From a virus, in the IMG/VR virus record IMGVR_UViG_3300042397_001578, positions 1 through 33,801 of that record: a DNA stretch of 33,801 bases. One strand, given 5' to 3'. The notes below the pieces were generated by a model, which was not told the DNA's origin, made no database searches, and saw only the letters and a list, made by a program, of their open reading frames with translations. This document shows positions 1-33,801 of this stretch, in pieces. Within the stretch, counting starts at the first letter, position 1, and the number at the start of each line of letters is the position of its first letter. A program made the translations under genes and the position numbers.

Positions 1-466
1 CCATGGGCGAGACGCCCATTTCCTCATGCCAGGAAAGGGTCAGGTGATACCCTTGCGCGCGCCATCGGTCTGCGCGCTTGGTATAGTCGTAGCACCATTC
101 GAGCACGTCACTCGGTAGCAGTTGTTCCCATGAAATATCGCTGGTCCCGTTAGGTCGAAGGACCGGCGTAAGCGCGCGCTTTTGCGCGCGTCGAATCAGC
201 ACGCGCGCTTCGCGAGTGAGCGTTTCCGCGAATCGCTTTGGGTCCGCGAGGAACGCGCGCGTTTTTGCGAGCCGCGCTCGCTGTACGCAATTCATGCTAC
301 CCATACCGGCAGTGTTAAGACATGCGGCAGAGCATCCGGCAGAACGCCCCGGACATATTTCGACGCCGTCAACCTTGCCGGGTGTTAGGTGGAGTATTGC
401 CGGAAGAGCCGCGAAAACTTTTGCGGTCTTTGCCATTTTGCGTTGCTTGCCTGCGTTCCAGAGCAT
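1..466 (-). CDS. gp88-like phage protein of unknown function (partial, C-terminus beyond window)
   Basis: The first 155 residues are visible and the gene runs off the left edge. I start it at the ATG at 466, preceded by GGAG four to five bases upstream. The protein carries a cysteine cluster (C38, C45, C49, C60; core ICPGRSAGCSAAC), then an RPNGTSDISWE segment (about 104-114), a YDYTK motif (126-130) and HLTLSWHE (141-148). Cys-rich CPG followed by NGTSDI is how I recognise the conserved phage gp88-like family; its biochemical role is not established. The cysteines suggest metal or Fe-S binding, which is inference. It is the last visible gene of the leftward small-gene operon and sits behind a repeat-bearing spacer. 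The plus-strand ORFs in this interval are shadows. Confidence 0.75.
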   Translation of the reverse strand, partial: MLWNAGKQRKMAKTAKVFAALPAILHLTPGKVDGVEICPGRSAGCSAACLNTAGMGSMNCVQRARLAKTRAFLADPKRFAETLTREARVLIRRAQKRALTPVLRPNGTSDISWEQLLPSDVLEWCYDYTKRADRWRAQGYHLTLSWHEEMGVSPM

Positions 467-581
467 GATTTCTCCAAAGCGCCCATGGGCGCGGTGATAG
501 CGTGACGATCCACGCGTCGACGGCATGCGACTAGGTCACACAGCGTCGACGAGAGGCGAGCTAGGCTCGCGTCGTCGTAGG
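467..581 (-). repeat. Repeated palindromic spacer, copy 1
   Basis: Intergenic spacer between two small leftward genes. On the plus strand it begins (next to the downstream start codon) with the perfect 14-bp palindrome GCGCCCATGGGCGC, continues with GCGTGACGATCCACGCGTCG, and ends beside the upstream stop codon in the inverted repeat GCGAGC-TAG-GCTCGC. Copy 2 (750-830) has the same order of elements and near-identical central sequence. Copy 1 carries about 30 extra bases in the middle, flanked by two GTCGACG words, as if part had been duplicated. It may act as a processing site, weak terminator or regulator binding site. Confidence 0.7.
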
Positions 582-749
582 TTATTTGCGGTCTCGACGC
601 TGAGCGCGCGCGCGCAGATACGCGTCGACGGCGTCACGGATGGCGGTGTCCGTCGCGTCGGATGAGTCGAGGAGCGCGTATAGCGCGGTGCACCATCCGA
701 TTTCATCGGCCAGAGCGGCGATCGTGTTTAGCTTTGCGAGGATAATCAT
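582..749 (-). CDS. Small hypothetical protein (55 aa)
   Basis: ATG at 749 follows AAGGAAAG with good spacing, and the frame closes with TAA at 582-584. The translation begins MIILAKLNTIAALADEIGW and ends in a basic tail, RARAQRRDRK. The middle is an Asp/Ala-rich amphipathic helix pattern (SSDATDTAIRDAVDAYL). No family recognised. It belongs to the leftward series of small genes and is flanked on both sides by related palindromic spacers. The strong ribosome binding site and helix-forming composition support a real gene although it is very short. Confidence 0.6.
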   Translation of the reverse strand: MIILAKLNTIAALADEIGWCTALYALLDSSDATDTAIRDAVDAYLRARAQRRDRK

Positions 750-830
750 GGTCTTTCCTTAGCGCCACGTGGCGCGGTAATGCGTGACGATACACGCGTC
801 GACGAGCGGCGAGCTCGGCTCGCGAGCGCG
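750..830 (-). repeat. Repeated palindromic spacer, copy 2
   Basis: Same architecture as copy 1: the perfect palindrome GCGCCACGTGGCGC (762-775) next to the downstream ribosome binding site, then GCGTGACGATACACGCGTCG, then an inverted repeat GGCGAGCTCGGCTCGC beside the upstream stop codon. The palindrome sequence differs from copy 1 but keeps its symmetry (CCATGG changed to ACGTGT-type arms on both sides), which looks like compensatory change and points to selection on a structure or on a dyad binding site. Confidence 0.7.
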
Positions 831-1001
831 TCATTCTGCGATGCGCAAATGGGAGTCAGATGCCCACAATGCGCGACGAATTCCGCCGTCAAGCCACGTC
901 ACGTAACTTTCATTGACGACGCCATAGCATCCGATGACGCGCCGTTGACGCATGATGACGGAAAGGCGGTTTCCGAACAAAACGAGAGATCCGATTCCCA
1001 T
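831..1001 (-). CDS. Small hypothetical protein (56 aa)
   Basis: I use the ATG at 1001, placed about nine bases after AAGGG, rather than a longer in-frame start at 1070 that would run back through the repeated spacer. The frame ends with TGA at 831. The product starts MGIGSLVLFGNRLSVIMRQR and continues with a beta-like stretch (RRVIGCYGVVNESYVTWL), ending acidic/polar. No family recognised. Alternating hydrophobic residues suggest a small beta-strand-rich fold. An overlapping frame from an ATG five bases upstream gives only about 35 residues and is less likely. Confidence 0.55.
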   Translation of the reverse strand: MGIGSLVLFGNRLSVIMRQRRVIGCYGVVNESYVTWLDGGIRRALWASDSHLRIAE

Positions 1002-1096
1002 TGCATTTTCCCTTAGCGCGTTGAATGGCGCGGCATAGGCGCGAACGGATTCGCGCGCATGACGCGGCATGCGAGCGGGTTAGGCTCGCGAGCGCG
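1002..1096 (-). repeat. Repeated spacer, diverged copy 3
   Basis: A more diverged relative of the two spacers to its left. It keeps GGCGCGG near the downstream start, a GCGCGAACGGATTCGCGC inverted repeat (about 1040-1057) in place of the perfect 14-bp palindrome, and ends in GCGAGC-GGGTTAG-GCTCGCGAGCGCG beside the upstream stop codon. The last 13 bases match copy 2 exactly (GCTCGCGAGCGCG allowing for register). Confidence 0.55.
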
Positions 1097-1273
1097 TTAG
1101 TTTTCGAGGCTCTGCAGTGCCTTTGCGATGGCTCGGAAGACCGCATCGGGACCATGCTTCCACATGGCGTCTTGCATGTCGGCGAGGATGCCGATCTTGT
1201 CGGGATGGCCGTCTTTCAGAGCGAGACGCTTTGCGAGCTCGTTGCACGTTTCCTGCACGTTTTCGGTTTTCAT
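1097..1273 (-). CDS. Small hypothetical helical protein (58 aa)
   Basis: ATG at 1273 is preceded by AAGGAGAACGAAC, a strong ribosome binding site, and the frame ends TAA at 1097-1099. The product starts MKTENVQETCNELAKRLALK and ends FRAIAKALQSLEN, with a central GHPDKIGILADMQDAMW segment. The pattern is of two or three amphipathic helices. No family recognised. The spacer from the upstream gene is only 11 bp, so the two are probably co-transcribed. A longer shifted ORF across this interval (1080-1301) lacks these signals and was discarded. Confidence 0.65.
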   Translation of the reverse strand: MKTENVQETCNELAKRLALKDGHPDKIGILADMQDAMWKHGPDAVFRAIAKALQSLEN

Positions 1274-1284
1274 GTTCGTTCTCC

Positions 1285-1560
1285 TTAGGTGGATTCAGCA
1301 ACGGCGGCGTCGAATGCAGCGCGTGCTACCTCGCGAGCCTCTTCGAGTCGCTCAGCGAAGCCCGGTGCGTCGTAGCGCCACGAACCCGGTGCGACGTCGC
1401 CGAGGTGAGCGATGAGTGCGGTTGCGGCGGCACTGCGAGCGCGACGAGCGATGCGACCTCGCTTAGTGTCTTTGTGAATGTGCGACCCATAGACGGGCCC
1501 GCATGCGTCGGCGGACAGCTGGTCTGCGATTGCCATGGCCAGGATGCTCATGGCCAACAT
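1285..1560 (-). CDS. Hypothetical protein (up to 91 aa), first gene of the leftward small-gene operon
   Basis: The frame from ATG 1560 to TAA 1285 encodes an Ala/Arg-rich protein: hydrophobic N-terminus (MLAMSILAMAIADQL), a central KRGRIARRARSAAATALIAHL segment, and an acidic helical C-terminus (ERLEEAREVARAAFDAAVAE). No convincing ribosome binding site precedes 1560. Internal ATG codons near 1551 and 1536 are possible starts and would remove part of the hydrophobic leader. No family recognised. It is the first gene downstream of the divergent intergenic region on this strand. Confidence 0.5.
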   Translation of the reverse strand: MLAMSILAMAIADQLSADACGPVYGSHIHKDTKRGRIARRARSAAATALIAHLGDVAPGSWRYDAPGFAERLEEAREVARAAFDAAVAEST

Positions 1561-1610
1561 ACTGCGAGCCCCGTGCCAAGGTGGTCGAATCTCATCTAAG
1601 TACCCGTAAC

Positions 1611-1639
1611 CAAAGCACAGTGCTCAATATTGCCGTCAA
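1611..1639 (-). promoter_or_regulatory. Possible leftward promoter/operator
   Basis: The plus strand shows the dyad AGCAC-A-GTGCT at 1614-1624. On the minus strand, TTGACG at 1639-1634 could be a -35 box lying 10 bp upstream of that dyad, so a repressor on the dyad would cover the spacer and -10 position. The base sextet 17 bp downstream (GCTTTG) is a poor -10 box, so the promoter assignment is weak; the dyad itself is certain. Confidence 0.25.
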
Positions 1640-1800
1640 CGCAAGGCATGCCAAGGCAAGCGAGCCCATGACACGCACGTCATGGCGAGCATCGCGAGAA
1701 GGCGCTAAAGCGAAGCAAAGCGCAACGATTCCAGCGCCTTAACCTTCCATGACACTCGAGTCGCGCCGGTACGCAAAAACTTCAAGGTTGCGCGTCTACA

Positions 1801-1935
1801 GTAGGGCGTGCAATCCTGGTCGGTCGTACAAGATTCGATGGCGTGGGTTAGGCATCGGGCGATTAGGTTTTGGGCGGTCCTATCGTGCACAATCCTATCG
1901 CGTGCAATCATATCGCGCACAACCTATTCCAGTCG
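1801..1935. repeat. Degenerate tandem array with 15-bp period
   Basis: Successive 15-mers starting at 1846 are GGTTAGGCATCGGGC, GATTAGGTTTTGGGC, GGTCCTATCGTGCAC, AATCCTATCGCGTGC, AATCATATCGCGCAC, then AACCTATTCCAGTCG. The three units from 1876 to 1920 are closest to each other (CTATCG then GTGCAC-like). Fainter units precede (1801-1845). Frames on both strands read through it with a five-residue period, for example RSYRAQSYRVQSYRAQ on plus and ARDRIVHDRTAQNLIARC on minus. It could be a protein-binding array or a relic of a repeat protein gene. Confidence 0.55.
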
Positions 1936-2030
1936 CAAGGGAATAAGACGTTCCATCCGCACCGGCAGATAACGCGGCACGTTACAGAACGCGTCATCGG
2001 CGGCCGGCCGCGACCCCTGTCTGCACTTTT

Positions 2031-2075
2031 AAGGGGGGACCTAGGGGGGTTACCCCCCCCAAAAATTTTTCCAGT
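2031..2075 (+). other. G/C-tract hairpin followed by A5T5 (terminator or DNA-end/packaging candidate)
   Basis: After two further G-rich runs the sequence shows GGGGGG (2044-2049), TTA, then CCCCCCCC (2053-2060), AAAAA and TTTTT (2061-2070). The G6/C6 arms form a very stable hairpin. Reading rightward it has a T5 tract but spaced by A5; reading leftward it lacks one. The upstream GGGGGGACCTAG provides a competing partner for the C8 tract. It lies about 350 bp before the first gene of the packaging operon, a common place for cos or pac-type sites, but nothing here proves that. Confidence 0.4.
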
Positions 2076-2289
2076 TACGGAGTTCGGGTTCCTGTAAAGC
2101 CCGAGGAGCCTTTAGGAGCAGGTACGAGCGCACTTGGTGTTGGAATCAAGTGCTAGTGCCTCCCCTGCGGTTCCAGATGCTCACAGATGACGGTAAGTTA
2201 GAAGTCAGATTCGACACTGGGGCGTACGATTCTCGTTTACTCAGGGTTCTACTGGGGCTCCACCTGGCTTGTTGCTTGTATTCTGCAAC

Positions 2290-2382
2290 ATGGGTGGCTC
2301 TTCTACTGGTCGCTTGCGGTACTTACTTGCACTATACACGGTACTCATGGCATTCGTATGGGCGTCGTTTCTTTTGACTTGA
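2290..2382 (+). CDS. Possible 30-aa membrane peptide (low confidence)
   Basis: ATG 2290 to TGA 2380-2382 encodes MGGSSTGRLRYLLALYTVLM followed by AFVWASFLLT, essentially one transmembrane helix after a short polar N-terminus. No ribosome binding site is visible. A competing, longer frame (2150 or 2177 to 2377) also contains a hydrophobic segment (ATWVALLLVACGTYL), so hydrophobicity alone does not decide. Neither frame has the codon bias of the genes that follow. Confidence 0.2.
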   Translation: MGGSSTGRLRYLLALYTVLMAFVWASFLLT

Positions 2383-2423
2383 TGACCTCGCGCGACTCTG
2401 CTTCGCTTCGCCACGAGGAAACC

Positions 2424-2705
2424 ATGAAGGCAGATAGAGAGACGACTCCTTATGGCGTATGCGTCAATCAACGCACTGGCGAATACTACGTGTTTCGTAG
2501 AGACTATGCCGTCATTGATTACGCGTTCAAGTCGCTGCGACATACGCTGGTCAATGTAACGAAGCGCGCTGGTCGCGTAGGCCACGGCCCACTGGCCCCA
2601 AAAGAAGACCGCGACAGTTGGCTCACCTTCTGGTTCTTCACAGACAAGACAGCTCCACGCTGGAAGCAAACCCGGTGGGGACTTTGCGAGACCAATAACC
2701 AATGA
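2424..2705 (+). CDS. Hypothetical protein (93 aa), first gene of the packaging operon
   Basis: ATG 2424 is preceded by GAGGAAACC, the same initiation cassette found upstream of rusA and the helicase loader gene on the other strand. I prefer it to the longer frame from 2358. The stop overlaps the next start (ATGA at 2702-2705). The protein reads as small and soluble, with a YGVCVNQRTGEYYVFRRDY segment at 10-28 suggesting beta strands and a Trp/Phe-rich SWLTFWFFTDKTAPRWK stretch near 65-81. No family recognised. Position suggests an accessory packaging or late-expressed protein. Confidence 0.7.
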   Translation: MKADRETTPYGVCVNQRTGEYYVFRRDYAVIDYAFKSLRHTLVNVTKRAGRVGHGPLAPKEDRDSWLTFWFFTDKTAPRWKQTRWGLCETNNQ

Positions 2706-3157
2706 GCGACTCCATCAAGCGCCGCGTGCCAGGAGGCCGCATCGTCACCACCGCCCAAGCCTACTGCAACGGCTGGCGCACCTACGCCGAGCCCATCGCC
2801 ACTCTCACCGGCTGGGCCATCCACTCCTTCGGGCATGACCACGTCAAACTCGTCTCGCCCGACTACAAGAACACCCAAATCATCGGGCTCGAATTCATCG
2901 AAGCCCTCTTCCCTGTCATCCGTCCAAAGGCCACCAAATGCTCCCGCTGCAACGCGCTATCTTCCTCCGTGGAGTCTTCGACCCCGCAGACTCCTCGCGC
3001 ATCACCACCACCCTCTACCGCCCAAAGCACGTGGATCTTCGATACGAGAACGGATTCGTCCGTTCTGGAGATCTCCTTGTCCCCCTCGACAACGTCGTCG
3101 AACTCAAAAGCATCTCCCCCGAGCCACCTGCCGCTGAAACCCCCGTCTCGGAAGTAG
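2702..3157 (+). CDS. Hypothetical protein; C-terminal third probably not conserved coding
   Basis: Starts at ATG 2702, coupled to the upstream stop. The first 75-80 residues look real: a basic start (MSDSIKRRVPGGRIVTTAQA), an aromatic WRTYAEPIATLTGWAIHSFG segment, then DHVKLVSPDYKNTQIIGLEF and a CSRC pair at about 80-83. After about 2940 the same frame becomes Ser/Pro/Thr-rich low-complexity, while coding character (C-ending codons, ordered protein) moves to the -1 frame used by the ORF at 2938. Either the long tail is a fortuitous readthrough of an overlapping gene, or the two are one protein joined by a -1 frameshift or separated by a sequence error. Confidence 0.55.
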   Translation: MSDSIKRRVPGGRIVTTAQAYCNGWRTYAEPIATLTGWAIHSFGHDHVKLVSPDYKNTQIIGLEFIEALFPVIRPKATKCSRCNALSSSVESSTPQTPRASPPPSTAQSTWIFDTRTDSSVLEISLSPSTTSSNSKASPPSHLPLKPPSRK

Positions 3158-3231
3158 CCGAGGAGCCCGCTCTTGAAGAAGCCATCGTCCGACGCCGTGG
3201 CCGCCCACGCAAAAACCCCATCGTCCAATGA
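2938..3231 (+). CDS. Hypothetical protein with C-terminal AT-hook-like motif (97 aa)
   Basis: ATG 2938 follows AAAGG at about 7 bp. The N-terminal half (residues 1-58) reads as an ordered beta-rich domain including ITTTLYRPKHVDLRYENGF and RSGDLLVPLDNVVELKSI. An acidic/proline linker (60-83) leads to RRRGRPRKNP at 85-94, a textbook AT-hook core (RGRP with basic flanks) that binds the minor groove of AT-rich DNA. Lying directly before the large terminase with a 59-bp overlap, it might help DNA recognition in packaging; this is inference. It overlaps the preceding ORF by 220 bp in the -1 frame, see that entry. Confidence 0.6.
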   Translation: MLPLQRAIFLRGVFDPADSSRITTTLYRPKHVDLRYENGFVRSGDLLVPLDNVVELKSISPEPPAAETPVSEVAEEPALEEAIVRRRGRPRKNPIVQ

Positions 3232-4822
3232 CATCCTCCAAGCCTTCGAGGAGAAGGTCAAAGAACAACTCGAACAGAAGTCCCTGGTTCACTTCGAGGG
3301 CCTTCTCACCTCTCCTCTGGGTTTTGCTCTCACCACTGCTAGCCCACTTCAACGCGCTATTGCTCGTGTTGCCGATGGTCGTCCTCTCGCTGAGCTTGGC
3401 AATGACCCGGCAGTACTGCGCGCGTTTGGAGGAACTCTGCCTCCTACTGTTAAGCCAGCAGAGTTCGCCATCGTCTCCGGCATCCGTACCGCCAAGTCGC
3501 TCAGCGCCGCCGCACTAGCCGTCCACTGGTCCCAACGCGCCGATCTCTCCAGGCTTGGTCCCGGAGAGATTCCGCGTATCTCCATCGTCTCCCTCTCGAA
3601 GGACCTCGCCGACGTCGTCTTCGGCCACATCGTTGGCCGCACCATGGCCTCCCCGCTTCTCTCGAAGCTTATCCTGGAGACCCCCACCGCCGACACCCTC
3701 ATGATGCGGCACCCCTCCGGTCGCCCCGTCGAGATCAAAGTCGTCGCATCCTCCAAAGCCGGTACGTCTCTCGTCGCCCGCTGGTCCGCTGGCGTCATCC
3801 TCGACGAGGTAGCCCGCTGGGGCGCAGACGACGCCGCCGTCTCCGTCAATGACCTGCGCGACGCCGTTCTCCTGCGCATCCTTCCCGGCGCTCAACTCGT
3901 CTACATCTCCAGCCCTTGGGCCCCGATGGGCTTCCTCTACGACCTCGTCAAAGAGCGATGGGGCAAGCCCGACCGCGACTGCGTCGTCGTCAAAGCTCCC
4001 GCCTACGACATGGCCCCCATGATCTGGACGGCGGACAAGCTGGAGATTGCCAAGCGCGACCCGCGCATCTACCGCACCGACATCGAAGCCGACTTCGCCG
4101 ACCCCGAGGAAGCCCTCTTCACCACGCACATGATTGAGACGGCTACGCGCGAGGCTCCCATCGCGTCTCCTCCTCAGCCAGGTGTGACGTACACCGCTGC
4201 CATCGACCCCGCTACCCGTGGCAACAGCTTCACACTCGTCGTCGCCACCGGCTCTGGACGTAAGAAAAAAGTTATTTGCTTGGCCAAGCAGTGGACCGGA
4301 AGTGCCGTGAATCCCCTGCGGCCAGCACTCGTGCTCCAGGAAATCGCCCACATCCTCAAAGCCTACCGCGTCACCGTCCTCGACTCCGACCAGTACATGG
4401 GCGATGCCCTTCGAGACCTCGCAGGGCAGGTCGGTCTCGTGCTCGTGCCTCACGTCTGGACGTCTACCGAGCGAACCAAGCGGTACATGACGCTGCGAAC
4501 CATGTTCGAGCTTGGCGACGTCGAGCTTCCGCCCGACCCCATCGTCCGACAAGACATGCAACGCGTCGTTCGCAGGTACACGAACAACGGCATCACCATC
4601 GACTTGGCCAAAAGCAACGACGGTCGACACGCCGACTACGCTCCAGCCATCTGCATGGCCCTTACCCGATGGCACGAAGAGCAAATCGCTGGAGAACAGC
4701 AGGCTTTTGAAGAGGACTACAAGGGACTCACAGAGGAAGAACACAAAATCTGGGTTCCTATAGAAAAGAAAATACGTCGTAAAAATGAGCGCAGCCAGCG
4801 GCGTACTGGATTTCGACCTTGA
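3173..4822 (+). CDS. terL: Terminase large subunit (packaging ATPase/nuclease)
   Basis: 549 residues, normal for a TerL. The N-terminal ATPase shows a phage-type Walker A variant SGIRTAKS (102-109) and Walker B VILDE (208-212). The C-terminal RNase H-like nuclease has spaced acidic residues in AAIDPATRGNSF (D345), TVLDSDQYMGDALRDLAG (D404/D406) and NDGRHADYAPAI (D488). An early SPLQRAI motif (57-63) is like that of other TerL relatives. It powers translocation of DNA through the portal and cuts concatemers. The frame has no ATG near its N-terminus; TTG at 3173 has AGGAG seven bases upstream and overlaps the previous gene by 59 bp. GTG at residue 9 is an alternative start. Confidence 0.93.
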   Translation: MKKPSSDAVAAHAKTPSSNDILQAFEEKVKEQLEQKSLVHFEGLLTSPLGFALTTASPLQRAIARVADGRPLAELGNDPAVLRAFGGTLPPTVKPAEFAIVSGIRTAKSLSAAALAVHWSQRADLSRLGPGEIPRISIVSLSKDLADVVFGHIVGRTMASPLLSKLILETPTADTLMMRHPSGRPVEIKVVASSKAGTSLVARWSAGVILDEVARWGADDAAVSVNDLRDAVLLRILPGAQLVYISSPWAPMGFLYDLVKERWGKPDRDCVVVKAPAYDMAPMIWTADKLEIAKRDPRIYRTDIEADFADPEEALFTTHMIETATREAPIASPPQPGVTYTAAIDPATRGNSFTLVVATGSGRKKKVICLAKQWTGSAVNPLRPALVLQEIAHILKAYRVTVLDSDQYMGDALRDLAGQVGLVLVPHVWTSTERTKRYMTLRTMFELGDVELPPDPIVRQDMQRVVRRYTNNGITIDLAKSNDGRHADYAPAICMALTRWHEEQIAGEQQAFEEDYKGLTEEEHKIWVPIEKKIRRKNERSQRRTGFRP

Positions 4823-4855
4823 TATAAGTGCCATGTACTGGATACCTTGCAAAAA

Positions 4856-6724
4856 ATGGCGGGTATCACCGAAACTACCGACGCATGGTGGCTCATTCAC
4901 GAACGTGAAGAAGATCCTGCCACGGCAGTTGTCGGAGCAATCAATGCAATCCGCAACGAATCTGCGTACAGACGGCAGATGTGGACACGCGGAGCCGAGG
5001 TTTACGGCACCGACCTCAAGATGTTCGGGATGCCTATCCGCAACGTCTGGGACGACCGTGTCTCGTTCAACGTAGCGCGCAACGCCATCAACACGATGCA
5101 GGCGAAGCTCGCGCGGCAGATGCCGCTGCCGAGCACGATGACTGTCGGCGGCGACTTCTTGCAGCGTTACCGCGCAGGTCGCCTCGATAGGTTCCTTCAC
5201 GGCTGCTTCTACGCGTCGAGCTACAGCAAGATCTACCCGCAATTGCTGCTGGACGTGCTCGTCTTTGGCGTTGCGGCGGTCAAGGTCTACGTCCAAGACA
5301 AGACTGTCCAGATCGAGCGCATCCCGATCTTCGACCTGCTCGTCTCCGATGCCGAGGCTCGCTACGGAACGCCTCGATGCCTGTACCACCGCTGCTACAT
5401 GGACCGCTCTGTGGTCCTGGAGACGTTCGGCAGCGAGGACGACTCGCTGTACGGCACGGCAGACGAGCGAAAGAAGGCCATTCTTTCGGCTCCAAAACCT
5501 GCGGACGACGACTCGACGTTCATGAACACGGCTCGGTATTCGGACCAGATCCTGGTTTACGAAGCCACGCACTTGGCGTCTGGTCCTAAGGCAGAAGACG
5601 GTCTCCGAGTCATCGCGCTCACGACCGGCACGCTGTCTGCGTCGCCGTGGACGCGCGACAAAAACTTCGGGTTCGGTTTTCTGCGCCTGAACGCTCCTCT
5701 GTCGGGCTTCTACGGCCCCGCCATGGCCATCGAGCTTGCCGCCGCCCAGGACGAGTACGACCGGCTCAGCGAGAAGATCCAGGTCGCTCACAATTTGATG
5801 GGCGGCAGCCATATTATGGTCCAGTCGGGCACCCTTGGTAAGACCAAGGTCGACAACGACGTCGGCACCATCATCGAATACTCCGGACAAGCGCCGCAGG
5901 TCTTCAATCCGCAGCCTGTCCACCCGGACACGTACGCGTACAAGGACATGATCGCGCAGAACATGCTCCGATACGAAGGTATCTCCGAGCTTTCTGCGCA
6001 GTCCGTGCTCCCAGCAGGTCTTCGTCAGGCTTCGGGCAAGGCGCTTTCTGTCTACGATGACATGGAAGACGCTCGGTTTCGCGTTGCTCACGAATCTGTT
6101 CGCCAATTCCACGTCGACATCGGCTGGCTCATCATCGACGCCTGCGAAGAGGCGTCCGAGGCTGGCGAGCAGGTGGAGATTCTTGCCCCTGGGCAAGGCG
6201 CTCTTGAGCGCATCAACTGGAAAGACGTCCAGATGGACCGCAAGGAGTACACGCTCCGCTGCGAGCCCATCTCCGCGCTGTCTCAGACCAAAGCGGCCAT
6301 GTTCCAGGAAGTCATGGAGCTGGTTGACCGCAAGATTATCCAGGATCGCTCTGTCGTAGCGCGTCTTCTCAACATCCCGGACATCGAGGCCGAGCGAGAC
6401 CTCGAAACGGCGGACGTGGACGTCGTCGACAAGACTTGCTCGCTCATTCTCCGCGACATGCCGTACCCAGACCCGGATAAGCGGCTGAAACTCGACGTGG
6501 CCTACGACCGCGCACGCAAGCACTACAACAAAGCTCGCGTGGATGGCGTGTCGGACGACCGCATTGCGGCGCTCGACGAGTACCTCAACAAGATTGAGGG
6601 CTTGATTGCTCAGATGCAGGCGGAAGCCCAAGAGCAGCAAGCCCAGGCGCAGGCACAGCAAGCGCCTCAAGAAGCACCGCAGGGTCAAGCCCCTGCACCA
6701 CCTGTGGGAGAACCAAATGTCTGA
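4856..6724 (+). CDS. Portal protein (head-tail connector)
   Basis: 622 residues from ATG 4856; a TTG three codons earlier (4847) is possible, and neither has a clear ribosome binding site. Placed between terminase and scaffold, as portals are. Features typical of podovirus connectors: WDDRVSFNVARNAINTMQAKLAR near 60-82, a hydrophobic LLLDVLVFGVAAVKVYV, and the ERIPIFDLLVSDAEARYG motif followed by a YMDRSVVLETFG helix around 155-195. The C-terminus becomes Gln/Ala/Pro-rich (EAQEQQAQAQAQQAPQEAP), as is common in connector tails. It forms the dodecameric ring at the packaging vertex that docks terminase and later the tail. The last 8 bp overlap the scaffold gene. Confidence 0.88.
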   Translation: MAGITETTDAWWLIHEREEDPATAVVGAINAIRNESAYRRQMWTRGAEVYGTDLKMFGMPIRNVWDDRVSFNVARNAINTMQAKLARQMPLPSTMTVGGDFLQRYRAGRLDRFLHGCFYASSYSKIYPQLLLDVLVFGVAAVKVYVQDKTVQIERIPIFDLLVSDAEARYGTPRCLYHRCYMDRSVVLETFGSEDDSLYGTADERKKAILSAPKPADDDSTFMNTARYSDQILVYEATHLASGPKAEDGLRVIALTTGTLSASPWTRDKNFGFGFLRLNAPLSGFYGPAMAIELAAAQDEYDRLSEKIQVAHNLMGGSHIMVQSGTLGKTKVDNDVGTIIEYSGQAPQVFNPQPVHPDTYAYKDMIAQNMLRYEGISELSAQSVLPAGLRQASGKALSVYDDMEDARFRVAHESVRQFHVDIGWLIIDACEEASEAGEQVEILAPGQGALERINWKDVQMDRKEYTLRCEPISALSQTKAAMFQEVMELVDRKIIQDRSVVARLLNIPDIEAERDLETADVDVVDKTCSLILRDMPYPDPDKRLKLDVAYDRARKHYNKARVDGVSDDRIAALDEYLNKIEGLIAQMQAEAQEQQAQAQAQQAPQEAPQGQAPAPPVGEPNV

Positions 6725-7694
6725 TGATCTTGTGAGCAAGATGAAGGCGGCTGCTGATGCCGCTATCCAAAGCGCAACCCCTGAGAACTCGAACGACGGC
6801 GAGGCGGAAGCCGCTGTGGAAGAGACGGTTGAAGCCGTCTCGGAGCAGGATGAGGCTGCCGTCGAGGAGCCTTCTGAAGGTACGGAAGAGGACTCCGAGG
6901 AGACCGAGGTCGAGGCTGCTGCGCCCGACGAGTCGGACGATGACGAGGATGCGGCTGACCAAATCCTCGCTGTGCGTCAGGCTGCGGAGCGCAAGGTGCG
7001 TTCTGCTGAAGCCAAGGTCCGCGAGCTTGAGATGATGCTCCAGCGTGCTGGAGAGTACGTCGAGCAGTCCAAGAAGCAAATTGTCGACGAGATCTTCAAG
7101 AAGCTCCGCCGAGCTCCCGCGCGCACGTTCCAAGAGTTCGGCTTCGAGTTCCAGGACTTGATCGACGCAGGCATGCGCGAGGGTCAGTTCTCCGATGGTC
7201 CGATGAACGAGATTGATGAGCTTCGCCAAGAGATGCGAGCCATCAAGGAAGAGCGCGAGCGTGCCCGCGAAGAGCAGGAGCATCGCGCGTCGCAGCAGCA
7301 GATGGCGTCTGCGAAGCAAAGCTTCCTCGGTCTTGTCAGCAAGAACGACTTCCCGACGCTGTACAACATGTTCCAGGACAGCCCAGGCGATCTTTGGAAC
7401 GAGGCCCTCGCGATTGCCGAGAGCCATGCCGAGCGGACGGGCAACCCGCCAAGCGACATCCAGGTCGTAAAGCATCTGGAGCAAAAGTACGCAGCCAAGC
7501 TGAAGCGCCTTGGTGTTGCATCTGCTCCTACCGCGCCTGCCGCGCCCAAGAAGGCGATGGCGAAGACGCTCTCAACTAAGGCTGCCAGCGAAACGCGGAC
7601 TGCTGGCAAGCCCTTTGGACAGCTCGATGCCGACCAGCAGAAAGCTGCCCTTCTGGCCGCAGTCAAAAAAGCAACCTCGCAAGCAGCTAACTAA
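6717..7694 (+). CDS. Scaffolding protein
   Basis: 325 residues from ATG 6717, with GGGAG nine bases upstream; the longer frame back to 6606 overlaps portal codons and is basic nonsense. Residues 1-75 are extremely acidic (repeats of Glu/Asp such as EETVEAVSEQDEAAVEEP), followed by a predicted coiled coil (about 80-115, RQAAERKVRSAEAKVRELEM) and a second one (about 165-205, EIDELRQEMRAIKEERERAR). The C-terminus is Ala/Lys-rich, as in scaffold cores that bind coat protein. No recognisable protease domain. Location between portal and coat supports the role: an internal assembly template that leaves the procapsid before packaging. Confidence 0.85.
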   Translation: MSDDLVSKMKAAADAAIQSATPENSNDGEAEAAVEETVEAVSEQDEAAVEEPSEGTEEDSEETEVEAAAPDESDDDEDAADQILAVRQAAERKVRSAEAKVRELEMMLQRAGEYVEQSKKQIVDEIFKKLRRAPARTFQEFGFEFQDLIDAGMREGQFSDGPMNEIDELRQEMRAIKEERERAREEQEHRASQQQMASAKQSFLGLVSKNDFPTLYNMFQDSPGDLWNEALAIAESHAERTGNPPSDIQVVKHLEQKYAAKLKRLGVASAPTAPAAPKKAMAKTLSTKAASETRTAGKPFGQLDADQQKAALLAAVKKATSQAAN

Positions 7695-7705
7695 GGAGTC
7701 AAATC

Positions 7706-9049
7706 ATGCCATACACCAATCCAACCTACGGCGCAGTTCAGGCGATTCTCAAGACGAAGTACCCGGACGGCGCACTTCCGCAGGCGCTCTACAAGAACTT
7801 CCCGCTTCTCGCCCTCGTCAAGAAGACCACGAACTTCGACGGCGACTTCCGCGTTGTGGCGCTTCAGAACGAGCGCCCGCAGGGTTCGTCGTCGAGCTTC
7901 GCCATCGCGCAGGGCGTGGCCAAGAACGGAGCGAATGGCGGTGGCGGCACCTACAAGCGTTTCCAGGTCTACCGCACCCGCCACTACGGTCTCCTCCGCA
8001 TGGATGGCGAGACGATGAAGGCTGCGGTCAAGACGAGCGGCGCGCTCGTTGACCTCTGGAACCAGGAGACGGACGGCATCTCGACGAATGAGCTTATGGA
8101 GCTTGAGTTCCAGCTCTTCGGCGACGGCACCGGCAAGCGTGGCGTCATCTCTGGTGCGCCATCGGTGACCAGCGGTGTCTTCACGATTCAGCTGGCGACG
8201 CCTGCGGATGCCGTGAACTTCATGCTCGGCATGAAGATTCAGTTTAATGCTCCTACCAGTACATGGGCATCCCATACTTATGCTGGTGCAACGGCTGAGT
8301 CGAACGACGGCACTGGTATGTACATCACGGGCATCAACCGACAGACCGGCGCTCTTACGACGCAAGTGTTTGTCGCTGGTGCCGCGTCGACGGCTGGCAC
8401 GATTGGCACCATTGTTTCAGGAGATTTTATCTCTCGTGCTGGCGACTTTTTGGCCCCGACCTCGGTTGGTACTTCCAGCAGCGGTTCGGCGAACGGCTGC
8501 GTCACCGGCCTTCAGAGCTGGATCACGACGCCGTCTGCTAGCGATAACTTCTGGGGTCTTGACCGCACGGCTGACCCTGTCCGCCTTGCCGGTCAGGTTC
8601 TCTCGACCACGGGTCTCCCGATGAACGAGGCCCTCATGGAGGGCGAGGCTCGCGTGCTCGTGCAGGGCGTTGGTTCGCCCGACACGATCCTCGTGAACCC
8701 GCTCGACCTCCAGAACCTCAAGAAGGCTCTTGGATCGGACATCGTCTACGACCGCGTTGTCAGCAACGTCGCTGGTATCTCGTTCAAGAGCATCCAGTAC
8801 GACGGCGCGAACGGCCCGATGCAAATCGTCGCTGCGCCGATGTGCCCGCGCAACAAGGCGTTCATGCTCCAGATGTCGTCGTTCGAGCTTTCGACGCTCG
8901 GCGCTGCCCCGCAGATGCTCGACTGGGACAACAACGACTACCTCCGCGTGAACGACAACGACCAGTACGAGGTTCGCTTCGGTCACTACGGTCAGTTCCT
9001 CTGCAACAACCCTGGTGCCAACATCATCCTCACCAACTTCGGTGCGTGA
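7706..9049 (+). CDS. Major capsid protein
   Basis: 447 residues; strong ribosome binding site (AAGGAGTCAAATC then ATG 7706). The sequence opens with YGAVQAILKTKYPDGALPQ, has an N-terminal FPLLALVKKTTNFDGDFRVV segment, a helix LVDLWNQETDGISTNELMEL, a Gly/Thr-rich insertion (about 150-255), an LDRTADPVRLAGQVL segment, and a C-terminus EVRFGHYGQFLCNNPGANII. I read this as an HK97-fold coat with an inserted domain, from position after scaffold, length and overall pattern, not from alignment. A hairpin right after the stop fits the usual high-expression coat gene arrangement. Confidence 0.88.
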   Translation: MPYTNPTYGAVQAILKTKYPDGALPQALYKNFPLLALVKKTTNFDGDFRVVALQNERPQGSSSSFAIAQGVAKNGANGGGGTYKRFQVYRTRHYGLLRMDGETMKAAVKTSGALVDLWNQETDGISTNELMELEFQLFGDGTGKRGVISGAPSVTSGVFTIQLATPADAVNFMLGMKIQFNAPTSTWASHTYAGATAESNDGTGMYITGINRQTGALTTQVFVAGAASTAGTIGTIVSGDFISRAGDFLAPTSVGTSSSGSANGCVTGLQSWITTPSASDNFWGLDRTADPVRLAGQVLSTTGLPMNEALMEGEARVLVQGVGSPDTILVNPLDLQNLKKALGSDIVYDRVVSNVAGISFKSIQYDGANGPMQIVAAPMCPRNKAFMLQMSSFELSTLGAAPQMLDWDNNDYLRVNDNDQYEVRFGHYGQFLCNNPGANIILTNFGA

Positions 9050-9059
9050 TTGGCCTAGG

Positions 9060-9098
9060 CAGGGACGGTGCTCGCCGATAAAGCGGGTGCCGTCCTTG
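9060..9098 (+). terminator. Hairpin after the coat gene (leaky terminator or mRNA stabiliser)
   Basis: GGGACGGTGCTCGCC (9062 on), loop GATAAA, then GCGGGTGCCGTCCTT: GGACGG pairs perfectly with CCGTCC and the next seven positions pair with some G-U, giving about a 13-bp stem. It is followed by TTGTCT, not a proper U-tract, so partial termination or 3' end protection of the coat mRNA is more likely than full termination. Confidence 0.6.
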
Positions 9099-9123
9099 TC
9101 TACCCTGTGAAAGGAAGACCAAC

Positions 9124-9525
9124 ATGGCTCTGAATCGCTATCTCTACCCGCAGAAGAGCACGAACATCGTCCAGGAAGTCGTCATGACCACGCAGTGGTC
9201 GGTCGACGGCGCTGGTGCATCGAACGTGCTCGCGAATGTTGCTGGCAAGGGCATCACCATCACGCAAAGTGGCACGACCACGAGCACGATCTACACGGTG
9301 ACCTTCGATAACTCGTCGACCGTCTCTACGGTTCTTAACGTCAAGGCGACCTACATCGCTGCGTTTGACGGCACTAAGAAAACTCTGATTGCCGTCAAAG
9401 ACATCAGCACGAGCGGCTGCGTTCTTCAGGCATATGATGCAGCTACTCAGACGGTTGGTCCAATCAACGCTGCTGGCAAGCTCTGCGTCGAACTCACGTG
9501 CAGCCTCAGCTCGGTGCCAGCGTGA
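9124..9525 (+). CDS. Small beta-rich virion protein, possible head decoration (133 aa)
   Basis: ATG 9124 with AAAGGAAG nearby. The protein is rich in Thr, Ser, Val and Gly with alternating hydrophobic residues (VLANVAGKGITITQSGTTTS, TIYTVTFDNSSTVSTVLNV), as in beta-sandwich decoration or fibre domains. No family recognised. It directly follows the coat gene and its hairpin, the usual position of decoration or head-completion genes. Function is inferred from position and composition only. Confidence 0.65.
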   Translation: MALNRYLYPQKSTNIVQEVVMTTQWSVDGAGASNVLANVAGKGITITQSGTTTSTIYTVTFDNSSTVSTVLNVKATYIAAFDGTKKTLIAVKDISTSGCVLQAYDAATQTVGPINAAGKLCVELTCSLSSVPA

Positions 9526-9788
9526 TGAAGGGCAAGAACGGCATGGCTCTGATGATTGCCATCGGCAAGAAGAAGCCAGGCATGGGTGGTGGTGAGGAAG
9601 ACGGGGCTCCGTCGTCCAAGCCTTCGCTCGGTGATGGCGAGGACTACTCCATGGAGCTTGAGACCATGGCCAAGTCCTTCTTCGAGGCTGGCATGAAGGG
9701 CAAGTACGGCAAGGCCGCGCGCATTTTCCAAGAGATGCACAAGTCCTGTGCAGAAGACAGCGGCGGCGACTACGAAGAAGAGGATTGA
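9525..9788 (+). CDS. Small hypothetical protein, Gly/Lys start and acidic tail (87 aa)
   Basis: I start it at ATG 9525, which overlaps the upstream stop as TGATG, rather than at an internal site of the preceding gene (9498). The N-terminus is basic and Gly/Met-rich (MALMIAIGKKKPGMGGGEED), the middle is a helix (ELETMAKSFFEAGMKGKYGK AARIFQEM read as one block) and the end is acidic (SGGDYEEED). No family recognised. Translational coupling to the putative decoration gene suggests a late structural or assembly role. Confidence 0.6.
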   Translation: MKGKNGMALMIAIGKKKPGMGGGEEDGAPSSKPSLGDGEDYSMELETMAKSFFEAGMKGKYGKAARIFQEMHKSCAEDSGGDYEEED

Positions 9789-9791
9789 AGC

Positions 9792-10775
9792 ATGGCATAC
9801 TCGCGGACGCTATCTGAGCTGGAAACCGCCGTTCGGCGTGAAGCCGATATGGTGAACTCGACGTTCGTAACGTCCGATGAGGTGCGTGCTTACATCAACC
9901 AATCGTGGGCTGAACTCTACGACCGCATCGTATTGTTCGACCAGGAGTACCTCCTGCGCTACGTGGAGATTCCCTCCTCTGGCGCAGGAGTGTACGACAT
10001 CCTGAATGCTGGCAAGACCGGCATTGTTGTAACCATTACCCTTACCGCTGGCGGCACTGGCTACTCGGTCGGTGAGGTTGTCGAGCTTTCCAGCGCCAAT
10101 ACGCCGAGCACGTTGGCTACGGCCACGGTGGCCAGCATCAACGCGATGACTGGGCAGATCTTGTCGATCACGCTTACGAGCGCAGGTGCGGGGTATTGGC
10201 TGTCTTCGCTTACGTCGAACACGCTGACGCTGAACTGCGTCTCCGGCTCTTCTGGCATCAATGGCCAGGTGAGCGCGTACATCGACAGCGACTTCTACAA
10301 GTGCAAGGGCGTCTGGATCTCTGGTGGAGGTTCTGGCTCGACGTCGTTCTGGAACCCGCTTCGTCGCTTTCAGTGGGATGAGCAGAACCTTCTGAACCAG
10401 GCGAACCTGTATCAAGGCTCCCAGTCGTTGCCGTTGTACCGTTTGTATACGCTGTCTAACCGTGAGAATCTGGCCATCGCGCCAGATAGCGTCGGTGGCA
10501 CGTTCAGGGTCTGGTACTACCCAGCCCCGCAGAAGATGCTCTCGGACACGAGCCGCATCGACGGGCGCTCAGGCTGGGACGAGTGGGTGGTCAAGGACGC
10601 TGCGATCAAGTGCCTTCTCAAGGAGGAGAGCATCGAGCAGGCGGCCAGCATCAAGGTCATCCGCGATGAGCTTTTCCAGCGGTTCCAGCTTCATGCCTCT
10701 GAGCGCGATGCGTCGCAGCCAGAGCGCATTCGTGATTGTCGTCTCCTGAGTCGTCGACACGGATACTGGAGGTAA
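9792..10775 (+). CDS. Head-tail adaptor protein with inserted beta domain
   Basis: 327 residues, GAGG upstream of ATG 9792. The N-terminus (ELETAVRREADMVNSTFVTS then DEVRAYINQSWAELYD) and the C-terminal helix (WDEWVVKDAAIKCLLKEES, about 262-280) are typical of adaptors that bind beneath the portal in short-tailed phages, with a PLRRFQWDEQN motif between. The expected strand from VYDI to DFYKCKGVW is interrupted by about 80 residues (76-155) carrying two TAGGTGY/SAGAGY-type Gly-Tyr beta motifs, which looks like a domain inserted into the adaptor. It would form the ring joining portal and nozzle. Position upstream of the nozzle gene supports this. Confidence 0.75.
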   Translation: MAYSRTLSELETAVRREADMVNSTFVTSDEVRAYINQSWAELYDRIVLFDQEYLLRYVEIPSSGAGVYDILNAGKTGIVVTITLTAGGTGYSVGEVVELSSANTPSTLATATVASINAMTGQILSITLTSAGAGYWLSSLTSNTLTLNCVSGSSGINGQVSAYIDSDFYKCKGVWISGGGSGSTSFWNPLRRFQWDEQNLLNQANLYQGSQSLPLYRLYTLSNRENLAIAPDSVGGTFRVWYYPAPQKMLSDTSRIDGRSGWDEWVVKDAAIKCLLKEESIEQAASIKVIRDELFQRFQLHASERDASQPERIRDCRLLSRRHGYWR

Positions 10776-10777
10776 TC

Positions 10778-11194
10778 ATGGCGCAGAGCAAGCCATCTCA
10801 GTTTACCGCTGCCCCTACGGGGAATCAGACGGTAGACAAGGTGCAGAACTCGCTCAAGCAGACGACAGAGGCCGTTCGCAACGGGCCGATGCCTCGTCAG
10901 CTCGTGACCGGACTATCGAAGAACAGCCCAGGCCAAGGCGTGACGTTCAAACCTGGGCAGACCATCGACATCCCGCACAACCTTGGCCGCATCCCGGCTG
11001 GGTTCAACATCGCCAAGATCATCACGAACACGAATTCGAGTTCGAGTATGCCGTACGCGAGTCCTAACTTGCAGCTCGTGCCGGTGTCTGGTCCTCTTGG
11101 TCAGAAGATCATGCGCCTGAAGTACGTTGCGCCTACTGATTCGGACGGCAATCCGGTAACTACACCCGTGCGTCTGCACCTGGAGCTTTTCTGA
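10778..11194 (+). CDS. Small virion-associated protein (138 aa)
   Basis: ATG 10778 sits behind GGAGGTAATC, one of the best ribosome binding sites in the window; the longer frame from 10736 overlaps adaptor codons and is rejected. The stop overlaps the next start (TGATG). It has a polar helix (TVDKVQNSLKQTTEAVRNG), then a beta region with GQTIDIPHNLGRIPAGFNI, a His-Asn-Leu-Gly motif that recurs in phage tail and fibre proteins, and strands ending in PVRLHLELF. No specific family assigned. Its place between adaptor and nozzle suggests a tail-assembly or tail-attached component. Confidence 0.6.
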   Translation: MAQSKPSQFTAAPTGNQTVDKVQNSLKQTTEAVRNGPMPRQLVTGLSKNSPGQGVTFKPGQTIDIPHNLGRIPAGFNIAKIITNTNSSSSMPYASPNLQLVPVSGPLGQKIMRLKYVAPTDSDGNPVTTPVRLHLELF

Positions 11195-14100
11195 TGTCGA
11201 ACGAGCGTGTCGTCAATGCCGCGTTGGCTGGTGGTATCAACCAAGAGGTCGACCAGTTCCTCGTCAAGCCGCCAGAGATGCTGACGCTTCAGAACGCGAC
11301 CGTCGCCAAGCTTGGACGCATCGAGAAGCGCAACGGGTTTGACCTCGTTGTGAGCACTCCAGGCACCCCTGCAACGGCGTTTGACGGCGACACCGTCCCA
11401 TCGCCCGTCGTGGAGGCGATGAGCCCGTATTACGGCGCTGACGGCGGCAGGATGCTGCTTGCTGCGGGCGACACGCTCTACGAGCATGTTGGGTCGGATG
11501 CGACGCATGGTTGGCGCACGGTCAACAAGCTCCCCTCGTACGTTGGCAGCCTCGCTGGCGTGACGTCTTCTGGCGGGTCAATCATCGAAGTCGAGACGCT
11601 TGAGGACTCGACGGGAACGTATCGACTGACGGTGTGGGTGTCGGGGCAGCGTACGGGCCAGGAGCGCACCAGCGACTTGGTCTACACCTCGCAGACGGTA
11701 GGTGGCGGAAATGCCATCTACTACGCCGTGCAGCTCATCGAGACGGGTTCGTTTGTGAAGCCTCCGACGCTGCTGCTGATGTCGGAATCGGTCAACGGGC
11801 CGATCATCAACATGCGGCTGACGAAGATGTGGACATCCTCCACGGCTTGGAAAGCCTGCGTGGCTTGGCAGCGCGTGACGTCGAAGGGTGTCCACTACAG
11901 CTTGGTTGACTTCGCGTCGGGCTTGTCCACTGCAAGTCAATACGTCGACGTTGCAGAGCAGGTTTGCCATCGGGCATTCGACGCTGTCGGCGTTGGCGGA
12001 GGTGTCGGAGGACTAACGAACCGAGTCTTGTTTCTGACTTGTCGACAAGACGCGGCAAGCAACTCGTCGACCTCGAAGGTCAAGGCGCTGCTGCTTGAGA
12101 TCAACCCGACCACTGGAGCTACCGTCTCGACGGTCACTTCCGCAGACGTCATTCAGCATGCTGCGCCAGTAAGCGGAGCATGGTTCAATCCATGGGCTTT
12201 CCGTGGAGTTGTGCTCGACCAGACTGCTGGAGGGGTTGGCTCGTCCACTGTATCTTTCTCAGCGCGGGCTATCTCGTCGTACTTCAGCGCACCAGCGACG
12301 AACACGTACAAGCTTGATGGCCAGATGATCGTTGGCCAGGTAACCATCGGAGCTGGCGGGTCTTCCGTCGCATCTATTGGCGGCCAGGCATACCTGCCAT
12401 TCATCGGGTTCCAGACATCCGACAACCACTCGTCGGTATTCGCGTCTTCGACTGGAGCGTCGTATGTCTCTGGTGCGGTGTCAGTCACGAATGTTGGGTT
12501 CGTGGCAGCCAACATCGGATACTCGGTCGCCTCTAACTTTGAGACATCACTAGTAATTACCGGTAAAGTTGGCATCACGCAGAACGCGCAGGTATATGCT
12601 ATAAGTTTTGCCGGGACTACCTATTCGATCACCGGCCCATACACCGCGTCAGACCAGCCAAACATTGACAACGCTGGGACATACCCGATCCCAACTCATC
12701 AGTATGCGAGCGGCGCTCCTGTTCAGCCGACAATTACAGACCCCCAAACGAACTGGATGAACTGGACTTCGACCACGGGTGGCACGTATGCCACCGGCGT
12801 GTATCCAGGATCGTACGTGTTTGGAACAACCGTTGCAGCTACTACTATCGTTGCTGGCAACAGGTATCAGATTCACACCAGTGGAACCACCAACTTTACA
12901 TTGATCGGTGCATCATCAAACGCCGTAGGAACGGTGTTTGTTGCAACTGGTCCTGGTACTGGGAGTGGCACTGTCCATGTCCAGCTTGCTCAGGCTACGG
13001 TATACATAAACGCATCCGGCGATGTTGCTGAGATGGCAATAGAGGATGGAACGACTGTTCACGCATATGCGACGACAAACTCGTCTGCTGTGATCAACCA
13101 CGTTTATGGGCCAACGGTTGCGTCTGGAAGCCCGTCCATTAGCGGCGGTTTGGCATACACTATCAAGCCATCTACGCCGCAGGCATGCTCGTTCGTTGAC
13201 ATCCCACGCACGTCGTACAACGCGTCAAATGTGTCGTACTATTATGGGTCAGGGTATGAGAACTGCGTTCACCGATGGTCGGTCATCTGGACCGGAACGT
13301 ATGTAGCTCTTGCTCTCGCGTCTGTGAGCGCAAACGTGTTGACGACGCCGAATGGGGATGAGCCATTCGGTGCTTCAGATCCTCACAACGCGAACAACTT
13401 CTTCGAGGTCTACAAGTGGACTCCAGCCGTTAGCGGCTACACGCCTCTCGCTAATCCAGGCTCGTCTTCAAGCTTGCTCATCGGCGCTCTTGGTGGACCA
13501 TGGCGACTAGTGTCTGGTCTTCAATTCATCGGTGACGCAAGCGCCCATGTTATCGGCTGCTCGGTGAGCCCTGCCGCTGATGATTCTCAGCGGAGCACCT
13601 ACCTGGTTCGCATCGGCGCTGACACGCAGACGGTATCCGTTACCTATCCTGTGTACGAGTCTCAGGACGGCGCGTCATCGTATACGTATGCGAACAACCC
13701 CGGCATGTTTGTCGAGTCGTCGAACATGATGCGCGTGACGTCGCTGCCGATCAACACGCCATCGCTGCACACGACCAGCCGAGGACTCGTTTCTGCTGGC
13801 CTTCGAGACGGCTCGTCTAAGGGGACGCAGCAGATCTTCGCGCTCGACTACGAGTCTGACGCCGCGAACTGGCGTAAGATGCAGGTGCTTAACGACTATA
13901 CGTTCATCAACGGCGGCGTCCCATCTGTCTACGACGGAGTTGGCGTCAACGAGATCACGTCGTTCGTCTGGCCGCAGCGTGACTTCACCAGCATCAACTG
14001 GGACAGGTATCCAACGACCTATCAAGTCACGAGCGAAAACAGCATCTACAACTATCAATATCTAAGTACAGCCCCTCTCGCATCATACGCGAAGATGCCC

Positions 14101-16326
14101 GCTGCGTTCTTTGACTACTATGCCAACACTGGAGAACCATCCCCATCTTCGTATCCGAGCAAGGGCCGCTTCTTGCTCGTCAACATCACCAGGCCATACT
14201 TCAAGTATGAGGCAGGGTTTGATGACCCTAATGGCTACCAGCCAATAACTGCTGGCCTTGTATCTATTGGCAATGGCAACGGTTGGAGAAACATCTTCAC
14301 CAACTGGGGCGGAGATCCGTCGAAGAACTACGAGTCTGTCTATTCAGACCCTCGGCTTACTCAGTTCTCGAACGTGGCAAAAGCCAAATACACGTATGGA
14401 TTGAGCCAAGGTGGTGAAACCAAGCAGCACTACTATGGCCGGTATCACAACAACCCGTCAGGATTTGGAAAGCATGGCGGCTCTGAATTGTACAGCCTTT
14501 GGGTTGGTGGTGGAAGTACAGCAGAGGAACAAAAGGCAGGATTTTCGCTGTGGGTTTGGGCTCCAAGGTCTGCCAGTGGTTTTGATGAAGCCGTCATCAC
14601 TAATACGTGGTTCTCGGAAAAGAGTATCTACAACGAGGCCGATGCAGGCGGCGACTTCTTGCTTCGATGGACGTATGAATACGTCGACGGCACTGGTCGT
14701 GTTGTAAGTTCCGCTCCATCCGACCCTACGCAGTACACGGTGTGCGCTCAGATTCTTGGCGCACAAACCAACGTAAGCACGGACACTCCTGCATACATGG
14801 GCGGGTACGTGTCGGTGTTCAAGTACGGGTTCTTTGCTCCTCGTCTTGAGCTTACGAACCGACTGGATACTGCCACGGCCGACCCTCGACGAGTCACTCT
14901 TCAGCCGTACACGACGGCGGAACCGTACTCGACGGTGCTGTATCGCGTGCCGTTCTCGAACTACGTCAACCCGTCGTCTGACTTCGTCATCGACAGGAAC
15001 GTAACTCGTGGAGTCGTGCCGTACACCAGCAGCGCTGTGTCTGGGCCAGATGCTGAAGGGTATCCGCTTGGGTTTGTGACCACGAACCTGATGTGCTTCG
15101 ACGGCCCGCTCAAGGACTACAACGGAGTCCTGGCCGAGCCGTATCTCTACACGACCGGCAACGTTCTGGACAACGTGGCTCCGCCATCGTGCAAGGCGAT
15201 GTGCGTCCATCAGAACCGGCTCTTTCTTGGTGGCGCTGACGACGAGTCCGTTGTGTGGTTCTCGAAGGAGATTACGCCAACGGAAGCGCCTGGCTTCAAC
15301 GACGAGTTGACGCTGAACATCTCGGATGGTGGTCCGGTAACCGGTCTTGCTTCTCTCGGCGACAACCTCGTCGTGTTCAAGAAGAACGACGTGTTCATCG
15401 TGCCGGGCACCTTCCCTGATGCCACTGGAGTCTCGACGTCTCTTGGGACGCCGTATGCTCTTCCATCTGGCATTGGATGCGTTGACCACCGATCGGTCAT
15501 CGAGACGCCGATTGGCGTGTTCTTCCGCAGCACGCGAAGCATCGAGCTTCTCAAGCCTAACTTCGAGATCTTCCAGATCGGTGACAAGATTCAGCAGTAC
15601 GTGAACGGCGACGGGCAAGTTGTCTCGGTTGCGCACAATGCGAAGTCACAAGAAGTGTACTTCACATTGGATGGATTGGATCAGGGCCGTATCCTTGTTT
15701 ACAGCTACCATCTCAACGGCTGGTACACCTGGACTGTTCCAGGCGCGTCTTCGCTATCGGCCGCTCGCACTGCAGTGCTTGGCGACACGCTCTGGTACTC
15801 CGTCCCAAGCGACAATAGCTGGAACAGCTCCAACACGCCTCAAGCGTTCACGTACAAGCAGAACTACCTATACGTCGACCAGCTTCGGGGAACTGGTTCG
15901 TACACCCCAGCATTCTATCCGCTGAGCTGGTCGATGGGGCCGTTTACGATGAACGAGCAGCAAGGCCATCAGCGCGTCAAGCGCGTGCGCATCTTCTCGT
16001 GGGTCGACGGGCCTTCGACCGGCGGCCTTCCCGGTGCGCAGATGCTTATCGGCACTGACGGCGGCATCAATGGCATCAACGACCTGGTTCAGACGGTCAC
16101 GTTTACGGAGGCTCAGGTGAAGTCGATCCAGACGAGCCAGGGCTTCATCCAGCTTGAGACGCACTGCGCCAACCAGAAGGGTCAGCTTCAACTGATTGGC
16201 TTCAGCGAGACGGCTCCTGCCGTCGTCGACGACCAATGCCGCAACCTCTTCATGTCAAACATCGCTGTTGTTGTTGGCTTGAAGACTGGTCTCAACAAGC
16301 GTATTACCGAGCAAGCGAAGCACTGA
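11194..16326 (+). CDS. Very large tail nozzle-like protein (1710 aa)
   Basis: N-terminus resembles short-tail nozzle/stabilisation proteins (T7 gp12 and P22 gp10 type): GGINQEVDQFLVKPPEM, then LQNATVAKLGRIEKRNGFDL and GGRMLLAAGDTLYEH. The C-terminal third repeats such propeller features: CVHQNRLFLGGADDESVVWF, GLASLGDNLVVFKKNDVFIV, and HNAKSQEVYFTLDGLDQGR. It should form the tube below the adaptor. At 1710 residues it is about twice the T7 protein; the excess lies in the middle (roughly residues 350-1100), which is Ser/Thr/Tyr-rich and includes a small recognised-looking insert at 550-594. The start overlaps the upstream stop. Confidence 0.7.
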   Translation: MSNERVVNAALAGGINQEVDQFLVKPPEMLTLQNATVAKLGRIEKRNGFDLVVSTPGTPATAFDGDTVPSPVVEAMSPYYGADGGRMLLAAGDTLYEHVGSDATHGWRTVNKLPSYVGSLAGVTSSGGSIIEVETLEDSTGTYRLTVWVSGQRTGQERTSDLVYTSQTVGGGNAIYYAVQLIETGSFVKPPTLLLMSESVNGPIINMRLTKMWTSSTAWKACVAWQRVTSKGVHYSLVDFASGLSTASQYVDVAEQVCHRAFDAVGVGGGVGGLTNRVLFLTCRQDAASNSSTSKVKALLLEINPTTGATVSTVTSADVIQHAAPVSGAWFNPWAFRGVVLDQTAGGVGSSTVSFSARAISSYFSAPATNTYKLDGQMIVGQVTIGAGGSSVASIGGQAYLPFIGFQTSDNHSSVFASSTGASYVSGAVSVTNVGFVAANIGYSVASNFETSLVITGKVGITQNAQVYAISFAGTTYSITGPYTASDQPNIDNAGTYPIPTHQYASGAPVQPTITDPQTNWMNWTSTTGGTYATGVYPGSYVFGTTVAATTIVAGNRYQIHTSGTTNFTLIGASSNAVGTVFVATGPGTGSGTVHVQLAQATVYINASGDVAEMAIEDGTTVHAYATTNSSAVINHVYGPTVASGSPSISGGLAYTIKPSTPQACSFVDIPRTSYNASNVSYYYGSGYENCVHRWSVIWTGTYVALALASVSANVLTTPNGDEPFGASDPHNANNFFEVYKWTPAVSGYTPLANPGSSSSLLIGALGGPWRLVSGLQFIGDASAHVIGCSVSPAADDSQRSTYLVRIGADTQTVSVTYPVYESQDGASSYTYANNPGMFVESSNMMRVTSLPINTPSLHTTSRGLVSAGLRDGSSKGTQQIFALDYESDAANWRKMQVLNDYTFINGGVPSVYDGVGVNEITSFVWPQRDFTSINWDRYPTTYQVTSENSIYNYQYLSTAPLASYAKMPAAFFDYYANTGEPSPSSYPSKGRFLLVNITRPYFKYEAGFDDPNGYQPITAGLVSIGNGNGWRNIFTNWGGDPSKNYESVYSDPRLTQFSNVAKAKYTYGLSQGGETKQHYYGRYHNNPSGFGKHGGSELYSLWVGGGSTAEEQKAGFSLWVWAPRSASGFDEAVITNTWFSEKSIYNEADAGGDFLLRWTYEYVDGTGRVVSSAPSDPTQYTVCAQILGAQTNVSTDTPAYMGGYVSVFKYGFFAPRLELTNRLDTATADPRRVTLQPYTTAEPYSTVLYRVPFSNYVNPSSDFVIDRNVTRGVVPYTSSAVSGPDAEGYPLGFVTTNLMCFDGPLKDYNGVLAEPYLYTTGNVLDNVAPPSCKAMCVHQNRLFLGGADDESVVWFSKEITPTEAPGFNDELTLNISDGGPVTGLASLGDNLVVFKKNDVFIVPGTFPDATGVSTSLGTPYALPSGIGCVDHRSVIETPIGVFFRSTRSIELLKPNFEIFQIGDKIQQYVNGDGQVVSVAHNAKSQEVYFTLDGLDQGRILVYSYHLNGWYTWTVPGASSLSAARTAVLGDTLWYSVPSDNSWNSSNTPQAFTYKQNYLYVDQLRGTGSYTPAFYPLSWSMGPFTMNEQQGHQRVKRVRIFSWVDGPSTGGLPGAQMLIGTDGGINGINDLVQTVTFTEAQVKSIQTSQGFIQLETHCANQKGQLQLIGFSETAPAVVDDQCRNLFMSNIAVVVGLKTGLNKRITEQAKH

Positions 16327-16333
16327 GGGCACC

Positions 16334-17800
16334 ATGGCTGAAGAGACATACGAAGAGTCGCTAAAGAAGCTGGCTGGTGGTGCTGCTACTGGTGCGAAAC
16401 TGGGAGGTCTACCAGGTGCCGTCATCGGAGCTGGAGCCAGCGCGGCACTCCCGTTCGTGTCCAAGGCTCTCGGCGGACTGTTCGGGGTCGACGAGGCGTC
16501 GTCTGCGGAGAAGGCGGCTACGGCTGAGCTTCAGCGAGTGGCATCGGGCGGCACCACGCAAGCGCAAGCAGGCATGGCGTACGCTCGCGCTCGTGCGATT
16601 CAAGACGCAGAACGCACGGGCAATCGCCAGCAGGCGATGGACGTGCAGGCTCGCTACGCGTCCCAGTTGGCCGACCTACGCTCCGCAGAGCAGGAACGAG
16701 CTCGTAGCAGCTACGCGTTCATGGAAGCCCGCCGTGCCGCCGCAGAGGCGCAGCGTCAACGCTCCTCGCTGGCTTCGGCAGCCGAGGGTAGCCTCGGTGC
16801 ATTGGCCAAGTTTGGCATTGCAGCGTTCTCGCCGGATGCGGCTGAACAGGCTGCGGCTCAGTTGACAGCGGACAACGCGCTGAAGCAGGCTCTTGGTATC
16901 GGCGCGGCTCCGGCTGCTGGAGGCCTCAGCTCTGCGGGCGCGGCCGAGGCGCTTGGGTTTACTTCGGCTCCTGCAGCAGCGGCTGCGCCTGTGGCTGCGG
17001 CTGCGCCTGCGGCGGTGGCAGCGCCTGCCGGGGTTACGGCAGCGGGGACTAGCCTTGCAGACCTTGACCCGTCCGTGGCGGCTGCGCTTCAGACGGGGAC
17101 ACCTGGGTTCGAGGACGTTGAACAGGCAGACCCAAACTCTCCTAGCACTTACTATGGTGGCGTATTCGGCGGCCCTCAACGTGCGACGAATGCGCGTGGC
17201 ATGGCTGGCGTTACAGCCTCTGAACAAGCTGCTCGTGAAGCTCAGAACCAGGCTACGTTCGACACGCTTGCTGGCCAGCGGACCGGTGAAGTCGGGATGG
17301 ACGGTAGCAGTACGCTCAGCAAGCACATCATGGCTGACCGTGGCGTGCCTGGCACGAAGAGCATGTATCAGAAGAACAAGGGCGCAGGTTCTCTTCTGAA
17401 CATTGCATCGACCCCTGAGACTCGTGCCATGGATGAGCAAGCAGCGTTTAACGAGTCGATTGGCGCTCCACAGTCAACGTATTACCAAAGCCAGTCGTCG
17501 ACTGTGTCTCCATTCGGCCTGTACTCCGCTAAGCCCGTTGGCGAGAATGCCGAGTATCGCTCGTCCATGAACAACACGCAGATGGCCCAGCGCGACCGTA
17601 TGCGTAGCAGCATGGAGCGCCAAGTCGGCTCGTTGAGTCCGGCCAAGGCCCCGATTGCCTCGATGCCTGAGCCCACCAGCAGCGGCATCCGTGAGCTTCA
17701 GCAGACGGCTACGGCAATCGGCAACCCATTTGGCCAAGAGCCTGAAGATGTTCGCCTGACTGGCCTTCGCCGTACTGGCAAAATCATCCGAGGACGCTGA
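16334..17800 (+). CDS. Internal virion / DNA ejection-type protein 1 (488 aa)
   Basis: ATG 16334, GAGGG upstream. Residues 13-55 are a Gly/Ala hydrophobic stretch (AGGAATGAKLGGLPGAVIGA, then ASAALPFVSKALGGLFG), followed by a long Ala/Gln/Arg/Glu helix region (55-150) and an Ala/Pro linker near 190-235 (such as PAAAAAPVAAAAPAAVAAPA). The C-terminal half is polar with little predicted structure. This composition and the place after the nozzle match ejection proteins of short-tailed phages (T7 gp14-16, P22 gp7/16/20), which leave the head first and form a conduit across the envelope. No enzymatic motif was seen. Confidence 0.6.
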   Translation: MAEETYEESLKKLAGGAATGAKLGGLPGAVIGAGASAALPFVSKALGGLFGVDEASSAEKAATAELQRVASGGTTQAQAGMAYARARAIQDAERTGNRQQAMDVQARYASQLADLRSAEQERARSSYAFMEARRAAAEAQRQRSSLASAAEGSLGALAKFGIAAFSPDAAEQAAAQLTADNALKQALGIGAAPAAGGLSSAGAAEALGFTSAPAAAAAPVAAAAPAAVAAPAGVTAAGTSLADLDPSVAAALQTGTPGFEDVEQADPNSPSTYYGGVFGGPQRATNARGMAGVTASEQAAREAQNQATFDTLAGQRTGEVGMDGSSTLSKHIMADRGVPGTKSMYQKNKGAGSLLNIASTPETRAMDEQAAFNESIGAPQSTYYQSQSSTVSPFGLYSAKPVGENAEYRSSMNNTQMAQRDRMRSSMERQVGSLSPAKAPIASMPEPTSSGIRELQQTATAIGNPFGQEPEDVRLTGLRRTGKIIRGR

Positions 17801-17808
17801 GGATAATC

Positions 17809-19566
17809 ATGGCACCACCAATCAAACCACTTCCGATGCGCGGCACGGTAGACCCTGCCGAGGCCAAGAAGGAGCAAGAACAGATCTTCGCCAACATCGC
17901 AGATGTGGCGAGCAACCTTCCGTACGGCGGTGTTGTTGCAGATGCTCTTGGCTTTACCAAGGCACCGAGTGCTCCCTCTGCTCCAGCAGTCGTTACGCAG
18001 CCAACGTATCGGGCTTCTGGCTCTCCTGAGCAAGACATCCAAAGTGGCCTGACCACTAGCTGGGCTGAGCCTGTTAAAAGCAAGGTTCCAGGCAACGTAA
18101 CTGTTGACACAGCAACGCAAGCTGCTCCTGCTGGGCCTACGGAGAAAGAGAAGCAAGAGAAACAACTGGCTGATCTCCGTGCCCAGATCATGGGCATGGG
18201 CGCTCCATCTGTTGGGATGAACAAATACATCAAGCGTGGCTTTGAGGGCCAGCAAGAGGCGCTTGGTGATCAGATTGCGGCCATTAGAGCTGGTGAACCT
18301 GAGACTGAGGCTGCTCGTGCTGGGATGCAGCAGGTTGGCCAGCAGTACATTGGTGGTCTTGAGAAGCTTGGCGCGCAACGTCAGCAGCTTTTCGACGCAC
18401 GTCGCGGTGCGATGGCTGAAGAGGAGCGACGTCTCGCAGGAGAAGAGAAGTCGTTTGACGCGTCGCGCGTTGTCCGTGAGATCGGGAAGAACCCGGTAGG
18501 TACTGCGGCCCTTTCGTTCGCCGCTGGTCTTGTCGGTGCGCTCAAGGGCGCGGCTGGAGACATGTCGACGAACCAGATCCTTGGCGAGGTCGACAAGGCT
18601 GTCGAGCGCGATGTGAGGAATCAGCAAGAACAGTACAGCCGCATGCTCAACGGCATGTCTGCGGCTCGCACCAACTTCCTCGATGCTCGCCAGATGGGTG
18701 CAGACGAGAACGCTGCGCTTGCTGCGTCGACGCTTGCCTCGATGGACCAGCACAAGCGCGCTCTTGAGTTTGCGGAAAAGCGTGTTGCCGGGAACCGTGA
18801 TAAGGCTGCGCTCAAGGGAGCGATGTACGCTCTCGACGGCCAACGCGGCAAGATTCAGATGGACTTGGACCTGAAGAATGCGGCAGCCGCTGGTGCGATG
18901 AACCGTGCAAAGGTCGAGGCGCTGTCGAAGCTGCAAGCTGGAACCAACCAGCTTCCGCTCGATGACCAGATCAAGCTAGGCAACGCCTACCATTCTGCGA
19001 CGAACAACGACGACTGGAAGAACTCCTCGACGCAGCTTCAGGCGGTAGCCGAGATGCGTAAGTTGCAGGGCAAGATCCCACTCAGTAAGCAGCGCGCGTT
19101 GTGGGATACGAGCATTGGCAAAGTAATACGAGAAGCATCGTCAAGAGCTGCCTCAGAAAAAGATGCTGGTCTTGCGACCAAGGCTGCGGCTCAATACATC
19201 TCCGCGCAGATGAAATCGGACATGTCTCAAGAAGAACGAGACATGCTCGCGCTTGCGCAAGAGTTGGTCAATAATCGCCTGCGAGACATCTCTGGCGGTT
19301 CTGTCACCGATGGTGAGGGCGTCCGCGATGTTATGAGTCGCGATCTGACCACGTTCCAAGGTTTCAACAACTGGATGACTATGAACGAGGGCAAGGCTAT
19401 GGCTGGAATCAACCGAGGCCTTGCTGTTGGCCAACTTAACCCGATGGTTGCAAAGGTCATGGAATCGACCGTGGCTCCGTGGATTGAAGCCAACACCAAG
19501 TACGCTCGAACGATAGGCGATACCGCAGAACTTGAGAGCAACGCCGCAGGCGGAGCTGCCAAGTGA
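17809..19566 (+). CDS. Internal virion / DNA ejection-type protein 2 (585 aa)
   Basis: ATG 17809 after GAGGATAATC. After a Pro-rich N-terminus, residues 105-215 are strongly helical and coiled-coil-like (EKEKQEKQLADLRAQIMG and following, then EEERRLAGEEKSFDAS), a hydrophobic Gly/Ala segment follows (about 228-250, PVGTAALSFAAGLVGALKGA), then further helices rich in Ala, Gln and Lys to about 480. Second of three consecutive genes with this make-up, so assigned as an ejection protein by composition and order. It overlaps the next gene by 4 bp (GTGA). Confidence 0.6.
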   Translation: MAPPIKPLPMRGTVDPAEAKKEQEQIFANIADVASNLPYGGVVADALGFTKAPSAPSAPAVVTQPTYRASGSPEQDIQSGLTTSWAEPVKSKVPGNVTVDTATQAAPAGPTEKEKQEKQLADLRAQIMGMGAPSVGMNKYIKRGFEGQQEALGDQIAAIRAGEPETEAARAGMQQVGQQYIGGLEKLGAQRQQLFDARRGAMAEEERRLAGEEKSFDASRVVREIGKNPVGTAALSFAAGLVGALKGAAGDMSTNQILGEVDKAVERDVRNQQEQYSRMLNGMSAARTNFLDARQMGADENAALAASTLASMDQHKRALEFAEKRVAGNRDKAALKGAMYALDGQRGKIQMDLDLKNAAAAGAMNRAKVEALSKLQAGTNQLPLDDQIKLGNAYHSATNNDDWKNSSTQLQAVAEMRKLQGKIPLSKQRALWDTSIGKVIREASSRAASEKDAGLATKAAAQYISAQMKSDMSQEERDMLALAQELVNNRLRDISGGSVTDGEGVRDVMSRDLTTFQGFNNWMTMNEGKAMAGINRGLAVGQLNPMVAKVMESTVAPWIEANTKYARTIGDTAELESNAAGGAAK

Positions 19567-22500
19567 AGTATATCTCCCTCGCCGACCCGCAAGGCAAAGA
19601 GGTTCAGGTTCCGCAAGAGCAGGTCGTTCCGCTCATGCGGTCTGGCTTCAGCGCAAAGCCTGGGCAAACCGTTACGCTTGCCACTGAGAAGGGAACCGAG
19701 GTTCCTATTGAGTCACTGGCAAAAGCTCTTTCTCAAGGAAAAGAGATCCGCCTTCAGACCAGCGAAGAGTCTTTCCAGCAAGGTGCAGAGAAGCGTTTCG
19801 GCGGGGCTGCTGGTCTAGGCGCTGGCCTGGCCTATGGCGCGCTCCAGGGTGCAAGTCTTGGCACTGGTGGCCGTGCGCTCATCGAGTCGGGGCTTGTGAA
19901 CCCGGACACGCTTGCGCAGCTTGAGTCGGCCCGTGGCGGCGGTTTGTTCTCGACCGTTGGGGCTGGCGAGGCTCTCGGCGGTCTTGGCCTTGCTGCGCTG
20001 ACAGGAGGCTTTGGCGCGGGTGCGGCTGCTGAGGGTGCTGCGGCTCGCACGCTTGGCCAACAGATGCTTCGTGGGGCTGGTCGCGAAGCTCTCATCGGCG
20101 CTGGCTACGGTGCTGGCTCGGAGTTGACACAGGCAGGCATCGAGGGCCGTGAGGCGAACCTCCTTCCGGCTGCTGCCGGTGGCGCTGTCTTGGGCGGCGC
20201 GTTGGGCGCTGCGGGCGAAGGCCTTGTCGGCAAGGCTGCGTCGCTCAAGGCTAAGGGTGCCAAGGCTGCTGCGGACAAGGCGGTTGAAGAGGCTGCGGCT
20301 CGCGAGGCTGGTGTTGTGGCTACGGATGTTGCCGACACGGAAGCAAAGGCTGCTGCTCGCGATACGCTAGCTGGTCGATACGACGCGATTAAGACTCAGG
20401 CCAAGACGCTTGCCGACGAAGCCAAGGCAGCATCTGAAGCATGGAACAAGACCACTGCTCAAACTCTTGAGAAGACTGGCAACGCGGATCTCGATGGTGC
20501 CCTGAAGCGCATCAACAAGGAGATCGACGCTGGGTACAAGGACGTTCAGAAGCTCTCTTCTGACATCCGCACGATCGACGACATCGAAGTATTTGAGAAG
20601 TCGCTGTCGGACACTGTTGAGCGTGGCCTCAAGAACAAGTCGAACCTTGCCGACCACAAGGCCATCATCGAAGAGCAGTACAGCCTGGCGAAGGCTGAGT
20701 ACGATGCAACGAAGGCGGCAGGGGCTGACACGATCAAGACGGCAGCCGCGCTCTCGAAGATGAACAAGCTTGAGAATCAGCTTGGCTACATCCTGGATGC
20801 GGAGAAGACGTTCGAGAACCTGGGCGGGCTTAACGTCCAGCTCAAGGGTCTCGCCTCGAATACCAAGTCTGCGAGCAACCTGCTTTCTCAGGCTACATCG
20901 AAAGCTGAACGTATTCGCGCAAAGCTTGCCGGTACTGGCGAGAAAGCTGCCGAGCTCGCTGGTCCTGGTGCTGCGGCTGCTCGCGATGCTGAAGCGTCTA
21001 CGCTTGCAGACATCGAGCGTGGAGCGGCTGAGCGGGGCGCTCTTAAGCCTAGCACTAAGGGTGCTAATGCCGCACCGTTCCGGGATGAAGCAAAGCAATC
21101 TGGGGCTGGCAGTCTTGATAGGTTCAGGACCGTTGTGCGTGACATGCTCGCTGTGGACGACAATCTGTCTCGTCTTCCAGACTGGAGCCCAGAGTCTGGT
21201 GGGTCCGCCTTCACTGAGGTGGCCAGGAAGCTTGACTTTAACAGCCTGACTCCTGAGAACCAGGCGTACCTTTACGAGATCGCAAACAACGCCAAGGAAA
21301 GCGGTATCTATCGGGCCACAGGACCACGATCGACTAGGCTTCCTGGCGTTGCCAAAAGCCTTGAGGGCCTCGTCGAAGGTATCGATCCAGAGGTACGAGC
21401 AGCGGCACAGAGTGCAGCCATCGAAGACGTTGCCCTTGCGCGTGGCACCGATGATGCGACGAGGAAGGCAATCCAAGACCGGTACAAGGCAGCGCAAGCA
21501 AACGCTGCGGCTGCCGCTGGTGAAGCCGCTGCAAAGGCTGCCGCAGAAGGCGCTCCAGCCAAGGCTGCCGAGGCTGCGGCCAAGGCACCTGCTGAGACCA
21601 TTGCTGCTCTGACTCCTGAAGAGACGGTTAAGCTTCGTCAGACGCTCGCCGACACTGAGGAGAAGATCTCGCTGCTTGAGAAGGAGCGAGACCAATTCGT
21701 TCAAGAAACGCTCGCCAAGACCAAAGAGCGCAATGTGTTGGTCGAGAAGCTCAACACGACAAAGAACGAGGCCAAGAAGTCTGCGATCATCGAGGATCTC
21801 GGCAACATCGACAACATGCTTGAGACGCGCAAATTCGTCTCTGAGAACCTGTCGGCTGCCCGTGACAACCTCGCTGAGCAAGCGGCCAACCAACGCGCTA
21901 TGCGCAGCGCATCAGCCGTTGATGCAGCTGAGCAAGCGGAGAACCTTGCACACGCCAACACGGCGCTCAAGGAAGCCAAGCGCGCAGCAAAGCAAGGCAC
22001 GCTTGTTGAGCGTGCGGGCCAAGCGGTCGGCAAACTTACCGAGAAGCAGGTGCTGCGCGATGACCTGCTCGAAATTGCAAGGCAGCGTGATGAGGCTGCG
22101 GCTCTTGTCGACAAGCTTGCGTCTGGCGGGCAGAAGTGGACGCTCACGCAAGGGCAGCTCAAGAACACCTTCGTCCCGCTTGGCGAAGAGGTCATCTTCA
22201 AGAAGCAGCTTGAAGCGTTCAACCGCACGCCGGAAGCAAAGGCCCTTCGTGCTGCGCTTGAGGATGTATCCAAGGGCGCTGGCAAGGCCATGGAAGACCC
22301 CAAGACTCTTCAGGGCATCCTGACGGCTGACATCACGCAGCGCATCTTCGGCAATGGCCTGCTCTCGATGGCGGCTGGCGCGTACATGGCTTCGAGGACT
22401 GCGAAGTCGTCGATGGCCAAGGTGGCCTCGACCATGCTGAACTCGGCGGCGTTCTACAACGCGTCGTCGAAGGCTATCGAGAACATGGCCAAATCGAGCA

Positions 22501-23111
22501 TGGCGTACAACCGCGTGGCCTCTGGTCACAAGGGGTATACGTTCTCTGTCCCAGCGGCGAACGCTTACATCGACGGCATCCTTGCTGACCGTGGAGCAGC
22601 TGACAAGGCGTTTGACGAGATGATCCGCAATGGCGGCGTCAACGCTCGTGGCATCGAAGAAGCGCGCAAGCGGTTCAACGCTACGGTCGACTACCTGGAG
22701 CGCAAGCGCCCGCCAACCACGAACGGAGCCGAGGCGCAGAACTTCGCTCGCGCGGTCGCACTCATTCGCAACCCGAGCCTTCTGACGAAGTTCGTGAGCG
22801 ATGGGGCGCTCCGCCAGCAGGACGTCGACATCCTGCAACGCGTGTCTCCCGAGAGCTACGACCAGCTCAAGGCTGCCGTCGAAGTGCTTCACCAAAAGAA
22901 GCCTGAACTGACGATGAACCTTGCATCACTGTTTAAGATGTCTGGTAAGAGTAAGCGCAGCAGCATGTACTCGATGACCTTGCCGATGTCTGTATTGCAG
23001 CAGATGGCCAGTGGAGCGCCGCCACAAGAGAGTGGCATGGTCGCGAAGAGCGAGACTGCTGCTGCCACGGGCAGGGCATCCGTGAAGGGCGAGAACTACT
23101 CGCTGGAGTGA
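19563..23111 (+). CDS. Internal virion / DNA ejection-type protein 3 (1182 aa)
   Basis: GTG 19563 overlaps the previous stop; GGCGGAG lies seven bases upstream. Residues 1-65 hold two similar segments (GKEVQVPQEQVVPLMRSGF and GTEVPIESLAKALSQGKEI), a repeated 'VP..-x-G' module. Residues 78-235 are Gly/Ala-rich and hydrophobic, then long coiled coils run to about 480 and from about 690 to 880 (TVKLRQTLADTEEKISLLEK for example), and another membrane-like segment sits near 925-960 (GNGLLSMAAGAYMASRTAKS). This is the largest of the three, like T7 gp16, but I saw no transglycosylase or protease motif. Assigned by size, composition and gene order. Confidence 0.6.
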   Translation: MKYISLADPQGKEVQVPQEQVVPLMRSGFSAKPGQTVTLATEKGTEVPIESLAKALSQGKEIRLQTSEESFQQGAEKRFGGAAGLGAGLAYGALQGASLGTGGRALIESGLVNPDTLAQLESARGGGLFSTVGAGEALGGLGLAALTGGFGAGAAAEGAAARTLGQQMLRGAGREALIGAGYGAGSELTQAGIEGREANLLPAAAGGAVLGGALGAAGEGLVGKAASLKAKGAKAAADKAVEEAAAREAGVVATDVADTEAKAAARDTLAGRYDAIKTQAKTLADEAKAASEAWNKTTAQTLEKTGNADLDGALKRINKEIDAGYKDVQKLSSDIRTIDDIEVFEKSLSDTVERGLKNKSNLADHKAIIEEQYSLAKAEYDATKAAGADTIKTAAALSKMNKLENQLGYILDAEKTFENLGGLNVQLKGLASNTKSASNLLSQATSKAERIRAKLAGTGEKAAELAGPGAAAARDAEASTLADIERGAAERGALKPSTKGANAAPFRDEAKQSGAGSLDRFRTVVRDMLAVDDNLSRLPDWSPESGGSAFTEVARKLDFNSLTPENQAYLYEIANNAKESGIYRATGPRSTRLPGVAKSLEGLVEGIDPEVRAAAQSAAIEDVALARGTDDATRKAIQDRYKAAQANAAAAAGEAAAKAAAEGAPAKAAEAAAKAPAETIAALTPEETVKLRQTLADTEEKISLLEKERDQFVQETLAKTKERNVLVEKLNTTKNEAKKSAIIEDLGNIDNMLETRKFVSENLSAARDNLAEQAANQRAMRSASAVDAAEQAENLAHANTALKEAKRAAKQGTLVERAGQAVGKLTEKQVLRDDLLEIARQRDEAAALVDKLASGGQKWTLTQGQLKNTFVPLGEEVIFKKQLEAFNRTPEAKALRAALEDVSKGAGKAMEDPKTLQGILTADITQRIFGNGLLSMAAGAYMASRTAKSSMAKVASTMLNSAAFYNASSKAIENMAKSSMAYNRVASGHKGYTFSVPAANAYIDGILADRGAADKAFDEMIRNGGVNARGIEEARKRFNATVDYLERKRPPTTNGAEAQNFARAVALIRNPSLLTKFVSDGALRQQDVDILQRVSPESYDQLKAAVEVLHQKKPELTMNLASLFKMSGKSKRSSMYSMTLPMSVLQQMASGAPPQESGMVAKSETAAATGRASVKGENYSLE

Positions 23112-23168
23112 AAAGACTTTGGCCGACCTTGAGTCGGAGGATACGCCGGGCACGAAAGGACAACGACA

Positions 23169-23531
23169 ATGAGCAGGGTAGGAACAGGACTCAGTAGCAA
23201 GACGCGCATCTACACGGCAGCAGTTAGCAGCTCCGTTGTGCAGCTTGCCTCCATCACTGGCAACGCCAGGAACGCGTCGGGCCAGACCACGCTGCCGATT
23301 CTCTTGTCCTCGGACATGAGCCAGCCTTCGGGCGCATCCTCGTGCGCGCAGGGCTTGAGCATCCGCAACACGGGCTCAAACGACCTGTACATCGTCTCGT
23401 CGTCTGACGCGACCTCGGCATCCGGCTACCCTGTGAAGGCCAACGAGGCGGTGCCTGTCGACATTCGCGACGGCATGGGTGTGTACCTCGTCTCCCCGTC
23501 CGGCACGACCATCGCCGTATGGGAGGTGTGA
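23169..23531 (+). CDS. Small beta-sandwich virion protein (120 aa)
   Basis: ATG 23169 after GAAAGGAC; a short hairpin (CCGAC-CTTGA-GTCGG, 23123-23137) lies in the gap behind the ejection gene. The C-terminal half has the pattern of small phage beta-sandwich proteins: GLSIRNTGSNDLYIVSSSDA, then GYPVKANEAVPVDIRDGMGV, then YLVSPSGTTIAVWEV. Related small proteins in other phages are capsid- or fibre-attached. Directly before the tail fibre gene, it is most likely a virion surface component or fibre partner. Confidence 0.6.
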   Translation: MSRVGTGLSSKTRIYTAAVSSSVVQLASITGNARNASGQTTLPILLSSDMSQPSGASSCAQGLSIRNTGSNDLYIVSSSDATSASGYPVKANEAVPVDIRDGMGVYLVSPSGTTIAVWEV

Positions 23532-23532
23532 G

Positions 23533-24855
23533 ATGAGCGCACCACGTCTAACATTCCCGTATTCAGGTGGAGGCGGCGGCGGCGGCATCAGCGGCAGCGG
23601 GACCGCCGGCTATCTTGCCCAATTCACCGGAGGCACGGCGATCGGTGACTCCCCCATCCGCGCCAGCGGGACGAACGTAGCGATCGACGCATCCGTTTCG
23701 CCCAGCTTCAAGCTCAAAGTCAACGGCGACACGGACATCGTCGGTCGCATCGACGCGGTGAGCTCGCGCATCAGCACAATGAGCAGCGGCCTAAGCAACG
23801 ACCTCGTGCTCCAGCGCGACGGCGTCGAGGCCGCTCGCATCATCGCGGGCGGGCTCCTCGGCGTCGGATGCACCGATCCGGGGAACACCCTGGAGACGTA
23901 CGCGAGCACGGCGAGCGGCATTCGCGCGAGCAGTGACACGCTGGCAAACATTGGCATTTTCCAGAATTCGGGCAACGCAACGGGCGCGTCGATCACCATG
24001 CGCAAAGCGCGCGGCACCCGTGCAACCCCTTCGGCCGTCACCAGCGGCGACACCATCGGCACGGTGCAGTTTTCGGCGTACGGCACGGGCGGCAACGTCG
24101 TGTCGAGCATCGCGTCGAGCGTCGTGGCGTACACGAGCCCGACCAACATCAGCAGCAACCTTACCTTTGGCACGTCGCCGAGCGGCTCTGCGGCAGCAGT
24201 CACGCGCATGACGATTGACCAGGCGGGAAATGTTGGCATCGGCACAGCGAGCCCGGCATCGCCGCTGCACGTTGGCGGCGGCAACAACACGGGCATCGTT
24301 ACGACGGGGCCGACTGTGTACGTCGCAAACAGCGGCACTACGTCGTTTGTTGTCCGCGACGCAACCAACGGGATCGAGTCGTTTTTGTATTGCGGCTCGT
24401 CTGTCGTGCTTGCTGGCGCGGCGTCTAACCATCCGTATCAAATTCGAACCAACAACGCGACGCGCATCACGATTAGCGCCGCAGGCGACACGTCGATCGC
24501 CAACACGCTGTCTTTCAACTCCGGCTACGGTTCCGCCGCCGTGGCCTACGGAACGCGCGCGTGGGTGAATTTCAACGGGACGGGCGTTGTGGCGATCCGA
24601 GGCTCTGGGAACGTGTCCACAATCACCGATCTAGGCGTCGGCAGCTATTCGGTCAATTTTACGACAGCAATGCCAGACGTAAACTATTCTGCGCACGCGA
24701 CCGTTGGATATGATGGGACGGTCGGTTCAGGCATTTTCGCAAGCGTTGACCGAAGCTCCGCAGCAGCGGCCGTTGGCTCGGTAAGGGTGTACCTGTTCAA
24801 CACGACGTTCGCCGTCGCAGATAGCACCATGGTTTTTGTTTCGGTGACGAGGTGA
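23533..24855 (+). CDS. Tail fibre protein (receptor-binding candidate)
   Basis: 440 residues; I use ATG 23533, behind GGGAGG and one base after the upstream stop, not 23479. It begins with a Gly7 linker (residues 12-18), contains fibre motifs such as QAGNVGIGTASPASPLHVGG, and ends in a domain typical of phage fibre tips (AWVNFNGTGVVAIRGSGNVS then ITDLGVGSYSVNFTTAMPDV). Low-complexity Ser/Thr/Gly with short periodic strands fits a trimeric beta fibre. It would bind the host surface. No intramolecular chaperone or enzyme motif seen. Confidence 0.8.
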   Translation: MSAPRLTFPYSGGGGGGGISGSGTAGYLAQFTGGTAIGDSPIRASGTNVAIDASVSPSFKLKVNGDTDIVGRIDAVSSRISTMSSGLSNDLVLQRDGVEAARIIAGGLLGVGCTDPGNTLETYASTASGIRASSDTLANIGIFQNSGNATGASITMRKARGTRATPSAVTSGDTIGTVQFSAYGTGGNVVSSIASSVVAYTSPTNISSNLTFGTSPSGSAAAVTRMTIDQAGNVGIGTASPASPLHVGGGNNTGIVTTGPTVYVANSGTTSFVVRDATNGIESFLYCGSSVVLAGAASNHPYQIRTNNATRITISAAGDTSIANTLSFNSGYGSAAVAYGTRAWVNFNGTGVVAIRGSGNVSTITDLGVGSYSVNFTTAMPDVNYSAHATVGYDGTVGSGIFASVDRSSAAAAVGSVRVYLFNTTFAVADSTMVFVSVTR

Positions 24856-24859
24856 CCAA

Positions 24860-25162
24860 ATGAACAAGGCAGTAATTTACCAGCACGATGGCGGCGTAGC
24901 TGTCCTTTACCCGACCCCCGAGGCCCTCGCATCGTGGACCATCGAGCAAATCGCCGCGAAGGACGTGCCGCACGGCAAGCCGTTCAAGGTCGTCTCGGTC
25001 GAGGACATCCCCACGGACCGCACCTTCCGCAACGCCTGGGAGGTTGATGCGGCGGTGCTGACGGACGGCGTCGGCGCAGAGTCTAACGAATTCCCCAAGC
25101 CGCCCGAGCCCGCCACGCCCGTGGAGCCCGAGCCCGTGCAATCCGAAGAGGTGCAATCGTGA
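24860..25162 (+). CDS. Fibre-linked small protein (100 aa)
   Basis: ATG 24860, GAGGTGACC upstream. The centre has KVVSVEDIPTDRTFRNAWEV (about 43-62), a phrase I recognise from small proteins encoded just after tail fibres in many phages. The C-terminus is Pro/Glu-rich (PPEPATPVEPEPVQSEEVQ). Its role is not established; by position it may assist fibre folding or attachment. It overlaps the next gene by 4 bp (GTGA). Confidence 0.6.
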   Translation: MNKAVIYQHDGGVAVLYPTPEALASWTIEQIAAKDVPHGKPFKVVSVEDIPTDRTFRNAWEVDAAVLTDGVGAESNEFPKPPEPATPVEPEPVQSEEVQS

Positions 25163-25404
25163 TCAGCGTCAACATGCCCAAGGCGAAGACCATCGCACAC
25201 ACGATGCGCCGCGCCGCGCGAGAGTCCGAATTCGCGCCGCATGATGCGGTCATCGCGCGCCGCATCCCCGGCTCCGACGACGTGGCCGCAGAGTCCGCGC
25301 GCCAATCCATCCGCGAGAAGTACGCGCTCATTCAGGACGCCATCGAAGTGGCGACTGACGTTGACGCGCTCAAAACCGTCGTTGACCAATTCGGAGCGCC
25401 ATGA
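25159..25404 (+). CDS. Small helical protein next to the fibre gene (81 aa)
   Basis: GTG 25159 with GAAGAGG upstream. The opening ISVNMPKAKTIAHTMRRAAR and later IREKYALIQDAIEVATDVDA follow the pattern of a common phage small protein found after fibre genes (an N-terminal MDKAR-like helix, a middle region, and a final helix around 'ATDVDALK'). Function unknown. Translation is coupled to both neighbours through 4-bp overlaps. Confidence 0.6.
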   Translation: MISVNMPKAKTIAHTMRRAARESEFAPHDAVIARRIPGSDDVAAESARQSIREKYALIQDAIEVATDVDALKTVVDQFGAP

Positions 25405-25571
25405 ACCCCGAGCAGGCCTTTCGAAACCTCGTCATCGTCGCCAACCGCGCTCAAAAGGCGGGGTTGCTGGAGCTGGCTGAAGCGGTGGGCGTGGCGGAGT
25501 CTATTGAGATTCTGGCCAAGTCCCTAGGCGTCGAGGCTCAACCGCCCGCTCCACCGAGCGACGTGGTATGA
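25401..25571 (+). CDS. Small hypothetical helical protein (56 aa)
   Basis: ATG 25401 overlaps the preceding stop (ATGA), and its own stop overlaps the next start, so it is tightly coupled. Translation: MNPEQAFRNLVIVANRAQKA, then GLLELAEAVGVAESIEILAK and a Pro-rich end (AQPPAPPSDVV). The 'PEQAF.NLV..A..A' opening and 'SIEIL' segment match a small phage protein that commonly follows the previous one. Function unknown. Confidence 0.6.
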   Translation: MNPEQAFRNLVIVANRAQKAGLLELAEAVGVAESIEILAKSLGVEAQPPAPPSDVV

Positions 25572-25837
25572 CTCTCGAAGTCGTCGCCATCGCGGTGAAC
25601 CTGGTCGCCACCATGGCCGGGTTCGCCCTTAGCATTCACCGGTCAGGCCGCGAAATGGGCATCCTGACTACGCGGGTCGAGGGTCTCACCGAGAAGGTCG
25701 CCGACTTGAAGAAGCAGGTCGATGGCATCAAGGTGGATCTGGAGAAAGACGTGGACTCGCTGCGTGATGAGTCCAACCAGCATGGCCAGCGGCTCGCCTC
25801 TTTGGAGGCTAGGCAGCGCAACGGGACTTCGTACTAA
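25568..25837 (+). CDS. Membrane-anchored coiled-coil protein (89 aa); holin or inner spanin candidate
   Basis: Residues 3-24 form a transmembrane helix (LEVVAIAVNLVATMAGFALS), followed by a basic SIHRSGREMG and then a heptad-like coiled coil to the end (TTRVEGLTEKVADLKKQVDG, then IKVDLEKDVDSLRDES). This N-in membrane anchor plus periplasmic coiled coil is the layout of inner-membrane spanin subunits, and the gene lies 1.4 kb before the endolysin. A membrane regulator is another reading. Start codon overlaps the previous stop by 4 bp. Confidence 0.6.
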   Translation: MTLEVVAIAVNLVATMAGFALSIHRSGREMGILTTRVEGLTEKVADLKKQVDGIKVDLEKDVDSLRDESNQHGQRLASLEARQRNGTSY

Positions 25838-26058
25838 TGCACGACAAAGTCGAGTTATGGACGGTCTTCATCTGGCCGGTGCTCACCGGCCTGCTGAACA
25901 TCATCCTTCGCGCGCGCACCCCTGAGCAGTGGGTGGTCCTCGGCGAAAGCCACCCGCGTATCGCCGGATGTATCCGGTTTCTCCGGGCAGTTGGCCTCGA
26001 CCCAGCGAAGGCTGTGTCTGGACTTATCGAAGCGACGACTGGCAAACGACCTGAGTGA
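25837..26058 (+). CDS. Single-TM small protein (73 aa); holin candidate
   Basis: ATG 25837 overlaps the upstream TAA by one base. One hydrophobic segment (residues 6-25, ELWTVFIWPVLTGLLNIILR) is followed by a soluble, Gly/Pro-containing C-terminus (GESHPRIAGCIRFLRAVGLD). Small size, one N-terminal membrane helix and position between the coiled-coil membrane protein and endolysin make it a holin candidate, but there is no diagnostic motif. Confidence 0.5.
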   Translation: MHDKVELWTVFIWPVLTGLLNIILRARTPEQWVVLGESHPRIAGCIRFLRAVGLDPAKAVSGLIEATTGKRPE

Positions 26059-26065
26059 GGTTTCC

Positions 26066-26419
26066 ATGGGCGCATTGAAGAAAGCCATCAGCCTTCGAGC
26101 GAAGCACAAGAACCCCAAGGGTGGCCTCACCGAGGCTGGCCGTAAGGCTTACAACCGTGCGACCGGGTCCAACCTGAAGCCCGGAGTAAAAGGTGCGGCG
26201 AACACGCCAGAGAAGATGCGTCGCAAGGGTAGCTTCCTGGTGCGCATGTTCTCTGACCCCAAGGGTGGAGCCGTGAAAGACGGCAAGCCAACTCGTCGCG
26301 CGCTTAGTGCGGCAGCCTGGGGCGAGCCTGTCCCCAAGACGACCGGCGGCATGCTTGCCCTCGCCATCAAGGGCCGCAACATGCTGGCCCGGTACAAGTC
26401 GATGAAGGGCAGCAAATGA
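26066..26419 (+). CDS. DUF6321-like basic phage protein (117 aa)
   Basis: ATG 26066, GAGG upstream. Strongly basic. The core KNPKGGLTEAGRKAYNRATG, then NLKPGVKGAANTPEKMRRKG and SFLVRMFSD, is the pattern of a conserved small phage protein (GGLTxxGRxxYNRxxGSxLKPGV ... RRxSFxxRM) that I associate with DUF6321. It then has GAVKDGKPTRRALSAAAWGE and a helical end. Role unknown; often found in environmental phages. Start follows the previous stop by seven bases and its end overlaps the lipoprotein gene by 4 bp. Confidence 0.65.
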   Translation: MGALKKAISLRAKHKNPKGGLTEAGRKAYNRATGSNLKPGVKGAANTPEKMRRKGSFLVRMFSDPKGGAVKDGKPTRRALSAAAWGEPVPKTTGGMLALAIKGRNMLARYKSMKGSK

Positions 26420-26643
26420 ACTATGCGAAATGGCTGGCGCTTCTGGTGGCTTCTGGTGCGGTTATGGGCTGTAGCACTCCGTGCGCGCGCGTTGCGTCTC
26501 AGGCGATTGCTCTGGACAAGTATTGCGCGGAGGTAGCCAAAGAGGCCAAAGACCCAAAGCTGGCGGTGTCGTGTGCCACGGCGTACATCCAAGTCGTGAC
26601 TGGCCTCACCGAGGGCATGTGCGCTAACGAGGTTGCACGCTGA
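26416..26643 (+). CDS. Small lipoprotein (75 aa); outer spanin candidate
   Basis: Signal peptide MNYAKWLALLVASGAVMGC with a lipobox-like VMG-C (C19) means export and lipidation are likely. The mature part is about 57 residues with further cysteines (C23, C38, C53, C69) and a helix (DKYCAEVAKEAKDPKLAVSC). Outer spanins are small lipoproteins next to endolysins, and a membrane coiled-coil protein lies upstream, so spanin is a fair guess; unlike many Rz1 proteins it is not proline-rich, and the extra cysteines are unusual. Confidence 0.6.
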   Translation: MNYAKWLALLVASGAVMGCSTPCARVASQAIALDKYCAEVAKEAKDPKLAVSCATAYIQVVTGLTEGMCANEVAR

Positions 26644-26948
26644 TGGACGCCATCGCCTGGCTCAACGCCGTCATCGCCATCGTCAACCGCGTAGAGGCCT
26701 CTATTGGGCAGCTGCCGCGCTTTGACGGAGGCAAGCTCATCATGCCAGAGTCGCAGGCGCTTAAGGTCGCCATCGGCCTCCTGGACCCCGCAGAGGTGGC
26801 CAACCTACTGCTGCAGGCAGCGTGCGCTGCGGACCCGGAGCTGCACTCGGCGCTCCACGTCGCGATGCTGAATTCTGCCGGACGAGATTACCGACGCCTC
26901 AAAGCTGCGGTGGTGGAGAAGGTTGATGGGAGTCGAGCGACCGAGTAA
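26643..26948 (+). CDS. Hypothetical helical protein in the lysis region (101 aa)
   Basis: ATG 26643 overlaps the lipoprotein stop (TGATG). The N-terminus is hydrophobic but probably a helix, not a full membrane span (AIAWLNAVIAIVNRVEASIG), followed by an Ala/Leu-rich helical body (PAEVANLLLQAACAADPELH) and a basic end. No family recognised. It overlaps the endolysin gene by 23 bp. Confidence 0.55.
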   Translation: MDAIAWLNAVIAIVNRVEASIGQLPRFDGGKLIMPESQALKVAIGLLDPAEVANLLLQAACAADPELHSALHVAMLNSAGRDYRRLKAAVVEKVDGSRATE

Positions 26949-27528
26949 GGCGACGCCCGTGTCGCCGGAACAAGTCTTTCTCGCGCTGGCTTCTGCATGG
27001 CAGATGCTGGCTGGAACCGCTCCCGACCGTAAGGTCTTGCACATCCTTCATGCGCAGTCAGCGCTGGAAACTGGACATTGGAAGAGCATCTCGAACTACA
27101 ACCTTGGTGGAGCCAAGAGGCACGGCGAGTGCGACTGGACGTATTTCACGACCACCGAGAGGTTCTCTCATTCGGTCGCGGACAAGTACATCGCATCCTC
27201 GAAGCCTGGGTCCGAGGTGACTGTCATCAAAGTGGACCCGTCGTTCAAGACGCTGAAGTTCTCTGGCAAGCAACGGATGAACTGCTTCGCCTCATGGGAA
27301 GACTTGGACTCGGCCTCGAAGGACCATCTCTCGATGCTGTTCCGAAAGTTCCCCAAAGCGATTGAGCAGGCGAAGAAGGGCGACGCCAAGGGCTACGTCC
27401 GGGAACTGAAGAAGGCTGGATACTTCACGGCCTCGGAAGAAGAGTACTCGAAGATCGTCGACAGCATCGCGCGGAGCTACACAAAGAAGCTTTCCAGCGT
27501 GGTGCTCCCAACCGTGGTGATGCTCTGA
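26926..27528 (+). CDS. Endolysin, glucosaminidase-like
   Basis: 200 residues; ATG 26926 has GGAG seven bases upstream (a TTG one codon before is also possible). The N-terminal helix VFLALASAWQMLAG and then HILHAQSALETGHWKSISNY followed by NLGGAKR (39-65) match the glucosaminidase/FlgJ-type muramidase fold, with E48 of SALETG as the likely catalytic acid and the N-Y-N-L-G-G turn after it. A conserved-looking RFSHSVADKYIA helix and LRKFPKAIEQAKKG-type helices follow. It would cleave glycan strands of peptidoglycan. No signal peptide, so a holin is needed for release. Confidence 0.8.
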   Translation: MGVERPSKATPVSPEQVFLALASAWQMLAGTAPDRKVLHILHAQSALETGHWKSISNYNLGGAKRHGECDWTYFTTTERFSHSVADKYIASSKPGSEVTVIKVDPSFKTLKFSGKQRMNCFASWEDLDSASKDHLSMLFRKFPKAIEQAKKGDAKGYVRELKKAGYFTASEEEYSKIVDSIARSYTKKLSSVVLPTVVML

Positions 27529-28052
27529 TGGCCTATACGAACAACGCCCTCCGTGAGACGATTAAACGACGCATCATGGCCGGAGACAAGGGCGGGCGAC
27601 CTGGCCAGTGGTCGGCCCGTAAAGCCCAGCTCCTGGCCCAGCAATACGAGAAGGCTGGCGGCGGCTACCGTGGCGAGAAGACGGGCGCACAGAAGTCGCT
27701 AACCAAGTGGACGGGCGAGGACTGGGGCACCAAGTCGGGCAAACCCTCGACACAGGGAGATAAGGCTACCGGCGAGCGGTACCTCCCGCGCGCTGCGCGC
27801 GAACGTCTCAGCCCTACTGAGTATGCTGCGACGACGGCGAAGAAGCGGAAGGACACCGCGTCCGGCAAACAGTTTTCACGTCAACCTGAGAAGATCGCGG
27901 AGAAGACCTCGATGCCCATGATGTCCGGCAAGAAGAATATTGGCAAGAACCTCACGAAGCTGAAGGAGGAAGGGTATCCTCAGAAGCAAGCTCTTGCGAT
28001 TGCTCTTGATGTGATGCGTCGCGGGAAGAAGAAGAAGAAACAAACAACGTGA
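27528..28052 (+). CDS. DUF5872-like basic protein (174 aa)
   Basis: ATG 27528 overlaps the endolysin stop by one base. The core (KGGRPGQWSARKAQLLAQQY then EKAGGGYRGEKTGAQKSLTK and WTGEDWGTKSG) followed by ERYLPRAARERLSPTEYAAT matches a conserved family I know as DUF5872, seen in phages and algal viruses; function unknown. A helix rich in Lys closes the protein (KEEGYPQKQALAIALDVMRR then GKKKKKQTT). Highly basic, so nucleic acid binding is plausible. Its last 101 bp overlap the convergent minus-strand gene. Confidence 0.7.
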   Translation: MAYTNNALRETIKRRIMAGDKGGRPGQWSARKAQLLAQQYEKAGGGYRGEKTGAQKSLTKWTGEDWGTKSGKPSTQGDKATGERYLPRAARERLSPTEYAATTAKKRKDTASGKQFSRQPEKIAEKTSMPMMSGKKNIGKNLTKLKEEGYPQKQALAIALDVMRRGKKKKKQTT

Positions 28053-28359
28053 CGGCGTGCCGGATGAGGCGCGAGTATGAGCGTCGGTTGTTGATCTTCA
28101 GCCGCGTACAGGTTGTCTCCAGGTTACGGCGCTCGACGGGGTTAAGCCGCACGGTGAACGGCTGCGAGCCAAGCTGGCCGTAGGTGTCTCGTTGCGCCGG
28201 GATGTTCTCGGACTTCAAGCCTTCCAGGGCGATGAGATCCTTGAGGGCCTGGCGAATGACCGAGTTGTACGGCACCTTCTTCTCGGTGCAGTAGATCCTG
28301 AACTTCGCGTCGATGGCGGGTTCGAGCGTGACCTTGAACGTCTGGTTTCGCTTCTTCAC
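27952..28359 (-). CDS. Tandem ribbon-helix-helix-type DNA-binding protein (135 aa)
   Basis: I start it at GTG 28359, which overlaps the rusA stop (GTGA) and has AGAAGG upstream. Two homologous modules: residues 6-46 (QTFKVTLEPAIDAKFRIYCT, then EKKVPYNSVIRQALKDLIAL) and 66-107 (QPFTVRLNPVERRNLETTCT, then RLKINNRRSYSRLIRHAVTL). Both share QxFxVxLxP, a CT pair at the same place and a final helix. A strand plus two helices is the RHH plan (Arc/MetJ/CopG), and duplication would give a single-chain dimer. Probably a transcriptional regulator. The C-terminal tail is Ser/Gln-rich and lies in the overlap with the plus-strand gene. Confidence 0.65.
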   Translation of the reverse strand: MKKRNQTFKVTLEPAIDAKFRIYCTEKKVPYNSVIRQALKDLIALEGLKSENIPAQRDTYGQLGSQPFTVRLNPVERRNLETTCTRLKINNRRSYSRLIRHAVTLFVSSSSSRDASHQEQSQELASEDTLPPSAS

Positions 28360-28877
28360 AGGCGCGCCTTCTTGCTCTTCTCGATGGGCTTGATGCGTAC
28401 GACGGTCTGCCACCACTCAGGTTCCTCTGTCTCGATCCAGTCGATGGTCAGCTTGTGGATCTGCTTGTCGTTGGCCCAAAGCTCGGCCCCCGGCTTCTCG
28501 TTCTTGTGAAGCTGACCGGAGTCCATGATGGTCTTGGCGACGTTGTCGAGGTCTCCCGGCATCTTGGGCGACCAGAACGCAAGGTCGAGGTGCATCGAGA
28601 CGGACGAGTCCCACGCCTTGAAGCGCGCCTCGTGCAGGCCCCGTGCGTAGGCCAAGGACGCGCTCAGCATCGAGCAGTGCTTGCGGTACTCGGTGGGCAT
28701 GAAGCTGCCTCTGCTGGTCACCCTTGGCCGAGGACTGGGCATGATCGGCGCGAAGATGTGGCAGGTCATTGCCCAGCCCATCTCTTCCCACATGTGAACC
28801 GGATATCCCTTGGGCACAGTATGGGCACTGGCCGGGACGTTAACGTCATCTTGTGTAATACGCTTACGCTTGTCCAT
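28356..28877 (-). CDS. rusA: RusA-family Holliday junction resolvase
   Basis: 173 residues from ATG 28877, behind GGAGGAAACC. PSPRPRVTSRGSFMP (47-61) and especially PGDLDNVAKTIMDSGQ (107-122), with D109 and D111 as the acidic pair of a DxDN motif and D137 in ANDKQIHKL as a third metal ligand, are the RusA signature. It cleaves four-way junctions and would resolve recombination or replication intermediates into packageable DNA. The approximately 40-residue N-terminal extension is longer than in E. coli RusA (120 aa). Its stop overlaps the following gene. Confidence 0.85.
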   Translation of the reverse strand: MDKRKRITQDDVNVPASAHTVPKGYPVHMWEEMGWAMTCHIFAPIMPSPRPRVTSRGSFMPTEYRKHCSMLSASLAYARGLHEARFKAWDSSVSMHLDLAFWSPKMPGDLDNVAKTIMDSGQLHKNEKPGAELWANDKQIHKLTIDWIETEEPEWWQTVVRIKPIEKSKKARL

Positions 28878-28892
28878 GGTTTCCTCCTGCGT

Positions 28893-29411
28893 TCATTGAT
28901 ACATCAACCCAGATTCGACGCCAAGTAGAAACTCGGTGGCTTCTTTGGCGACGTCGGCGGGGTCTTCGCCGGACAGCACGCGACGGCGGAACTCTTCGAG
29001 GCGGTCGCCCTCGCGATGCTCGATGACCTGCTTGTTGAGGCCGGTGATGTCTGCGAGCTTGCCTGCTGCCTGCACCGTGGTGCGCAGGTCATTGTCGGCG
29101 AGGCTTCGGTCGATGACCTCGTTGAGCACACCAGCGAGGCGCTCGAAGGCCTTGCCGCTGTGCTTCATGGACATGCGCACGAGGCGCTGGGCATCGCGCT
29201 CGTACTTGGCCATGGTGGACACGCTGCATCCCATCTCTTTGAGCAGCATGTCACGAGCGTTCGAGTCCCATTGCCCAGCGTACATGTGCTTGGCCACGAC
29301 CTCGACGTTGATGTCGGCGTCGCTCGTCTTCGTTGGCAGTAGCGGGCGATCGAGCTTCGGGACTTCTTTTGCCGCCGCGACCGACTGCATGATGGCTTTC
29401 TTCCTGGCCAT
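28893..29411 (-). CDS. HTH DNA-binding protein, small-terminase-like (172 aa)
   Basis: ATG 29411, TGGAGAG upstream. Middle region GQWDSNARDMLLKEMGCSVS then TMAKYERDAQRLVR reads as a helix-turn-helix, followed by a helical region ending TVQAAGKLADITGLNKQVIE, and a final RLEEFRRRVLSGEDPADVAK. The order HTH, helical oligomerisation region, 'AAGKLADITGLN' reminds me of phage terminase small subunits. If so it is unusual in lying on the other strand about 24 kb from the large subunit gene. A replication-linked regulator is the alternative. Confidence 0.5.
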   Translation of the reverse strand: MARKKAIMQSVAAAKEVPKLDRPLLPTKTSDADINVEVVAKHMYAGQWDSNARDMLLKEMGCSVSTMAKYERDAQRLVRMSMKHSGKAFERLAGVLNEVIDRSLADNDLRTTVQAAGKLADITGLNKQVIEHREGDRLEEFRRRVLSGEDPADVAKEATEFLLGVESGLMYQ

Positions 29412-29480
29412 TGTATTCTCTCCAGATACGTGTATTAGCGGCGGGGACGGCTAGGTTTCCTCCCCCACAAAGCTGGGCTG

Positions 29481-29777
29481 TCACTCGGTCTTGCTAGGCT
29501 TCATCCCCCTGGCAGGGCTGAGCTTATATGGGTTTTTGCCAATTCGTCGGGCGATAACCTTGCTGTCCGCCTTGTCCGTCTTGAGGCAGCCGCACGACTT
29601 CACCTGCCCAGATGTAAGCAGGTACGTGATGGCGCGGTGCTTGGTCCCGCAGTCGCACTGGCAGAGCCATGTGCGCTTGCCCTTGGTGGACTTGCACTGC
29701 TCGACGACAACAAGCCTTGCGAAGCGTTTGCCGACGATGCTGTCGTGTCGAGTGCTTCGGTTGTCCGTGTCTTTCAT
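29481..29777 (-). CDS. Small zinc-type protein with CxCxCG...SCGC motif (98 aa)
   Basis: ATG 29777 with AAGG upstream and a 4-bp overlap with the preceding gene. Core: GKRFARLVVVEQC (16-28), then WLCQCDCGTKHRAITYLLTS (37-56) and QVKSCGCLKTDKA (58-70). The CxCxCG plus SCGCL pattern (C39, C41, C43, C62, C64) is common in small phage proteins and in the N-terminal parts of some homing-endonuclease-like proteins; it is a likely zinc or nucleic-acid binding unit. The rest is basic. No nuclease residues (HNH, GIY) are seen, so this is the binding unit alone. Confidence 0.6.
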   Translation of the reverse strand: MKDTDNRSTRHDSIVGKRFARLVVVEQCKSTKGKRTWLCQCDCGTKHRAITYLLTSGQVKSCGCLKTDKADSKVIARRIGKNPYKLSPARGMKPSKTE

Positions 29778-30016
29778 CCTTCGTCCCCCTTCATCGCGCC
29801 CTTCAGCGCCTTGCACAGTTCCGCCGCTGCCTGATAGTGCAGCATCAGCGTCGTGATGCGCTCGTCGTCAACGGTTACGTGTACATGGAAGCATCGCCGG
29901 TCGTGGTCGTCGTTGTGACCAGGTTCGAACGTGATGTGCGCAGAGCACCCCACGCTGTTGTGGTTGCTTGCATCGTTGTCGATGATGGTTGGTGTCATGG
30001 TGAAGTATCCGCTCAT
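29774..30016 (-). CDS. Hypothetical protein, His-rich beta (80 aa)
   Basis: ATG 30016 overlaps the upstream stop (ATGA) and GGAGG is about 11 bp upstream. The centre is rich in His/Asp (NHNSVGCSAHITFEPGHNDD then HDRRCFHVHVTVDDERITTL) with alternating strands, then a helix (MLHYQAAAELCKALKGAMKG). The clustered His and Cys (H, C at about 19-24 and 35-47) could bind a metal. No family recognised. The longer frame upstream (to 30370) overlaps another gene and is rejected. Confidence 0.55.
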   Translation of the reverse strand: MSGYFTMTPTIIDNDASNHNSVGCSAHITFEPGHNDDHDRRCFHVHVTVDDERITTLMLHYQAAAELCKALKGAMKGDEG

Positions 30017-30378
30017 TTCTTCATATCCTCCGCCATTGCCCGCGCTGCGGCGCGGATGAGGTCCATCAATTTTCCGAACGATATCTCTCCGTCGTTGTAC
30101 TCGTGGAGCACCTGCCGCACGCCTTCGTAGCTGAGGCCGTACTCGCGCATTTGCTCGGCCTCCTGGCGAATCATCTGCGAGAAGTTCTGCGCCGCGAAAG
30201 TCTTCATGCGCTCGCACTCCGCCTCCAACTCCCGCACGCGGGCAACGAGCGCCACCACGTCCGCGCGTGCGTCGCTGTTTGCAAGTCGCCCTTCGGGCCA
30301 GCGTCCTTCGATTGCGTCGAGGATTTCTGGAATGGTGCTGGTGAATGGCACCGGCGGCAACGGCTTCCATGGCTTCAT
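30013..30378 (-). CDS. Hypothetical coiled-coil protein (121 aa)
   Basis: ATG 30378 with GAGGAAGCC upstream, the recurrent initiation cassette. After a Pro-rich start (KPWKPLPPVPFTSTIPEIL) it has ADVVALVARVRELEAECERM (39-58), a coiled coil of the 'LVARVRELEAE' type found in several phage early proteins, and then helices to the end (FGKLMDLIRAAARAMAEDMK). No enzymatic motif. The shared RVRELEAEC phrase also occurs in the next upstream gene. Confidence 0.6.
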   Translation of the reverse strand: MKPWKPLPPVPFTSTIPEILDAIEGRWPEGRLANSDARADVVALVARVRELEAECERMKTFAAQNFSQMIRQEAEQMREYGLSYEGVRQVLHEYNDGEISFGKLMDLIRAAARAMAEDMKK

Positions 30379-30755
30379 GGCTTCCTCTTGAGTAGTTCTG
30401 CTTCCAGCCCGAGAACCATCGACTTGAGCATGGCGTTCTCGTGCAGCACTGGCGATATGTTGACGGCTCGTGTCGCCTCCTGCGCGTCGAACAGTTGCAT
30501 CATCAGGTCGGTGTTCGTGCTGCGAATGCGTTCGAACGCTTCTTTCCACTTGGCGCACTCCGCCTCCAGCTCACGCACGCGGTCGATGAGCGCGGGCACG
30601 TCGGTGCGGGCATGGGCAACGAACGGCCCAGAGTTGGGCCATGCACCTCGGACAATCAGCGTATTTACCCCTTCTATCGCGCCACTGCCGGCGCAGTATT
30701 TCCACGGTCCCGGCGTCGCCGCGTTCGCGCGGGCTTCGATTTCGTCGAGGTTCAT
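30375..30755 (-). CDS. Ea22-like / DUF-type early protein (126 aa)
   Basis: ATG 30755, GGCGAAGCC upstream. The N-terminus LDEIEARANAATPGPWKY (3-20) followed by GAIEGVNTLIVRGAWPNSGP and AHARTDVPALIDRVRELEAE (48-67) is the pattern of a widespread phage early protein (ea22-like; 'AR...ATPGPW... D.P.LI.RVRELE'), of unknown function. Then a long coiled coil (ECAKWKEAFERIRSTNTDLM) and a Leu-rich tail. It shares the DxxALxxRVRELEAE block with its downstream neighbour, which suggests duplication and divergence. Confidence 0.6.
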   Translation of the reverse strand: MNLDEIEARANAATPGPWKYCAGSGAIEGVNTLIVRGAWPNSGPFVAHARTDVPALIDRVRELEAECAKWKEAFERIRSTNTDLMMQLFDAQEATRAVNISPVLHENAMLKSMVLGLEAELLKRKP

Positions 30756-30946
30756 GGCTTCGCCTTCCTTCGCGTGGTCGCATGGGTTCGGATAAGCCCT
30801 GTCGGGGTCACCGTTACCTGGAGATTTGCTCTTTTTGTCATCACTTCCAAAACAACATATCCACTCTCTGTAGAGTGAATGCGCGTCACTTCCGCCGGCC
30901 CCCACACGAAGCCGTAATCCGTAAAGTGCATCGGCGGCTTGCTCAT
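30752..30946 (-). CDS. Small hypothetical beta-rich protein (64 aa)
   Basis: ATG 30946 behind GGAGGAGCC. Sequence MSKPPMHFTDYGFVWGPAEV, then TRIHSTESGYVVLEVMTKRA and NLQVTVTPTGLIRTHATTRR: alternating hydrophobic and polar residues as in a small beta barrel, and a basic tail. No family recognised. Coupled to both neighbours by 4-bp ATGA overlaps, which supports it as a gene. The longer frame to 31048 overlaps coding sequence in another frame and is not used. Confidence 0.6.
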   Translation of the reverse strand: MSKPPMHFTDYGFVWGPAEVTRIHSTESGYVVLEVMTKRANLQVTVTPTGLIRTHATTRRKAKP

Positions 30947-31410
30947 GGCTCCTCCGGAATCGGAAGCGCGCGAATAGCGCCCTCCATGCGTTGCGAGCCC
31001 ATGCCGAGCCCGTCCTCGTGCGAAAGGTGTTTGACGCAATTCGCACACGCCTCCCGCATCGCCTCCGCCCCACGGCGGTAGGCGGCGTCGCGCTCGCGCG
31101 TCAGATCTTCAATGCGAAGCTGCTGCTCAAGCTCGATAGAGCTGTGGTCGTTGAACAGCATGATCATCTCTTTGGATGACTCAGCGGCTTCCTTCTTGGC
31201 TTCGTCGCGCTCATTCATAAGATTCAGGATAAACGCATGCGTAGCCTGAAGGACCGTGACCGGGTGACGGTGGAGACCCGGCTCCACAAGCGCAGCCAGG
31301 TCGAGTACGTGTCTGTTCGTCTCGTCGAGCATCTTCTTCCATGCGTCACGATGCTTCGTCACGATCTCCAGCTTGGCTTCCAGTTCTTCGATGGTCATGG
31401 CTTCGCTCAT
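30943..31410 (-). CDS. Hypothetical coiled-coil protein (155 aa)
   Basis: ATG 31410 follows GAGGAAGCC and a second ATG follows four codons later. The protein is mostly helical: EAMTIEELEAKLEIVTKHRD, a hydrophobic helix (TVLQATHAFILNLMNERDEA), then EQQLRIEDLTRERDAAYRRG and AEAMREACANCVKHLSHEDG. No catalytic motif seen. Adjacent to the helicase loader with a 4-bp overlap. Function unknown. Confidence 0.55.
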   Translation of the reverse strand: MSEAMTIEELEAKLEIVTKHRDAWKKMLDETNRHVLDLAALVEPGLHRHPVTVLQATHAFILNLMNERDEAKKEAAESSKEMIMLFNDHSSIELEQQLRIEDLTRERDAAYRRGAEAMREACANCVKHLSHEDGLGMGSQRMEGAIRALPIPEEP

Positions 31411-32138
31411 GGCTTCCTCTCGATGAGCTTGGTGAGACCGGAGAACATGCGCCGCGAGAACTGTGGGCCGTACGCCGTCTCGATGGCTGGTGGCGTTAGC
31501 CCGCTCGTGATGATGGTCTGGTAGCCGTTCTCCTCGCGGTGACGCAGCACGCGGTACAGGTCACCGTCCTGGTCCTTCTGCCCGATGACGTCGTCGATGA
31601 TCAGAGGGTTCCAGCTGAAGGCGTGCGTGAGTTCGCGAGGATCTTCGCCAAGCTTCGACGAACGACGGCAGGTGCAGATGTCGTCGGCGTGCATGAACTT
31701 CCAGTTGAACATGCGCTGGTCGATGATCTTGTTCGTGGCCTTGGCGGTGGGCTCGCCGGAGTGGACGATCTTTTCAACCGAGGTCCACGTCGCGGAGTAG
31801 GCCAGCATGTAGCGGGCGACTGGGAGGGCGAGCGCCGTCGAGGTCTTGCCGACGCCGGTCTTGCCGACGAGGGTCAGGAATGGAACCTGGACACCGGTCT
31901 GGTCGAGGGCAGGCGTTAGCTCAGCGATGGCTGGCGGCACGCCGTCTGCGAGCATGGTGGCCACGACTTGGCGGAAGCGTTCGGGGATGCAGCGGATCTT
32001 GTTGACTGCTTCGACGACGGTCAACTCCTTGCGGGTCAACTCGGTCTTGTCGACAGGGGTATGCGCCTTGGCGCGCATCGCCTGCATCTTCAGGGTTGTG
32101 TCCATCGCCTTGGCGATGATGGTCTCAAGGTCATCCAT
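31407..32138 (-). CDS. DnaC-like helicase loader ATPase
   Basis: 243 residues from ATG 32138, behind GGAGGAAACC; the longer frame from 32183 overlaps the upstream gene. Walker A LVGKTGVGKTSTAL (90-103) with G-K-T at 97-99, Walker B NPLIIDDVIG (177-186), a sensor-like QTIITSGLTP (207-216), and SRRMFSGLTKLIE near the end (228-240) as arginine-finger region. This is the DnaC/IstB-type AAA+ layout. It would load the replicative helicase at the origin recognised by the adjacent replication protein. A Cys pair (CTC at 155-157) sits between the boxes. Confidence 0.85.
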   Translation of the reverse strand: MDDLETIIAKAMDTTLKMQAMRAKAHTPVDKTELTRKELTVVEAVNKIRCIPERFRQVVATMLADGVPPAIAELTPALDQTGVQVPFLTLVGKTGVGKTSTALALPVARYMLAYSATWTSVEKIVHSGEPTAKATNKIIDQRMFNWKFMHADDICTCRRSSKLGEDPRELTHAFSWNPLIIDDVIGQKDQDGDLYRVLRHREENGYQTIITSGLTPPAIETAYGPQFSRRMFSGLTKLIERKP

Positions 32139-32808
32139 GGTTTCCTCCGTACTTGTTGATTCCAGCGAGCCAGTATTCTTCACCGGCTCCTTCGGGGTGG
32201 TCGTTGGTTTGCAGCAGGTTGTTCGACAGGTTGGGCCGCTTGACCTGGGCTGGTCGAGGGTTCGCTCGGCGCAGCCAGTTGCGGGCGAAGGCGTCGTAGT
32301 CCTTGTACGTCTTGCCGCTTGCCTTGAGCCAGTCGAGCATGGCCGTGACCTCGGTGTTCAGGTCGAGCCCCCTCTCCTTGGCTATGTCGATGTGGTCCTG
32401 CTTAGGAGCCCAGCCGTCTTCGGACGGCTTGGGCACGCGCGGAGCGCGCTTCTTCTTCTCTAGTATTGTCTTGTCTTGTATTGTCTTGTCTTGATGATCA
32501 CTTGAACTCACGTGAACCGATGTGAGCTCACTTGAGTTCACGTGATGCTTCTTGAGCTCACGCTTTGCGGCCATCGCCTCGCGCTGGTCGAGCAGCTTCT
32601 TGCAGCGAGCAGCGAAGGTTGGCCGTAGACCAACGGCGTCGAGCTTCGAGGCATCCTCAGCGAAGGTCGCTGGAAGGTCGTCGCTCTCGTGGTCGACCGT
32701 CCACCTTGTGATGCGAAGCCACGCGATGACGAGGTCCACGCGCCCACACTGGGCAAATGCTTCGAGTGAAGCCAGCTCGCTTGTGTGTTGTTTGTACCAG
32801 CCTGCCAT
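32131..32808 (-). CDS. O-like replication initiation protein (225 aa)
   Basis: ATG 32808, AGAGGTAACTG upstream. N-terminal helices (MAGWYKQHTSELASLEAFAQ, then CGRVDLVIAWLRITRWTVDH) read as a small winged-helix-like part; residues 84-120 form a Ser/His/Lys/Gln linker with two copies of QDKTI (106-110 and 111-115); the C-terminal part DGWAPKQDHIDIAKERGLDL then DYDAFARNWLRRANPRP (171-187) matches the tail of many phage replication initiators that recruit the loader or helicase. The next gene is the loader, overlapping by 8 bp. The linker-coding DNA holds the candidate origin. Confidence 0.75.
   Translation of the reverse strand: MAGWYKQHTSELASLEAFAQCGRVDLVIAWLRITRWTVDHESDDLPATFAEDASKLDAVGLRPTFAARCKKLLDQREAMAAKRELKKHHVNSSELTSVHVSSSDHQDKTIQDKTILEKKKRAPRVPKPSEDGWAPKQDHIDIAKERGLDLNTEVTAMLDWLKASGKTYKDYDAFARNWLRRANPRPAQVKRPNLSNNLLQTNDHPEGAGEEYWLAGINKYGGNHG
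32463..32561. other. Candidate replication origin: phased iterons plus 15-bp direct duplication
   Basis: On the plus strand four copies of the 11-mer YKTGARYTCAC lie at 32501, 32521, 32531 and 32551: CTTGAACTCAC, TGTGAGCTCAC, CTTGAGTTCAC, CTTGAGCTCAC. Steps of 20, 10 and 20 bp match the helical turn and are not multiples of three, so they do not follow the reading frame. TCACGTGA palindromes occur at 32508 and 32538. Next to them GTATTGTCTTGTCTT occurs twice in perfect tandem (32463-32477, 32478-32492). Inside the replication gene, this mirrors lambda ori in gene O. Confidence 0.65.
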
Positions 32809-32811
32809 CAG

Positions 32812-32931
32812 TTACCTCTTGATGCGCGGCAAGCTCTCGACAACTCGGACATCGCGAGGTATCTTGTTCTTGCCATCGGTTGTGCGGCCTCGGACTCTTG
32901 CCGGAGTTCGGGGCCAAGTTGTTTTTGCCAT
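32812..32931 (-). CDS. Small basic protein (39 aa)
   Basis: ATG 32931 to TAA 32812, just before the replication gene. Translation: MAKTTWPRTPARVRGRTTDG then KNKIPRDVRVVESLPRIKR. Very basic, Pro/Arg-rich, no family recognised. The stop codon overlaps the ribosome binding site of the next gene (AAGAGGTAACTG), which fits coupled translation. Its own ribosome binding site is weak (CGAGC). Could be a short early regulator or nucleic-acid binder. Confidence 0.45.
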   Translation of the reverse strand: MAKTTWPRTPARVRGRTTDGKNKIPRDVRVVESLPRIKR

Positions 32932-32957
32932 AGCTCGAAGACTGTGGCAAGTACGAC

Positions 32958-33029
32958 CATCCCCTAATGGTTGGGGATGAACGAGAGGGTGCCGCGATTA
33001 AGCCTGTCACACCCTCTCGTTTCTTTTTT
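32958..33029 (+). terminator. Plus-strand tandem hairpins ending in a T-tract
   Basis: First hairpin CATCCCC (32958-32964) with GGGGATG (32973-32979). Second: AACGAGAGGGTG (32980-32991) pairs perfectly with CACCCTCTCGTT (33010-33021), followed by T at 33022, C, then TTTTTT (33024-33029). The T-tract is on the plus strand, so it would stop rightward transcription, although all genes here read leftward. On the minus strand the hairpin is followed by GTTCATCCCC, no T-tract. It may end an antisense or stable RNA, or insulate the replication operon. T-tract overlaps the stop codon of the gene at 33028. Confidence 0.7.
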
Positions 33030-33252
33030 ACAGGCTTTCGCAGGCCTCGAAGAGGTAGAGCCGGGCCTCCTCAACTTTGGCCGCTTGTTCAGTTTCTCGA
33101 AGTACCCACTTCACCTCTTCCTGAATGGTCTCGAAGCACTTGGGCTTGGACTCACGCAGGTGCTTGAGTTGACGCGAGCGGTCGTAGAACTGCTCGGCCC
33201 ACTTCACGACTAGGGAATAGTCTTCGTAGTTGTCCTGGGGATTGTAGGGCAT
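33028..33252 (-). CDS. Hypothetical helical protein (74 aa)
   Basis: ATG 33252 with GAAAGAG upstream, stop TAA at 33028-33030. Sequence MPYNPQDNYEDYSLVVKWAE then QFYDRSRQLKHLRESKPKCF and ETIQEEVKWVLRETEQAAKV: helical, charged and aromatic, no family recognised. It overlaps the preceding gene by 43 bp. The hairpins described at 32958-33029 lie just after its stop. Confidence 0.6.
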   Translation of the reverse strand: MPYNPQDNYEDYSLVVKWAEQFYDRSRQLKHLRESKPKCFETIQEEVKWVLRETEQAAKVEEARLYLFEACESL

Positions 33253-33482
33253 GGCTCTTTCTCGTTGGCTTTACAGGTGATGCACTTGCTCATGCGGCCC
33301 TTGCGGAAGTCGCCTTCCCACTTGAAGATGCGGTATCCGCACGAGCACTCGATGAGCCACCGACGCTCGTGAATGTTGTTGCCGTCCTGGACTAGCTCGA
33401 CCAGCGTCCACCCGGAAATCATCTCGCCGGGTGTACGCGGGCTGGTGCCAAAGCGGCTATGAATCACAGCCCCGCGATTCAA
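33210..33482 (-). CDS. Zinc-type CxC/CxxC protein (90 aa)
   Basis: The frame opens at TTG 33482 overlapping the upstream stop (TTGA); GTG at residue 6 or ATG at residue 21 are possible starts. MISGWTLVELVQD (21-33) then RWLIECSCGYRIFKWEG (41-57) and KGRMSKCITCKANEKE (61-76) supply four cysteines (C46, C48, C67, C70). It is built like the protein at 29481-29777 (G-W/F-x-LV start, W-x-C-x-C-G, then a second Cys pair), so both may be relatives of one zinc-ribbon-like phage family. The C-terminus is Thr/Pro-rich and overlaps the next gene by 43 bp. Confidence 0.6.
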   Translation of the reverse strand: MNRGAVIHSRFGTSPRTPGEMISGWTLVELVQDGNNIHERRWLIECSCGYRIFKWEGDFRKGRMSKCITCKANEKEPCPTIPRTTTKTIP

Positions 33483-33801
33483 AACGGATCCTGCGCGTCG
33501 TTCATCCAGTCGGGGTCACCGCCTGGGAGTGGTTCCATCTTGGCCGGTCCGCCGTTCGCGCGGTGGCGAGCAGCCCAGCCACGGGCACGAGCGGCGTCCT
33601 TCGCGGACCAGTCGGCGAACTTCGCCTTGGCCGGGTCTTGCGATTGCTTGCGCGAGATGGCGTCGAGCATGCCGCTCATCTCGTCGAGGAATTCTGCGGG
33701 GCAGTCGCTGAACTTCCAGCCCTTGTAGTCCGGGCCAGTCCACTTCGAGGGGATGAGCCGCACCTCCGGGTTGCCGTACTTGCCGTCGAGGTCGGAGTCG
33801 T
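33479..33801 (-). CDS. Unrecognised protein, 5' part beyond the window (partial)
   Basis: The frame runs in from the right edge without a stop. The first visible segment is DSDLDGKYGNPEVRLIPSKW followed by TGPDYKGWKFSDCPAEFLDE, so the GTG at 33763 is internal and not the start. The phrase G.YG.P.VR..P..W.G.D..G..FS.CP.EFLD resembles a widespread small phage protein of unknown function that lies among early or recombination genes. The rest is a helical, Ala/Lys-rich tail ending GDPDWMNDAQDPF. No catalytic motif seen in the visible part. Confidence 0.6.
   Translation of the reverse strand, partial: DSDLDGKYGNPEVRLIPSKWTGPDYKGWKFSDCPAEFLDEMSGMLDAISRKQSQDPAKAKFADWSAKDAARARGWAARHRANGGPAKMEPLPGGDPDWMNDAQDPF

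Follow-up and report, generated by a model that had tools for sequence, protein, structure and literature searches.

What are short, helically phased repeats doing in the middle of a phage protein-coding gene? The window (the whole stretch of DNA analysed, 33,801 bases making up one entire IMG/VR virus record) carries such repeats within a gene for a 225-aa protein. The first-pass annotation had read them as a lambda-like replication origin embedded in the gene that encodes its initiator, made up of four 11-bp elements beside a 15-bp tandem duplication. The features considered here are as follows.

32131–32808, minus strand: gene for the 225-aa putative initiator, within which the array and the pentamer tract sit
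Residues 1–91 of the 225-aa protein: helical N-domain
Residues about 83–117: linker, encoded by the candidate origin
Residues about 130–185: O/DnaT-like C-domain
31407–32183, minus strand: DnaC-like helicase loader gene (phrog_50, E 1.7e-7), which overlaps the initiator gene and is its immediate downstream neighbour
32496–32565, minus strand: seven head-to-tail 10-bp units, AAGCGTGAGC TCAAGAAGCA TCACGTGAAC TCAAGTGAGC TCACATCGGT TCACGTGAGT TCAAGTGATC
32539–32544, no strand: CACGTG palindromic core 1
32509–32514, no strand: palindromic core 2, also CACGTG, set three helical turns (exactly 30 bp) from core 1
32464–32493, minus strand: pentamer tract CAAGA CAAGA CAATA CAAGA CAAGA CAATA, six 5-bp repeats, T-poor on the gene strand
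32449–32488, no strand: second weakest 40-bp duplex of the 33.8-kb window by nearest-neighbour energy (z = 3.6)

Read on the gene strand, 32496–32565 is a tandem array of TCACGTGANN/TCAAGTGANN units, the first two of which (AAGCGTGAGC and TCAAGAAGCA) are degenerate, followed by two bases and then by the CAAGA/CAATA pentamers. It is the most strongly 10-bp-periodic 70 bp of the window, with a lag-10 identity of 0.63, whereas 100 runs of a second-order Markov model of the whole window gave at most 0.53. All four positions given earlier for 11-bp elements are occupied, three of them by the sequences described (CTTGAACTCAC at 32501, CTTGAGTTCAC at 32531 and CTTGAGCTCAC at 32551), but the copy at 32521, TGTGAGCTCAC, is two bases off the consensus, and the 11-mers are not the repeat unit; they are the joins between adjacent 10-bp units. 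The core TGARYTCA taken alone is not significant (4 seen versus 2 expected, with 11 of 100 shuffles reaching 4), so the evidence lies in clustering and phasing rather than in the word. Between 28860 and 33024 we found no DnaA box (TTWTNCACA, at most one mismatch). Cumulative GC skew has its maximum at 32991, close to the right-hand end of the window; because this peak is confounded by gene orientation and by a linear, possibly incomplete record, it was not used to place an origin.

The 15-bp duplication (GTATTGTCTTGTCTT, 32463–32492) is indeed perfect and richer in AT than its surroundings (67% versus 41% for the gene), but its real structure is that of three pentamers occurring twice, which encode QDKTIQDKTI. 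No fold was predicted for 32452–32497 on either strand. A strictly T-free run was considered as the defining feature of the tract and rejected, given the CAATA units in the window and one T in the related gene of L008; we therefore label the tract T-poor. Long T-free runs are, moreover, not rare in this GC-rich genome. We propose that the tract is an unwinding and helicase-entry element.

The protein itself gives partial guidance as to function. Pfam gave no match for the 225-aa sequence, and among PHROGs it matched just one family of unknown function, weakly; nor did searches of Pfam and NCBIfam assign the initiator to the lambda O family. Its C-domain shares 35% identity over 70 aa (E 3e-3) with O-like 'primosomal' proteins of Klebsiella phages, four of its relatives match phrog_1032 and one matches phrog_1408 (both 'replication initiation protein'), and one of nine family members has a weak match (E 0.028) to the DnaT DNA-binding domain PF17948. 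The predicted structure of the N-domain is all-helical (pLDDT 85) with no match among solved structures, and DNA binding therefore receives no support from the fold. The linker was modelled with low confidence and is predicted to be disordered, the full-length model had a pTM of 0.34 and the whole-protein model found no convincing match in the PDB; neither missing match is evidence for a new fold. A DnaC-like loader gene also adjoins the initiator gene in L006, L008, L009 and L013, and in the window a gene for a RusA-type resolvase lies further along, beyond the loader gene. A scan of bacterial genomes for host assignment returned zero relatives. In the O-like genes of Klebsiella phages RothD, klb_E and ST13-OXA48phi12.5 (L022–L024), we observed inverted-repeat units of about 20 bp, of TGCCATCWGATGGCA type, in the linker; these are likely an unannotated origin.

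Protein searches of IMG/VR identified twelve distinct related genes (L002–L008, L010, L013, L014, L020 and L021), with N-domain identities of 25–80%. All twelve carry an array at the equivalent linker position, built from TCACGTGAGC/TCAAGTGAGC units in L002 and L003, TCACGTGATA in L004 and L005, TCACGTGATG/TAACGTTACA in L006 and L007, CCACGTGGTA/CCACCGGGTA in L008, CCACGTGGCA in L021, TCACGTGGCA in L010 and TCACGTGAAC/TCACATCGAT in L013 and L014. Across the 13 genes every spacing between CACGTG cores is 10, 20 or 30 bp. The pentamers differ by clade (CAAGA, ACAAC, AGAAC, AGAAG or GAGAC; on the T-rich strand, TCTTG, GTTGT, GTTCT, CTTCT or GTCTC), and what all clades share is the 10-bp grid with its CACGTG cores and, 3' of the array, a T-poor run of pentamers. 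Alignment of the homologues upheld the array, its exact 10-bp phasing, strong synonymous constraint and a weak tract on the same side, but not the literal 11-mer, the letters flanking the CACGTG core being different in L006/L007, L008, L020 and L021.

Could the repeats be an ordinary low-complexity linker, in which slippage has produced repeats coding for a hydrophilic spacer? The predicted disorder of the linker and the slippage-prone nature of pentamer runs would fit, but the 10-bp period is out of frame, and when the gene was recoded synonymously with the protein fixed, the observed lag-10 and lag-20 values were attained in none of 2,000 trials. Differing pentamer-encoded peptides (QDKTR, QHNTT, NRTEQ and RREEK) are specified by the same DNA pattern. 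A linker under selection for protein alone should also be freest at synonymous sites, and these are frozen: in six pairs of genes, which are not fully independent because L002 enters twice, codons for the same residue were identical at 97 of 101 positions in the iterons (p 8e-9) and 55 of 58 in the pentamers (p 4e-5), compared with 599 of 818 elsewhere. The effect is also seen in single pairs, both for the window versus L002 (26 of 27 versus 41 of 81, p 5.5e-6) and for L006 versus L007 (p 8.5e-4). The iterons and pentamers are thus both constrained at the DNA level, as had been suggested for the repeats from their spacing. The low-complexity linker is already contradicted by these data, and we give it almost no credence.

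A second alternative is that the repeats form hairpins in the mRNA and thereby adjust how much initiator or loader is translated. The RNA of the array does fold more stably than shuffled sequences (z −4.4), as does that of most homologues. However, palindromes set on a 10-bp grid fold by necessity, and an array built of them will fold well as RNA or as DNA. The predicted pairing varies among relatives, with L010 and L021 barely exceeding their shuffles, which makes a conserved RNA structure the poorer explanation. RNA structure has no requirement for 10-bp phasing, and the pentamers are equally frozen yet unstructured. We therefore regard regulation by mRNA hairpins as highly improbable. A somewhat less remote, although still improbable, alternative is that the array is an operator, bound by the protein or by a repressor to control transcription or lysogeny, with replication starting elsewhere. 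Phased palindromic sites are typical of cooperative repressors too, but this array lies mid-gene and not at a promoter, is accompanied on the same flank by a weak pentamer tract throughout the family, and has a layout that recurs in the linkers of unrelated initiators (see below) and not near repressor genes.

We conclude that the array and tract are very probably the replication origin of this phage, located inside its own initiator's gene in the segment encoding the flexible linker. The best reading is of an intragenic origin that would be of the lambda kind by mechanism, with membership of the lambda O family left unsupported. Several observations converge on an intragenic origin: a 10-bp periodicity beyond the needs of the protein sequence, frozen synonymous codons in both iterons and pentamers, the restriction of CACGTG spacings to 10, 20 or 30 bp in 13 genes, a weak-duplex tract lying on the side where lambda has one, relatives that match replication-initiator families together with a DnaC-like neighbour, and scans for pentamer runs and CACGTG grids that lead mainly to the linkers of other phage initiators. 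The layout, in which the part of a replication initiator gene that codes for the linker holds a repeat array and an easily melted tract follows 3' on the gene strand, also has published precedent in the O genes of lambda and lambdoid phages (PMC7466680, PMC5043065). The origin proposed by the first-pass annotation, as a candidate, is thus supported by the array, constraint, phasing and weak-tract side seen in the homologues. For a phage known only from metagenomes, this provides a precise and testable origin candidate.

By analogy with lambda, in which O binds iterons that lie within gene O and the A+T-rich DNA next to them opens (PMC5043065, PMC7466680), we infer how initiation might proceed. 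The N-domain of the 225-aa protein would bind the 10-bp units, with one molecule or dimer per helical turn; molecules so spaced would all face the same side of the helix and could form a compact complex. This complex would bend or strain the DNA such that the adjacent, weak pentamer tract opens, and the opened tract would be expected not to form structure of its own. The C-domain, together with the DnaC-like loader, would then place a host DnaB-type helicase on the opened strand. More speculatively, the initiator may also recognize the pentamers as a single strand, as RctB and plasmid Rep proteins do with their own repeats.

The comparison with lambda holds for layout and polarity. In both cases, phased initiator-site repeats occupy the linker-coding middle of the initiator gene (PMC7466680, PMC5043065), a weak tract (A-rich in the lambda record) follows directly 3' on the gene strand, and the gene containing the known or candidate origin is followed by one for a helicase loader, as in O/P. 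Descent from lambda, which the label 'lambda-like' might imply, is not supported, given the missing O family match, iterons of 10 rather than 18 bp and a DnaC-like loader in place of P. The iterons of the annotated lambda record are 18-bp palindromes spaced 20–24 bp apart, whereas those of the window are continuous head-to-tail 10-bp units, and the lambda tract is irregular and A-rich, whereas that of the window is made of regular pentamers. Plasmid iterons are about 20 bp long and usually lie outside the rep gene, and, unlike in iteron plasmids, no Rep-type initiator was found here. The origins of F, P1, RK2 and R6K likewise place helically phased direct repeats beside an unwinding element, and iteron plasmid initiators can bind the single-stranded repeats of that element as well (PMC5043065, PMC10797057).

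Precedents for single-strand reading come from other origins too. In ori2 of Vibrio cholerae, the RATCA pentamer of the unwinding element is bound single-stranded by RctB; the 3-nt DnaA-trio of bacterial oriC is likewise bound as a single strand, and plasmid RepE contacts thymidines in the unwinding element (PMC10797057). The pentamer tract of the window is placed as these short repeats are, beside double-strand sites. However, the initiators differ, the window has no DnaA box near the array and single-strand recognition of its pentamers is a hypothesis.

To what extent is this arrangement general? A scan of IMG/VR found 48 stretches with (CAAGA)4 and 73 with (AGAAC)4. When the longest ORF of at least 120 aa was taken and the window family was left out, the run-containing ORF was on the T-poor strand in 25 of 28 and 44 of 47 cases, respectively; these counts are approximate, as at least L098 was scored on the opposite strand even though an initiator-matching frame is on the T-poor one. 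Without any selection, the commonest PHROG families among run-containing ORFs were replication initiation, primosomal and DnaD-like/O-like, with 17 of 47 ORFs matching one DnaD-like family alone. For ORFs picked by eye as initiator-like, 16 of 20 matched an initiator, primosomal or DnaD-like PHROG. DnaD-like and O-like initiators with NRTEQ or QDKTR linkers (among L028–L142) have a T-poor pentamer run in the linker, as the window does, and in part of them the run comes directly after repeats phased at 10–12 or 20–24 bp, whereas their N-domains and iteron sequences differ from those of the window family. Upstream of (AGAAC)4, periodicity reached a level seen in no more than 5% of control segments at 18 of 59 distinct loci, with lag 11 the usual period; only some of these loci thus have clear phased iterons.

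A complementary scan for CACGTG on a 10-bp grid returned 16 stretches, five of them from the window family and most of the remainder in the linkers of a second initiator family. That family (L146, L147, L148, L150, L152, L153, L156 and L158) carries a near-identical 10-bp array of TCACGTGAYR in its linker, has a very short N-domain ending in the basic stretch RRQADRERQARRR, and has a C/T-rich tract after the iterons but no pentamers. No N-domain homology between the two families was detected (hhalign probability 0.5%), which leaves a shared basic-helix reader as no more than a conjecture, and the charge count before the linker is unremarkable in the window protein.

These scans raise the possibility, which we put forward tentatively, that the pentamer tract is a general and exchangeable origin module. 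Such a module, a short 5-bp repeat that is T-poor on the gene strand and read as single-stranded DNA by phage initiators or loaders, would be a phage counterpart of the DnaA-trio, joined to one-turn iterons in the linkers of many unrelated initiator families. Some of these phages may use a short basic helix just before the linker to read ACGT-core iterons, independently of the remaining N-domain. A literature text search that covered only a minority of subscription papers found no description of pentamer peptides or DNA runs in phages, and we therefore do not claim priority. Because pentamer scans alone recover many initiator families and no prior description was found, origins may be predictable in many phages by a portable rule, namely one-turn iterons and then a pentamer run, inside an initiator gene. 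If the module exists as envisaged, searching for a simple pattern could locate the origins of many uncharacterized phages.

Other loci were noticed along the way. DNA methyltransferases formed the second class among genes with pentamer runs, and long (CAAGA)n or (AGAAC)n runs occur in or beside DNA cytosine methyltransferase-like genes in L029, L032, L034, L038–L041, L045, L050, L056, L058, L068, L072 and L116. Close copies differ in the number of units in these runs, a pattern compatible with phase variation through slippage. In a DnaD-like initiator gene at L044:8837–9700, a (CAAGA)4 tract is directly preceded by 12-bp CCCTACGCAARA repeats, about seven in number. In the window itself, the intergenic segment 32980–33034 has a 12-bp inverted repeat without mismatches (AACGAGAGGGTG/CACCCTCTCGTT) and then a run of T, and is terminator-like.
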